From positions 5,952,001-6,016,000 of the forward strand of contig NC_060024.1 in NCBI RefSeq assembly GCF_021134715.1: 64,000 bases of DNA, in the 5' to 3' direction. Position 1 is the stretch's first letter; each line of letters begins with the position of its first letter. A program made the translations under genes and the position numbers. Shown here piece after piece: positions 1 to 64,000 of this stretch. Source of the stretch: Daphnia pulex. Lineage: Eukaryota > Arthropoda > Branchiopoda > Diplostraca > Daphniidae. The notes beneath the pieces are model-generated. The model was not told the origin of the DNA, ran no database searches, and worked only from the letters and a program-made list of their open reading frames with translations.

Positions 1-3000
1 GCGATTGCGTGCAATCCGCAATCATTGGGGAGTTGTTGTTGGCAGGTAACATTTTGGTAATAAAAAGAATTTTCCTTTGGTCTTAGAAGCGCTGATATAC
101 ATCCGACGACGTGGTCACTCGCTGTATCTCCCAAGCTATCGAAAATGGAGACAAAGTCGTCTCCTTTGCGTTTTGACGCCACAATCCAATGGTCTTGACC
201 ATCGTGGATAATTTGTATCCAGGTTTCAGAAGTAGAAGCTGGAAAATTCAAATCCCATCCGAGCGTAGCATCAAACAACCCTCCTACATAAGGAAACTGC
301 ATTTTGATCAGCATCATAGCAGCATTGATTTGGGGAGATTCAAGCCACTGTCCTGCCACCGTCACATTTTCAATGTCGGCTTTTGACAGAATTATGTTCC
401 GGTATCCACACTGTGATCCCCGTGAGTGATGGCTATGAATTGGGTTCTGAAAATGTAAAAGTAGGTAAATAATTATCCCAATAAATACATTTAAAAATGA
501 TTTATTATACCGTCGTGTTTAGGAATAAAACATCTTCATCTGATGATTTTTCTAATGATTCAACGAGATTAGAGTTTAGATTGTCCCAGCATAAAGACGG
601 CGTCCCATCCAAATCATGTGGCCGAGGTCTCTTTCTCCCGGTTTTTGACGATATCTTAAATAGCCAAGGATCAGAAGAGAGATCTTCAAGACGTTTTTCC
701 TGGCAAATTCTTGGAGATGTTGGAATTACTACGGAATCTTGCGACGTTTGGAGTGAATCTAGCGAATCCGAAGGGAAAGTTCTTTCATTATATAGCAAAC
801 GATTTATCCTGGGATCCAGCTGATGGTAATAGAAACTCCCATTATTTTTTTGAGAAGGTACAAGTGAATGTTGGCGTCTTCCGGGATCTACTGGAATGAT
901 TGTTTGGGTAGAATAAAGCTCATCATCTAACGGAATACCAAGATTTTTCAAATCAACGCAAGACAATCCCGCCTTTTCTAGTAAACGATCTAACGAACTT
1001 GTTCTTGGACGAAATGGCTTCGGAGATCGTGATCGGGACCTAAAAATAGAAAGAAGTGTGATTTTGAAAAGCAAGCATGAAGGCATTTTTTTTTTATAAC
1101 AGACTATATGCCTATTTACCTCAACTTAGAAAGTGATTTTGTCCGTTGAGGACTGCCAAATATGTGTGCAATTTCTTTTTTTCTGAAAATTTCTTTGACA
1201 ACCACAATATCGTCATCTGATTCAGCCGGCTGATAGGAAGGCTTTTCTGCAGTTACATCTTCTTCGTTATTCACACTGATTGATCGGGATGGAGGGTTCA
1301 AGTGCCAAATCATGTGTTGTGGAATTTTATTTGTTTCATCGCTACCTATTTAAGTTTCAAAAAATGCATTGATTACATTTTGGATCTGAATGAAAGGTAA
1401 ATTTTAATATATATAGGTAGCCTCTTGCCTATCGACGGTGTAGATGAACAAAAAGAAGTTGAGCTGGAAATAGAAGTATCAGATTGTAAACTTTGTTGGC
1501 TTCCACCAGGCTTCCCGTCCGAATTATTCAGAGAATTTTCTTGAACTTGAGGCTCCACAGCAATATTTTTAACTTCTGCCTCCACAAAAAGCTCAACTGC
1601 GTCTGGGAAAATGTCCATTGGAATGATAAAAGGTTCGTCTATCGGTGGCATCCCTATTTCAATTAAAGATACAGTTGGGTCCATTCTATCAACACCGGGG
1701 TCGTAGTCGGCCTTTGAATGAAAGCCTTCGCGATCAAATGGGACGATTCCGGTCTGTCGAAAACCAGCTGTAATGTTGATAGGGTTAGCAGCTAGAGGAT
1801 AAGATTTGCTAACGATATCAGGAATGTCATAAATGGACATGGTTTTGCCAGGATTGTTAATCATCCATGCTGAAGCAGCGCTGCTATTAAACTTCTTCAT
1901 TGGGCTATAAACCGACACATCCAGTGGCTGCAACCTATGAGAGCAGTGCGCGGGGAATGACAGGAGATTGACGTAGTTTTCTTTTGCGATGTTCAACGCG
2001 TTGATGGATATGGGTGAAGAGTGATTACCAAGAAGCAATATAACTGGTCTTTCCTTGCATGGACGAACGAATTGAACGAAATGTTTCATATAGAACTCCA
2101 TGCTGGAATCATTATTCATCCATCCAGATTTGTTGGCAGTGCCTGCACATACCATAGGCTCCCCATTACGAAAGTGGACTTTGAAGTTCACTCTAAGTCA
2201 AATAATAAATTAATCGTAGCCTACAAGGAACTGCTGAAATATACAAAATTACCTCGGGAACACAAAAACGGGGGGGATAGTGTTTCCAAATGCTGAAACT
2301 GCGCAAACAACAGTTACTAGAGTCCCTCTCTCTGCTGAAACAATTTTTCCTCCTAGTAAAGAAATACCACGACTGATTTTAGATAGGCATATTCAATAAA
2401 AGGATAAAAAATAGTCTTCTAACCTATATGCTTCTGGCCACGTCGACAAATTATCTTTTCAGGTGTCATAACAGTAGTAACTCCAGTCCCATCCATGTTC
2501 CAGACACAATCAAGTGAGATGTTTTCTCTTTTCAATAGTCTCTCATAATTATCAAAAAATGTGTCAATGTTGCGTTTGTTAAACGAAGAGGTTCTGGCCA
2601 AGGAGGTAGCTTCAGGTTTTCTGATTGATAAAGTATTGTGTCTCTTGAGAAATGAACTGAACCAATGTGGTCCAGCTAAAGATTTTTCAATCCAGTTTGG
2701 TGGCATTTTGAGATTCATTTTAGTTGCAAACTGAAAAGCTAACTTCCTTACGTCCAGAGGGGAAAGGCCATAATAAATCTCTGCTGATTGATGGAGATAT
2801 TGAACTAACATAGTCTCCTCTTCATCTGTGAAAAACTGCTCGACAAAAGGTTTACACTTATTAGTTCAATATGCTTGGTCTATACATGCAACACTTAATT
2901 TTATTGTTACCTGTCGTAATCTTGAGTAACCATATTTGGGTCTTAAACTACTAGTATTACGTCTTTCTTCTGCTCTATTCTCCGTTTCCAGCATAGTTGA

Positions 3001-3180
3001 TAAAATGTCTTTTTTCTTTTTGTCAATGTATCGTCCCAAGCTACTTCTTGAAATATTAAACAAAATTCCAACATGGGTAATTCTTTTTCCTTCTTTCAAA
3101 ACCATGTCAACTGCTCTTTCAATAATATCAACTGGAGTCTTTCTTCTGTTAGTTTTTCTAACGTATTTTCTCGTCATCAT
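1..3180 (-). CDS. pogo/Tigger-like DDE transposase fused to a Ulp1-like cysteine protease (3' end beyond window)
   Basis: Exons on the minus strand: 3180-2911, 2835-2424, 2352-2253, 2192-1429, 1345-1120, 1039-511 and 446 to the window edge. All junction phases agree, giving about 915 residues so far. Exon 1 holds a psq-type helix-turn-helix and exon 2 a CENP-B-type DNA-binding region ending in WNMDGTG (first catalytic Asp, about residue 205). Exon 3 encodes SAERGTLVT and FPR, typical of pogo/Tigger DDE domains. Exon 4 has LLLGNHSSP where the family has an Asp in place of the Gly (about residue 316), and keeps LQPLDVSV with a likely third Asp (about 352). A Ser/Asp-rich, probably disordered linker follows. 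The last exon reads DHWIVAS, IFDSLG and QQQLPNDCGLHAI, the His, Asp and Cys motifs of C48 (Ulp1/SENP) peptidases. The 1429/1345 intron needs a GC donor. The transposase is probably inactive; it may be a domesticated fusion or a decaying element. Confidence 0.8.
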
Positions 3181-3183
3181 CTA

Positions 3184-4075
3184 AAAAAGATAAAAGAGAA
3201 GATTTTGACTTGGCTATTAACCAGAAACAGGCCAACTTAAAAACGGCCAATCTACCTAAAGGGTAGGTATCATAGCATTTTTTTTCAAATTATACTTACA
3301 TATATAAATGAACACTATAAGAAAACACTATTTGATTAAGAGATTGCCTTTCTGAGCCGATTGCTAACACTCCGTTTTAACAAAATACGAAACAAATACT
3401 GATTATAAAATGCAAACTGTTCAATGCAAAATATTCTTGATTATTTTTAATTTAGAAAACCTGTCACGTACCGGATTGAGAAACTCAATAACCATGCATC
3501 AGTGTTTTCGATGTTAGCTCGAATTTCAACTCCAGGAACAACACGCGGATACAAATATCATAATAGACCAAAACTGGATAGTTTTTCTAAAATATGATCT
3601 AAAGAAAAGCTGTTAAACAGAAATAGAATTCATTGGTGATTTATTCCTATTGAATTACGGTAGGCCTATGTACACAGTTTAGTTTACACGCCAATACCTG
3701 CTATTTAAAAATGAAAAGACTCATGTAGGCCTATATAATATGCTACAAAACGCGAACTGCTTATGGACCCTCAGCCGAGAGCTTCGGCTCTCTCTCTTTT
3801 CCATCTTTTTTTTTCTCCACACATTTTCCAAAAGCAAAAGATCTTCACTGTGGGGATCGGTTATATTATATCGCACATTTATATTGGCACAACGCAATTG
3901 CCAAAAAATTTATCCACTAGAAAAGCGCAAGTAGCCTAAGCCATATCAACCCCGTTATTTTCTTTTCTTTTTTTCTTTCTGTAATTTGATCCTATCCTAT
4001 CCCGTTGGGGCCGTCCAATTATCCTGGCTAAATACAGGTTGTTACTGTAGTGAAGGGACCTCGACGGACGATGCT
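3184..4075. other. non-coding AT-rich stretch upstream of the transposase fusion
   Basis: No convincing ORF. Two copies of the palindromic TAGGCCTA word lie near 3660 and 3725. The sequence just upstream of 3180 would hold the promoter of the fusion gene, but no clear TATA box stands out. Confidence 0.5.
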
Positions 4076-5287
4076 CAATAGGGTTGGTGCATGAATAGGG
4101 GAGAGGGGGGCTAGTTGGCAAAGTCACTTTTTGTGAATTTATTTGAATTTTTTGACCGCACGTTTTGCAAAATGAATGAATGAATGAGATTCAGATTTCA
4201 ATTCTCTATGAATTGATCGAATTTGTTTACAATGTTCATTTACACGAAATTGTGAAATTGAGAAAAACTGCAAAAAAAAGTCTGCCAACTTGCCCCACCT
4301 ACGGGGTAAGTTGGCAAGTGACGATTCTCCATTGCTCAAAAATTTCTAGGTCGAATTTTGAAAACTTGCAACTCAGCATCTTGTGAGAAATCTGCATGCC
4401 AACATGCCCCACCAAATTTCTGTCAACTAACCCCACAGGGTGCTTTTCAAACAAATAAATTTATAACTATATCACTTTTTAATGTACAAATGTCGGGTTT
4501 CTTTTAAAAATAAGACAAACATTAATTCTTGTTTGCTTGGGTTTTCTGACATTCTTAGAGTTTTATACTATGAGAAAAATGAAAAGTGCTGAGAGGCCCA
4601 AAAAAAACTTTGTGCCGTTTTTTTTTTCTTTTTGCTATAACTCCTGTTGGGGAAGTCGTATACTTTTGAAAATTTGTGTGAGCAATCTGGGTGTTGTTTT
4701 TCATATTTGGTGAAAAGGCTTGATTTGTTTTGGTCTGTAAGGGGTCTAAATAGCAAAATGCCAACTTACCCCACCTGCCAACTAGCCCCCCTCTTCCCTA
4801 AGGGATTCGATTGAAAAAAATATTATTAGAATCAGTTTTTAACGCTGATTCTCATGGTATTTTTTTTATATTTTTAAAATAATTTCTTCAGAGCATTATC
4901 TGTGTTCAAAGTTCAGTTAGGCTCCTCCCACTTCAAAACGGACCCCCCGCCATTTTTCCTTGAAATGGGATGAAGTTTGCTCTTTTTTCCCCCCTTTTCA
5001 CCCTTTTTCGTGCTGCCTATACCCCCTCTTTTGCCCTTAGGGCCGAAAGGCGAAAGACGAAAAGGGTGAAAAGGGGGAAACTTCATCCCATTTTAAGGAC
5101 CGCCCACCAAAAATGGCGTGGGGTCCGTTTTAAAATGGGGGGAGCTAATCTCAACTTTGAAGTGAGATTAAGGGGGGAAATTATTATTTTCAAAATATAA
5201 AAAAAATACCATGAGAATCAGCGTGAAAAACTGATTCTAATGATATTTTTTTCAAACGAATCCCTTATTCATGCACTAACCCTATTG
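4076..5287. repeat. foldback (long inverted repeat) element, interrupted by a MITE
   Basis: The left arm starts CAATAGGGTTGGTGCATGAA and the right arm ends with its near-perfect reverse complement at 5287. The arms continue inward for more than 200 bp each and meet near 5010-5050, between a pyrimidine-rich left side (CCCCCTTTTCACCC) and the matching AAAAGGGTGAAAAGGGG on the right. The left arm is broken at 4096 by the separate MITE at 4098-4798; removing it restores symmetry with the right arm. No coding capacity is seen. Confidence 0.85.
4098..4798. mobile_element. TA-flanked MITE, GGGGAGAGGGGGG family, nested in the foldback element
   Basis: The termini are inverted repeats: GGGGAGAGGGGGGCTAG on the left and CTAGCCCCCCTCTTCCC on the right. 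The element is bordered by TA at 4096-4097 and 4799-4800. The matching place in the intact right arm of the host palindrome has a single TA, so this is a true target duplication. That suggests a Tc1/mariner-type transposase acting in trans. A second copy in inverted orientation lies at 35582-37548. No transposase ORF is seen. Confidence 0.85.
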
Positions 5288-5796
5288 TCGGAGCTGTTGG
5301 AATTGCCATAAATAAAAGCAATATCAGCCCAATGAAGAATACAACATTTGAAGAATATGATTGCTATCCTAGGGATCCTTAGACAGAAATTCAACTGGTA
5401 GATAGACTATTCCATTTCCTGGTTTCAGGGAGATTCAACCCTAACCCCCTGCGGCCCTGCCTTCTCTTGATGACACGTTGGTCTATGAACGTGATTCCAA
5501 CAATAGTGCTAAAGAAAACTATTGTTTTTAATGAATAACTGCTATCAGCTGACCTTTCTTTGAACTCCCCTTTACTTGCCCCGAGTTTTGAAATTCGCGC
5601 GGCGCGAAACAGTGTTGCCCCATAGACGGAAAAGGCATTTTCTTTTTGAGGTGAAAATCACGTTACACACCCGCGTCTGCTTGATACTTGGCACCATTTA
5701 ATTTGGTCTGCTCATGTGCAAATAGAGAATTCTTCGCTCTATTTTATGGGGTTTTTAGTTCTTAAGATAAATAATTTTGCATTTTCACGCAATTTT
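5288..5796. other. intergenic stretch, no gene seen
   Basis: No ORF or RNA gene is recognised. A segment near 5664 (GTTACACACCCGCGTCTGCT) recurs, slightly diverged, at 6091, which hints at a small local duplication. Confidence 0.4.
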
Positions 5797-5804
5797 GGTG
5801 TTAC

Positions 5805-6087
5805 CAGAGCTATTGACTCCTGGTCGCTTCACGGCTGTGTTGGCTTCCCCATCCCGGTTTCAGGGTAAACGTAAGCCGATTTTCAGAGATTTTAGGGCGG
5901 AGCCTGTCAGAATTTGTGAAGTGGGAACTGGAAACAGCGCCATCTAGGCTCTCAAAAGTAGCTGGACGTTGTAGCTGACACACTCACTAGAGGTGCTCAT
6001 TCCAGTTTCCAAATCGGCTTACGTTTATCCTGAAACCGGGATGGAGAAGCCAACACAGCCGTGAAGCGACCAGGAGTCTATAGCTCT
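5805..6087. mobile_element. short foldback MITE with a 7-8 bp target duplication (hAT-like)
   Basis: The arms at 5805-5882 and 6011-6087 are near-perfect inverted repeats of about 78 bp beginning CAGAGCTAT. The unit is flanked by GGTGTTAC on the left (5797-5804) and GGTGTTAC on the right (6088-6095), where one G is shared with the terminal repeat. Such a duplication fits hAT-type insertion. There is no internal ORF. Confidence 0.75.
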
Positions 6088-6483
6088 GGTGTTACACACC
6101 TGCGTCTGCTCGGCCTTTTGCACCAAAACCAGGAGGTGCTGGTGTGGCGGCAGGTCCCTCTTGGTGTTGTCTTTTATTTTGTGTATGTGTGTCGTGACTG
6201 TCGTCTGCTTGGCTTGACGATTGAAACAAAACAAAAGGAAAGCAGTCCACAGGCTCATCAGCTTTCCCAGGCTCATCTTGTATAAGAATAGCCTCCCTCC
6301 CCCCACAGCCCCCACTCACCCTCAATCCACATTGTCTCCTCATTTCCATTTGACCTCTTTTCAAACAGAAGGTTAGGGAAGGAGAGAAGTTAACTGTGCA
6401 ATTTCATCAAAGTTGAAATTCCGCATTTTACGTAATAAAAGGATTTCAGTGCAGTTTACGGTTTGTTATCGGGCAGTGAAGTC

Positions 6484-9400
6484 ATGCAGCTCAACAAAAT
6501 CGGTAGCAACAGCAGCAGCAAGAGTGGAGAAAAATCAGGTGGAAATGGCCGGGAAATGGTGAAGTCGCAGAGCCAAAAAAGACGTTTGCCTCCCGTAAAT
6601 TTATTCGACTGTGGACAATCGTCTGGGCTACCTGCTAAGTTAGATGGCTGGCCTTGGTGGCCCGGTAAGTCACGCATTTTTATTAAAATTGTTTTTTTTT
6701 TTCTGAATTTTTATTTCATATTTGAGAAATTGTTGCCATTTTTATTTGTGTTACCGGTATTTTATTTATTCACATTTGTCGATATACGACAAAGGGATCG
6801 TTGTAACTCACAAAGTCACAATAACTGTGGGAGTGTGGGCTGCCACCTCCGAGAAAACCGACTAGTTACTGGATATTTTGGTTCGGCGGCCATCAAACTG
6901 TGTCCGAGCCCCGAGGTTCATTAATTACAAAACGTTTTCCGATTACTTTAGTTCAAAATTTGTATTAACATTCTTGGGAGTTAAAACATTTGCCGTCGGA
7001 AAAACTAAGCGGTTTTCTAGATGACCGGTTGGCCAGCCTGTTAAATCCGGTTTAATCAAGCTCGCAACAGCCTCTCAAAAAAAGGAGTCTTGGAAGCGCT
7101 GCGGGTTAAATACGACTACAAATTTTTATTGCCATCAAACATATTTAATTTTCTGTGTTCTACAGGCAGTCGCCTTTAACAGAGATCAGACGAAATTAGT
7201 TAAAGGCACGGCTCACAAATTGAAGACGTGGGCCATCAAACTCTTGGCGTCGTCAAAGAGCACCAAAAGTCGAGATGGTAATTATTTGTCTATTATTACG
7301 TCAACGGGTCAACCTTAATTATCAACACATATTTCTGAAAAATAATTCCAGTGGTCTTGGACGAGTTCCCGGAATGGCTGCAACGTTCCAGCCTCGACCG
7401 CCGGATCAAAGATACCAACACCAAGTTGAAGAGGATCGCCAACCAGAAAAAGGAGAATCGCCTGTTAGTGTTCCAGGGCAACCAGAAAGAAAAGAAGAAA
7501 AACAATTCCGGAGAAGATGATCTCACTTACGGCCCGCGGGATTGAGACATTGGTAAATATTCGTCTATCAAATTGCATCACCTTATATTGTTGTGTGAAA
7601 ACTCAACACGCCAACATCTTGTTACAACAGCCGTGGTGGACAGGATATCAAGGCCGGAACTTTGGATATGGATTACTTCTGTCTCGGCTGTCACGTGGAA
7701 ATTATGGGTTCGTGTATGGAACATCCGCTCTTCTTTGGAAGTTTATGCAATCGCGAATGCAAGGTGATAGTCTATTCTCTTTTTCCCAATTAATTATGAG
7801 CGCTGAATAATCGTCTTTTCTGTTGTTTATGCAGAATGAACTTCTGGCAACAAGTTACAGCATTGGCGAGGACGATATTCACGTAAGCGCTTTATTTTTA
7901 ATTTGGAATTAAATTGAATTGCTCAGAATAATTTCTTGATTTATTTTTAACAGGTGGGTTGTGCCCAAGTTGTGCCATCTGTGGTTCCTAAGGAGACTGT
8001 CTGGTCTGCGAAAATGGTTCGTTTTCCAGGTATTACAACTTAATTTTCTAAACACTTTTTCCTTCAAAAGACAACACAAATAATTGATTTATTCGGATTT
8101 ATTGTTAATTTATTAATTAATTGAGTATTTTGTATTACGTGGAGCTGCTAGGTGGCGAGGGATCGATGTCCGTTTTATCATGCAAAAGACGCCGTGGTTT
8201 TGCTTCCTCTGCGCCAGTTTCACCATCAGAATAATCCCACGGCCTCCTTCAGCAGCCTCGCTCCGACTGGGCCTTAAAAGTATTTTACCTTTTTCACCAG
8301 CATTTTCCAGAATATTCTTTAACAGTTTTTCCGACAGCTGAGAAGTTTCCTTCACCAAGATTTACCCGTCCAACTGAACCGGCATCTGTCCAAGAAAGAG
8401 CAAACCAGCTCTTCGCGTCGTCGTACTCCACGACAACCTCGGAGCCGTCAACTACGCCCTTAATTCACTGCGACTTGAATTGGATCAGTATTGGGCCTAC
8501 GACCGATGGAACGAAGTGTACGAACTCAACGGCGTTGAATTCGCAGTCCTGAAAAACGCCAACCAAATGAAGGACGAAGAGTGGGCCAAATTGTGTTCAT
8601 TTACTCGTTTCTTGCCTCCCGGCCAAGAAATTCGATCCCAAGCGTCACCAACCCGCCGGCTGAGAAGTGGGTAGAAGGCAATTTTCTAAAGGAGGTACGT
8701 TCACGAGTATCTGTAATATTTTATTATTTGCAATTAAACTGAGTTTCTCCTTTTTTTGTAGAGTATGGAAAGGCTTTTTTCAATTTTTTCCAAGTCAAGA
8801 ATTGCAGCGAACGAAAAAATGAAGAAACGCCACTCTGGTGGGCCGTGGAGAATGTCGCCAGTTACCACATAACCATTTCGAGGTTTGAAATTCTGTATTG
8901 GAATCTACTGAGAGAGCTAATAAATTTTTTTTTCTTTTTTTCCAGATTTCTCCAGATGGAACCGATCACATTTGACATCCAACAAACATCATCTGGTGTC
9001 CGTATTTGATAAAATTAGAAAAATAATTTCAAACATAAAGCTAAAAGGAATTTTGCTTTTATTAGATGGACTAACATTCCGGAACGGAATTTCAATCCAC
9101 AATTGGAGCAAGTCATCAACAACGACCATTCGTTCATTTCCAGTCTTTCGCTCAGCCGAGAGTCATTTTTCATCAAATACCCTTGGATTCTTGAAGATAT
9201 CGTGGTATAAACATATTTTGAAGGCTCCTTCTCTTTAAAAAAATAAAAGTCTTACTGTACATTGTAATGCGATGCCCACAGGCCATAAACCAATAACCCC
9301 TGCCAGCCAATTGCTGGGCAGGAGAAACACGACCGGATGCTTTTCCAGCGCGATACCCGAAGCAAGACGAAAACAATTAAAGTTCCAGCCTATTCGGAGC

Positions 9401-9742
9401 ATTACTCGGTCGTCCAGCTGACCCAAAAAACGGCCAAGAAGAAGAAGAAATTGAGCAGCGATCTCCGCTCGAGTTGGAAACTTCGCGAAGCCGTCGGCAG
9501 CAGTGCTGACGAGGACAGCGACGGAATAAGTGACGAAACGGGCCACAGGCCACATCGCTGCTCTCACGGATCACGCCACTTACGCCCGGTCACTGGGTTT
9601 CCCCGAGCCGTTACCGGAGTACGTGTTTCATTTGGAAGAAGCTGAAGTGCAAGAAAGATTGAACCGCAGTTTACCAGTGTCCCTGTGGATTCACATTTTT
9701 CAACCGCTGTTGAATTTGGCCCGTGTCGTTGGTCCGAAATGA
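6484..9742 (+). CDS. Dnmt3-like protein, catalytically degenerate (possible pseudogene)
   Basis: Domain order matches DNA methyltransferase 3. The first exon (6484-6664) ends in KLDGWPWWPG, the PWWP signature, and exon 7166-7277 continues the PWWP helices. An exon at about 7643-7770 encodes a Cys-rich stretch (CLGCHVEI, EHPLFFGSLCNREC) matching the start of the ADD domain. The methyltransferase part shows RVVVLHDNLGA where family members have an LSLFDGIATG-type motif I. The later exon 8761-8881 reads YGKAFFNFF and WWAVENVAS, keeping the ENV motif. The segment aligning with the catalytic PC motif has no Cys, and a one-base gap near 8593 breaks the frame before it. The 3' end (about 9530-9742) aligns with the GFP and SWSVPVI C-terminal region. 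Further breaks occur in the PWWP middle (near 6860) and ADD end (near 8180). It cannot be an active methyltransferase as read; Daphnia are known to carry divergent Dnmt3 copies. Confidence 0.65.
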
Positions 9743-9925
9743 GCAGTGGATTTTTATTAACTCTTCCGTTCAGTAGGCCTATAACTTTCTCACCCTTTGT
9801 TTCATAATCAAGAATGTAATTTTAAATCGTGACTGTTCTCAAAACCAAGAATACAATTTATTGGCGGAAAAATTTCAAATGCAATTTTTTCAAGAGTGAG
9901 CGATTTATTTGGGCGAATAATTTAG

Positions 9926-10592
9926 TTAATAATCTGAATCGATTCCGATATCGATGTCACCATAGCCCCCTCCATAATCACCGTAGCCTCCACCATAATC
10001 ACCATAGCCCCCACCGTAATCGCCGTAGCCGCCGTAGTATCCTCCGCCGTAGTCACCGTATCCAGCACCATAATACGGATATCCGAAGATGCCTCCGAAG
10101 GAATAAGGATAATAAGCACCTCTCACGTACGGTCGGCGGTAGTAGGGTCGGCGGTAAGACGACGAAAGGTAAGGAAGAAAAAATCTTCGACTTCGACTGG
10201 ATAGCGCATCTTCAGGGTTGGGCGGAACTAGAACCGGCGCCGACTCTAGCGATTCAGATTTAGCTTCTCCGATTAATTCAGACTTCCCCGGCGCATCTTT
10301 TCCCACATTTTCGACACTAGGAAAAATTTCTGGATGAGGTTCGTCGGGTTGTCCAGGTTGATGAGCTATTTTCAAGTCAAGTCGTGCTAGATCCGTTTTT
10401 CTTTCCGGATTCTGTTGGTCCTTTTCGGCCAACCGTCCCAACACGACAGTGCAAAAAAATGCCACCAAATACACCGGAATTATCTGTAATTAGAATTAAA
10501 AAATTCAAGATATTATGAACGTGTCTATAAATTATTTTATATAACGTTTTCTTGTCAATCTGTATCTACTGGCATCCATTGAAACTCACCAT
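9926..10592 (-). CDS. secreted Gly/Tyr-rich repeat protein
   Basis: There are two exons. Exon 1 (10592-10590) is only the ATG, directly followed by GTGAG. Exon 2 runs 10483-9926, giving 187 residues. The N-terminus is a signal peptide (MIIPVYLVAFFCTVVLG). A charged spacer follows, including DQQNPE, then a basic SSRSRRF segment resembling a processing site. The C-terminal third is Tyr/Gly-rich with tandem GGGYGDY units built from 21-24-bp DNA repeats. Such composition is typical of arthropod cuticle, eggshell or glue proteins, but the exact role is unknown. A TATA box lies about 55 bp upstream. The DQQNPE motif and signal peptide resemble the neighbouring gene at 11573-11863, suggesting a local duplicated family. 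Confidence 0.75.
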
Positions 10593-10644
10593 TTTGGAAG
10601 AGCGAAACGAACATTGTGAATGGTCTTTTTATTTTTTAGCCACG

Positions 10645-10652
10645 TATTTATA
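10645..10652 (-). promoter_or_regulatory. TATA box of the Gly/Tyr-rich protein gene
   Basis: The minus strand reads GGTATAAATACGTGG about 55 bp upstream of the ATG at 10592, a standard core-promoter position. Confidence 0.65.
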
Positions 10653-10744
10653 CCTGTTAAATTCGTCGTTTTTTCGTTGGGAAAACCCAGGTCGAAACGT
10701 TGAGCGTTGGAAAATGGTCATAGTATATTTTGAACTCTAGAGAA

Positions 10745-11522
10745 TTGCATCAAAGGGGATGACGGCCGACGGCAGTTGCCACAGCAGTACTTTCACATTT
10801 CAAAATTTTTTTAAATAGTTTTTTAAAATTGTTCACTAAGTTTGAAAGGCTATTCACTGACGAAACACTGCTAAGTAATTATTAAATTACAACATAAAGA
10901 GACACCAGGCATATACATCTTTGCATACATCTATTCATCCCGATTCATCCAGACATCTTTAGTTCTTTACTGTTTGATATTTCATCCAATAATAAGGCCA
11001 CGTTTTGTGGCTTTTACGTGGCCTATGTAGAATAATTATTGACTAATATTGTTCACATGACAGTGTGCTAGTGTTTTTGAATGGCACTCCTGTTATGGAG
11101 TATATTCTGTAGCATTACTGACAAAATGTTCACAAATAAATGTTTTGCTTTTTCTATCAGCCTACTGTTATTTCTGTTGTAACTAGGCCTATGTAGTGAT
11201 GCGACTTTATGTGACTATACAGAATACAAAAACCACATCATTTTAACATACTACTCTCTGAAATCTTTTGTGTATTCATTTAATCTTGATTCCGTTTATA
11301 TTCAGAACATGTGTCATCACATATATAATTTTATGTAGGCCTAAAAACAGCAATAAGCACATCCGTAATATGCACCAGCATATAATCACGCTCGGTGCGA
11401 AAGCTGCATTTTCCGAGCTGAGTAATTTGCGGTAATTTGATTTAGGATTTTTTGGGATTTTTCGGATGGGACATAAGCTACGTCAGTATAGCAACACTTC
11501 TTGGATCTTTTATAAAGCAGAT
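10745..11522. other. intergenic, AT-rich, no gene seen
   Basis: No ORF longer than random expectation. Two TAGGCCTA words occur near 11185 and 11336. Confidence 0.5.
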
Positions 11523-11572
11523 TTCACAGAGACGTGGCTGATGTTGCTTTTGGCATTCTTGCGTGATTTAAA

Positions 11573-11863
11573 TTATCCCAACGAACCGCTTCCAATAGTT
11601 TTGGTGTTAGAAGAATTTTTACGATGGAATGTCTGATTTCGAATAGACTCCTCCAGCAGCACTTTGACCGTCTTTCTGCGTTCGTACTGATGTCTCGAAT
11701 GAATTTCATTTGGAGGTAAATCCAGCTCACTTTGAGGCGACCTCGTAATAAGATTTAGGCCTGTAACAGCACGGTGGCCCTCCGGGTTTTGTTGGTCGGG
11801 TTTCACCGGTTCATCACCAAGTGCGACAGCAATAAGAAATGTAAACAGCAACATCCCAATCAT
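11573..11863 (-). CDS. small secreted protein related to the 9.9-kb gene
   Basis: This 96-residue ORF starts with a signal peptide (MIGMLLFTFLIAVALGDE). It then reads KPDQQNPEGHRAVTGLNL, matching the KDQQNPERKTDLARLDL stretch at the same place in the neighbouring Gly/Tyr-rich protein. The Tyr/Gly repeat tail is absent; the mature part is basic and hydrophilic and ends SNTKTIGSGSLG. The minus-strand sequence just before the ATG ends TTTTTCAAG, an acceptor-like site, so a short upstream exon is possible as in the paralogue. Function is not recognised. Confidence 0.55.
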   Translation of the reverse strand: MIGMLLFTFLIAVALGDEPVKPDQQNPEGHRAVTGLNLITRSPQSELDLPPNEIHSRHQYERRKTVKVLLEESIRNQTFHRKNSSNTKTIGSGSLG

Positions 11864-11879
11864 AGGGCTACCTTGAAAA

Positions 11880-12810
11880 AGAATTGATTTTAATTTAAAC
11901 TATTGTGACAAAATGCTGCTGAGCGCTGTGTAGCTACCGTATCGAATTAGACTTGCCATTGGAGGAAAGATTGAGAAATCCTAGTCACTTTCTTTTTCCT
12001 TCTTCTTTTATGTGTTTTGAAGTTGGGCATCGTTGTCTCTGCGTCGAGTGGAAATATCTAAACGTTGAAAACACTTTCAAAAGTTTGCAATTGTGTTTCA
12101 TCTCTGGAGAATTAAAAAAATATGTAGGCCTATACAGTAGCTCATTTTTTAAACTCTCATTATTATGCATGTGCTGGGCTAAAGAAATTTAAAAAAAATA
12201 TGAATATCCATAGCCAATATAAAAAAATCATACTATTAATTTTTACAAAATAAATGATTGGCGTAAGAGTAAGACAAATATGGTGCACTTTCATGTACCA
12301 TATATTGTATAGGCCTATATCCTAAATTGCAAACTGCACATATAGAAATGCTAAAGAAGATAAGACAGGCGTATTTAAATAGAAAGAAGTTGGTTCTTAG
12401 GAAGAAATCGATCAAAATAGATTGTCTCCAGAGTCCAGACCATTCCTAAACAAAAAGTCGCTGAACTCTAAAGGGAGATATGAAGGATAGGCTGTTTGTG
12501 AATTGTCAGGTCAGTCACAGATGGCACAGGTTATTGCGGGTTATTGCCGTGCCCGAATGTATCTATTGAAAGGAATTATTTTCCCCATACAAGCCATCTG
12601 CTTCTGATTGGCAAAATCAGAGCAGAGCTGGACGCTCTTGAAATTAGACGTAAAATTATTTATTCCGTATTCGGACCCCAAGTTTTGGATTATTTTGTAT
12701 ATGTGTCGTTCTTTTAAAATCAGAGTTTCATTGAATTTTACTGTGGCCATTAATAGGATTACAGCCGAAATGAACGAAATATCTAGTCATCTCCCAGCAA
12801 ATAATATAAT
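11880..12810. other. intergenic, AT-rich, no clear gene
   Basis: Several short ORFs overlap on both strands, with no splice or protein signature. Palindromic AGGCCTA words occur at 12126 and 12311. The last part upstream of 12811 is the 5' region of the next gene. Confidence 0.4.
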
Positions 12811-13802
12811 ATGAAAGGAACAATTCCAACTCTGTGTTCACTAGTGTTCTTCGCGTGTCTATGTCAAAATGTTACATTTAGTGAAGTGCCTCTTCTACAA
12901 CAAATGACCGGTGAAGTAGCGGATATAACGAAACAACAGCCGGAAGAATCGGAAGAGGTTCCAAACGGTTCTGAGGACTCCGCCGAGTTTAAACTAAAAA
13001 TAATGCATAGGGCTGAAATTGGGCTGTCAATGGTGGACGCACTATTCACCATCCAGGAACTGATTGAAGAACGAGTCTTACCTCAACCGAAGACAGAGGA
13101 AGACATTTTGGAAATCGTCAAGCGACTGCTGGAAAAGCTCATCCATCCCAACGACGAAAGTCAGTACAAGAAAGTAGAGGATGTCATTTCCCGAGCCCTG
13201 TTCGATGTGGAGATGTCAGGCGGCCGGACAAACGGCGGTGCTTCGGAGTTTCAGAAATTGATGTGGCTTGAACGGGCGCGACATTTAAACGGCGAGATTA
13301 TTCTACTAATGGAAGGCTTGCTTGGCGAATCAGTGGCCGGCGCTGATTTAATGAATAATATCAAGGAAAATCTCAAAGTAAATGCTGGTAGTTGAATTTT
13401 AATACAAGTTCTTTTCATTAATTTTATAATTACATCTTGTATAGGTCCGTGTGTGTTATTTGATACTCACATTCACTTGTTTTTGCTTTGTAATTTTGAT
13501 TTCCTGTGCAGTGCAATGTCACACGGATGTCTGAAAAAATGAACCGATATGATAATCTGATCAAGACTGGACTGATGGCCTTCAATCACTTCGCCGTTCT
13601 TGGACAAATGCCCATAATGTAAGATATAATTTTCTATTCGGAATATTTGTGAGAAAATTAACCGAACATGACTGATTTGCTCGATTAACTTTTTAACAGG
13701 GAAGTAAGTCGTAGAAAGGCAGCTTTCAAGCAACGCAATGGCAAAGTGGCGGCCCGGAATGCAGAGCTCTCCGAGGAGTGTTTCAAGTTTCACACGAAAT
13801 AA
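12811..13802 (+). CDS. secreted alpha-helical protein of unknown function (258 aa)
   Basis: There are three exons: 12811-13377, 13512-13618 and 13700-13802 (TAA at 13800-13802). All have GT-AG borders and consistent phases. The first about 24 residues form a signal peptide (hydrophobic SLVFFACLCQNVTF). The mature protein is acidic at first (EESEEVPNGSED) and then rich in predicted helices with Leu/Ile heptad-like spacing (MVDALFTIQELIEERVL, EDILEIVKRLLEKLI). The tail is basic (RRKAAFKQRNGK). No known domain is recognised. AATAAA occurs at 13936 and a second AATAAAG near 14077. A secreted or haemolymph protein is an inference from the signal peptide only. Confidence 0.75.
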
Positions 13803-13941
13803 AAAGCGACACAACTACGAATCATGTTTCCGACCAAGTGGCAAACGTTCCCTCCGTTCTCTCACACGCAAAACACGACGGATATTAGTTGCCGTCTATA
13901 TAATACAGCTTATACACAACAGAAAACGGACCAAGAATAAA

Positions 13942-14991
13942 CGGCGCAATAGACAATTTTTTCATCTTCATGCTGTCAATTCAAAATCGATTGAAAATAT
14001 TTCTATATGCATATTTTTGTTGCAGGGTTCAAAGCAGTTCAAAGCAGCATAGGATCTTTGTTTCTGTAAAGCCTTAATAAAGTTGTTGCCTGACTGGAGA
14101 AGAATTTGAAAGGTGAAATACGATGTGCTTTCCCCCAAGGGCTTTTCACACTTGTTGCAGTGTACAGCACCACAGTTGGTTTATTGTAATAGGAGTTCGC
14201 TGAGGCAGCCGGAAAAAAAGAATACGAAAGACAGCAAGTCTGATGGTATTAAAAAATAAGGTTCAAAACAAAACTGCATACATATTAAATCACCCCAACA
14301 TTCCTATATTACAAAGAATGGGAACTATATAAATGACTTTGTCACTAAATATATAGGCCTATATGTGTAGACATTTTTCAACTAATATTTTTAAATCGAT
14401 AACCCTGCTTATCAGTACTTTTTAACTTCTCACTTTGGGTCCAACAAAGCAGCGAATGTGGGACCTTATATAAAAGTCAACTTGTTTTCAAGACAGATCA
14501 GCTTTTGTCCGCTTTTGTCTAACAGAAATATTAAATTACACAATGCTCCGTTGGTTAACGTATCCGTTACTTTGTCACGTGTTATATACACGATACAAAA
14601 TTTCTCATTAGAGCACGGCAATGTATATAGTATACGGTACTAGCAGAACATGTATAATGCTGAAGTTGTATAGTCTATATGACGTGATGTGCTGATGTCA
14701 AGGCAAGTTGTTGACATGGAAAAATTTAGGCCTATTTAATAGGCAATATAGGCCTATATAGTGCCAGCAACAAATTTGTCATAGACGAAGGGGTTGCGGT
14801 TGCCATTAATTGAAGATGGACGGATAAGCAGTGTTAATAAATACATTTTGCGGAAAATTATATATTGTCTGCCGCTGTCTGCATAAGCGGCATTCCAATT
14901 GGGCTGCATGATTTCGTTTGGAGAAGGAAAATTTAAAGGTGTCCTGAACGGGAAAGGGAAGATTGGCAGAAGGTACTATAATGAGGTTGTC
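13942..14991. other. intergenic stretch, no gene seen
   Basis: AT-rich sequence with several TATAGGCCTATA palindromes (14355, 14727, 14750) and no supported coding region. Confidence 0.45.
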
Positions 14992-15258
14992 CTAGTTAAC
15001 AGCCGGTGCGGATAAATTCACCACTGATGATGCAACCAAAGTAAAGGCTGCTGGGGCGTTGGCAACATTACTATAGCGAGAATAACCGAGAATAACAGCA
15101 GCTGGACTGAATTTTATACCTTTTGGCGGATGCGAATAAGGCGGCCGTGAGAGATTTGTGCTGTTACCTTGGAAAAAATTTGTGCATCTATATAAACTTA
15201 TATAAATGAAAACTGATGAAAAAGTTCTCGAACTCGAACGTTTACCAAAGGGAAACAA
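14992..15258 (-). CDS. possible terminal exon of an unrecognised protein
   Basis: This minus-strand ORF of 88 codons contains an acceptor-like TTTTTTCCAAG near 15170. The following Pro/Ala/Ser-rich part (RPPYSHPPKGIKFSPAAV, NAPAAFTLVASSVVNLSAP) resembles low-complexity cuticle-type tails. No start exon is found. It may be chance. Confidence 0.2.
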   Translation of the reverse strand: MFPFGKRSSSRTFSSVFIYISLYRCTNFFQGNSTNLSRPPYSHPPKGIKFSPAAVILGYSRYSNVANAPAAFTLVASSVVNLSAPAVN

Positions 15259-15292
15259 GAATTCATTGTTTTGTTTAAGTAAAATAAATGAT

Positions 15293-15366
15293 TGGCTCGT
15301 AAGAGGATCGAACTCATGACCTCCGCGTTATTAGCACGGCGCTCTAACCAACTGAGCTAACAAGCC
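15293..15366 (-). tRNA. tRNA-Ile (AAU anticodon)
   Basis: The minus strand folds into a complete cloverleaf. The acceptor is GGCTTGT with ACGAGCC (one G-U pair), the D-arm TTAGCTCAGTTGGTTAGAG, the anticodon loop CTAATAA and the T-loop GTTCGATCC. A near-identical copy lies at 40922-40995. Confidence 0.95.
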
Positions 15367-15999
15367 ATGGAAGATATTGAAATTTGCTATTAATAAAAAA
15401 AGTCAATAGAATACAGTTTAGCCTATTTCCTCCCGTAAATAAGTAAATTTTTTCGAATCTAACTTCATAAGACTAATGTCTGAAAATATTTCCTTTTTGT
15501 TACCTAAGAAATCTTGGCTTTTTGACAACCGGTAGGTTTTTTCTTCGTCTCTGCTTCTTTTCGCTTCTAGCCCAAGCCCGTGCCCAAATTCACGCAAGTA
15601 GCTAATTTGATTCGTTTGCCCCGGTTTGCCCCAGCAGGATAGAAGTAGTCTACAAAAAGTGGTGTCAAAAAGTGGTGCCTTTTGGAGGGTGTCCAAGTGC
15701 AGGTTTTCTGAATATAAGGGTGTTCTGTACTCGTGTTGTTGCGTTTTCCTCATTCCTCACGAACTGTTTTTTAAAAACCTTTCTTGTTGCTGTCCCTGAG
15801 AGGTCCAACACCACCAAGGAACACGAGCACTCGTGTCAGTCATTTTTCGTATTATCGGCATCAATATTATACCAACAACCGCATCAAACAAGGCTGGCCT
15901 ATAAGCAATGGCTTTTGTATTTCTCTTGGCCTTCTGAATATATCGTCTATAGGCCTAAAGTCTCAGCCGAGACGACTCTCGAGAGAAAGATTATATATA

Positions 16000-16991
16000 C
16001 AGTACCTACCAGAAGTTTGGAAACGCGCGAGAGGAGCGGAGAGAAGCTTATGTAAAAAGCCGATTTTCGCCGCGTTCCCCAAAAATCGGGTTTTTGACGG
16101 AGGGTAATGAAATTTTTTTTGGAAGTAGCCATAATAGTTGGCTACTTCCTGAATTTTTTTCAGATTTTTATATCTAAGGGGAGGGCAGCTACAAATGGAT
16201 CTAAAAATTTGGAAACACGCTGTAGAAGCGTATTAAAAAGTGGCTACTTTGCCGCTCTCTAATTAGGGAAAAAATAGCCCTACAAACACGCCAAAAAAAG
16301 AAAAATAAAGAGCTTCGTTAGCTCTATGACAAGTGTCATTTTCAAATTTTTTGAGTTTCATTTAATATAATGAATTTTAAATTGAAAATGAGATTTGTCA
16401 TTTTTGCCCATTTCTCCCCTTCTATCCCACCCCGCGGTGTTGTCGCGATTTCTCTTTGTTTCATTTTCCTAGGAAGGGTAAATATCGCCTACTAGAGCAA
16501 AGGCGAAAATTTCCCCCCTCCGAAAATGAAACAAAGGAGAAATCGCGACAACACCGCGGGGTGGGATAGAAGGGGAGAAATGGGCAAAAATGACAAATCT
16601 CATTTTCAATTTAAAATTCATTATATTAAATGAAACTCAAAAAATTTGAAAATTACACTTGTCATAGAGCTAACGAAGCTCTTTATTTTGCTTTTTTTGG
16701 CGTGTTTGTAGGGCTATTTTTTCCCTAATTAGAGAGCGGCAAAGTAGCCACTTTTTAATACGCTTCTACAGCGTGTTTCCAAATTTTTAGATCCATTTGT
16801 AGCTGCCCTCCCCTTAGATATAAAAATCTGAAAAAAATTCAGGAAGTAGCCAACTATTATGGCTACTTCCAAAAAAAATTTCATTACCCTCCGTCAAAAA
16901 CCCGATTTTTGGGGAACGCGGCGAAAATCGGCTTTTTACATAAGCTTCTCTCCGCTCCTCTCGCGCGTTTCCAAACTTCTGGTAGGTACTG
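16000..16991. mobile_element. 992-bp near-perfect foldback element with Tc1/mariner-like ends
   Basis: Two arms of roughly 480 bp are almost exact reverse complements around a short spacer near 16480-16510. The ends are CAGTACCTACC and GGTAGGTACTG, bordered by TA on both sides (15998-15999 and 16992-16993). CAGT-type ends plus TA borders indicate Tc1/mariner mobilisation. No transposase ORF is present. Half-copies of a related family occur at 43681-44225 and 50505-51096. Confidence 0.9.
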
Positions 16992-17264
16992 TATGTATAG
17001 AGTCGACTTTCTCCAATTTACATATTGGAAAGCCATAGAAAGCGTCAACCGGCGTCAAAATTGAAAGAGGAAAACAAAAGTGATAGAGAAGAAAACATTT
17101 TTCATTTTTTATTCAAATTTTTTTTTTATATTTGGAAAAACTGAGCTCTTTCTCACACTAAAAAAAACAAGTGTAAAAAAAAAATAGTATAGCATAGGCT
17201 ACAACAATAGATTCGAACTAATACTAGATTTTCTCTCCCCCCCCCGGAAGATTCCAACCTAATA

Positions 17265-18227
17265 GGGGAGAATAGTAAGGGTTGGCACAATTTTTTTTTA
17301 TTTTCTCTCCCATTTCCCTCCATCAATAACTTTTTTATATCTTTTGGTCTTAAAACAGAGCAAAAATCCTTTTATCTTGAACGTGTTTTTTGAAAATTTT
17401 ATTAGTTATTAGTTTCAATTAAAAGCCTGGGGGCAGGTCGCTCTTTTCTAATTATTTAGCTCTGTATTTAATTTTAAAAATTTAGCTTTTAACCATGTGT
17501 GCATCATTATCTTGCGCACTAATATTGGAAATTTGAAGAATTTGTGACTAGCCGTTTTGAAGATAAAAAGTAGAACACTTTTTGACTTTTCTCGTTTCTG
17601 ATGTAAGATTTTTCGAAAAGCTTTTTCAGATAATTTCTTTTGGAATAATGATAAAAATATTTAAAAATACTAGTGAAATAGAGAATTTTATCCTCTATCG
17701 ACTATATGTAAAGGCGTAAACAGAAAAATAAATTATGTGGCTTAAAATATAGTTTTGTGTAGACAGCCTTGTTGGGGCTATTTCTGCCTTTCACTGTAGG
17801 GCTAGTTGGCTCATGGAAAATTGCCATAGCTGAGAATAACTGAATTTTTGAATAAGCTCAAATTACTTATGGATATTAAAAACTAACCAAAGCAATTATA
17901 TAAAAGCAACCCTGAAAAAAAACGTTGTTATTATGATTTATTCTATCAAAATCGAGGTTTAAAATGAACCCCCGTATCGCCTGTTATCCCATTAGAATTA
18001 CAGGGAAAGACAAAGGGCCCCGTTGTAGGGGCTTGTTGTGTCATTTTGTTTTCGGTTGATAACTTTAATAACGCTGGAATTGTAACTTATAACATTTTAA
18101 AAAAATACGTTCAAGATAAAAGAATTTTTGCTCTTTTTTTAAGACCAAAAGATATCAAAAAGTTATTGATGGAGGGAAATGGGTGAGAAAATAAAAAAAA
18201 TTTGTGCCAACCCTTACTACTCTCCCC
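17265..18227. mobile_element. TA-flanked MITE, GGGGAGAATAG family
   Basis: The termini are inverted repeats of about 130 bp beginning GGGGAGAATAGTAAGGGTTG, with TA at 17263-17264 and 18228-18229. The interior is AT-rich without ORFs. The terminal GGGGAGA is shared with the elements at 4098, 18459, 28571 and 35582, although the inner sequence differs. Confidence 0.85.
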
Positions 18228-18458
18228 TATAAGGTCATTAGACCTAATATAACATAAATAAAAACATAACTCGAGATACTATATAGGTTATATCGGCCTA
18301 CTTTTCGCATACTTTTTCTGTTTGGACGTGAATATAAAGACAATGAATTTCCTTCGGGAAGCTATATGCTATACCTTTTCATCTCAATGATTCTGATAAA
18401 TGAGCTGTACGTAACTGTGTGTGACTGAGTGTACGGTAAATCAGCTATACGTCATATA

Positions 18459-19224
18459 GGGGAGACCACACAGATATTGGACAGTTCCGGTTTTCGCCCC
18501 CATACCTCCCATCCCCTTACACGAAAGAGAATTTTTTTTGCAAAAAAAACGCGGAAATAGTTTCCGCACACCCAAGATTTTTTTCAATTATTTACCTTTA
18601 AAAGTATAAAAGTTATTGAGATTTGAATTTTTTCGTGTTTTTTTACCAGACCGGGGTAATATTGGACAGACGCCTGTACCATGTTAGACAGGAATCACAG
18701 GATATTATAAGAGGGATAGGATGAATAAAACATTATGAAAAAACAAGGAAATGTAGATCTTAATGTGGTTAAACCCCCACAGAAATTTTGGAAATGATAT
18801 CTTTAAAACTGGAAAAGATTTCCTATAGAAAAAGAATTGCAACTTTTACATGGGGCGAGATAGGGAAAAAATGTAAGTGGCACTGAAGTCTTTCGTTAAG
18901 ATAGAACAATTTCCCTGTCCCAAATTACCACGAGAGACCGTCCTCCACTAAAATGTGAATATCGTCTAAACTATCATACTTAAAAATAAAAATTTTCACA
19001 ATTTTCCCCGTTAGTGGGGAAAAAATTTGCGTATTTTTTCCGTGTTTTTTTTATTTCTTGAATATCTCAGGAAATAACCATGAGATTTTCATGAAACTTA
19101 TTACAGTTAATGCTTACACTACAAAAAATAAACTGTAGAAAAATAGGATTTTTAAAATCATCTTTACTATTTTTACTGACCCTGTCTAACGTGGTACAGT
19201 GTCCAAGATGGGTCCGGTCTCCCC
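18459..19224. mobile_element. TA-flanked MITE, GGGGAGACC family
   Basis: It begins GGGGAGACC and ends GGTCTCCCC, with TA at 18457-18458 and 19225-19226. Inner subterminal sequence is also roughly inverted (TTGGACAGTTCC on the left, TGTCCAAGATGGG on the right). No ORF. The termini match the palindromic 214-bp element at 28571-28784. Confidence 0.8.
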
Positions 19225-19226
19225 TA

Positions 19227-20918
19227 TAGGTTAGGCCAATTCCTTTCAGTACTACAGCTAGTCCCGCAGTTAGCTAGCCTATATGGAATGAACTATTCCC
19301 CGCCCACGCTACGTCTAAACAAATCACTTTGGGCTGAGCAGGCACGCCCCTTTTTTCTTGCTGTCCCTTTTTCAGTTCAGATCAACGACTAGTGTTCTGT
19401 GTTCCTGTTCCACATTTCCTGTTAAGCTTTCGTCGACAACAGAACTGTTTTCGTTGTTTCGTTTCATTGATAATGCAAATGTTTACATCGTACCCCTTTA
19501 AACTTTAGTGGCTTATTTTTAGTGTTAAATAAACTTAATGGGAAGTAAGTACTTTCTTGCCTGTACAGTTTGTTTCAATTAACGAATTGTACGTGCAAGC
19601 AAACTTCCAACTTCCAACAAAGTTTATTTAATTTTAAGTTTGTGGGTTTTCCTTTTCTATAGCAAAACTTTGAACTTGTTAGCAAAGAATAAACGAAGAT
19701 AATTTTAAAGGGAATAATGTATCAATATTTGACGCCAGATGGCGAGAGACATTTGCGAATTTTTAAAAATCTAACCTATATGTTGTCGGTTTTGATGTGA
19801 AAGTCACTTAAAGGTAGCCGCGAGCAAAAATAAATACTAAAAGCGAGCAAATCCATCGATATTTTACCGATACCGTTCAGAATGTTGCAATCTGCAAACC
19901 AATTTGCGATTTATCGATTCTTCTGTCCGAACAGTTTAACAACGTGTCCATCTAATCGGATTTTGCGTAAAACCGAAAGGTGAAATCCGCAATTTTCTAG
20001 CTAGCATAGTTTTTAAGTAATTTAAGATAAGAGCAGAAATTGTATCGTTTTTTCGGGTTTTTAACATCAGTTTTTGGGCAAACCAGACCGTTAAAAAAAA
20101 CTAATTTTTTAAGAAAGAAAGGTGTTGCCCCCCTCTACACACATCTCGCCCCGTTTTGTTCTCTGAGGTATATTACCATCAGAGATATCCAGCCAGAGAT
20201 CTTTGCCGAATTGTTGCGGGCAAAGTAAGAATTTAAGTCCTCTGATTTTCATACATAGTGTTAATTGATATTTCATTAACAATTTAAAAAAATTGCTACT
20301 TACGAAGAAGCAGATTTTTGCTTGCGATTTTTGAAATCGGAAGCTTTTACACAATTTAAAGCTAATTTACTAGACTTAAAAATAATATTAAAAAAAACAA
20401 ATACAACCAAACGAAAGCTCGCAAAAAACTGAAGAAGAAACTTATATTTAAATTTCTTAAAAAATTTAATGATAGGGACAAAACATAAAAAATAAAAAAT
20501 CGCCGGTAAGAAATCCTCTACGGCAAAATGAAAAAAAAAAAAAAACGATTTTCATTTTGCCATATCTCGCAAAATACTATTCAAAAAACAAAAAACATTT
20601 GGAAATCAGTGTTTCATAACGATATGAATCCACTGTCCAAATTTTAAAAAAAATCGGTTACTTACCCGCGCCCAATATCTGACGGATCGGCGTGGATTGA
20701 CCCCACTTCCTCCGTCTATTTAAGGGAAAACAACCAACTACCCAAACCCCAAAGATGAACATTACCCAAATGAAACACTGCTACGGCCACTACATAGTTA
20801 CATAGTCCAATGAATCTGATCTTATCCAGCGGCCAGGCCATAAACACATGCCTGTTTAGGCCTATCGCGGCTGAATTCAGTAGATAACCTATACTTACCT
20901 TTATACTAACAAGCTGGG
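19227..20918. other. non-coding stretch with a dispersed repeat
   Basis: No supported gene. The part at about 19955-20100 (CTAGCTAGCATAGTTTTTAA and GGGCAAACCAGACC) recurs at about 50085-50240. The segment 19290-19560 has weak similarity to 43190-43510, both containing a GTCGACA..CAGAA core. Confidence 0.4.
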
Positions 20919-21050
20919 ATGAAACCCAATGAGGGTTATACTAGACGAGGAACCGGCCGTGAGCCCTAGTTCCTCGTGGCACTAGCTAAAATGAAACCCA
21001 ATGAGGGGTGTACTATACGAAGAACCGGTCGTGAGCCCTAGTTCCTCGTG
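20919..21050. repeat. 72-bp tandem duplication with hairpin potential
   Basis: Two direct copies start at 20919 and 20991 (ATGAAACCCAATGAGGG). Each contains an inverted pair, ACGAGGAAC with GTTCCTCGT in the first, around CCGGCCGTGAGCCCTA. Confidence 0.75.
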
Positions 21051-21059
21051 ACAATATGC

Positions 21060-21495
21060 GCTACAGTTCACGCTCCTGTGGATCTGGCAGACAAGTTTAT
21101 GTTAGCTATTGCTTTCATTATTTGCTGCAGTTCCGTCTGTCAGTCGTTTTTCTCATTCTATTCTTGTTCTACTTTCTTATGAGATTCTGCTTTTTCTGTA
21201 AGACGGCACAGGTCTACTGCTGAGCTGGGCTCTTCTCATATTCTGGATTGTCGCATCGTTGAATCCGGCTTCCATTGCCGTTGTCTATGTTGTTAGGTCA
21301 ACTTTACTATTTGGCCCTAGCGAATTATTATAAGAAGCTGCCGCTCTCCTTAGCTTTGACTGAAAGAATTTCAGCATTTGCTCGTCTGTTCATCCAGCTT
21401 CTGTGCCAACTCTGTTAGCTTTCATTAGCCAACCTTCGAACGTAGTGTTATCGTCGAGGTCGCCACTAAATTCTGGGATGTCCTTTCTGTAGTTT
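21060..21495 (-). pseudogene. decayed LTR-retrotransposon gag fragment
   Basis: A minus-strand frame reads IPEFSGDLDDNTTFEGWLM and then TDEQMLKFFQSKLRRAAASY, a pattern typical of retrotransposon gag (PEFSGD, FEGWL, LR.AA). It is interrupted by stop codons, including one where a Trp would be expected in AGWTDEQ. An LTR-like sequence lies to its right at about 21772. Confidence 0.6.
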
Positions 21496-21771
21496 ACAGC
21501 TGCTAGGTTCAACATTCCAGCTGTCATGGCCGCTAATGGGTGGCTGTTGGGTTTTGGAGCATTTCTTCGTCAGTATCTGTCTTCCGGGCGGAGTATGCTT
21601 TATGGGTTGTTGACAGGCTTTTATCGAATACACGATATTCACTTGAAATTTGGTCGAATATCTAAAAAAAACTCCCCGTATGGAAATTTTTGGGACAATA
21701 ATCATGTGATTAAAACGCCTGATTTATTCATAACAATTTGGGACGGATTAATTGTTGATATATTGTAACGT

Positions 21772-21960
21772 ATAGGCGTGTATTCGACTGATGACTACTC
21801 CAAGAGCCCCTCCCGATACAGTGCAGTTGCATGGTTATATACTAGCTGGCCGTGACCGGATGTCTAAGTCACACTACAGGTTCGCCAAAATTCCGACATA
21901 ATCTTAAAGCGTGGTCAATGACCATGTGAAATCCCCCCTTCCAGATGCATTCGTCCTGTC
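21772..21960 (-). repeat. LTR-like fragment related to the 34.8-kb LTR
   Basis: It begins TGTAACGTATAGG and shares ordered blocks with 34845-35121: TTATATAC, then GGCCG, then GCGTGGTCAATGACCA. The far boundary is not sharp. Confidence 0.4.
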
Positions 21961-22038
21961 CTGCGTAGGTAACGGTCGGGCGTAGGTGTAACGTTTGGAG
22001 TCGTTCTTTTCTTCCTTTCCGGCTTTCTGGCCTTACCG

Positions 22039-22254
22039 GTGACCACGGGTGATGGGTCGAAAAGAAAATACAGAACGCTACCGAGTTATTTAAAACAACT
22101 TAGGCGCATATTGTTGCGCCTACGGGAGGCAGCAACAGCCGCCCGCCGAAATCTGGACCAAATCAGGCGACTCGCGTACGATGGCGATATCGTCGAAATT
22201 GGAATCCAACAGCTGTTAGGAGATCAGGAGATGGACACCGAGGACGACGAGTAA
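22039..22254 (+). CDS. second exon of an unrecognised multi-copy protein family
   Basis: The 71-codon ORF reads TLPSYLKQLRRILLRLREAA, then AARRNLDQIRRL and ends in acidic MDTEDDE. Close relatives occur at 32648-32860 (minus) and 29405-29620 (minus). The basic amphipathic helix followed by an acidic tail is conserved across copies, which argues for past coding function. In the 32.6-kb copy this exon lies downstream of an exon like the one at 22772-23434; here the two are on opposite strands, so the copy is rearranged. It is probably part of a retroelement. Confidence 0.5.
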   Translation: MTTGDGSKRKYRTLPSYLKQLRRILLRLREAATAARRNLDQIRRLAYDGDIVEIGIQQLLGDQEMDTEDDE

Positions 22255-22771
22255 CCAAAAAAAGGAAACAAGTATTGTACATGTAAAGATTAAGAAAATC
22301 ATTGCATTTTCCCCCTAAGGTTATCATTTTAGTAAAATAAGAACGGACACATTATTTACGTGTCCTATTGATTTAATGCACTTTATAATTCATTTTCTCG
22401 TCTTATTCTAGTATAGCTTTTGTCTCCTTTTCCCAATTTTTTTACGCCATTTTAACTGTTTTCTTTTCAAAAAAAAAAAAATAGTCAGATGTCCCACGTG
22501 AGCGTAAGAATTTATTCAAAAAAAAATAACAAAACGAAGAGAATCAGAAAGAAAATCTTTTATTGTTCGAAGGCGGCACAGTACAGGAAGAGTTTTAGCC
22601 AACGAAAAAAAATAAAAGAGTCAGTTGTCACGATGAGGCGGAAGAAGCCGGTACTGGTCGTCCTGATCCAGTGGACAAATGGGCGTCCATGTCTCTCCGA
22701 AAAGTCTAATAAGCAGCTATACGCTCCTGCGTAGTATAGCCTGAAGTAAACAAAAAAAAAAGGATTTTTAT

Positions 22772-23434
22772 TTATGGAATATATACAATAATAGTGAAGA
22801 GAATAGCAAAAAAAATGGAGAAAATAGAGTACTTACTCGTTAAAAGAGTGGCCAAATAATTGGCTTCGAGAGAATGCTGAGTCTCAAAGTCATACGGCTC
22901 AGCAGGGCTCGACGAACCCTGCGACGAAACCAGTGGCGACCTGGAGCCATCATCTGATGAACGGCCAGCCACCAAAGTCGGCGGCCAGATGGGGACGAGC
23001 GCCGGCATACTGCCGACGCTTTGCCCCCTTCCTGACAGCGACGCGGGCGGGGGCTGAGGCACCACGGTAGATACAAACGGGCGGAATGCTGAGCGAACCG
23101 GGCTTGATGGCCGCACGAACGATTCTACGACAAAGGGGCCGGAACGGCCACCCGCCGGAACACGCAGAGGCACTCCGACACTTTTTCGAGCCGTCGGCCG
23201 AACGAAGCCGGAACGGCCAGCCACCGGAGGCACTACGGAGCCAGCTTGGCTTTGGGATGGCGGCCGAACGAAGCCAGAAGGGCCAGCGGCCGGAACAAAA
23301 CGCGGCGATTCGGGACAAACCCGAATAACGAGGGGAGGAACTACCGATACCGAAGGCACCTGGGGATTCCCCGCATTTGAACTAGCGAAGGACTCCGCAT
23401 AAATGACGCGCTTAAAATGTTTAGGGCGCGGCAT
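22772..23434 (-). CDS. first exon of the same multi-copy family (Pro/Ser/Arg-rich)
   Basis: The 220-codon ORF starts MPRPKHFKRVIYAESFASS. It has internal repeats of the type GPSGFVRPPSQSQAG / GRSGFVRP and ends with PYDFETQHSLEANYLATLL before a conserved GTAAGTAC donor near 22840. The C-terminal segment is about 75% identical to the copy at 32868-33218. The repeated SGFVRP modules suggest a disordered protein. No known domain is recognised. Confidence 0.5.
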   Translation of the reverse strand: MPRPKHFKRVIYAESFASSNAGNPQVPSVSVVPPLVIRVCPESPRFVPAAGPSGFVRPPSQSQAGSVVPPVAGRSGFVRPTARKSVGVPLRVPAGGRSGPFVVESFVRPSSPVRSAFRPFVSTVVPQPPPASLSGRGQSVGSMPALVPIWPPTLVAGRSSDDGSRSPLVSSQGSSSPAEPYDFETQHSLEANYLATLLTSKYSIFSIFFAILFTIIVYIP

Positions 23435-24041
23435 TATTGGGTTAAAACAGAGAGGGGCAACTTTTTACTAGCAAAGTAAAAGGGCGAAACGTACGCACTA
23501 GGGCGAGGCGAAATAGGCAATGAACAAAAATAGTGAAATGTCTGACGAAAATAAAAGACCACCCGTTAAACCATCGCAAGCAAGCAAGTAAGGACACCCA
23601 CCAAATTCTCGTTTCAAGTCGTATAAATAACAAACAAAAGAAAAAGAAAAGAAAACATTTACACTATGCTTCCCCATATATATTCAAGAAACAGAACGCA
23701 CCCCAATAACATGTAACGCAATGCTTTAAAAAAATGTATTTTGTCCTACTACAGAGCTTAAGAAAGTAGAAATATTAACCAAAGAGGATGACAATATAGA
23801 GAACATTGTATTTCAAATTGTTTACGCTACATACATATTTCACTACATTTTAGCTTCAATAATTGACCTATTTTTTCATCATGACCATGTTATGTCCCAT
23901 CATGATCATGTTATGTCCCATGATGCCATTATAGGAAGTCGAAAAATCCTGAAGCCATCAAAGGTGAAGGAACAAAAAAAAAAAAAGAAGGCGATGTCAT
24001 TTAATCAAAGGCGAAGTATGGAAACCCAATTCTGGACGTAT
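23435..24041. other. non-coding spacer between retroelement parts
   Basis: No gene seen. A short direct repeat (CATGATCATGTTATGTCCCA type) occurs at 23880-23925. The right end is the insertion point of the gag-only element. Confidence 0.4.
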
Positions 24042-24284
24042 TGTAACGAGAGTGACAGATGGTTGGACCGTTTATTAAGCTGAAGTATACAACGTGAGGC
24101 GATACAATAGACTGCTCCCGGTTGCCCGGCTTGGACGTTCTTTTATGTATTATCTGACGGAACTATCTGACACTTCATGTTCTGCATGCTTCCGTCACGT
24201 GTTATGCTAATTGACTAAAGGCTATTGATCTAGCTGTTACTGATACGTGGGGATCTATATGATATGCGTGAGACATCCGTTACA
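24042..24284 (-). repeat. 3' LTR of the gag-only element
   Basis: It begins TGTAACGAGAGTGACAG and ends GAGACATCCGTTACA. It is nearly identical to the other LTR apart from a 10-bp insertion or deletion (TTTGGGTCTG). Confidence 0.9.
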
Positions 24285-24323
24285 TCCCCTTTTTTAAACT
24301 AAGGTATGGATGCGGATCTGGAT

Positions 24324-26093
24324 TTAAGTTTTTGTTCCGTTTTCATCTTGTTTCTTCATCGATATAATTTCTCCTTGTAGTTGTTGTACTACTTCTAGTA
24401 GTTGTTTGATCGTGGGATCCTCGTTGTTTCTGTCGGTTTGTTGGTCTCTTCCTACAGCTGCGACTCTCGCTTCTTCTTCTTTCTCTTTTTCTTCGGCCAG
24501 CATGTGGACGGCCCATCCTTTGTTGCACGCTAGTTCGGCTGCTTCGGTGTGTCTCCTTACTGCTGCTAGGAAGTTGGTGCACGTCTTAGGTTGTAGGACC
24601 CAGATTTTTTCTACGAGTGTTGGTTTTAGGCCTTCATACATGTGGTGTAATTTGGCCTCTTCTGACATGTGTGGGTCCATCAGCCGGCACAGGTTAATTA
24701 TCTCGTAGTTGTACTCCGCTGCGGGTTCATTGATACCTTGTTTCCTTTTCCTCAGTCTGCTCTCTTGGTAGCTGGCATAACTGTCTTGTAGAAATTCTCT
24801 GATGAAGATGGACCGCATTCCACTTATGGCTGGTGTTGCGGCTTGTTGTTGTGTTGCTGCTACTGCAGCAGTGTCGCCCCAGTCGTTGGGTGGAGTCAGA
24901 CACTGGAACCATTGCCTTGCTGGACCTTCAAGGTAGATGCCGAAATTTGTCCTTTTGTCTGCGTCGGTCCAGCGGTTGTAGTCCGCCAGGACTTCGTATC
25001 GGTCCATCCAGTCTGCTGCGTCTTCCCCTGATTTACCGGAGAATACGGGAGGTGCTTTAAATTTGATCAATCCAGCGGCCATGTTTCTAGTGGGTAGTGC
25101 TGGTGGTCTTGGTTGTTGGTGGGGTTGTGCAGGGGGTTGGGTGGGTGTGCCGGTCGGGTGTTGTGTTGTTCCTCCTGTGGGTGATGCTCCTCTTGTCGGC
25201 TGCGATGGCGCTCCTCCTGCCGGGGGTGGTAGGGTTTTTGTTCTGGTCAGCTGCGGTGACGACTTGCCTGTTGCTGGTGTCTGCTTTGCTGGTGGTGAAT
25301 CAGGTATCACTCTTCCGTTACTAGGCGTCGTGTTTAGGAAGCTTGTGAGCAAGCCCACTGCTCCTTCTGTGCTGTCTGGATCTTCTTCTGACTCTGATGA
25401 CAGAAATGTGTATCTGAGTTCGGTTTCTGTTGGCTCTGGGTGGAGTCCGGCTGCTCGTTGCGTCCAAAGCCTTACTGGCGTGTAGAGCTCGTCCTCGTCG
25501 TCGTCGTTTGCTGTTAGGGATTCTGTGTTTCGTACTGGGGAGAATAGATCTTGGTCGTTGAAGACTTCGTCCTCACCCTCTCTCGATGGGGTCTGCTGGT
25601 GCGGATTTCCTCGTGTGTGTCCTGCGAGGTCTGCCGTGTCCCAAGACAAGGATGGTCTGGATCCTTGGCTCGACCTGTCACCTTCTTCGTGTGTCGGTCT
25701 TCTTGGGGTCGTCTGGTCGGTCGTTGGCGACCTCTGCGCCGTACAGTCTGCCTGGCTCTTGTCTGCAAAACCGCTGTCTCTTCCTTTGTGACCGTAGGCT
25801 TTGGCGTCGTGTTTCTGTGCTGCTTTTGGTCGTGTTGCGTCTGTGCTTCCTGCTGCTTCTTGATCACCGGGCGGGCGTCTCTTGCCTGCCTGGCGGGTGA
25901 AATTGCACGTTTGTCTTGGGCTGGTCTCGGCTGTGATTTTCTCGAGGTTTTCTCCTGCTTCGGTTCTGGGGGCTGTGTGTTCCTTCTCTTCGCGCTCGCT
26001 CTGGGATGTAGTTCTTCTTGTCACCAGCGGCCGGGGTGGTGACGCTGCAATTCCTTGTATGCACTTGCTGCTCCTGCTCTGCTGTCCACTCAT
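24324..26093 (-). CDS. retrotransposon gag polyprotein (589 aa)
   Basis: The N-terminal half is charged and low-complexity (Ser, Thr, Pro, Glu). From about residue 340 a Retrotrans_gag-type domain appears: KFKAPPVFSGKSGEDAADWM, a Trp-rich core (ARQWFQCL) and SRLRKRKQGINEPAAEYNYE. A Glu-rich coiled-coil tail follows. No CCHC zinc knuckle is seen. This protein would form the virus-like particle. The frame is open throughout, which fits a fairly recent insertion. Confidence 0.85.
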   Translation of the reverse strand: MSGQQSRSSKCIQGIAASPPRPLVTRRTTSQSEREEKEHTAPRTEAGENLEKITAETSPRQTCNFTRQAGKRRPPGDQEAAGSTDATRPKAAQKHDAKAYGHKGRDSGFADKSQADCTAQRSPTTDQTTPRRPTHEEGDRSSQGSRPSLSWDTADLAGHTRGNPHQQTPSREGEDEVFNDQDLFSPVRNTESLTANDDDEDELYTPVRLWTQRAAGLHPEPTETELRYTFLSSESEEDPDSTEGAVGLLTSFLNTTPSNGRVIPDSPPAKQTPATGKSSPQLTRTKTLPPPAGGAPSQPTRGASPTGGTTQHPTGTPTQPPAQPHQQPRPPALPTRNMAAGLIKFKAPPVFSGKSGEDAADWMDRYEVLADYNRWTDADKRTNFGIYLEGPARQWFQCLTPPNDWGDTAAVAATQQQAATPAISGMRSIFIREFLQDSYASYQESRLRKRKQGINEPAAEYNYEIINLCRLMDPHMSEEAKLHHMYEGLKPTLVEKIWVLQPKTCTNFLAAVRRHTEAAELACNKGWAVHMLAEEKEKEEEARVAAVGRDQQTDRNNEDPTIKQLLEVVQQLQGEIISMKKQDENGTKT

Positions 26094-26154
26094 TCGCTCC
26101 TTTTCCGCCTCACTCCTTCTTCGTCGATAGGGATGTTCGTTAGCATCTCCACCA

Positions 26155-26407
26155 TGTAACGAGAGTGACAGATGGTTGGACCGTTTATTAAGCTGAAGTA
26201 TACAACGTGAGGCGTTACAATAGACTGCTCCCGGTTGCCCGGCTTGGACGTTCTTTTATGTCTTATCTGACGGAACTATCTGACACTTCATGTTTGGGTC
26301 TGTTCTGCATGCTTCCGTCACGTGTTATGCTAATTGACTAAAGGCTATTGATCTAGCTGTTACTGATACACGGGGATCTATATGATATGCGTGAGACATC
26401 CGTTACA
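26155..26407 (-). repeat. 5' LTR of the gag-only element
   Basis: This is the direct repeat of the 24042-24284 LTR, with the same TG/CA ends. The primer-binding site lies immediately to its left on the plus map. Confidence 0.9.
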
Positions 26408-26708
26408 GTATCTCGCCAAAACGCGCAAGAAAAAGAAACCAAAACGAAAAAAAGAGCCAGCGCCGAGCCAGTGTAAGCAAAGCGTACCAGTCGCGCATAC
26501 GTAACACTGCAGTAGCCGAAGGGCAAATAAATTCCAATGAAAGTTTCAAGGCCACCCCATGCATATGTATTGTACAGCGCCGTAAAAGCTGTGAAATTAT
26601 CATACATTACTTGTTTAAATGTTTCTTTCAATGCATTTTTATTAGCCGATCCTTAGCTTAGCTTAATATTTTATTTGCCCAGGAGTGCAAATTTAAAGGG
26701 GGGGAGTG
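26408..26708 (+). other. internal remnant and polypurine tract of another LTR element
   Basis: This stretch has no clear ORF. It ends in AAATTTAAAGGGGGGGAGTG immediately before the LTR at 26709, the expected polypurine tract of a plus-oriented element. Confidence 0.55.
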
Positions 26709-27306
26709 TGTAAGGATCGGGTTAACTTACCGCTCTGGCAGAGAGTAGTACCCGAACCCAGCCACGGGAGGGCACCCGTAACCAGCAAACAAGCGGCGCA
26801 TCTATAGCACCAAGCGCGCAATTCAAAAGGCGCATGTGCAAACGAGTCCGTTGAGCAAATAGGATCCGCTCACGGACACCGTGATGTTGACACACGGGAA
26901 GTATCCAGTCCCGACACCGTGAGGCTAACTCACGGTATGGATCCATTGCCGACACCCTGATGTCGACACACGGGAGGTATCCAGTCCCAACACCGTGATG
27001 TCGACAACAGCCAGAGTATCAATCAAACACGGCAATAACGGCAATAACGAGATCAATCTCCAACGCTGACTTCCGCCTTGACCAGTATAAAAGCCCCCTT
27101 GTTTCCCTTGTATAACCAGTCTTCTCCGAGCAGGCCCAAACGCTAGTAAACTCTCTTTCTCTCTCTTATTATTCTAAAAACATTGAATAGTCGCATTCGT
27201 GTATCGTATGTTCAATCTTGTGTATTCAAATACAAAACGTCATCCTCTTACAAGTTGTTGCGTCTCTATTTCGTACAAGCAAAGTAAGGCTGGAACGAGC
27301 CTTACA
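26709..27306 (+). repeat. 598-bp LTR (plus orientation)
   Basis: It starts TGTAAGGATCGGG and ends GAACGAGCCTTACA. It contains a TATA box (CAGTATAAAAGCC near 27083) and shares blocks (CCACGGGAGGGC, GCGGCGCATCTA) with the reverse complement of the LTRs at 27644 and 29917. Tandem short motifs near 26870-27000 (CACCGTGA.GT.GACAC) form an internal repeat. Confidence 0.75.
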
Positions 27307-27308
27307 TA

Positions 27309-27470
27309 CAGCTCTTTCTCTTAATTCTCGTTTGCCTCTCGTTCTATGGCCGTGTTGATCAACAGAGTACCTTTGTTACTCTGTTGACGGAGAATTTTGC
27401 CGGAAACAGTCATTTCAACAGCTCTTTCTCAAAATTCTCGTTTGCATCTCGTTCTGCGGACGTGGTGATG
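27309..27470. repeat. tandem duplication of about 110 bp
   Basis: CAGCTCTTTCTC..AATTCTCGTTTGC.TCTCGTTCT occurs at about 27309 and again at about 27418, both followed by a GGACGTGGTGAT-like run. Confidence 0.6.
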
Positions 27471-27643
27471 TGTAGTTGCGTGTGTAGAAAGACTTCAAAA
27501 CTTTTGCCCAAATTTCAGAGTTCAAACCCTTGCTTAAATGGCAGAGTCCATAAACATACTCAATTGGTAGAGTTCATAAACCTACTCAAATGGAGTCCAA
27601 AACTCGTTCAAATGGCAGAGTCCGAAATGGCACGTTCACCAAT

Positions 27644-28039
27644 TGTAAGGGTCGTTCGAGACCTTACTTCACTTATATTAAATAAACACACAAGTGATCA
27701 TCAGAGAATGACGCTTATGTATTACTTAACACTAGGCATACAGTACAAGCATCCACTTCATAATAGATCACGAGATAGTTAAGGAGGATATTACCAGAGC
27801 TTATGTACTGCCGAACGCGGAAGTCAGCGTGTCGGGAATTGGGGTCGCGCTGGTCACGAATTCGCTGCGTAAGCGGCGATGGACCGAGTTACTGGGCGCA
27901 ATACGCCCGCCTTTGAACTGCGCGCGCATGTGTCGGATCACTGTAGATGCGCCGCTTCTTGGCTGGTTTCCCGCGCCCTCCCGTGGCTAGGTCTGGGGAT
28001 CATTAGGGGTACATAAACGTAGTTCAGCCGATCCTTACA
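27644..28039 (-). repeat. LTR with both polypurine tract and primer-binding-like flanks
   Basis: The plus map reads TGTAAGGGTCG...GATCCTTACA. On the minus strand it is preceded by AAATTAAAGGAGGGAAGTG (polypurine tract, 28041-28060) and followed by AT then TGGTGAACGTGCC (primer-binding-like). It matches the LTR at 29917-30359 but lacks about 47 bp. Confidence 0.75.
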
Positions 28040-28570
28040 CACTTCCCTCCTTTAATTTGCTCTCCGGGCAAATAAGAATTAATGGTATAAGGATCGGTGA
28101 ACAAATATTGTGGTAATGTAAATGTAGTGCATGGTATTGTATAATTTTATATGTTTAAACAAGCATTGACATATGGCATTGGATGCGACGGCCTTGAACG
28201 TGGCGTTGGATTTTGTTTAGCCGGGGGCTACTCTGCGTCACTCACGCCGCATCTTTACTTGTATAAACGAGTGGTGCATGCAGTGGTGACGCAGTAGTGT
28301 GCGCGTGATGGCGCCACCGTACCGAAAACGCATTTTCAAATCTTTAGGTTTCCAATTCTTCACCTGGTAGGAAAGGTAAAAACGCATTTTTTCTTCCGCC
28401 ATGTCAATAAGAATTCTGGAATCGCACGATTGCCGTATTCATTTACTGGGATATGTGGCTTCGAGAAATTTAACGTTGGCTTAATGGGGAAACTTGGTAA
28501 AATACTATATCAAGGAATATGGAAAATTGTAAAATGCTTGATTACAATACAGACATAGATAATATAAGTA

Positions 28571-28784
28571 GGGGAGACCGGGGCTGTGTGGGACATGGGG
28601 CTACATGGGACATCGCAGTTTTGAGCATGTTCCCGTAATTTTTTTTTAATAATTTTTTTACTATATTTGAGTATTTACCATGCCCCATGTTGGGTAAAAA
28701 AATTATTTAAAAAAAATTACGGGAACATGCTCAAAACTGCGATGTCCCATGTAGCCCCATGTCCCACACAGCCCCGGTCTCCCC
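28571..28784. mobile_element. 214-bp palindromic MITE, GGGGAGACC family
   Basis: The two halves of about 105 bp are near-perfect reverse complements. The ends are GGGGAGACCGGGGCTG and its complement, with TA on both sides (28569-28570 and 28785-28786). It lies inside the minus-oriented LTR element. Confidence 0.9.
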
Positions 28785-28786
28785 TA

Positions 28787-29300
28787 CTACATTGTCATCC
28801 CCTTTATTGCTATATACTTTATACTATGTTCTGCTTTAAGCTGGAAAAAAATTATTAATAAAATCATCGTTATTTTCCATGGCTGTCCCCATTTTGTTCA
28901 ACTTGTCTATTGCCGTTCAATAAATTTTTAAAATTTCCCAAAAATTTGTATTCTTTTTCATTTACTTGGTAATGAAAAGTGAAGTAAACGGTGAACGAAA
29001 AGTTCGTTTATTGGTATATTATGAAAATGTTTTTTTTTGTCTTATTCGATTGAATTTATCTGGTTTTATCGATATAATAACTGGTTCATTATAATTTTAT
29101 GATCCCCCCTCCTACTAATAAATGCTCAAGTACATCCTCTTTTTTTGTATTTTCGTTATATGTGAGAAGTTGAAATGAATTATTATGAAAACGCTAATGA
29201 ACTGGGTTAATACGTCGTGTGTCTATCCAAAAAACATAATTGCAGAGATAAACATAATATAAATGTGGAAAAAAAATGCATTTTCGCTACAGGACATTTG
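28787..29300. other. AT-rich retroelement interior, no gene seen
   Basis: There is no ORF with recognisable similarity. It lies between the two related LTRs. Confidence 0.4.
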
Positions 29301-29349
29301 ATGTTAATACGTCCTGGACTACAAAATGACAATAATGATGAAAAACAAA

Positions 29350-29900
29350 CTTTTAGTCTTCATCTTCGGTGTCCAATATTTGCTCCTGCACCAGATGCTG
29401 CATACTATTTTCGATTACCTGCATCGAAAATCAGCCGTCGGATCTGGTTCATATTTCTCCGTGCTTCTGCGGCCGTTTCCCGCAGATGTAGAAGGACCCT
29501 GCGTATCTGTTTCAGTTGTCGGGGAAAAGAGTCTTCTGTCTGGCGTCGGTGCAGGGGCTGGAGTTTCTCCTTCCGTCCCTTGCGGTTTTCGGGCCTTGCC
29601 GAGCGGCTTACGGTGACCATTGGTGATGTGTGAGGGTTGGACACGCTCCAACCTGCCTCCTCTCGCATTCTTTCAAATTCCAGTTGAGTTGTATAACCCG
29701 ATCTCCTCTTCATTTTAAATGGCAAGGGTGGTCTGGTTCCTCGACGTTCTCGGCGTCCGGTGATGCTGGCGAATCTGTAATGACCAAGGACTCTCGAATC
29801 CCTGGTTTGCATAACCAGTCGCGGATAATGTCTTCTGCGATCACCTCTTCTTCCACTTCCACTTCCACCTCTTCCCCGGGTGGCTGGAGGTCTTCCTCCC
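29350..29900 (-). pseudogene. third copy of the multi-copy protein family, frameshifted
   Basis: Starting just after the primer-binding site, a minus frame reads EEVEVEVEEEVIAEDIIRDW and ends at 29710. A second overlapping frame carries RQLKQIRRVLLHLRETAAEA. The last conserved part (LDTEDED, stop near 29355) is in yet another frame after a break near 29415. The helix and acidic tail match 22039-22254 and 32648-32860. Its position between primer-binding site and polypurine tract shows that this family is retroelement-encoded. Confidence 0.5.
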
Positions 29901-29916
29901 TGGCACGTTCACCAAT

Positions 29917-30359
29917 TGTAAGGGTCGTTCGAGACCTTACTTCACTTATCAAAATGAACACACAAGTGATCATCAGAGGATGACGCTTATGTATAACACT
30001 CAAACACTAGGTACACAGTACAAGCATACACTTCATAACAGACCACAAGATATAGTCAAAAGGGATATTACCAGAGGAGTAACGCAGCGGAGACTGGTTA
30101 AACATGGGGAATACACGGGCTTTTATACCACCAAACGCGGAAATCAACGCGTCGGGAATTGGGGTCGCGCTGGTCACGACATCGCTGCGTAAGCGGCGAT
30201 GGACCGAGTTACTGGGCGCAATACGCCCGCCTTTGAACTGCGCGCGCATGTGTCGGATCACTGTAGATGCGCCGCTTCTTGGCTGGTTTCCCGCGCCCTC
30301 CAGTGGCTAGGTCTGGTGATCATTAGGGGTACATAAACGTAGTTCAGCCGATCCTTACA
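29917..30359 (-). repeat. 443-bp LTR, 5' LTR of the minus-oriented element
   Basis: The ends are TGTAAGGGTCG and CGATCCTTACA. To its left the minus strand continues AT-TGGTGAACGTGCC, a primer-binding site. It is nearly identical to the LTR at 27644-28039 over shared parts. Confidence 0.75.
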
Positions 30360-30373
30360 CTAGGGCCCACTCC

Positions 30374-30659
30374 TCACTTCGCGACGTAAGCTCCTCGAGT
30401 TTTTTCAATTCCTACAGGAACCCATTGCACGTCGTAGGCTGGCTCCAGAGCTTCTCCATAACAATCGGCTTCAATTCCCTCCATAGGCACATCAACTTGT
30501 CGGTCTCTGCCATCCGTGGGTTGACTCTTCGGCAGAGGTCTAGAACGTCGTAGAAGTACTCCGTTGTCGGTTCCTAGGCTCCCTGCTTTCGAGCCATAAG
30601 TTTCTCTTCGTTTTACTCGTCCTGATTGGCTGGGCGAAACTGCGTCAGGATCTGGATAT
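30374..30659 (-). pseudogene. gag fragment (C-terminal part) split by a younger LTR element
   Basis: A minus frame reads ILTQFRPANQDE, EEKLMARKQGA, EYFYDVLDLCRRVNPRMAET and KLMCLWRELKPIVMEKLW, the conserved second half of Retrotrans_gag, with two stops. The first half continues at 32212-32467 on the other side of the nested element. Confidence 0.7.
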
Positions 30660-31127
30660 TGTAAGGATTGGCTGTCAGCGTTCTGCTTATCGGCAAAATA
30701 GTTCATTCCCCTCGTTTGTTTATTGCTCTCTCGCTGACCTCGATACAAGTCATTCCCCCCTTCTGTTTTATGACCCACGCTAACCTTGACTCTACTGTCA
30801 ATGACCGCGTTTGACCCTGTTCTGACTTGTATAAAACCCCACCCAACGCAGTTCTTCTTCAGTCAATGCTAGGCTGTTCAGTCGGTCTAGTGTTGGCTCA
30901 CTCCTTCTAGAGCTCAGTCTTTCTGGCTCACCCGTCGCAGGATGTCACATTCTGTCGGGTTATTGTTTCTTCTTTTTCCATTGTAGTTATGTTTTTGTAT
31001 TTGCCCGCCTCATGCTAGAGAAGTCTCGCGCTTCGCATGTAGGACCGTAAAGCCATGTATGTTTCTACAATAAATTCTTTACCCCGTCTATCACCGTGTT
31101 GAAGTGAGTAACTTTTCAGTTCTCACA
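30660..31127 (+). repeat. 5' LTR of the young element
   Basis: This is a direct repeat of 31744-32211 with no mismatch seen. Its TATA box lies at about 30829 and its poly(A)-like AATAAA at about 31070. Confidence 0.9.
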
Positions 31128-31140
31128 TGTGGTGGCAGCG

Positions 31141-31623
31141 ATGGGATCCCAATTCACCCCCGAGGAGACTGCTACGACGCCGCTACCTTCCGACGCCAGA
31201 ACCTTGGCCAACCGCCCACCTACCACAAAGGACGGCCACATACGACTATTTCGCTTCAAGCATCACGACCCATCCCTGACAGAACAACCGAAGATCCATT
31301 CAGAACTGACAATTCATTTAGAGTAGACTGTATGAGTAATACAGTTGAAGTATTAATCAGAGAAACAGGAATTCGTCGTAGTCCATGGAATTATGGAAGA
31401 ATGCGTTCTAGGTTTAGACGCTCTTTATCAATATAATTTTGCGATCGACGGCCACGAAAAGCGTGCCTACCGCGTTAGGGGATCTGATCAATCCAACAAC
31501 CGTAGGGACCCAGTAGTGGTGATCCAGAAAAATCTCGTTTTACCTCCATTTGCAGCATGCCTAATGGAGAGCGGGGGGACGGCGCCAAATTCCCTCCCGG
31601 CACCTCATTCTACACTCAGTTGA
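31141..31623 (+). pseudogene. remnant gag-pol of the young element (gag start plus protease fragment)
   Basis: A gag-like start (MGSQFTPEETATTPLPSD) opens at 31141 and ends at 31326. A second frame from about 31393 encodes ECVLGLDALYQYNFAIDG, resembling the LG.D.L segment of retropepsins, and runs to a stop at 31623. Everything between and after is missing, so the element cannot mobilise itself. Confidence 0.6.
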
Positions 31624-31743
31624 TCGATGTTTCCCGTCAGTTATAAAAAAAAAAAAAAAAAAAAAACTCTTTCTTTTCCAGTGTCAGTATTTGTGTTTTG
31701 TTTTGTTAGATTGCGGGACGCAATCTCCCATGGCCCCAAGGTA

Positions 31744-32211
31744 TGTAAGGATTGGCTGTCAGCGTTCTGCTTATCGGCAAAATAGTTCATTCCCCTCGTT
31801 TGTTTATTGCTCTCTCGCTGACCTCGATACAAGTCATTCCCCCCTTCTGTTTTATGACCCACGCTAACCTTGACTCTACTGTCAATGACCGCGTTTGACC
31901 CTGTTCTGACTTGTATAAAACCCCACCCAACGCAGTTCTTCTTCAGTCAATGCTAGGCTGTTCAGTCGGTCTAGTGTTGGCTCACTCCTTCTAGAGCTCA
32001 GTCTTTCTGGCTCACCCGTCGCAGGATGTCACATTCTGTCGGGTTATTGTTTCTTCTTTTTCCATTGTAGTTATGTTTTTGTATTTGCCCGCCTCATGCT
32101 AGAGAAGTCTCGCGCTTCGCATGTAGGACCGTAAAGCCATGTATGTTTCTACAATAAATTCTTTACCCCGTCTATCACCGTGTTGAAGTGAGTAACTTTT
32201 CAGTTCTCACA
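31744..32211 (+). repeat. 3' LTR of the young element
   Basis: Identical by eye to the 5' LTR. A run of about 23 A and the segment CAATCTCCCATGGCCCCAAG precede it. Confidence 0.9.
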
Positions 32212-32467
32212 ATATTTACCCCTGGAATGACCAGGGAACCTGCTTGGCCCTTCCATTCGTTGGCCAGTTGTCCCTCCGCATCTTTGCAGGTGAACCATTT
32301 AAGCGTGACGCCAGAGAGTGACATCTCCACGTGGTCTCGTAAGGCATCCTCTCACCAGCGGTTGTATCTTCCAATCCTTTCATATGGGTGCATCCACTGC
32401 ACCACGTCCTCGTCCTTCCCCCCGCGAGCACGGGAGGATACTGGAACTTGATTAGTGCCACCATCAC
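32212..32467 (-). pseudogene. gag fragment (N-terminal part) split by the young element
   Basis: A minus frame gives ALIKFQYPPVLAGG. In the next frame it continues DEDVVQWMHPYERIGRYNRW and, after a stop, VTLKWFTCKDAEGQLANEW. These match the first half of the gag domain seen at 24324-26093. Frame changes and a stop show decay before the nested insertion. Confidence 0.65.
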
Positions 32468-32647
32468 CAGCGTTGTTTGTGGGCGTCGCTGCCCGGTTCC
32501 TGAGAAAAATGAATTATAAAGTACTTATTATACTATAGGACTCGTAAATAATATGTCCGTTCTTATTGGTTACTACGGGGGAACAAAGAGGAAAATGCAA
32601 TGATTTGTCTTCTCATTACATGTACAATATTTGGTCTTCTTTATGGC

Positions 32648-33218
32648 TCATTCGTCGTCCTCGGTGTCCATCTCCTGTTCTCCAAACAGCTGTTGGATTC
32701 CGTTTTCGACTATATCGCCATCATACGCGAGTCGCCGGATTTGATCCAGATTGCGGCGAGCAGCTCTTGCTGCTTCCCGTAGGCGCAACAATATGCGCCT
32801 AAGTTGCTTTAAATAACTCGGAAGAGTTCTGCTTTCTTGATCGGTGTTCTCTTGTTGATGATGTTCTTCACCCCCCCCCCTTCACCCTAATCTCGAAAAA
32901 TACAGAAAATGGCGATATAACGAGATTAGGGTACTTACTGGTCAGCAGAGTGGCCAAGTAATTCGCCTCGAGCGAATACTGTGTCTCAAAGTCGTAAGGC
33001 GCGGGAGGCCTCGAGGAACCCTCCGACGACAGCAGTGGCGGCGGGAAGCCATCATCCGAAGAACTCGCAGCCACCAAAGTCGGCGGCCAGATAGGGGCAA
33101 GCTCCGGCATACTGCCTACGCTTCGTCCCCTCTCTGACGGCGCCGCGGGCGTAGGCTGGGGCACCTCGGCAGGGACGAACGGACGAAAGGCGGAACGCAA
33201 CGGGCTGGTTGGCCGCAC
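32648..33218 (-). CDS. two-exon copy of the unrecognised multi-copy family
   Basis: Exon 1 ends at about 32939 with a strong CA|GTAAGTAC donor after YDFETQYSLEANYLATLLT. The next exon likely opens near the GATTAG acceptor at about 32888 and reads TLPSYLKQLRRILLRLREAA, then RRNLDQIRRLAYDGDIVENG and the acidic end MDTEDDE before TGA at 32648. This is the only copy here with both parts in the same order and strand. No domain is recognised. Confidence 0.5.
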
Positions 33219-33239
33219 AATTAGGGCCGTGACTGTATT

Positions 33240-33822
33240 GCTGGGGTCAATTGCATGTCTAGGAAAGAATCTTGGAAAAGAATAGTTGAGATGGCGTCTA
33301 TTTGAGCTTCTCTGTCGGGAAGAGCTGAAATTTCAATCATGCTCTAGTTCTTGGCTAGAAAAATGGAGATTCTCACTAGCTCCTTCGCATTGATTCATGC
33401 CACGCATGAATCTGTGTCTAGGTTTACGCTTCCTTCTTAAACGGATGAGTCGGATTTCCTTTCGCATCTGCATGTTTTAGCGAAGTGTTGGTCTTGTTCG
33501 AGCTCAGATTCTGTTGATGGCTTGCTTATGTATTGCTGAGGTGTCGATTTCTTGACGTGTTTTGTTTGACTGGATTCCCTTCTAGCACAGGTATGTCCAT
33601 AGGACGTTTCAAACTTGACCACAGATTGAAAGCTGGCCGTCCTAGGTGAATGTTACTTTTGTTGTATTTGGAAGTCCCAAATGTCCTTTTCGCTGGAACG
33701 TTTTGGACGTCCGAAAACGAACATGTAATGGGCGCTCGTTTTTCTAAGTTGAAAAGACTTGATCCTTCCAGGAATCGAACCCTGGTCCTTTCGCATCCTA
33801 AAAATCCTTTTAAATCACTAGA
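33240..33822. other. degenerate retroelement-like stretch
   Basis: Short minus frames (for example 33437-33622, with HTCARRES) hint at a decayed gag-pol region, but nothing can be named. A tRNA-like T-arm occurs near 33770 without the rest of a cloverleaf. Confidence 0.35.
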
Positions 33823-34029
33823 TCAATCGCTCCTTACATTTAGTACTCTATCTGGTCGTCGCCGTCTCCCGCTCCATAGGGGCTGGTCAAGCTCTCTCTC
33901 CACCGGTCCAACTGCCTTCCTCCTTCGGTCACTGTCTTCGTCTCCGTACACCATACACAGCTCACTTCTCCACAACACAACCAACACAAAAAAAAAGAAC
34001 ACGAACAAAACACTAAACGACCCCGGCAT
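33823..34029 (-). CDS. possible small secreted or membrane ORF downstream of the repeat leader
   Basis: The 68-codon ORF begins with a strongly hydrophobic segment (MPGSFSVLFVFFFFVLVVLW) followed by a basic, Arg-rich tail. It is the first ORF on the minus strand after the tandem-repeat leader and LTR at 34.0-35.1 kb. The function is unknown and it may be chance. Confidence 0.25.
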   Translation of the reverse strand: MPGSFSVLFVFFFFVLVVLWRSELCMVYGDEDSDRRRKAVGPVERELDQPLWSGRRRRPDRVLNVRSD

Positions 34030-34039
34030 GTTGCAACCT

Positions 34040-34645
34040 TCGAGAAGTGAAACACTTCCCGTTGCTCACCGTGCGTTTTCAGTGACCCCAGATCTTGCCC
34101 GCGTCTGAAAGCTTTGACACTTTTCGCTGCTCACTGTGCACTGTGAACGACCCCGTTTCTTGCGGAAACCGAAAAGGTTTTCACCTCTTGCCGCTCAACG
34201 TGCACTCGCAAGCAACCCCAGGTCTTGCCCGTGACCAGAAGCTTGACGCTTCCCGCTTCTCACTGTGCGCGTATAAACCAAACTACCCCGTTTCTTGCGA
34301 ACAAAAGGCTCACGCTTTTTCCGCTCAACGTGCGTTTTTCAAGCGACCCCGGATCTTGCTCGTGGTCTGAAGCCCGCTGCTCACCGTGCGCTGCCAACAA
34401 TGACCCCGTTTCTTGCGGACAAAAGACTCACGCTTTTTCCACTCAACGTGCGTTTTTCAAGCAACCCCAGGTCTTGCACGCGTCCAAAAGCTCGCTACTC
34501 ACCGTGCGCGTATAAACCAACGACCCCGTTTCTTGTGGAAAAAAGGCTCACGCTTTTTTTCGCTCAACGTGCGTTTCGTACGCGATCCCGGGTCTTGCCC
34601 ACGGTCTGAAACCCGCTGCTCACCGTGCGCTGACAACAACAAATA
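34040..34645. repeat. tandem repeat array of about 116-135-bp units (4-5 copies)
   Basis: The block GACCCCGTTTCTTGCGG recurs at about 34149, 34284, 34400 and 34523. Each is followed by GCTCAACGTGC and then a CCCC..GTCTTGC block and CTGCTCACCGTGCGC. Long ORFs on the plus strand here arise from the periodic sequence. The array lies between an LTR (right) and a small minus ORF (left), like a repeated 5' leader. Confidence 0.8.
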
Positions 34646-34844
34646 CTACTCCCAAATTCTTACTTATCTCCCGCTCCGTTCTCCTCACCCTTGTTACCAG
34701 GGATCGCACTCAAGGCGCCGTTTTCTCATCATAGCTTGGCCGGAACAGATCCACACCACCGCAATTTAAGGCACACACTGCGAACAAGTTACAATACGAT
34801 GGAGAAAAACGGACTTACCCAATGAGGCCTGCATCTTCACCATG

Positions 34845-35121
34845 TAACGTACAAGTTAAGGGGTGTATTACTACTGCTACATTCTAGTACAATCACTGTA
34901 AGACAGCAACGGTCAGCCAGGGAACAGCCCCGATCAGTCCGATGCTCCACGCTTATATACCCGGCTTGGCCGGCACAGTCATGCAACACGTCCGGTTGGA
35001 CTTCATACCGGTCGTCTCACATAGCGTGGTCATTGACCACGCGACAATATCGATAGCCTACAGATGGGACTTGATACATAGGAAACAATGGAAAAAGCGA
35101 AGGTGTGGTGGCGAAGTCACA
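34845..35121 (-). repeat. LTR with primer-binding site (minus orientation)
   Basis: It starts TGTAACGTACAAG on the plus map and probably ends at GCGAAGTCACA (35121). It contains CTTATATACCC as core promoter. Left of it the minus strand reads TGGTGAAGATGC, close to the TGGTGGAGATGC primer-binding site of the gag-only element. Confidence 0.6.
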
Positions 35122-35579
35122 TAAAATTTGTCGAAATGGGGGTATCACGAAAATCGTGATATCGTGGACATCTTAAAGAATTATTAAAAATCCTTTTGGA
35201 TTCTGAAAGAAGGATGAAAGGGTTACATTTTTTAAATTTATTAGTTTTTTTTAAGAGCCGAATATACGGCTAAAAGTGATGTAGTCGAAGGGGGAGACTT
35301 TGGGTTTTCGTGATATTTCACGATTTTCAATCCCAATTATCTCGGGATCGAAAAAAGATAAAATCCGGACTTTATTCCGTTGGAATCGCTTTGCGATTCT
35401 GAGCAGAATAGACCTAGTCCGGATTTTTAGATTCCCTTTCCGGATTACGATCCGAAAATTACCTCCGGAAAAAGGGGGTATTTTGGTCCGGTTGAGTGGG
35501 AGATCACTTGTTAAAATTCGGAACACAGCACACCCAATAAACATTTTTGGGCCCAAAACCATACCTACCCCTTATAGAC
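35122..35579. other. non-coding stretch rich in TCCGGA/GATTTTC words
   Basis: Overlapping ORFs of about 100 codons on both strands (35251-35562) look like by-products of composition. An imperfect inverted pair (TCACGATTTTC / GAAAATCGTGA) spans 35143-35329. Confidence 0.35.
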
Positions 35580-35581
35580 TA

Positions 35582-37548
35582 GGGGAGAGGGGGGCTAGTT
35601 GGCAGGTGGGGTAAGTTGGCATTTTGCTAGTTAGACCCCTTTCAGACCAAAACAAATCAAGCCTTTTACACCAAATATGAAAGAAACATTCAGATTGCTC
35701 ATACAAAATTTCAAAAGTATACGACTTCCCCAACAGAAGTTATAGCAAAAAGAAAACAAAAACGGCGAAAAGTTTTTTTTTCCTCTCAGCACATTTATTT
35801 TTCTCGTAGTATAAAACTCTAAGAGTGTCAGAAAACCCATTGGCAAAAAAGAATTAATGTTTGTCTTATTTTTAAAAGAAACCTGACATTTCTACATTAA
35901 AAAGTTATTTAGTTAAGATAGAAAAGCAAGCTTATCAGCTCGCCGCGAAGGGATAGTCGTAAGCCAGTTGAAAACTGTCTTAAATAAAAAATTCGGGGCC
36001 TATTGTTAAGTCGAACTTTTTGCTAAATGCCTTCCTACTTTTCAGAATGTTTCTATATATTCAATGTTTTTTCTATGAAGTTTTGTTAAAACAAATTCTA
36101 TCGCGAAATTTTGATTTGTCTGAGTCATGGTTAACAAAGGGCATGGGTCAAAACAATATTTTTATTCTAAAAAAAAGTAATTTTATAATGAGACTTCAAC
36201 CATGACCCTCTTCATTATCATGCCAGCGCTACCATGTCAGCAACCAATAATCTATTTTTCGCATTTTTAATCCATCCATTATCAAATTAAATTGATTGTT
36301 GTGCGACAGTGTCGTGTTTTTTATTGAAAAATTTTTCATCACGATATTCCGTCAGTTCCGAACCTAGACTATACATACCCTAACCCATTCACGCCGATGT
36401 TCACGATAAACGATGTTGTTGGGAGAAGGACTTGAACCAGTTATCTTTGCCACACGAATCTAAAATAATAGCCACTACAACGACACGGTTGACCAACCTT
36501 TTTGCAAGAGCAAAATGGTTTCCGGCAATGTATTTACAGGATAGAGGGTTTTCACGCATAGCCTCCGGCAGTAAATTTGCACGACAGAGGTTTTCACGCA
36601 TAGACATGGCAGGACTCTGTAAAAACCCAAAACGAGGGAAGCTATAGTGGAAAGTGGAATTTATACCTAAGTGACAAAGTTGTAGTCGCAACCGCCAGAT
36701 GTCACTAGTCGTAAAACAATTATTTTAGCAGTTTTTCATTAATTACGGGAAAACAAATTAAGTAAATGAAATTTTTTTTGTTCTGGTCGCACCCCTTATT
36801 TTTTGTCTAATTTTGAAGACCAAAAAGTAAAAAAAAAGTAAAGGTAGCCAAAAACGAGGGAACCTATAAGGCTATAATGGAAAGTGGAATTTAGATCTAA
36901 GTTGAAAAGTTGTAGTCACCACCGCCAGATGTCACTAGTCGTAAAACAATTATTTTAGCAGTTTTTCATTAATTACGGGAAAACTAATAAAGTAAATGAC
37001 ATTTTTTTGTTCTGATCGCACCGCATATTTTTTGTGTAATTTTTAAGACCAAAAAGTCCGAAATCTGTCGTAAATTGCCCGAGCTATGGAGTGGGACATA
37101 CATACATACAGACAGACAAAGTGACATGGTTTTTATTTTTCTGCGTATGCGATTATTAGCTTCGACCTTCGGGCTCGCAATCAATTTATTTGTTCGGTTA
37201 GCACCCTGTGGGGTTAGTTGTCAGAAATTTTGAGGGGCATGTTGTCATACAGATTTCTCACCAGATGCTGAGTTGCAAGTTTTCAAAATTCGAACTAGAA
37301 ATTTTGGAGCAATGGAGAATCGTCAGAGGCCGACTTACCCCGTAGGTGGGGAAAGTTGACAGACTTTTTTTTTGCAGTTTTTCTCAATTTCACAATTTCG
37401 TGTAAATGAACATTGTAAACAAATACGATCAATTCATAGAGAATTAAAATCTGAATCTGATCTATTCATTCATTTTACCAGTAGTGTACTCAAAAAATTC
37501 AAAAAAATTCAGGAAAAAAGCACCTGACCACTAGCCCCCCTTCTCCCC
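35582..37548. mobile_element. second copy of the GGGGAGAGGGGGG MITE, inverted and interrupted
   Basis: TA borders lie at 35580-35581 and 37549-37550. The outer parts (35582 to about 35912 and about 37195 to 37548) match the reverse complement of 4098-4798 throughout. The middle is displaced by about 1.28 kb of unrelated sequence. Termini are GGGGAGAGGGGGGCTAG and TAGCCCCCCTTCTCCCC. Confidence 0.85.
35912..37195. mobile_element. unidentified insertion inside the MITE, containing a direct duplication
   Basis: About 200 bp (AAAACGAGGGAA, CCGCCAGATGTCACTAGTCG, ATTTTAGCAGTTTTTCATT) occurs twice in tandem at about 36627-36820 and 36851-37035. The right end has CATACATACATACAGACAGA, an end often seen in dispersed arthropod elements. 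No transposase or reverse transcriptase ORF is visible. Confidence 0.5.
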
Positions 37549-37628
37549 TATAATTGGAAAAATGGTCGATTTATTAATGTCATAAATTGGGCGAAATATT
37601 TTCAGACTGTCAGATTTATTTATTTTCT

Positions 37629-40312
37629 CTACTGTGGCACAACATCGTTGGCATGGCGACAGATTTCTTCACAAGAAGCTTGAATATCGCTAAGTTCAGT
37701 GTAGCGTGAGCAAACAGCGAAGCGAATGATGTACTTATCGTGCAGCTTAGCAGGAATCATGTATACTTGGCCGTTATCGTTGATGCGCTTCAAAAGCGAT
37801 TCACTTAAGCTATTTTCTCCCTGACAAAATCAATAAAAAATCAGAAATAACAAATTCAAACTGTAGCAACATTAAGGATTAAATCAACTATATTTTGCAC
37901 CTTGAGTCGGAAGCAGACGAGCCCCATAGCAGGAGGAACAGGAAATTCGAAGCGGTCGTTTAACGACAACATTTGATGAAATTCTTCGGCTAGTTTAACT
38001 TGCTTCCGAATGTAGTCTCTTAGTCCCTTAGCCCCATACGAACGCATCACGAACCAAAGCTTCAAGGAACGGAATCGCCGACCAAGGGGGATTTGCCAGT
38101 GCTATAGTCAAAAACCAATTCAGTCAAGAAATGCATTTCTTTTACTTGAGAAATTCAACAATCACACACCCGGAAATCTGGGACGCTATTTTGGTGGTCA
38201 TGTTTTAAGAAAAGGGGGTCAACGTTGAAAGCGCTCACAATGTCGTCTGAATCCTTGAACCTTCAAAATAACACAGAATTCAATAACTTGTTGTTCTTGC
38301 ATCAGATGTGCAGCTGGAAACATATCATTTTGAATAACTTACCACATGGCAGAACAGTCAAAGTTAACAAGAAGCCATTTGTGTGGGTTAAAATTAAATG
38401 AATCGGCTCGCTCAATCCCTTTCATATAGTGACGATACTCTTCGCAGATGAAAGCCGAACCTATCAAAAGAAGTCTATTATGGGCTACAGAGAGAGAAAA
38501 TTCGAGAAAATTAAATAGCTGAAATGATTTCACCTGCGTAAGCTGCGTCGACGTGTAACCACAACTGCTTTTCGTTGCACACGGGGCCCAGCTCTTCAAT
38601 ATTGTCGAAAGCGCAAGAAGGGGTTGTCCCGAGTGTGGCAATCACCTGAGTGCATGAATGCCAATATATAAATTTTTTGTCTGGTCAATAAAGTGAATAA
38701 TGCTGATGAAACATACAAAGAATGGAATTTTGCCATTTGCTACGTCCTCGTCTATGGCAGATTTCAGTGCGACAGCACGCAGATGAAATTCATCATCGGT
38801 AGGAATGACGTGGACGTTAACGCCTGCCAGGAGTCCCGCTCTTTCAGCAGCTGAATGTGATTGATCTAAATATGAATATTTTTATCGAAATTATGAACTT
38901 AAGCAATAAAATGATGTTGAATTTAAGCTAAATTTTGAGACAAACCCGAGGAGTACGCTACTAATCGACTAGCCAGCATTTTTTCGTCATCTTGAGAGTT
39001 TTCAGCCTTGAGCCTTTTTAGAGTCTTTGATCGGGCAGCTAAAGAGTCCTACCAGCATTGCTTCGCTGGCCGTTCCCTTTTAAATATCCAAGGCATAGAC
39101 AATATAGGCTAGACTTTAAGCTATTTTTAGAAGCATACAATTTTTGATCTACCTGAATGACACCGCCACCTTTACCGCCGGAGCCAGCGAGAAAGACGGG
39201 AGGTAAACCGATTAATTTGCCCAGCCAGTCCATCATTACTACTTCAAGTTCGGTGCAAGCTGGACTAGCGACCTTGAAATTCAAGGATGTAAAGAAATTC
39301 TTAGCCATATACGGAATGTGTTTTGTGTATAAATATCACAAGGTTGTGACGCAAAAATACGCAAAAATAGTTGTAGGTATACCCATGAAAAACCAACGCA
39401 TCCTATAGCATCACTCAGTATGTCGGCTAAAATTCCCGGCCATGAATTGCCCGCTGGGTAATAAGCGTGGAAACTTGGTGAGTGCCAGTGTGTGACCTTT
39501 ATAAAAATAAATAAATAACCAAATAGAGGTAGAATTTAATAGTTGCATAATCGAAAATTTGGTTAAGAATCTGTTTGCATTCTTTGTTTATGCTGTACTG
39601 TCAATCTTTTTTAAAAAGAAATTCAGTAATATGCCGCAAAACTATACTAAAGAGATTTTTACTTACACCGGGCATAATCACACGTTCGATATCTTGAAAT
39701 ATGGATTGCCATGTTTCTCCTTGTTCTGGAGCTTCCTCGGGAATGAGTCCGCGCAAATATCCAGGCTGAACTGTCGGTAAAACTCGCCTATTTTAAATTA
39801 ATATTCTTGTATTTATTGAAAACTGTTTATGACTTATAGAGGTTCCGTGACACAATCATAATAATGGACTAGATGACCTTATATATTACCAAATTTAAAG
39901 AAAATTTCATGCCGCGCACTGATTTCAGCACCAGTCATATTCATATATTATTTAGGCTATATTAAGTATTAGGCCTACTGTATATATATGTGTGATATTA
40001 CTGATATGACCTAGATATAATATAATCAGCGTGCGATAACAACCATCAGCACTATGCTTATATCATCACGTGCTGGGAGCTCAATAAATGAAAAACTTTG
40101 TTCTTGCTGAAAATAATTGATAGTAGGCCTATATAGCTATACATAACTCTATCCTATTTTTAAAAATTTTTATGCCGGGCTACAAATAAATCATCAATTA
40201 CGCTCACACATAGCATGAAACCGTTTGATTACCTATTGCGAATGTTATCCAAGTAATCTATAACGTAGTCAATCATTTGGTGGGCAGCTGCGCGGAATTG
40301 TTGGGAGTCCAT
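37629..40312 (-). CDS. Ddc: aromatic L-amino-acid decarboxylase (DOPA decarboxylase-like), with a one-base frameshift
   Basis: This PLP-dependent group II decarboxylase would convert L-DOPA (and possibly 5-HTP) to amines used in cuticle and neurotransmitter pathways. Eleven exons: 40312-40233, 39787-39667, 39496-39383, 39272-39153, 39076-38946, 38865-38717, 38645-38534, 38460-38343, 38260-38170, 38101-37901, 37820-37629. Visible motifs include [54 protein letters not shown] (His192), [26 protein letters not shown] (Lys303) and [18 protein letters not shown]. The exons sum to 1429 bases, one more than the 476 codons of a 475-residue family protein. The extra base is a G near 39049 in exon 5. 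Histidine or tyrosine decarboxylase are alternatives; His192 argues against the Asn-bearing DHPAA synthases. Confidence 0.88.
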
Positions 40313-40438
40313 TTTACCACAAATATCTTAAGGGGAAGAATTTGAAAATGGTAGAACCACAATAAGAGCTGCTGTGTGTAATGTATGGCAAGACTTGTCA
40401 GCACCTACTGAATGAACAGTAAAATGCAAATGGATTCT

Positions 40439-40447
40439 CTTTTTATA
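40439..40447 (-). promoter_or_regulatory. TATA box of the decarboxylase gene
   Basis: The minus strand reads TATAAAAAG about 127 bp upstream of the ATG, leaving room for a normal 5' leader. Confidence 0.6.
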
Positions 40448-40921
40448 GAGTCGTCACAAATAGCCCAAAACCAACTGCAAAGTCACTGGTCTGGTGCCCA
40501 GTCATTGCCTTATCTCAATAGGTAAACAATGTGATGAATATTCAAATATAATGCTTATGCAGCAAAGCTGTAATATATCTGTATTTAAAACTTTTAATGA
40601 AAAATAAGATAAGCAGCACTCTAAGTCTGTTAACACTGTCCCGATAAATGCGGGATAAATGTGTTTATCACTTTGTAAACTTGTAGCTATTAACAAACAA
40701 ACTCGATGATTTCACATTTATAGCCTACAGCCTTTTATATTTATTTGTGTATTTTAGTTGATTAGGCTATATAGGCCTATTGGCAATCCTGATGAATGAA
40801 ATAACTCATTATGTTGATTAACTATTTAAAAAAAATTACTTATTTTAATTTTACTTATTCCACATTCGAACTCGCACACAACATAAAAATTTTTAATAAT
40901 TTTAAAAGAAAGAAAACGAAT
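40448..40921. other. intergenic, no gene seen
   Basis: AT-rich sequence with one TATAGGCCTA palindrome near 40770. The T-run at the left edge of the next tRNA is not otherwise notable. Confidence 0.4.
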
Positions 40922-40995
40922 TGGCTCGTAAGAGGATCGAACTCATGACCTCCGCGTTATTAGCACGGCGCTCTAACCAACTGAGCTAACAAGCC
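40922..40995 (-). tRNA. tRNA-Ile (AAU anticodon), second copy
   Basis: The sequence is identical to 15293-15366 over the whole cloverleaf. The flanks differ immediately, but more distant downstream sequence shows similarity (see findings). Confidence 0.95.
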
Positions 40996-43680
40996 ATATT
41001 GACTGTTTTTAAAATATGTTTAATATAGAGTAGAGATGTAAAGCCAAAGAAAGCTTCTATATTGAAAGAGGAAACCTAGCGAAAAAGCGAAAACCTGCGC
41101 AATAAAAATTGTCAGATTTTATTCGTCAGTTGTTTTTTATATTTTGAAAAACTGAGCCGAGTGTTAAGAAGAAAGATGCCGGAAAGATGTGAAGAGATCT
41201 GTGAAGAGATTTTATAACTATTAACTATTACATTTCTATTTGACGAAGTTAATTGAGTAATCTTATCTATTTTGCAATCCAAATATAGGCAATCTCTATA
41301 TTTTTATCCGTTATATCCAGTGTTTGATCTTTGAAATTTGTGCGTGTAAATTGGCATGCTATAAAAACTTTAGAACTATAGGCGAACACACATAATTGAA
41401 ATGAAGCGTTTTAAAATATAGAATGAAACAATTGTGTTACACTTAACGGGACAAGTGCGAATATATTGCCGGCTAATACGTCACAAATGGCATCACCTAA
41501 TTTATTTTGTTTTATTTATAGGCCTATAGCCTTAATAACGTGGTCTTAGACTTGAAGCCTGCATGGGGAAAAAATATGTTGACATTAAGTTGGGTAAAAA
41601 ACATTCAGTATACGAATTTATGAAACTTTCCGTAAATTTCAGCCAATCGATGCCAAATAATGATGGTGTTTAATTTGGCTTACTAGTCGACATATTTACT
41701 GCAGCATCTACAAGCAAAATAACGACACAATGTATAGTAGGCCTATAATATGATGCATAGAATATGTTCATTTACTCGGCCACATTTCCCGGAAAAAAAA
41801 AAAAAAAAAAAAATAGAAAATTATATAGCCTATCTCCCTTACCAGGAGTCACCAGGCGTCAATTTTTACAGAATCCAACTTTGAAAAAATGCGAATTTAT
41901 TTGCTTGTTTGCACGGTGAGAACCTTTTTATCTGTTGCCGTCGGCATTTTCTTATACTCTCGCTTTCAACATCACTACATAGTCTGACAAAATTCTATAG
42001 ATAGTTTCTTCAATTTGCTTTTAGCCTTTTATATAGGCCTATAACTCTTCAATAGGCATAGGTTGGTATATTGTACAGTTCATAGGGTTTCCGTCCCCCT
42101 TAGAATGTTGAGAAGCTTTTTTCCTAGCTGCTGAGGGGCAAAGCGTCAAACAAAAAAGAAAAATCATCATTCGCGTCACTCACGCGCTTGTTTGCGTAAC
42201 GGACGTAACGTTAACGGACATCGTTGAGACGAGAAAATAGACAATGGCATGAACTTTTTAAAAATAACATGTGAGGCAAACGATAGGCAACATTTTTGCT
42301 TTCGTGTGCTGGGAAAATAGGCTACACACGCAAATATATTTATATCATTTTACATAGTTCTTATGAAATGATAAGACTTTGTAGAATGTGTTTGCAATTT
42401 TATAACATGGCTGCTGTTTCAAAGATAAAAGTATGTAGCCTATTGGCGTAAAAAGGCCACAGTTATTGAAACGTCTCGTCGATTTTCATTTAAATTAAAT
42501 GCTGATGCAGTGATGCTTGAGTGGATAGTGTATAAATTAGACTCAAATAGCTAAATTGGATTTGAAAATACATCACATTCGGTATTAGGGCAATTAGACG
42601 TATGTGCTGCACTAATATAATAGAAAGATAAATAAACCAATTAGTTTTTATATTTATATTTTTGTCCAAATGCCCCTACTACCACTACTGATGCTGCATT
42701 TTATTAGTACCGTATGTATTTCATTTTTCGTCTTGTAAAGCAAAATCTATTTTGTTTTATTCTTTCCTTAATATGCCAATATGCCCGATGCTGTAAACCA
42801 GATTTGGAAACAAACAGCTGAATGTTTGAATCTAGTTCGTATATTTCACTTATGACTAGACGTATACACGCAAGCCGGCGAAGAATGTCTGAAGTCAATA
42901 GCTAAAATGAAATGAGGCTCAATACTGCTTTAAAAGAGATACAGGTAAAGGTTGAAGTGAGGGACGGGAAGAGGCAGGGAAATTCCATTTTACCGCATAT
43001 ATCTTTTCAAGTCCATAGGCCTAAACCCTCTCGCGCTATCACAGTTGACAATCTGGCTATCGTCTAGACTCTCCCCTAATATATTTTCAACTTTGGGATT
43101 TAAGTATAATAGTTATAAACCAACTTTTTACAGCAGTGGAACTTGAAAATATGTTTTCCACAACAATAGCTAGATATAAAAATTAAAGAACCTTTCCCCG
43201 CGCCCACGATGCGCAGCAGTTAGCATCTATCCGGTATATTTATGTTCTAATAGGCTATACCCAATAGTATTTGGAGAATCCTACATTTTTTCCCTTGAAG
43301 CTGCGCTGACACGCCTTCTTTTTTCTTCCACTGACTTTCAAGCCGTGGACTGCTTGAGTGTATGTACATTTCGTGTTCAGCTTCTGTCGACAGCAGAAGT
43401 AAGCCTATCCTAGTTCATTTTTTTTCATTTCGCGTAATTGGTGCTGCCGAAAAAGTTTTATATTGCATCCGCTTGAAATAAAGTTACTTGTATTGAAAGT
43501 GTGAAATAAACTCCATTGAAAATCAGATCTTGCTTCTTCGTATAGTTTTCACAATTTAAATTGTACGGTAAAGCAAATTCAAATATTTTCAATCAAGTTC
43601 AGTTTCTCAAAGAAAGAAAGTAAAAAGCAACGTTTAGAAATTATTTACCACCATGTAAAGGTCACAAACCGTTTCATGTG
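40996..43680. other. gene-poor stretch
   Basis: No supported coding region in 2.7 kb. There are several TATAGGCCTATA palindromes (41519, 41741, 42033, 43017) and a run of about 21 A near 41795. Parts resemble the 17.0-kb and 19.3-kb regions. Confidence 0.45.
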
Positions 43681-44225
43681 CAGTAGCTACCCGAAGTTTG
43701 GGAACGCGCGAGAGAATCTTATGGAGTTTGGCTTTTTTTGTCGGCAATCCAAAAAATCCAATTTTTGTCGGATCGTGATGAAATTTTTTTTGGTCGTAGC
43801 CATTATGGATAGCATTAAGCTGATTTTTTTCAGATTTTTCCTATCAAGGGGAGGGTAGGTTTAAAATGGATCCCTAAGCTTGGGAACACTCTATAGTGCT
43901 CCATGCAAATTAGGGTACTTTGAAGGGAAATAACTAGAGAACGGGTTAAGGTAGGAAGACGCGGAAAACTCTGAAATGAAGAGCTTTGCAAGCTCAGCAG
44001 AAGTCTTCATTTTCAGATTTTTCGCGTCATATTGAACTTCGCATTATGGAATTGAAAACCGCTTTTTTGTTTCGGCACTTTCTAGTCCCTTTCTTTCCCC
44101 CCATTTCCACCCCGCGCGCCTTTTTCTCTGTTTAACAGAGAAATCGCGCGCTTATGAGGGGGCGACAACCCGGCGTGGGTGGAAAGAGGGGGAAAGAATG
44201 GGCAAAAAAATTAATTCAGTTTTCA
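43681..44225. mobile_element. foldback element, right arm truncated
   Basis: It starts CAGTAGCTACCCGAAGTTTG, related to the 16000 element ends. The left arm is complete to a centre near 44135 (CTGTTTAACAGAGAAATC), but the right arm stops after about 90 bp at TTTTCAAT. A sister copy with the opposite arm missing is at 50505-51096. Confidence 0.8.
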
Positions 44226-44360
44226 ATGGAGTTGGCTAATGCACCTTTCGATGTAGTAGCAATATATTTTTGGCCCATTCAAGTTACCGTCCACGTCCAG
44301 CCAGGGTAATAAATACATCATGGTCGTGACGGACTATTTTTGAAATATGTGGAAGTTAAG

Positions 44361-44608
44361 TGTAAGAGACTACACGGCGAGTGCATCTTGTCTCTTACAT
44401 GAACGAATGTTTGAATATAGGAGGCGTGACTCACAATGTAAATGTTTATTAGCTTAGTCCAGAAGAATGCAATTGATAGGAAATGTAAGAGACTACACGG
44501 CGCGTGCATCTTGTCTCTTACGAGAACGAATGTATAAAATATGAGGCGTGACTCAACAATGCAAATGTTTATTAATATCAGTCCAGAAAGTACAATTGAT
44601 AGAAAATA
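44361..44608. repeat. tandem duplication of about 123 bp
   Basis: TGTAAGAGACTACACGGCG starts at about 44361 and 44484. Each copy continues GTGCATCTTGTCTCTTAC, then GGCGTGACTCA and AATGTTTATTA. Within each copy GTAAGAGAC and GTCTCTTAC form a hairpin. Confidence 0.75.
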
Positions 44609-44689
44609 TGTAACCAAATAGGAGAGGAAGAATATTGAACGAGAGACAGTACCTTTACTCAGTTGTAGTTGACGAGTTGCACAACACAA

Positions 44690-45560
44690 TTAACACACAC
44701 AATTAAAAGGGAGTTGTAATACTTGAACGGAATCGGAAACTACAGAAAGGATCTGCCTTGTTATATTGATTGGTCGTAGAGTTTAAGAAGAATTTTACCA
44801 TAGATCTTTTGTTTTGATTATGCAAGTATAGAAAATTATGGAACTGTAGGCCTATGCCTAACGGAAAACGACTGTTTAACAAAATTGGGTTTTATTGAAT
44901 TGATTTGCTTGTTAGTTTTGATTTGTTCTTAATTTAGTTTACTGTCCGTCCGGATTTAGTTTTTTTTTAATTTATTTATTTACTCTTGTATTTTATGTTA
45001 TTATTGAGTCATTCCCGCCGCATTTTATTTTCTGTATCCAGCCAAATAAAAGTTTTGACAACTAATTCGGAAGAGAAAACAACACGTCATGGAAATAACC
45101 TTTTTATGTTTATTTTACTTAAATAGAACTACGAAAAAGCGAAAAAAAGGAGAGGGAAAACAAATAGCGTGACAGGAATTTTAAAGAAAAACGCTAGAAG
45201 AGAAAAAAAAAGTAATGGAAAAGAAACATAAACGATACGACAGGTGCTGGGCACGGAAATAATGAGATACTTGTTGACAAAACGTATTACATTAAAACGT
45301 GATAAAAACAGGTATCAATTTCGAGGAAAAATAATGAAGAAAATGCAAATCTGGACTATGAGGCTAACTAAAAGTTTTTAGAGATTTCGTGACGAAAGAT
45401 TATAAAATAGTTGAAGAATATAGTTATGCAAAATTAGAAGGAAAACAGGACACCATTTGCCATAAAAGAAAAAATAAAAGACGAGAAAAAATAAAAAGAC
45501 GAGAAAATAATATAAGAGACAAAAAATATAAAAGACAAAAAATAAGGTAAGGAGGCGATT
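44690..45560. other. non-coding, purine-rich on the plus strand (from about 45100)
   Basis: From 45100 the plus strand is almost all A and G with recurring AAAAGACGAGAAAA words. A similar purine-rich stretch lies at 49200-49850. Both adjoin the inverted ORF and gag region and may be untranslated regions of one retroelement type. Confidence 0.45.
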
Positions 45561-45707
45561 AATAAAACGACGTGAAAGATAGTAAGGAACGCCATATGAA
45601 AATAGAATAGAATTTAAGACGAGAAATACAAATAAAAGACGAAAAAAATGTGCGTTGAAAAAGAAAAGAAACGGGGACCATAATGATTTTAAGTTTTACC
45701 CAAATCA

Positions 45708-46222
45708 TTATTGAGGCAAAAATTGGTCCAGAGAATTGTTGTTGGATTGTTGGTCTTGCGGGGAAAAAGAATCAATTGGAAAGCCTATTACTTCAGGTTT
45801 CATTTGAAATATTTGTACTAAACCATACGCTACGTACCCCCACATAAAAGTCATGAACATGCCCCAAATGCATATAGCAAAACCAACATACAACGATTTG
45901 AAAGAAGGTTGAATTCGCTGTGCTGGGAGTAGCTAGATGGGACGTTTGAGGCCGGCCGGAACGAGTGGAGAACGACGTCCGGAAGTTCACACGGCTCCGT
46001 TTTGACACATTTTAAATGAGGTACCAACAGGAACGCGGCCTGATCAGACGGCAGCTTAGCTGTGATTCTTCCTGAAGACCTGCTGCTTCCTCGACTTCTT
46101 GGGTCGTCGTCGTTTACGTCTCGTCCGTCTCCCAAGTTTTTTGAATCCCAGTACAGAGACTCGTCGCTCGTGCTATCAGTGTCACTCGTGTCACAAGAAC
46201 ACCCAGGCAAAAATTTAGACAT
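45708..46222 (-). pseudogene. left copy of the membrane-span ORF, frameshifted
   Basis: It is closely similar to the plus-strand ORF at 46428-47219 (DSKNLGDGRD, VVLHSFRPA, FNLLSNRCMLVLL, IWGMFMTFMWGYVAYG). The first frame ends YAFGACS near 45851; the membrane span and C-terminus continue in another frame to a stop at 45708, so one or two bases are missing near 45880. The N-terminal part of the right copy is absent. The two copies are head-to-head. Confidence 0.65.
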
Positions 46223-46427
46223 AGGGGGATGAGCATCAGATCTAGACTATAGAATCAATTTGGGAGGTCCACACGCCACCATCTCTTCCTAAGTGATTCG
46301 TGTTAGTCAAAAAGGTTAATAGGACGCCCGTTTTTAGCGGACGGTCCAATCTTTTTACTAACGTCCAGCAGGACACTGTAAACGGACAGTTCTAATTCTG
46401 TGTCTTGATTTCATTTTCGTACTGCAA

Positions 46428-47219
46428 ATGTCTACTTCAAAGCCACAACGCACAAGGGTCGATCGTCGTCCACGAGCGGCACATTCGTTTTATGGCATTT
46501 ATGAAGAAGGAATGTGTCAGATGCGGGAATGTGACCAACAAATGGACACGCCAATTCCCCCTAGAGTTTTGTTTTCACTACAAGAAATGAGAGAAAAAGT
46601 GTGGAATTCACCACATTTTATGTGGTCACAAGAACGTTTTTCAGTGTCGCCTCCAAAGTATCACAAGAACTTATCCAGTAGTGGTACAAGTTCTTTTGAT
46701 TCGTGTGTGCCGCAGTATGACAGCATCGAAGAGGAAGACACAAGTGACACTGAGAGTACGAGCGACGCTTCTCTGTACTGGGATTCAAAAAACTTGGGCG
46801 ACGGACGAGACGCAAACGACGACGACCCAGGAAGTCAGGAAAGCAGCAGGTCTTCCGGAAGAACCACAGCTAAGCTGGCGTCTGACCAGGCCCCGTTCCT
46901 GCTGGTGCCACACTTATCCTGTGTCAAAACAGAACCGGGTGAACTTCCGGACGTCGTCCTTCATTCGTTCCGGCCGGCCCCAAGCATCCCTTCTATTTAC
47001 TCCCAGAGCAGCGAATTCGACCTTCTTTCTAATCGTTGTATGTTAGTATTGTTATGCATTTGGGGTATGTTCATGACTTTTATGTGGGGTTACGTAGCAT
47101 ATGGTATAGTACAGATATTCCATATGAACCCTGAAGTAATCAGCTATCCATTTGATTCTTTTTCCCCGCAAGAACGACAAACCAACAATAATTCTCTGGA
47201 ACAATTTATGACCCAATGA
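46428..47219 (+). CDS. 263-aa protein with one C-terminal membrane span, probably retroelement-associated
   Basis: The intact ORF has an Arg/His-rich start and a Ser/Asp/Glu-rich, probably disordered middle (EEEDTSDTESTSDASLYWDS). One hydrophobic segment, MLVLLCIWGMFMTFMWGYVAYG (about residues 206-227), is followed by a polar tail of about 36 residues. There is no signal peptide, so a tail-anchored-type topology is likely. Its 3' end converges with the integrase-tail ORF at 47353 on the minus strand. The sequence conserved in the inverted copy (45.57-46.22 kb) continues past the stop. Unrecognised; an accessory or envelope-like antisense ORF of a gypsy-like element is an inference. Confidence 0.6.
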   Translation: MSTSKPQRTRVDRRPRAAHSFYGIYEEGMCQMRECDQQMDTPIPPRVLFSLQEMREKVWNSPHFMWSQERFSVSPPKYHKNLSSSGTSSFDSCVPQYDSIEEEDTSDTESTSDASLYWDSKNLGDGRDANDDDPGSQESSRSSGRTTAKLASDQAPFLLVPHLSCVKTEPGELPDVVLHSFRPAPSIPSIYSQSSEFDLLSNRCMLVLLCIWGMFMTFMWGYVAYGIVQIFHMNPEVISYPFDSFSPQERQTNNNSLEQFMTQ

Positions 47220-47352
47220 TGATTTGTGTCCAACCTGAAATCATTATGGTCCCAGTTTCTTTTCTTTTTCAATGCGCATTTTTTCGTCTTTTATTTTTAT
47301 TTCTCGTCTCAAATTCTATCCTATTTTTATATGACATCCGCCGCGTCCCCTA

Positions 47353-48000
47353 CTATCTTTCACGACGTTTTGCTGCTGCAACGACCGCCCGCTGCTGCTC
47401 TCTGGCTTTTTCATTCTCTTCTTTCGTACGTTGAAAAACAATCCTAAGAGACTCCATTCGAAGACTAACAAAATCTGAAGCAGACCTGTTAGATTGAGGG
47501 ATAGCGTCTAATAAATTATGGATGGGAATATAGGGATCGCGACCGTATAATAAAAAGAAAGGCGTCTCCTGCGTAGAAGAATGAACTGATGAATGATATA
47601 TAGCATTTGCCGTTGCCGGAACCGCAGCTTGATCTTCCCAATCTCTAGGTAGATTGGAGAATAAATACCATTTTCTGGCCATCCCCTCCAAGTACATCAC
47701 AAAATGTGCTCTCATTTCCTGATTGCCCCAATGATTGTAGCGACCAGTCAATGAATAACGCTCCAACCAATCTACGGCGTTTTCTCCAACTTTCGCGCTA
47801 AAACAAGGGGGCGGGATAAACTTATGCTGAGCTGCCATGACAGCAGGAATAGGATTTATCAGCGGAAGTGATTGTGTGGGGGCCTGAGCCCATTCCTCGT
47901 CCTCAGAAGATGATTCCGAATTTATATATCCTACGGGCCTACTGCTATGTGTTGTGACTTTTGAACGAGGCTGACTGTCTGCTGTAAGAATTTCTTCAGG
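47353..48000 (-). pseudogene. gag N-terminus fused to integrase C-terminus (internal deletion)
   Basis: The minus frame runs through an acidic leader and gag start (KFIPPPCFSAKVGENAVDWL, MARKWYLF). It then switches without a break to SSVHSSTQETPFFLLYGRDP, the end of a retroviral-type integrase core. It finishes with a Lys/Arg-rich tail ending at 47353. Protease, reverse transcriptase, RNase H and most of integrase are missing, so this is a deletion derivative whose frame happened to stay open. Confidence 0.75.
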
Positions 48001-48025
48001 ACAAGGGTGGAGGCGGCGACTTGGG

Positions 48026-49040
48026 TTACGAGCACAGCTCGGTTGCCGTCGGACTGGACTGGATGGTTTGTTGGAGACCGGTTATTAATCCCGCCAATTC
48101 ATTGACCAGATTAGTCGAAGACATCGCCGACGGATGAGACACGTCCGGAGCTACGGCCAATAAAGATTGCATTAAAACTTTCCGATTAACCAAACTACTG
48201 GCCTCAGCGTGTAATTTGGTTAACTCCAAAAAATCCGTCGTCGATGCCGGCTGAAAGGGATAGATCGGGATAGATTTTCTGTAAAAAAGTTGGTTTCAAA
48301 CCCCCGGTACAAGTATTGGAGCTGTTGCTCCTGCGACATGGTTGGATTGACAATGCGACACAAGTTTATTATGTCATAAAAGTACGCCACCACATCCTCC
48401 TCGTTTCCCTGTTCCCTCTGCCTGAGCTTGCTCTCCTGTACTAATGAAAAATTTGTTTGTCGAAAAGCCGTCGAAAATTGGGACTTTAAACCGATGGCCG
48501 CCGGCAAGTTGGGTAACGTGGGGTCAGCTGGGTTTGGTCGAACTGGTAAATCTTCCCAATGGTTCGGATGAGTATGTACAAGAAACCATTGACGGGCGGT
48601 TCCTTCCAGATACATCACGAAATTTCGTGCGTGATTACAATCTGACCAACGATTGGAAGTCGCCGCTAATTCAAACCGCTCTAGCCAATCAACCGCGTCT
48701 TCTTCAGGCGATGCTGAAAAATGGGTGGCGCAATGAATTTTTGCACGCTTACCGCCATGGGTGTTAATGGAAGTATACGTATAGGAAGCGGTACTGGCAC
48801 TCTAACAATAGAGGACTCGTTCTCGGAGTCTGCCGATGAAGTAACTGAAGACTCCTTGTCGCTATCCTGTTGTATCGATGGTGAAACTTCGTCGTCGAAA
48901 GCAGCACTCAGAGGGAACGACGGTCGAGGTTCAGGAAGTGCGACGGTATGCTCAGTCACTGTTGCCTCGTCTTGAATTTGGGGAGGCTGAGACGAAAGAA
49001 AAAGTTCCGGACTGTAGTCGTCTACTGGGAGCGCGTCCAC
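48026..49040 (-). pseudogene. second gypsy-like gag, frameshifted
   Basis: The start at 49040 gives an acidic leader and KFIAPPIF. The frame then breaks near 48700 (a one-base change in a T run), and the gag core continues in another frame: EEDAVDWLERFE, FVMYLEGTARQWF, SKLRQREQGNEEDVVAYFYD and NLCRIVNPTMSQEQQLQYLY. A further frame change near 48270 precedes the end at 48026. Domain layout matches 24324-26093 but the sequence is a different subfamily. Confidence 0.75.
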
Positions 49041-49075
49041 ACGTAGGATATCGTGATGAGCGTTTTCGTTGATGT

Positions 49076-50080
49076 ATTACATACATATAACATGTATAAC
49101 ACACCTCATAAAATTATAAATGTCGGGGACACTATTTCACCAAGTTCACGGAACGTTTGCACGAGAGAACTATGCAGTCTTTACTGATGGGGAAATAAGG
49201 TAACACCAAAGAAAGGTAGAAGGAGGGAAAAAAAATAACAAAAAGGGTGGCTAAGACTAATCGGAAAAATACAGAAGAGAAGTTGGGCCAAATGGAAGAC
49301 GAAGGACAATGTAGGCGGGTGAAAAACGGAATACGTGTTTTGTAAAAAATAAGAGCGGGGTACTACAAAAGATGATAATGATGGGGCAAAAAGAAATACC
49401 GGTTGAGTAAAGAAGGATATAGATTTAACAAATTTTGAATGGAACCTAACGAAAAACTATTTAATCGGTGTAAACTGGGATTCGGGTTGAGAAAAGAGAA
49501 GAAGACCCGGGCTCAACAAGAGACGAGAAAAACGAGCAAAAACTGAAGACGGTAAGAGTAAAAAAAATACGAACGGGGTTCATAATAGAATACGGGTGGA
49601 GTAAAAATACGATCGGGGCCCAAAATAAATAGGTGAAACGGGGCAAAAAAAAATAATAAAAAATATGCTTTTATAGTAAAGATCAAGAGGGATAATCAAG
49701 AAAACGAAATGAAAAATAAAAACTAAAAGACTGGACAAAAGAAGAGGAATGAGAATGTGAAGTTCCCAAAAAGGGAAAAAGAAGACAAATATAAAAACAA
49801 TCGCGACCTCCGTCTCCACCAAAATTGTGACGGGGATTTCTAGAGATGTGCTGAGAAAATTGAGTAAGGTGATCACGTTGGTACTTTAAAGAAGCTGGGT
49901 GTATTTGAACAATCTAAACGGAGGCGTTTGCTTCCGATTTTTGAGTAAGGAAAATTACTAAACTTAGACATATTTAACACTGAGTCCACCACTCAAACAG
50001 GCCAAAATTGGGGGTTTGGGGGGTTTACAATTTTTGGCAAACCGTGACCAAGGCATCGCAGCCAGTCCCCGTATAAACGA
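49076..50080. other. non-coding, purine-rich retroelement leader
   Basis: Directly upstream (minus sense) of the gag at 49040. Plus-strand purine richness resembles 45100-45670. No LTR ends could be fixed by eye. Confidence 0.35.
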
Positions 50081-50084
50081 TTTT

Positions 50085-50245
50085 GTGCGGAATTTTACGG
50101 AAAACTCAATGGTGAAATCCACAATGTTCTAGCTAGCATAGTTTTTAAGTTTTTTAATAAAAACTAAGGGACCCCCCAGAAATTGTAGCGTTTTTTCGGA
50201 TTTTTGACATCAGTTTTCGGGCAAACCAGACCTTTTTTTTAACCC
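50085..50245. repeat. dispersed repeat, second copy
   Basis: Shares GGTGAAATCC, CTAGCTAGCATAGTTTTTAA, CGTTTTTTCGG and GGGCAAACCAGACC, in order, with 19970-20095, in the same orientation. No coding potential. Confidence 0.7.
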
Positions 50246-50504
50246 TTATTAGCAGAGATATTGGCAATTGAAAATCTTGAAAATTTTTCGTCATTTTCTG
50301 AAGATTTTCGCCATTGACAGACGTCATTTCGCCACGCCATCTAGCGGCCGGTTTTGAAAAAAGCAAGGGAGATCTACTATTCTTCTGGCCACATTAATTT
50401 TTTTTCGAACTCCAACTATCGATAGCCAACCAAGCCCGGCTGTTTTACATCGATTCCATTCTTTTCTCAATCACTCAATCAATCAAAAATTCGTCAATCA
50501 AAAA

Positions 50505-51096
50505 GCGTCATATTGAACTTCACATTTGGGAATTGAAAACCACTTTTTTGTTTCGTCCCTTTTTAGTCTCTTTCTCCCCCCCCCCCCATTAATTTCCAAC
50601 CCGCGCGCCTTTTTCTCTGTTTAACAGAGAAATCGTGCGCTTACGAGGGGGCGACAACCCAGCGTGGGTGGAAAGAGGGGGGAAGAACGGGCCAAAAAAT
50701 TAATTTAGTTTTCAATTCCCAAATGCGAAGTTCAATATGACGTGAAAAATCTGAAAATGAAGACTGTTGTTCAGCTTGTGAAGTTCTTCATTTTAGAGTT
50801 TTCCGCGTCTTCCTACCTCAACCCGTTCTCTAGTTATTCTCCTTCAAAGTACCCTACTTTGCATGAAGCACTATAGAGTGTTCCCAAACTTAGGGATCTA
50901 TTTTAAACCTACCCTCCCCTTGATAGGAAAAATCTGAAAAAAATCAGCTTAATGCTACCCAAAATGGCTACGGCCAAAAGAAATTTCGTCGCGATCCGAC
51001 AAAAATTGGATTTTTCGGATCCCCGACAAAAAACACATTTCCCCATAAGATTCTCTCGCGCGCGCTCGCGCGTTCCCAAACTTCGAGTAGGTACTG
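50505..51096. mobile_element. foldback element, left arm truncated
   Basis: The right arm is complete and ends GTAGGTACTG with TA at 51097-51098. The left arm keeps only about 100 bp before the CTGTTTAACAGAGAAATC centre near 50625. It is the complement in shape of the copy at 43681-44225. Confidence 0.8.
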
Positions 51097-51099
51097 TAC

Positions 51100-52055
51100 C
51101 TTGGTAGTCAGAAAGGCAAATTTAAAAAAAGTGAGTTTAAAAAAGGCAATTGCCTTTTTGGTCAGGCCAGTGGCCTTCCTGGCGGAGCAAAGTTGCCTTT
51201 CTCATTTTTTGGCTCTTATAAGAACCGAGTGGGCCGAGATCCAGGTGGGCCAAGATCCAGGTGGGCCGAGATCCAGTGGACCGATATCTAATGGGACGAG
51301 ACTCAGCAGACATCCGTCTCGTTGCAGGTCTCAGTGAAGAATGGTAACTGGCTGGCCAGGCCAGCCCTGCCAGGGGCAGCTTATATAGGTCCGCACGGCT
51401 CTCTTTAGACCCCCCCCCCTCTTTAGGAATATTGAGTAAATTCAATATTAATGAGACTATGATCAATTTTAACCAAACCATATTTGTACCTTTGCCATGT
51501 CAGATATTTTGCCACTTTGCTTTCGATATTTGAAAAGTCAAAAATCTTGTCTTTCGTCTTCTATTTTGAAAAAAGCGCATTAAAAAAACAAAAATTGATT
51601 ACGCGTTGGATCGATAATTTCGTTAATCAATTGGAATTGATTATCAGAAAATCGAGTTGGAACGCTACTGACGATTAGAACTTCTGATCGTTTATGATAG
51701 ACGAAATTCAAGAAAAAATGTTGCTTGTAAATCGTAATATAATTAACTAGATTAATTATATAAATGTTACAAATCGAAAGAAAAAAGGAAAATTATTTTG
51801 ATATAAGTTCAAAAATTAAAAATAGCCGCATGTTTTATTTTTTAAGTTGTTCTTCGCCATCACTAGAATGCGCTATTCGACTCTGGGGAAAAGGAGGTAG
51901 AGACAGCGTCAAATCGAAAGCACGGATAAGATAGGGGAGCTCCAGGCTTGAACTAGTCCATCCATTCGGCTATGCTTAAGTAGGCTATATACTTTAGGTT
52001 AGTCAATATTCTTTTGAAAATGTATAACTTTACCTGATTCGTAAATTAATTACAA
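51100..52055. other. non-coding stretch with short direct repeats
   Basis: GTGGGCC.AGATCCAG recurs three times at 51228-51280. A 9-10 C run lies near 51410. No supported gene. Confidence 0.4.
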
Positions 52056-52137
52056 GCAGTTGTGGCCGAGTGGTTAAGGCGATAGACTTGAAATCTATTC
52101 CTCTCTGAGGGCGTAGGTTCGAACCCTACCAACTGCG
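52056..52137 (+). tRNA. tRNA-Ser (UGA anticodon)
   Basis: 82-nt cloverleaf with the long class II variable arm (CTCTCTGAGGGC). The acceptor is GCAGTTG with CAACTGC, the anticodon loop CTTGAAA, and the T-arm TAGGTTCGAACCCTA. It is the only plus-strand member of the local tRNA-Ser group. Confidence 0.95.
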
Positions 52138-52835
52138 TGCGGAAATATTTTTTCTTTTAATTTTTGTATGCATAAGATTTACTTGTTATTAGTTTCTTTA
52201 TATTTGATAACAGGGGTTTAAAACATCAGATTTTACGAATTTAAATTACAATTATTTGTAGTAAAAAGAATTTCATTTTCTCTGTTGTTCTCAACTTTTT
52301 TGTATCAATGTTATTAACAAAGGTATTAAACAATAATTAATTCCCGTGTTTGTCAATGATAAATTAATATAATTTTGGAAAAGGACATCCAAATTTTGAC
52401 GTAGAAAAATATCTATATCTTTTTACTTTCATGCGTTTTCCGATTTCTGATTATTGGCTTGATTGGCAAGGCCTTAATTCTAGCGCTTTCACTTTATTTG
52501 TTTTAAACAACCAATTTATTGTTCAGTTACTAAGATACACTCGGTATAGAAACGTATAGAAAGTACATAAATTTGATTCAAGTATCCTTTAAGACAACTC
52601 TACTCATCGTCTGTTTACATTTGACGAAAGTCAAAATAAACTTTATCTTGAATTTTGTTTATTTCCGTCGTCACCATTTCCCCCGTTTCCACTTCTCAAA
52701 TAAAAGCTGTGAACATCTTTTTTAAATAAGGAATCTGCAAGAAAAAAAAGAGGTCACTATCATATATACGCGCGTTAGTAACGTACCAACGGGCGTCTGG
52801 TGTGGACGTGTGAAACATTCTGCATAGATCTAACG
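52138..52835. other. upstream region of the vitellogenin-like gene
   Basis: No gene seen. A TATATA-containing stretch (CATATATACGCGCG, about 52763) lies about 70 bp upstream of the ATG and could be the core promoter. Confidence 0.4.
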
Positions 52836-55800
52836 ATGGCACGCCGGTGCTGTATGTTTGTTATATTTGTGTTCTTCTTATTGGAAACTGCCCACTGCCA
52901 GGCGGAAGGTAATTTTTAAAATGCCCTGCTTGCTTTATTCTATCTATTTTGTTGTGTTTTTGTTGTTTTCTCGGTTTTCTCCTTCGTGTTTTCTACACAT
53001 GTAATTATTTGTATGCACTCTCTTGCTCCGCTTTTTTAATTGTATTATACTTTATTATTGCAGGTTTATTTGAAAACGGACAAGAATACCAATACAGCTA
53101 CCAAACATACACTTTAACTGGCGTTCGTGAACCGATTTGGTTTGGCTCTTCTTTCGGTATCCGTGGCAATTTGCTCATCCAGAAACAAGGAGCGGAAGCC
53201 ATACTCAAAGTAAAATATTCGTTGATTTAATCTGATCAATTTGATTTAAGTTAAACTCAATTTGAGGTTATTGTTGATTGATAACAGCTTTCAGATCTAA
53301 CTTTGGGTATGCACAATGGAGACGAAGCTCTGTTCAACACCATCAAATTTCTCAAAAAACCGGATCTAGTTATTTTAGAAAAGCCGTTTAAAATTTTGTT
53401 TTCGAACGGGAAAGTACGTATGGAAATTAAATTACTAATAAAATTTAACGCGCATAAATTTTTTTTTTTTTTCTTAATTAGATTACCGGATTCTATGTTG
53501 AATCGTCGGATGTTGAATGGTCAGTCAACATCAAGAAGGCCCTGGCATCCAAGCTGCAGATGGATGCCTCTGCCGGAGATATTAGCAAAGGGGAAACCCC
53601 GTTCATGCGTACGGTTGAGGTAAAAAGACTCACCTTTATTTGTATATTACTCTTCTTGATTGTTTATTAAACTTTGATTTTGTTTTCTACAGGACACTAT
53701 TAACGGTGCCTGCACTACGAGCTACACTTTCAGCGACGATGGAAAAGGTCGCTATTTGCTTTTCAAACAGCGCAATCAGAACGACTGCACTAATGTTCCT
53801 CGTGTGGGTTTCAACACCTTCGGGACCACCACCTGCACCGGCAAACAAGAGGACGAGCTTCAATCCACAACTCAAGTTTATTATAAACTCAGCCGGGAAT
53901 TGGGCAAAACTTTGAAGGTGACCCACATTTCGTCGTTTGGATATCAAGTTCTCCAATGGTACCCACCGGCAGGATCTCCCCTCTACAATCGAGCCAAGTA
54001 TGAAATATAATATCCTATTTTTCAGTTAAATCTGTGATAATTATTCATCGATACCTACTCTGTAACGCAGCACTACAATGGAACTAAAATCATCGGGTCC
54101 CATTACTAAGCCGATCCCTGCATCCGGCCTGACCAAGCACCACGCGAGTCTTCGTTACACCTTCAAGCGTCCGATTCCGACGGCCGATGAAATCAACTTG
54201 TCCCGCGAAGAAGATTATTTGCACCCAGAAGAGCCTCAATCACAACAAACCCTTCGTATCAAAGTGATGAGATTTATAATTACTATTTTTTAAATAGTAG
54301 TAAAAGAAAATAATTTGCTGATATGTTTGTTAATAACAGGCTATTCCCGTATTGACTAAGCTGAAAGAAGTAATCGGTTGGTCGCCTCTTAATGAGGAAG
54401 CACTGATAGATCCTGCCACCTCGAACGCCATTCAATTGATAACCGCCATGAGCTTGGAAAGCTTGCAAGCTGTTTGGAAAAGTGTTGAAAAAGACGAGGA
54501 ACTCAAGTGAGTAAAAACAGTAACACGAACATATAGAGTCTTTGATGATCTCGAAATGTTATCTGTCGAAATATCTAAGGAACTTGTTCACTGAGATCCT
54601 TCCGTTAACCGGTACAAACCCAGCTGCTCTGATGGTAAAGGAGTTGGTTTTAAGTGGTAAGCTCTCCGACGTGGAAGCTCAGCGCATGGTGGCTTTCATC
54701 CCTTATTACCTGCGCCTGCCATCTGAAAAGCTGCTGGCATCCTGGGAAGATCTGGTGAAAGGCAGTTCCAGCATCAAGACAAAGTACATGGAATATTCTA
54801 ATCAGTTTATTATGTTTCCTGTTTTCATCTAGTCACGTTTGTCAATATTCTTAACAGGGAATTGAAGTCTGCCATCGCAATCGCCTTCGGTCACCTTGTT
54901 GGAGTTACCTGCGAGAGCAAATTAAGGCCGTGCAAGAACGACACCATCAACAAGTACAGTCGAATGGTTTACGATGCCTTCAAATCGGCAAAGACCCACC
55001 ACGAAATGGTGGTGTCGATCATGGCCTTGCGCAACACCAATTTCCCGTCCGCCATCGAGCGTCTCGTTCCGTACGTCAAAACCGTTCCGCAAGCGGTCCG
55101 TCCTTACGTCATTTTCGCCCTGCAGTTCGTGGCTGTTTCCAACCGCGACAAGTTCCTGTCTGTCATCATGCCCATCATTCACAACACGACGGAAGCCACC
55201 GAGATCCGAATGGCCGCCATCTCCACTCTATTCCGCTCCAGACCTACCGCCCTCGAGCTGCAAGAGCTGATTGGCGTGGCTCTCAATGAAAATAATCAAG
55301 AAGTACTCAACTTCATCTTGACGACCGGACGCGTAAGCTGATATAAAATCAAAATTTTGGTTTGAAACTATCATTAATTATTATTCTTTTTACTTATTAG
55401 AACTATGCCGATACTAAGAATCCTTGCCTCCAGTCCACCTCCTCGGATCTGCAGCTGCTGATGCGTCGTGTCGACCATTTGAAAACTGACTTTTTCCGGT
55501 CCAGCAATCGCGTCTTTGACTTTCAAGATGGGAAATATGGCTTCGGAGGCGGTGTTCAGTTGGCCACAGTATACGGCGAAGAATCTCGCGCACCCCTTAT
55601 CATCTCCGCTCGAGCCAACTATCGCATTTCTAAATATCGACACATTCCCTTGGAGATGATGCTTCGCTTCGAAGGTATGTAAAACAATCCCAGCACCATT
55701 CATTTCATTTTTTGTGATTAATAGTTTAAAAAATTCCGGTTAAATTTCTCGCAGGTGTTGACGATGCTTATCTCCGTCTCTTCCGCAAGATGGATGCCAA

Positions 55801-58490
55801 GGACTTCAAGTTAGACACCCTTAAGGATCTGTTGCAGAAAACGTTGAAAATTGCTCCTCGCCAAAAATCTCAGTTTAAGGTGGAAATTGTTTTGCGATCA
55901 CAAGGCTACGATTTGATGTACCATCATATCGGTGGAGATGAACTCGGTGCTCTGATGGAAGGCAAAGCGATGAAAGAGTTGCTCTCTCGCGGCGTCAAGC
56001 TGACTCGCAGCATGGTCATGCTGGGCGGAAATCAATTCAGTTGGAGGCCCAACGATATCGGTTTAGCCCTCGGCGTTGGTCTATCCACTCCTGCTTTCGC
56101 CCGCCACCAGTTATCCTACGGAAACGTCAATACAGCCAACAAGATTGGTCGCTCCATTCAGATCGATCTCGGCATGAATTTCCAGGTATAAACAATTGTC
56201 GATCTAAATTTTAGGATTTTATTAACACTGTGATGATTTATTGATTTCAATAGGTGACCACTTATCTAGCCGTCTACAATCCACTGGGCGTTAGGCAAGG
56301 AATAGTCAAGACGCGCGGGTCGCGCTTCCATTGGCCGGACAACGTCCAGGTTTCATTTTCTCCGGCCGACACTCAGATCGAAATCAAAATGAGCACGCCA
56401 ACAGAAGAGAAGCCGCTGTCTTTACTGTTTACCAGTAAAACCTCGGCCGTCGTGTCCAGTCGAGATGCTGACTCTAAAGGCCTTTCTTACCTTAAAGACA
56501 GCTGCCCCGAATGTGAACCCAACGCTTTGGTTACTCGAGGCGAGAAATTCCGCAAAGGTACAGACAAATCAGCTGACAGAAAGTAAAGAAATCAAATTCG
56601 TTTGGAACATTTTTACGTGTACAGGTTTAGTGGTCCGTGAAAGCATCAACTCTCGACTGGGATTGGAATCGCATGTTGAGGTTAGTGACTGCGAAACTTA
56701 CACGGGCAAGGCTTCCATCGCCAAACTGGTGTACGAGTCGTTCAAACCTTCCGAGATCAATTCGCACGGCAGCGCTCCGGGTTTCTTGGTCATGGGATTG
56801 ATGCAGATGCGCAACTACTTCTACCACTACCCACCCACCGGTACTTGCTCCATGAAAACGGTTCTGCACCGGACTCGAATCAATCCGGCCGAAGCGATTG
56901 AAATCAGATTGAAAGCGGATTCGAACCCACCTCCTTGGAGGAGAGCGCCGCCCGGAGTGACGTACAACAACGTCAAAGGCTCCGTCACTCTACTCGGCAC
57001 TCCCGAACGCAAATGGAACGTCGAAGTCAACGTAGAGAAGGAGCCGTTTAATATTCGGTCGTCGGTAACTGTCAAGATCGCCCGATTAAGTAATCCTACG
57101 CTTGGCGTTCCCAGCCGAGCTCTTTGCGTCAACGTGAAAACAATTTGGTCCGCTCTACCTCAAGATATTTTCGAGACCCCGTCCATCGTCCAGCCCTCCG
57201 TCCATCGTGATGTCACTATGGTCTGGGGTGACGCTCCTGCCAACGAGTGCCCCAAAGCCAATGCCAAAGGTATTTCTACGATGACGGTTAAAGTCGTCGG
57301 AAACATTACGGAATCTCAGCAAGAGGCCGCCACCATCCGCAATTCGTACCCTTACGATCGCTGTGATCTGGACCGCAATGACGCTGGACGTACTGGCATT
57401 GCAGGTCCCATGACTCGGGTGCATATCATTTTTTTATTCTAGTCTATGAAATAATTTGACAAAACATTTTCTATATACTCCACAGGCTTGTTACGACGCC
57501 GTCCTTCATTACGCCACTCCACGCAGTTACAAATTCGACATCAAATACGAGAACATGTCACCTGGTGGTCAGACGGCTCTCGATCGAATCAACACTCTGC
57601 TCAGGCCCGTTCTGCTGCCTTATTTGAGCACCAACAGTCCGTTGACTCCGACCAAAAACGTCGCTGGAACTGGGCACATTGAGCTGAAAGTGGACGTCGG
57701 AGAAGACGACATAAATCTTCTTGTCAAAACGGATCAAGCTCACAGTCAGTACGAGAATATCGACCTCCTCAAGAGTACGCGCGTGAAATTGCGCAACGCC
57801 CGGCTCGACATGTCCCATCTGACGGCCATCGAGGCCGGCTGGGTGGGCGTTTGTGACGTCGCCCCAAAAGCGGTGGTGACCTTTGATAAAACCAACATGA
57901 ACTATGACCTTCCGAAATGCTACACGCTCATATCGGCTGACTGTTCCCCCACTCCGCGCTACGCTATCTTTGCTAGGAAAACCAACACTTCGTTGCCGAT
58001 GGCTGCCAGGGTTCACGTCGGAGGGCACACGCTTGAATTCAACCCGATGACCGACAGTAGCGTTGAGCTGAAAGCCAACGATAAGATAGTCAAGATCGAG
58101 ACGAACAAGCCCTACGTCTTGAGCGACAAGGATAACATTACGCAATACGCCATCGTCAACAAGATTGGAGCCCGCTATTTTGTCCAGGTTCCTGTTCTCA
58201 AGATGAGTATACGCTACACCGGCGATGATATCGTCACCATGATTCCGGCTATCCACCGGTCTCAGTTGTGCGGTCTATGCGGAGATTACAATGGGCAGTT
58301 CTCCAACGAACTGGTTGGCCCGTCGGGTTGCATCATGAGGAACGCCACCGATTTGGCCCAGTCCTACGTTTTGAGAGATAAAAGCTGCAAGGAGACCATC
58401 CCGACTCCAGTTTGTGCTGAACCTGGAAGCGAGAAAAAGTCTTCCGGAATTCTCAGCTATCTCTACCTTGACCGACTCATCCGTTCTTAA
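52836..58490 (+). CDS. vitellogenin-like large lipid transfer protein (1544 aa)
   Basis: A secreted lipid carrier of the vitellogenin/apolipoprotein family. Fourteen exons: 52836-52908, 53064-53209, 53288-53413, 53482-53619, 53693-53997, 54071-54263, 54340-54506, 54580-54783, 54858-55332, 55401-55674, 55755-56185, 56254-56557, 56625-57418, 57486-58490. All phases agree, giving 4635 nt. Signal peptide at residues 1-22 or so (CMFVIFVFFLLETAHCQA). The LPD_N/vitellogenin-N domain spans roughly 25-620 (GQEYQYSYQTYTLTG; the helical stretch in exons 7-9). A DUF1943-like beta-sheet region follows, and a von Willebrand D-type domain lies near the end with LCGLCGDYNG at about residue 1470. No SOD-like N-terminal domain, reported for known Daphnia yolk vitellogenins, and no polyserine tract are present. 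It could therefore be a divergent vitellogenin or a clotting/discoidal lipoprotein relative. Confidence 0.9.
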
Positions 58491-58689
58491 ATGTCACATG
58501 AATTTATATTCAAACCAGACCTGGTATATTTGATTTCCACTCTTTTTACCAAAGATAACATGAATTTTTGGTGGCTATTCTGGTTCTCTTTACTTCTTAC
58601 TTTTGATATCGAGTTCCTTTGAATATATTCCTTAACCTTCTAATTGACACATCTACTGTGCTGGACAAAATTGGACTTCTGGAACTTTA

Positions 58690-58695
58690 AATAAA
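58690..58695 (+). terminator. poly(A) signal of the vitellogenin-like gene
   Basis: AATAAA lies 200 bp after the stop codon, with no competing signal nearer. Confidence 0.6.
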
Positions 58696-58833
58696 TCCTC
58701 TCATAGCTCGAAACTATAGGATCGTTAACATAAAACACGCGCAATTTTAATTCATTCGTTAGTCAACTGTAAATTCTCAGGCAATAATGACTTTAAATAA
58801 GACTAGTAATTACTTCCAAACACGAAAAAACCG

Positions 58834-58915
58834 CGCAGATGGTAGGATTCGAACCTACGCCCTCAGAGAGGAATTGATTTCGAGTCAATTGCCTTAACCA
58901 CTCGGCCACATCTGC
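58834..58915 (-). tRNA. tRNA-Ser (CGA anticodon)
   Basis: Class II cloverleaf with acceptor GCAGATG and CATCTGC, anticodon loop CTCGAAA, and the same long variable arm as its neighbours. Confidence 0.95.
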
Positions 58916-59138
58916 TTGTATGTGAGCAGAGCTCCCATACAATTTCCAAAATTTTCGGCAAGAAAAAACAAACAAAACAAACATGCAAACTTCGGTGTGA
59001 AGTAGGAAAAGTTGTTGATTGTGATACTTGATGCAAAATATATTAGCCTGAGGAAGCGACGAAATCGCTTAATAGTTCAACTTGAAACAGTGCATAAGTT
59101 TTGCCTTGGGTTTTGCATGCATTGCAAAAAAAATGATT

Positions 59139-59220
59139 CGCAGTTGGTAGGATTCGAACCTACGCCCTCAGAGAGGAATTGATTTCTAGTCAATCGCCTT
59201 AACCACTCGGCCACAACTGC
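59139..59220 (-). tRNA. tRNA-Ser (AGA anticodon)
   Basis: Class II cloverleaf with acceptor GCAGTTG and CAACTGC and anticodon loop CTAGAAA. Confidence 0.95.
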
Positions 59221-59423
59221 CGTGACTATTGAAAATGATTTCGCGTAAAAACCCAAATCCAACATATTTCGACTGAGGAACATATTGTTACAAACCTGTG
59301 TATCCCACAATTCGCGTTGCTAATTTGCGTAAGAAAACATTCTAGAGTAATTCTGACCTTTTGTAAAAGACTGTTCTCAAAGTTTTTTTTTTTAAATTCA
59401 ACAATTCGCAAAAACAAAAAATT

Positions 59424-59505
59424 CGCAGATGGTAGGATTCGAACCTACGCCCTCAGAGAGGAATTGATTTCGAGTCAATCGCCTTAACCACTCGGCCACA
59501 TCTGC
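59424..59505 (-). tRNA. tRNA-Ser (CGA anticodon), second copy
   Basis: Nearly identical to 58834-58915, with GGCGATTGACT instead of GGCAATTGACT in the anticodon stem region. Confidence 0.95.
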
Positions 59506-59710
59506 TGATATAACTCTGTTTCGCTCAAGAGTTACAATACCTGTGAACACCTGAAGCAAATTTCGTCTTAGTGTTTCTCAAATTGATGTGGCCTATAATG
59601 CTCTCAGAAAAATATTCATTCTTGAACTGGAGAATCCAATTTATCAACGGTTGGAATATTTTTCATCCAGCAAACTCTGAAAATGAGTGTTTAAATTAAT
59701 ATGACAAGAG

Positions 59711-59863
59711 CGGGGGTTGGCAACTCCCCAGAATCTTCGTACACCCTGGTCCGCCCTGGCCAGAATCTCCCTATCTCTCCTCTCATAGAATCTTTCGGAA
59801 TCTCTAGAATCTCTCTAGAATCCCGAATCTTCGTACACCCAAGTTGTGAGTTGCCAACCCCCG
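59711..59863. mobile_element. 153-bp MITE with a perfect 8-bp target duplication
   Basis: Termini CGGGGGTTGGCAACTC and GAGTTGCCAACCCCCG are exact inverted repeats. GACAAGAG flanks both sides (59703-59710 and 59864-59871). An 8-bp duplication points to hAT, P or Merlin mobilisation. Inside, ATCTTCGTACACCC occurs twice in direct orientation. Confidence 0.9.
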
Positions 59864-59871
59864 GACAAGAG

Positions 59872-61055
59872 GACAATAGTTGGTCACATCTTAGTTCAAT
59901 CACAATTATACTTTTCCTCTCTCTTGTTCATTTTGGCTATTGCGAAAAACTTATAATAGTTGGGCATAATAAAAGAAATTTGTAAATGGACGCAAAGGTA
60001 AGGTAAAAATAATAAAATATCTAGAAGTGGCATAAGAGAAGTTGACTGTTGACTATAAAACACGCAAAAAATAATTAATCCATCCTAAATTTTTTCATAT
60101 CCTAAAGACCGTAACGAATATAATGAAAAGAATGTAATTTTTTTCAACATTTTTTTCACCTTCGCATCTTGTCTGTCGATACTCGATAAGCGATATAGGG
60201 GGAGGGCCGGCGGAGTTTATTCCGGGTTTATTATTTCTGATTACAATTAACCCACGGATGAGTGTTGTAGCTTTCCGGCATTAGGCTACTCGATGTTGTT
60301 ACCGACATACCGACTACCAATTGCAACCAAATCAGCATTTATATAGAACTATCGCGGCCGAGTAGTGGGCGGTGCTGAGATGTCTTTCTGGTCCGCTGTC
60401 GGATCGGTTATTCACAAAAACATTTGACGTGGTGGTGGTTAACTGGTTATGTCGTCGCCCTGGTCTTTTGACTGTTTTGTCGCTGTATATTATATATCTT
60501 TTTCCAGGAAGAAATATACGGTGTCCCGCGGGCACGCCACACGCAAGCGCACCCGTGTTTCAGGGTCCCGAGTCTCTTGTAAAACATCAAACAGACGGAG
60601 AAATATATATGAAAAGGGATTGTTATTTTTACGTAAGGAACAATAATATAAGCGGTATTTCCAATGATGCGGTTAGGTGCAGGGGTGAGAACATTTGTGG
60701 CATATAAACACTGTGCAATGAAATCCCGGAATTGATTTGAGACATTTTGAATGGCCCGCGCTTTTTCTTTTTACGGAATAAGGCGAATTGATGGGATGCA
60801 CTGCTGCTGTGTCCCGGGGAAGATGGTCGTGCAGGCGGGAGAAATATAATGGACGTAATCTCGTCATGTGAACCGACAATGTGGTGTAGTAACCATTTCA
60901 AAGGCGTCTATTACAGAGATCAAAATAGCGTGCATTTTAAATTGCGCGCTATACTGCTGGGAACGTACGTCAACCCAATCGAAATAATAAAAGAAACGCG
61001 CGCCAGATTTTTGAGATTTATGAATTGAATTTTATTTTGTCAGATGAGTTTACTG
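59872..61055. other. intergenic, no supported gene
   Basis: ORFs of up to 111 codons overlap on both strands near 60330-60900 but show no recognisable domain or splice structure. Confidence 0.4.
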
Positions 61056-61123
61056 TCATTTATAGAAGATGACCGTCAGGTATTTATTCACACACCAGCA
61101 GTAGAGGTATATGTCGGTATGAT

Positions 61124-61875
61124 TTAATAACGTCCGTTGCCGCTCTGAGCTGGACCGGATTGAGCCGGAGCATACGCCTGCTGTTGCTGGGCAGGAGCAG
61201 CGAAGGTCTGTTGGGGAGCAGCGAAGGATTGTTGTTGTTGGGGAGCAGAGAAGGTCTGCTGTTGCTGGGCGGCAGGAGCGAAGGAGTCGGTCAAAGGTGC
61301 CGAAGCGGATTGCTGGGCAGATTGCTGCTGGGCCGATGAAGCTGCTGCTGCTGAGGCTGTTGGGTTGACGGTGATGCAAGTGCAGATCTGCTGGGTGGTG
61401 GCCGGTGCGGCGACTCCGCTGATGAAAGCAGAGCTAGCCGATGCTGCTGGGCTGGCTTGTTGCTGCTGGCTGCTGGATTGATCAACCGGAGCGAATGACG
61501 GGCGGCTGCTGGGCGATGGGCCTTGCAATTGTTGGCTTTGACCGGCATAGGCCGGGGGAGCGCTCATCATTCCACCGAGTCCAGGGTTTCCCTGGTTGCT
61601 AATCATATCGAAAACAAAATCCATCAGCCAATCAGTGTCAAATTTTAATCTCACATTAAAAATCTACTTAGAATGTAGTTCAACTTACTGCTGGGAGAGG
61701 TACTGGCCGGAGCAGCTAGCGCTCAACATGGCACAAATCATAACGACCTGCCAGAAAGTCATATATATTAGTTAGAAACAATTCAATACGATTCTATTTT
61801 AAATTCGATTCGAGATTCGATTATAGGCTACAATAATAAGGAGTTGGTATAACTTACAGTTTTGAAGGTATTCAT
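61124..61875 (-). CDS. secreted Gln/Ala/Ser-rich protein (183 aa)
   Basis: Three exons: 61875-61858, 61747-61689 and 61598-61124, with consistent phases and TAA at 61126-61124. Exons 1-2 encode the signal peptide (MNTFKTVVMICAMLSASCSG) and QYLSQ. The mature protein is low-complexity: Pro/Gly-rich, then poly-Gln blocks and Ala/Ser runs, with repeated QQQ.FAAPQQ modules and only two Cys in QQICTCITV. A TATA box lies upstream. The composition resembles cuticle, silk-like or peritrophic proteins; the role is unknown. A 5' micro-exon split inside the signal peptide is also seen in the 9.9-kb gene. Confidence 0.8.
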
Positions 61876-61953
61876 CTTAAATTGAGGAGTGAACTTGATT
61901 GTTGACTGAAGGACTTGTAAAGGTGAAGTGTGATATTCCAAGAAATCCGCAGC

Positions 61954-61962
61954 TCTTTTTAT
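61954..61962 (-). promoter_or_regulatory. TATA box of the Gln/Ala-rich gene
   Basis: The minus strand reads GGTATAAAAAGAGCTG about 80 bp upstream of the ATG. A TCAGTCAAC initiator-like site lies between, near 61900. Confidence 0.7.
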
Positions 61963-61969
61963 ACCCTAT

Positions 61970-62667
61970 ACTCCGCGGTCCAGCAGCAGGCGCATCACCA
62001 CCCAGCAAAAAACACGGAAAACTTTTCTTTTTTTTCCATTGGGATAGGAAAAAAGTTCAATAATCCAGGGAAAAAAACTGACCTCGTTCAAAAATGAAGT
62101 TGAGCTTTCACCTTTTTGTTTTGTTGGGCTATAAAGGCTATTGTCTCGCCGAGAGTTCGAGGTTATAGATTTTAAAATAGAATGTCCAACGATTGACCTG
62201 TTTTCTATTTAGCATTTAAAGGCCTCACAGTCCAGTTTGAACCGCTTGAGAACTAGGCCTATACACAAAACCCAAAATGCATGCGCATGTATACACCTAT
62301 ACATCGCCTATGAGTCATTAGATATACGATTATATGTACTGAGCAGGATTTTAGACTAACAAATTCCAAATAAAAGAATATGAAAGTTCAAAACTATAGA
62401 ATCCTGCTAGAATGTCGAACGCCACATACCTTCCGATGAGCAAACATACAAGTAATCACTGATTTCACTTGTGCCAGGCTGCAGTTTGTTTTCCTCAAGG
62501 AGATGCAGCCTATTCTCCCAACGTCTTCAGGTTAAAGGATATTTTCACAATGGTTTTTAGCCTTGTACGCCACTCCAATGACAGTTGTATTTGAACACAT
62601 ATTTAATATAAAGTCATAGATTAAACTATCTTCTTTCTTAAAAATAGATTCGAAAATTAAAAAGTTT
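61970..62667. other. intergenic, no gene seen
   Basis: AT-rich, with one AGGCCTATA word near 62254; no coding signal. Confidence 0.4.
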
Positions 62668-62749
62668 CGCAGTTGGTAGGATTCGAACCTACGCCCTCAG
62701 AGAGGAATTGATTTCTAGTCAATCGCCTTAACCACTCGGCCACAACTGC
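62668..62749 (-). tRNA. tRNA-Ser (AGA anticodon), second copy
   Basis: Identical in all visible arms to 59139-59220, with anticodon loop CTAGAAA and the long variable arm. Confidence 0.95.
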
Positions 62750-63532
62750 CTTGTAAAAACTGCAAACATTTTATAAATTTAATGTAATGTTTTGAAGTGT
62801 CTCCTTGATATTTTTTTGTATGTCTTAGTCTTTGGCGATGGAGCATTTACCGTGTTTTACATGATCTTTCTAGTAAGAATATGTGCATTTCCATAGAAAA
62901 ATTTGGGTTTTAGAAAGAAGGAGATTTTCAGATTTGCAATATATTAATTTGTTTCCAGAAAGATTTGTTTATACTATGTGGGGCACAAGATTAATGATAA
63001 ATTCGATCATTAGTTTGCTAAGTTTCCATACCGTCTATACGGAGACCACGGCGGAGACAATTTACGCCGGATTTCTGCTGGTTTGATGTAAGGTAGCCTC
63101 AGGACTACGACAGAGACAGCGTAACGAAACCTACAAAAGAAGCGGAGCGTTATTTTCTAAAAGAGAGGTGGCAGCCTGCTGTAAAGCGATAAACAATTCA
63201 TCGTTGCTGCCCTTGAAAGTCGCGAAAGTGGAACAGACATTTCCCGACATTTCCAATTATATTACACACTAATCTTTTTTTTTTTTTTTTGTGAGACATA
63301 CATATATAGCCCAAAAGTGAATCACAACCTACATCATATAGTAGGATATCATGATTATATTTTAAAATCCTGATAAGGAATAACCAATAACGATTGGACC
63401 ATACGGAAAGGTAATCGACGTTTTCGTTTGTTTTCCTTATCTGGTGCCGAGTGCTGCACATACTAGATAGTCTTTCTTGCCACTTTCATCTCGTTTCATC
63501 ACATAAATACACATTTAGCTGCCGTGCGAGAA
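62750..63532. other. intergenic, no gene seen
   Basis: Short ORFs only. The right end should hold the promoter of the next gene, but no clear TATA box is seen. Confidence 0.4.
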
Positions 63533-64000
63533 ATGTTCGACAAGGTATCGATTTCAATGGCGATGATCAAACCGGTCAACTGCAAAAATTTACTGTTTGG
63601 TGTGACTGCTGTAGGCCTATTCACTGTTGTGTTTATCAGTTACTGGCAATTAATAAGACAGCCAAAAACCCCGCCAAAAACAAATAACAGCAGTGACAAA
63701 CTGATATTTAAATGCAGCTGCAATCGGACGTTAAAACAAGTTCCCAACAACAATTCAGACAACAATTCGACGGTACATCGACCTGGCGGTTTCCCGTGGT
63801 GCAGTGCGAATTCATCCACACGCGGAGCACACCAGAAAGTCATCACATATTCATTATTCGCTACTGAGAATTATGAAAATTTGCCAGTGTCTAAACGTTA
63901 TGACACACTGTTACGAAAAATTTTGATTGCGGTGGAGAAACTGTATCCCGGCTGGATCGTCCGGATTTATCACAATTTTCACAGTGAAAACGACCCAGAC
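63533..64000 (+). CDS. type II membrane protein, partial (runs off the window)
   Basis: Open from ATG 63533 to the last base (156 codons, no stop). A short basic start is followed by one hydrophobic anchor at about residues 22-38 (LLFGVTAVGLFTVVFISYW) and then a Pro/Asn-rich stem, the layout of Golgi enzymes. The lumenal part has KCSCN, GGFPWCS and then VITYSLFATENYENL and LYPGWIVRIYHNF. The order SLF...YPGW.VR.YH resembles a set of invertebrate glycosyltransferase-like proteins, but this is a weak resemblance. Confidence 0.6.
   Translation, partial: MFDKVSISMAMIKPVNCKNLLFGVTAVGLFTVVFISYWQLIRQPKTPPKTNNSSDKLIFKCSCNRTLKQVPNNNSDNNSTVHRPGGFPWCSANSSTRGAHQKVITYSLFATENYENLPVSKRYDTLLRKILIAVEKLYPGWIVRIYHNFHSENDPD

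Follow-up and report, generated by a model that had tools for sequence, protein, structure and literature searches.

Architecture of the locus

The window (the whole stretch of 64,000 nucleotides analysed here, C8:5952001-6016000, from the 133.2-Mb, 13-contig genome of Daphnia pulex) carries at its left edge a minus-strand gene model of seven exons, which splice into 1038 codons free of stops (3114 nt; Table 1). Because window base 1 is C8:5952001 and exon 7 ends at C8:5951631, 370 bases of this exon and the stop codon lie outside the window. The locus is very probably a mosaic of three sources: a fragment of a pogo/Tigger-type transposon, pieces of a duplicated host gene on both of its sides, and a segment derived from a MULE transposase.

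Table 1 Predicted exons, the key intron and the source segments (window positions unless a contig is named).
Feature	Position	Strand	Description
Exon 1	2911..3180	minus	pogo; start codon ATGATG, N-terminal helix-turn-helix region; exon and intron 1 common to L041 and L040
Exon 2	2424..2835	minus	pogo; Tc5-type HTH region (weak Pfam match), first catalytic Asp205, Gly206 in place of the invariant Glu of DETG
Exon 3	2253..2352	minus	pogo; start of DDE_1
Exon 4	1429..2192	minus	pogo; remainder of DDE_1; Gly316 at second Asp, Pro at His321, third Asp352 kept
Intron 4	1346..1428	minus	GC-AG; new splice from pogo to host-derived exon 5
Exon 5	1120..1345	minus	duplicated exon of the C8:3.79 Mb host gene
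Exon 6	511..1039	minus	host-derived to ~660 (RS-rich start), then MULE-derived linker from ~645 to 511, GRKRPRP motif
Exon 7	446 to C8:5951631 (window part 1..446)	minus	Ulp1/C48-like protease, then PHD-like finger past the window edge
Host-duplicate upstream piece	~3350..3727	minus	72% identical to C8:3792846-3792491
Internal pogo fragment	1431..3349	minus	aligned 3337-1431; final bases to 3349 by eye; without both element ends
Host-duplicate downstream piece	660..1411 (start ~1424/1411)	minus	blocks 1411-1017, 983-880, 880-660; about 82-86% identical
MULE-derived segment	1..645	minus	33-bp match at 645-613, then 471 to window position -343; contains intron 6 together with the Ulp1-PHD exon

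Five of the introns are GT-AG, and intron 4 alone has a GC donor (exon-final AG followed by GCAAGAGG at 1428). An in-phase GT donor tried as an alternative for exon 4, at 1449, has poor sequence context; the corresponding donor of the host gene lies 8 bases further on, where the window reads GC and the frame, followed by hand, does not agree with that of pogo. Introns 1-3 are also present in the pogo copies L040 and L041, and intron 5 is common to the window and the host gene. Intron 6 seems to have come with the MULE part: the MULE copies share the acceptor context, with in-frame stops at this position in L048 and L049; in L046 the frame reads through and the donor would be GC. Splice-phase agreement is thus mostly inherited, and the only new joins are two, the exon 4/5 splice and the host/MULE junction inside exon 6. 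The sequence-only reading had described seven minus-strand exons with consistent phases; the exons do join without a stop, but one join takes the GC donor at 1428, the phases are largely those of the parents, and the last exon exceeds the window. Herein lies a trap, as phase consistency across a whole locus may come from three parents and alone does not prove a single gene.

When intron 4 is retained, the pogo frame terminates at TAA (1375-1373). This stop would define one of two neighbouring genes, the first pogo-derived and 533 aa long, the second composed of the host-duplicate and MULE sequence of exons 5-7 with a start of its own. Such a pair agrees with the stop that exon 4, when read through, meets about 53 bases past its donor, with an early ATG in exon 5, and with the fact that each half is open by itself. 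We nevertheless consider it quite unlikely: about 20 bases separate the end of the pogo match (1431) from the start of the host match (1411), so that neither a promoter nor an upstream exon of the host gene is located between the two halves, and exon 5 retains a splice acceptor at 1346, which requires an upstream exon.

Origins of the three parts

The DNA of the pogo-derived part (3337-1431), introns included, is 82.7% identical to L041 (C8:4.27 Mb) and 82.3% identical to L040 (C8:2.47 Mb), and the match to both stops at 1431. L041 has a frameshift in exon 2, and its pogo frame continues through a basic stretch and a PHD-like finger of its own; the element is bounded by short inverted ends at 2155 and 5011, whose counterparts are absent at window positions 3349 and 1431. 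Since L041 has both element ends and a continuing tail of its own, the window holds an internal pogo fragment only.

The host gene at C8:3789506-3792179 matches exon 5 and most of exon 6 (74%, 71% and 58% protein identity). Its homology flanks the pogo fragment on both sides, and the pogo piece replaces about 230 host bases. Searches of the genome with exons 5-6 gave at least five matches, two being the window itself. Pfam yielded nothing convincing for P0121, a metagenome protein with 97% identity to this host gene. We also considered exons 5-6 as a linker belonging to pogo and rejected this assignment, as both DNA and protein matches lead to the host gene and the pogo match ends at 1431.

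Exon 7 shares 60% identity with the C-terminal end of the MULE transposase L046, and together with the end of intron 6 it shows 68.5% DNA identity to this copy (C2:5607423). L046 contains PF10551 and C48 above their Pfam cut-offs (C48 at 24.5 bits), with PHD and SWIM below threshold (PF00628, the PHD model, at 19.8 bits; cut-off 24). In the copies L047-L049 the frames of the Ulp1-PHD exon are broken. L046 and L048 match the window region over the linker and Ulp1-PHD only, and no MULE domain or SWIM finger is found upstream of Ulp1 in the window protein, which has only linker, Ulp1 and PHD. An assembly of Pack-MULE type is one possible route to the locus. The sequence-only reading had taken the locus for a pogo/Tigger transposon with a captured Ulp1 protease, an account that these origins do not support: the Ulp1-PHD exon derives from a MULE-SWIM-Ulp1-PHD family, and the pogo piece is devoid of ends and sits inside a host duplicate.

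Domain content and altered residues

The pogo-derived region of the predicted protein contains a DDE_1 domain (PF03184) at residues 239-375 (55.2 bits, cut-off 22; E 8.7e-15). Its N-terminal helix-turn-helix region aligns with pogo copies, with two Pfam scores that both fall below the cut-off (HTH_Tnp_Tc5, 12.4 bits; HTH_Tnp_4, 11.7 bits). The DDD triad is incomplete (Asp205, Gly316, Asp352). The replacement of the second catalytic Asp by Gly, in the motif LLLGNH, had already been pointed out from the sequence; in total three residues are lost rather than one, as E206G, D316G and H321P, the last of these at the His of the NHSSH motif, all hit positions that are invariant in the aligned relatives (70 + 50 rows, n = 120). 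A simple pattern count found Asp at the second catalytic position in 112 of 120 relatives (K, L, G or no match in the others); this count is superseded by the alignments, in which the second Asp is invariant. As a transposase the protein looks dead, and the residue losses fit a loss of transposase function followed by either decay or a new role.

In the C-terminal region, Peptidase_C48 (PF02902) aligns at residues 846-929 with 17.1 bits for the whole protein and 19.7 bits for the C-terminal part, both below the cut-off of 20.7. The order of the active-site motifs is kept (His853, Asp870, Gln904, Cys910), and the His and Cys regions align with Ulp1-like chains in the PDB; we take these four residues to be catalytic by analogy with Ulp1. 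PDB sequence searches with the C-terminal part gave weak matches to a ULP-domain protein (E 0.003), OtDUB (E 0.02), a Ulp1-like SUMO protease (E 0.03) and a PHD finger (E 0.6). A profile of five family rows, three of them partial, matched the Ulp1-like SUMO protease 6dg4 at E 1.5e-5. Residues 977-1029 present the ligands of a C4HC3 PHD-like finger (CxC, CxxC, HxxC, CxxC), for which PDB matches were weak (E 0.01-0.09 with the five-row profile); PF00628 gave no match in the window protein at E 1, and a weak Pfam zinc-finger match covers residues 996-1032. A single-sequence structure prediction for the window part of exon 7 was uninformative (pLDDT 33). Of the earlier proposal that one spliced frame combines the DNA-binding and DDE parts of pogo with a C48 protease, the open frame, the DDE_1 domain and the intact protease motifs are borne out; in the HMM check of the spliced product, however, DDE_1 exceeds its cut-off and PF02902 does not, and exons 5-6 are largely host-derived.

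Evolutionary constraint on the frame

We simulated neutral evolution with half of the substitutions as transitions and with an indel rate taken from the pogo introns and the 5-prime stretch. The whole frame stayed intact with P = 4.9e-4 at 2% divergence and 0.02 at 1%, and the 600 host-derived bases with P = 6.9e-5 at 13.7% (approximately half of dS to the host gene), 8.4e-4 at 10% and 0.03 at 5%. Internal indels in the exon blocks between host gene and window are multiples of three in 6 of 6 cases, as against 0 of 2 in intron 5; this count omits one 1-base gap right at the boundary between one block and the following one, and part of the in-frame indels may have arisen on the host branch.

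The pogo branch leading to the window has dN 0.075 and dS 0.226 (omega 0.33; 95% bootstrap interval 0.23-0.48). Comparison of the host exons with the window gave omega 0.38 (70 codons) and 0.57 (100 codons), with dS about 0.25-0.32 and a pooled p of 0.006, and the Ulp1-PHD part compared with MULE gave 0.18 with saturated dS; MULE pairs reached 0.86 (L046-L047) and 0.89 (L048-L049). These omegas combine two periods, one before the fusion, when the parts belonged to an active transposon or to a host duplicate not yet fused, and one after it; changes along the host branch also enter into them. Among codons on which L040, L041 and L042 are in agreement, we counted 15 nonsynonymous and 7 synonymous changes in the window, whereas the L040/L041 stem has 2 and 13, respectively (Fisher p = 0.002); this nonsynonymous excess would reflect either relaxed constraint or new selection.

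These data bear on a second alternative, a young or decaying mosaic, in which fragments of pogo, host duplicate and MULE were joined by chance or by break repair and the frame is still open, with no functional fusion protein. The window-specific nonsynonymous excess at conserved codons is in keeping with it, as is the survival of a neutral join at 1% divergence, which is uncommon in the simulation and becomes more frequent for younger joins. So are the non-canonical donor that the sole pogo-host splice needs, the truncation of the pieces, which lack the pogo terminal repeats, and the single-copy status of the combination among the matches listed. Opposed to this explanation are the shared orientation and frame of both mobile pieces, the absence of stops across 1038 codons despite the synonymous divergence of the host exons together with the consistently in-frame internal indels, and the low omega on the pogo branch. 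Weighing both sides, we regard a mosaic of this kind as a serious possibility, though less likely than not.

Occurrence of the combination

Pogo and Ulp1-PHD sequence occur within 10 kb of each other at this locus alone, among at least 59 pogo loci and at least 50 Ulp1-PHD loci. Loci are matches grouped within 5 kb (105 listed matches to the pogo part and 58 to the Ulp1-PHD exon), and the counts are lower bounds because the genome searches score best candidates only. Likewise, none of 32 PF02902 matches in the genome, a set from which the protease of the window itself is absent, has a pogo match within 10 kb. The sequence-only reading had named the finding of the two halves as separate elements elsewhere as evidence against a fusion, and each half does occur separately elsewhere in the genome.

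At the protein level, the top database match of the whole protein is Daphnia magna LOC116925953 (P0001; 53% identity over 42%). Among the best 120 of 387 pogo relatives, C48 was found in 0, OTU in 2 and UCH in 1 at E 0.01, and a PHD-like tail was recognised by pattern in 88 of the 120. A simple pattern also hints at a few extra OTU-like motifs in these relatives. The C-terminal 522 residues returned two matches from the predicted-protein database, P0121 and P0122, neither of which shows Ulp1, as P0121 corresponds to the host gene and P0122, by eye, overlaps P0121; for residues 720-1038, none of 1278 candidates reached E 0.001. An ortholog of the chimera was thus not found in this database with the whole protein, the C-terminal 522 residues or residues 720-1038, a weak negative in that exon-sized predictions may be missed because of search length limits. 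In the open-access journal literature searched, no pogo-Ulp1 fusion was found.

The same observations weigh on the idea of a pogo/Tigger family that captured an Ulp1 protease and is, or formerly was, mobile as a unit. A precedent of sorts exists in pogo proteins with an OTU protease between DDE and a PHD-like finger (P0118, P0048). Against it stand the failure to find a second copy of the combination among the matches listed, the pogo fragment without both ends and with host-gene sequence at its flanks, the loss of DDE residues, and the absence of C48 from the scanned pogo relatives. We judge it very improbable. The terminal repeats that had been looked for around the locus did not materialise: the 25 longest of 119 inverted pairs in 10 kb include no convincing TIR pair, and with the pogo ends missing and the combination single-copy among the listed matches, a mobile pogo-Ulp1 element was rejected.

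A candidate chimeric gene

The explanation we favour, which stands about even with its alternatives, is a one-off chimeric gene, transcribed and functional, that arose within a partial, diverged copy of the host gene. Exons 1-4, with the DNA-binding HTH region and a DDE domain in which catalytic residues are lost, would stem from an internal pogo fragment; the host duplicate would have given exon 5 and the greater part of exon 6; and the remainder of exon 6, together with exon 7, would come from a MULE transposase of SWIM-Ulp1-PHD type. With intron 4 spliced as modelled (GC-AG), a protein of 1038 aa would result, in which the pogo DNA-binding region would anchor both the PHD-like finger and the cysteine protease of Ulp1 type on chromatin, and the protease would remove SUMO, ubiquitin or a similar tag from proteins bound there. 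We infer the transcription and splicing of this gene, its function as a domesticated gene and the cleavage target alike from sequence, and the dependence of the pogo-host join on a GC donor counts against a fusion gene.

A role as a domesticated DNA-binding SUMO/ubiquitin protease, foreshadowed by the sequence-only reading, is possible, and the protease half may be under selection as a part of the fusion. In a more specific version, which we think unlikely, a lineage-specific domesticated gene would rely on its pogo region to direct a histone-reader-like finger and a deSUMOylase or deubiquitinase to particular DNA sites, possibly pogo copies with related terminal repeats. If the chimeric gene is real, it would offer a worked case of modular gene birth in which every breakpoint can be read. 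Chimeric genes with transposase parts and Ulp1 proteases within transposons are known already; this gene would unite the DNA binding of one transposon class with the SUMO-type protease of another by way of duplicated host exons.

Comparison with known systems

Ulp1 has been described in Ginger1 and Mutator transposases, and Ulp1 together with PHD in Ginger1-9_HM (PMC2836005). The predicted protein resembles these MULE and Ginger1 transposases in its C-terminal Ulp1 followed by a PHD-like finger, and a related exon ends the MULE-SWIM copies L046-L049. It differs from them in having no MULE, integrase or SWIM domain and in the joining of Ulp1-PHD to pogo and host sequence.

In SETMAR, CSB-PGBD3 and KRABINER, the join between host and transposase is made by splicing. 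These three unite transposase and host parts within one gene (PMC12062965). In the window, by contrast, the host contribution comes from a truncated duplicate and is enclosed by two parts of transposon origin, and the fusion gene is a predicted one.

CENPB, POGK and POGZ are domesticated chimeras of pogo parts and extra domains, a composition that the candidate gene in the window would share. They gained dimerisation, KRAB or zinc-finger domains, whereas the additions in the candidate gene are a host-gene piece and a cysteine protease; they are domesticated genes, whereas the window chimera is a candidate seen in one genome.

A similar arrangement among pogo transposases themselves is that of P0118 and of P0048, the latter from Patella caerulea; like the predicted protein, these place a protease between DDE and a PHD-like finger. 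Their protease is OTU rather than Ulp1 (the Pfam match is above the cut-off in P0118 and weak in P0048, whose UniRef name is OTU domain-containing), their aligned DDE residues are kept, and their finger is native to the pogo family.

Pogo-related sequences around the chimeric gene

The chimeric gene is preceded, at a distance of ~900 bases, by a MITE-like element of ~706 bp (window 4096-4801), both ends of which are similar to the terminal repeats of L041 and L040, two pogo copies on the same contig, sharing the core GGGCTAGTTGGC. We also observed a diverged pogo copy (53-68% identical) at G000:C8:5938220-5939103, ~12.5 kb from the chimeric gene and on the opposite strand. Among the matches listed in our own-genome search, C8 was the contig richest in pogo (18 of 60 5-kb bins).

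Ulp1-like copies on other contigs

Three Ulp1-PHD copies, lying 130-264 kb from the starts of their contigs, had equal scores and were each 37% identical to the window; each holds a 263-aa open frame, with one TAA within the match. Separately, repeated C48 matches were clustered at G000:C4:8097191-8153176, some of them held in open frames of 656-785 aa.

Ulp1-PHD copies and tRNA genes
Feature	Location	Strand	Source
Ulp1-PHD copy	G000:C3:130364-131062		own-genome search with Ulp1-PHD exon
Ulp1-PHD copy	G000:C5:263877-264575		own-genome search with Ulp1-PHD exon
Ulp1-PHD copy	G000:C9:160457-161155		own-genome search with Ulp1-PHD exon
tRNA-Ile (AAT)	window 15292		
tRNA-Ile (AAT)	window 40921		
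tRNA-Ser (TGA)	window 52056		
tRNA-Ser x4 (CGA, AGA, CGA, AGA)	window 58833-62749	minus	

Comparison with pogo-type transposases

Neither "protease" nor "PHD" occurs as a word anywhere in the main text of two surveys of pogo. By pattern, a C-terminal PHD-like finger was found in 88 of the 120 pogo relatives listed (of 387). In two database relatives, the pogo-type transposases P0118 and P0048, an OTU-like protease sits between the DDE domain and this finger; a pattern scan of the relatives revealed GDGHC additionally in P0023, P0033 and P0036.
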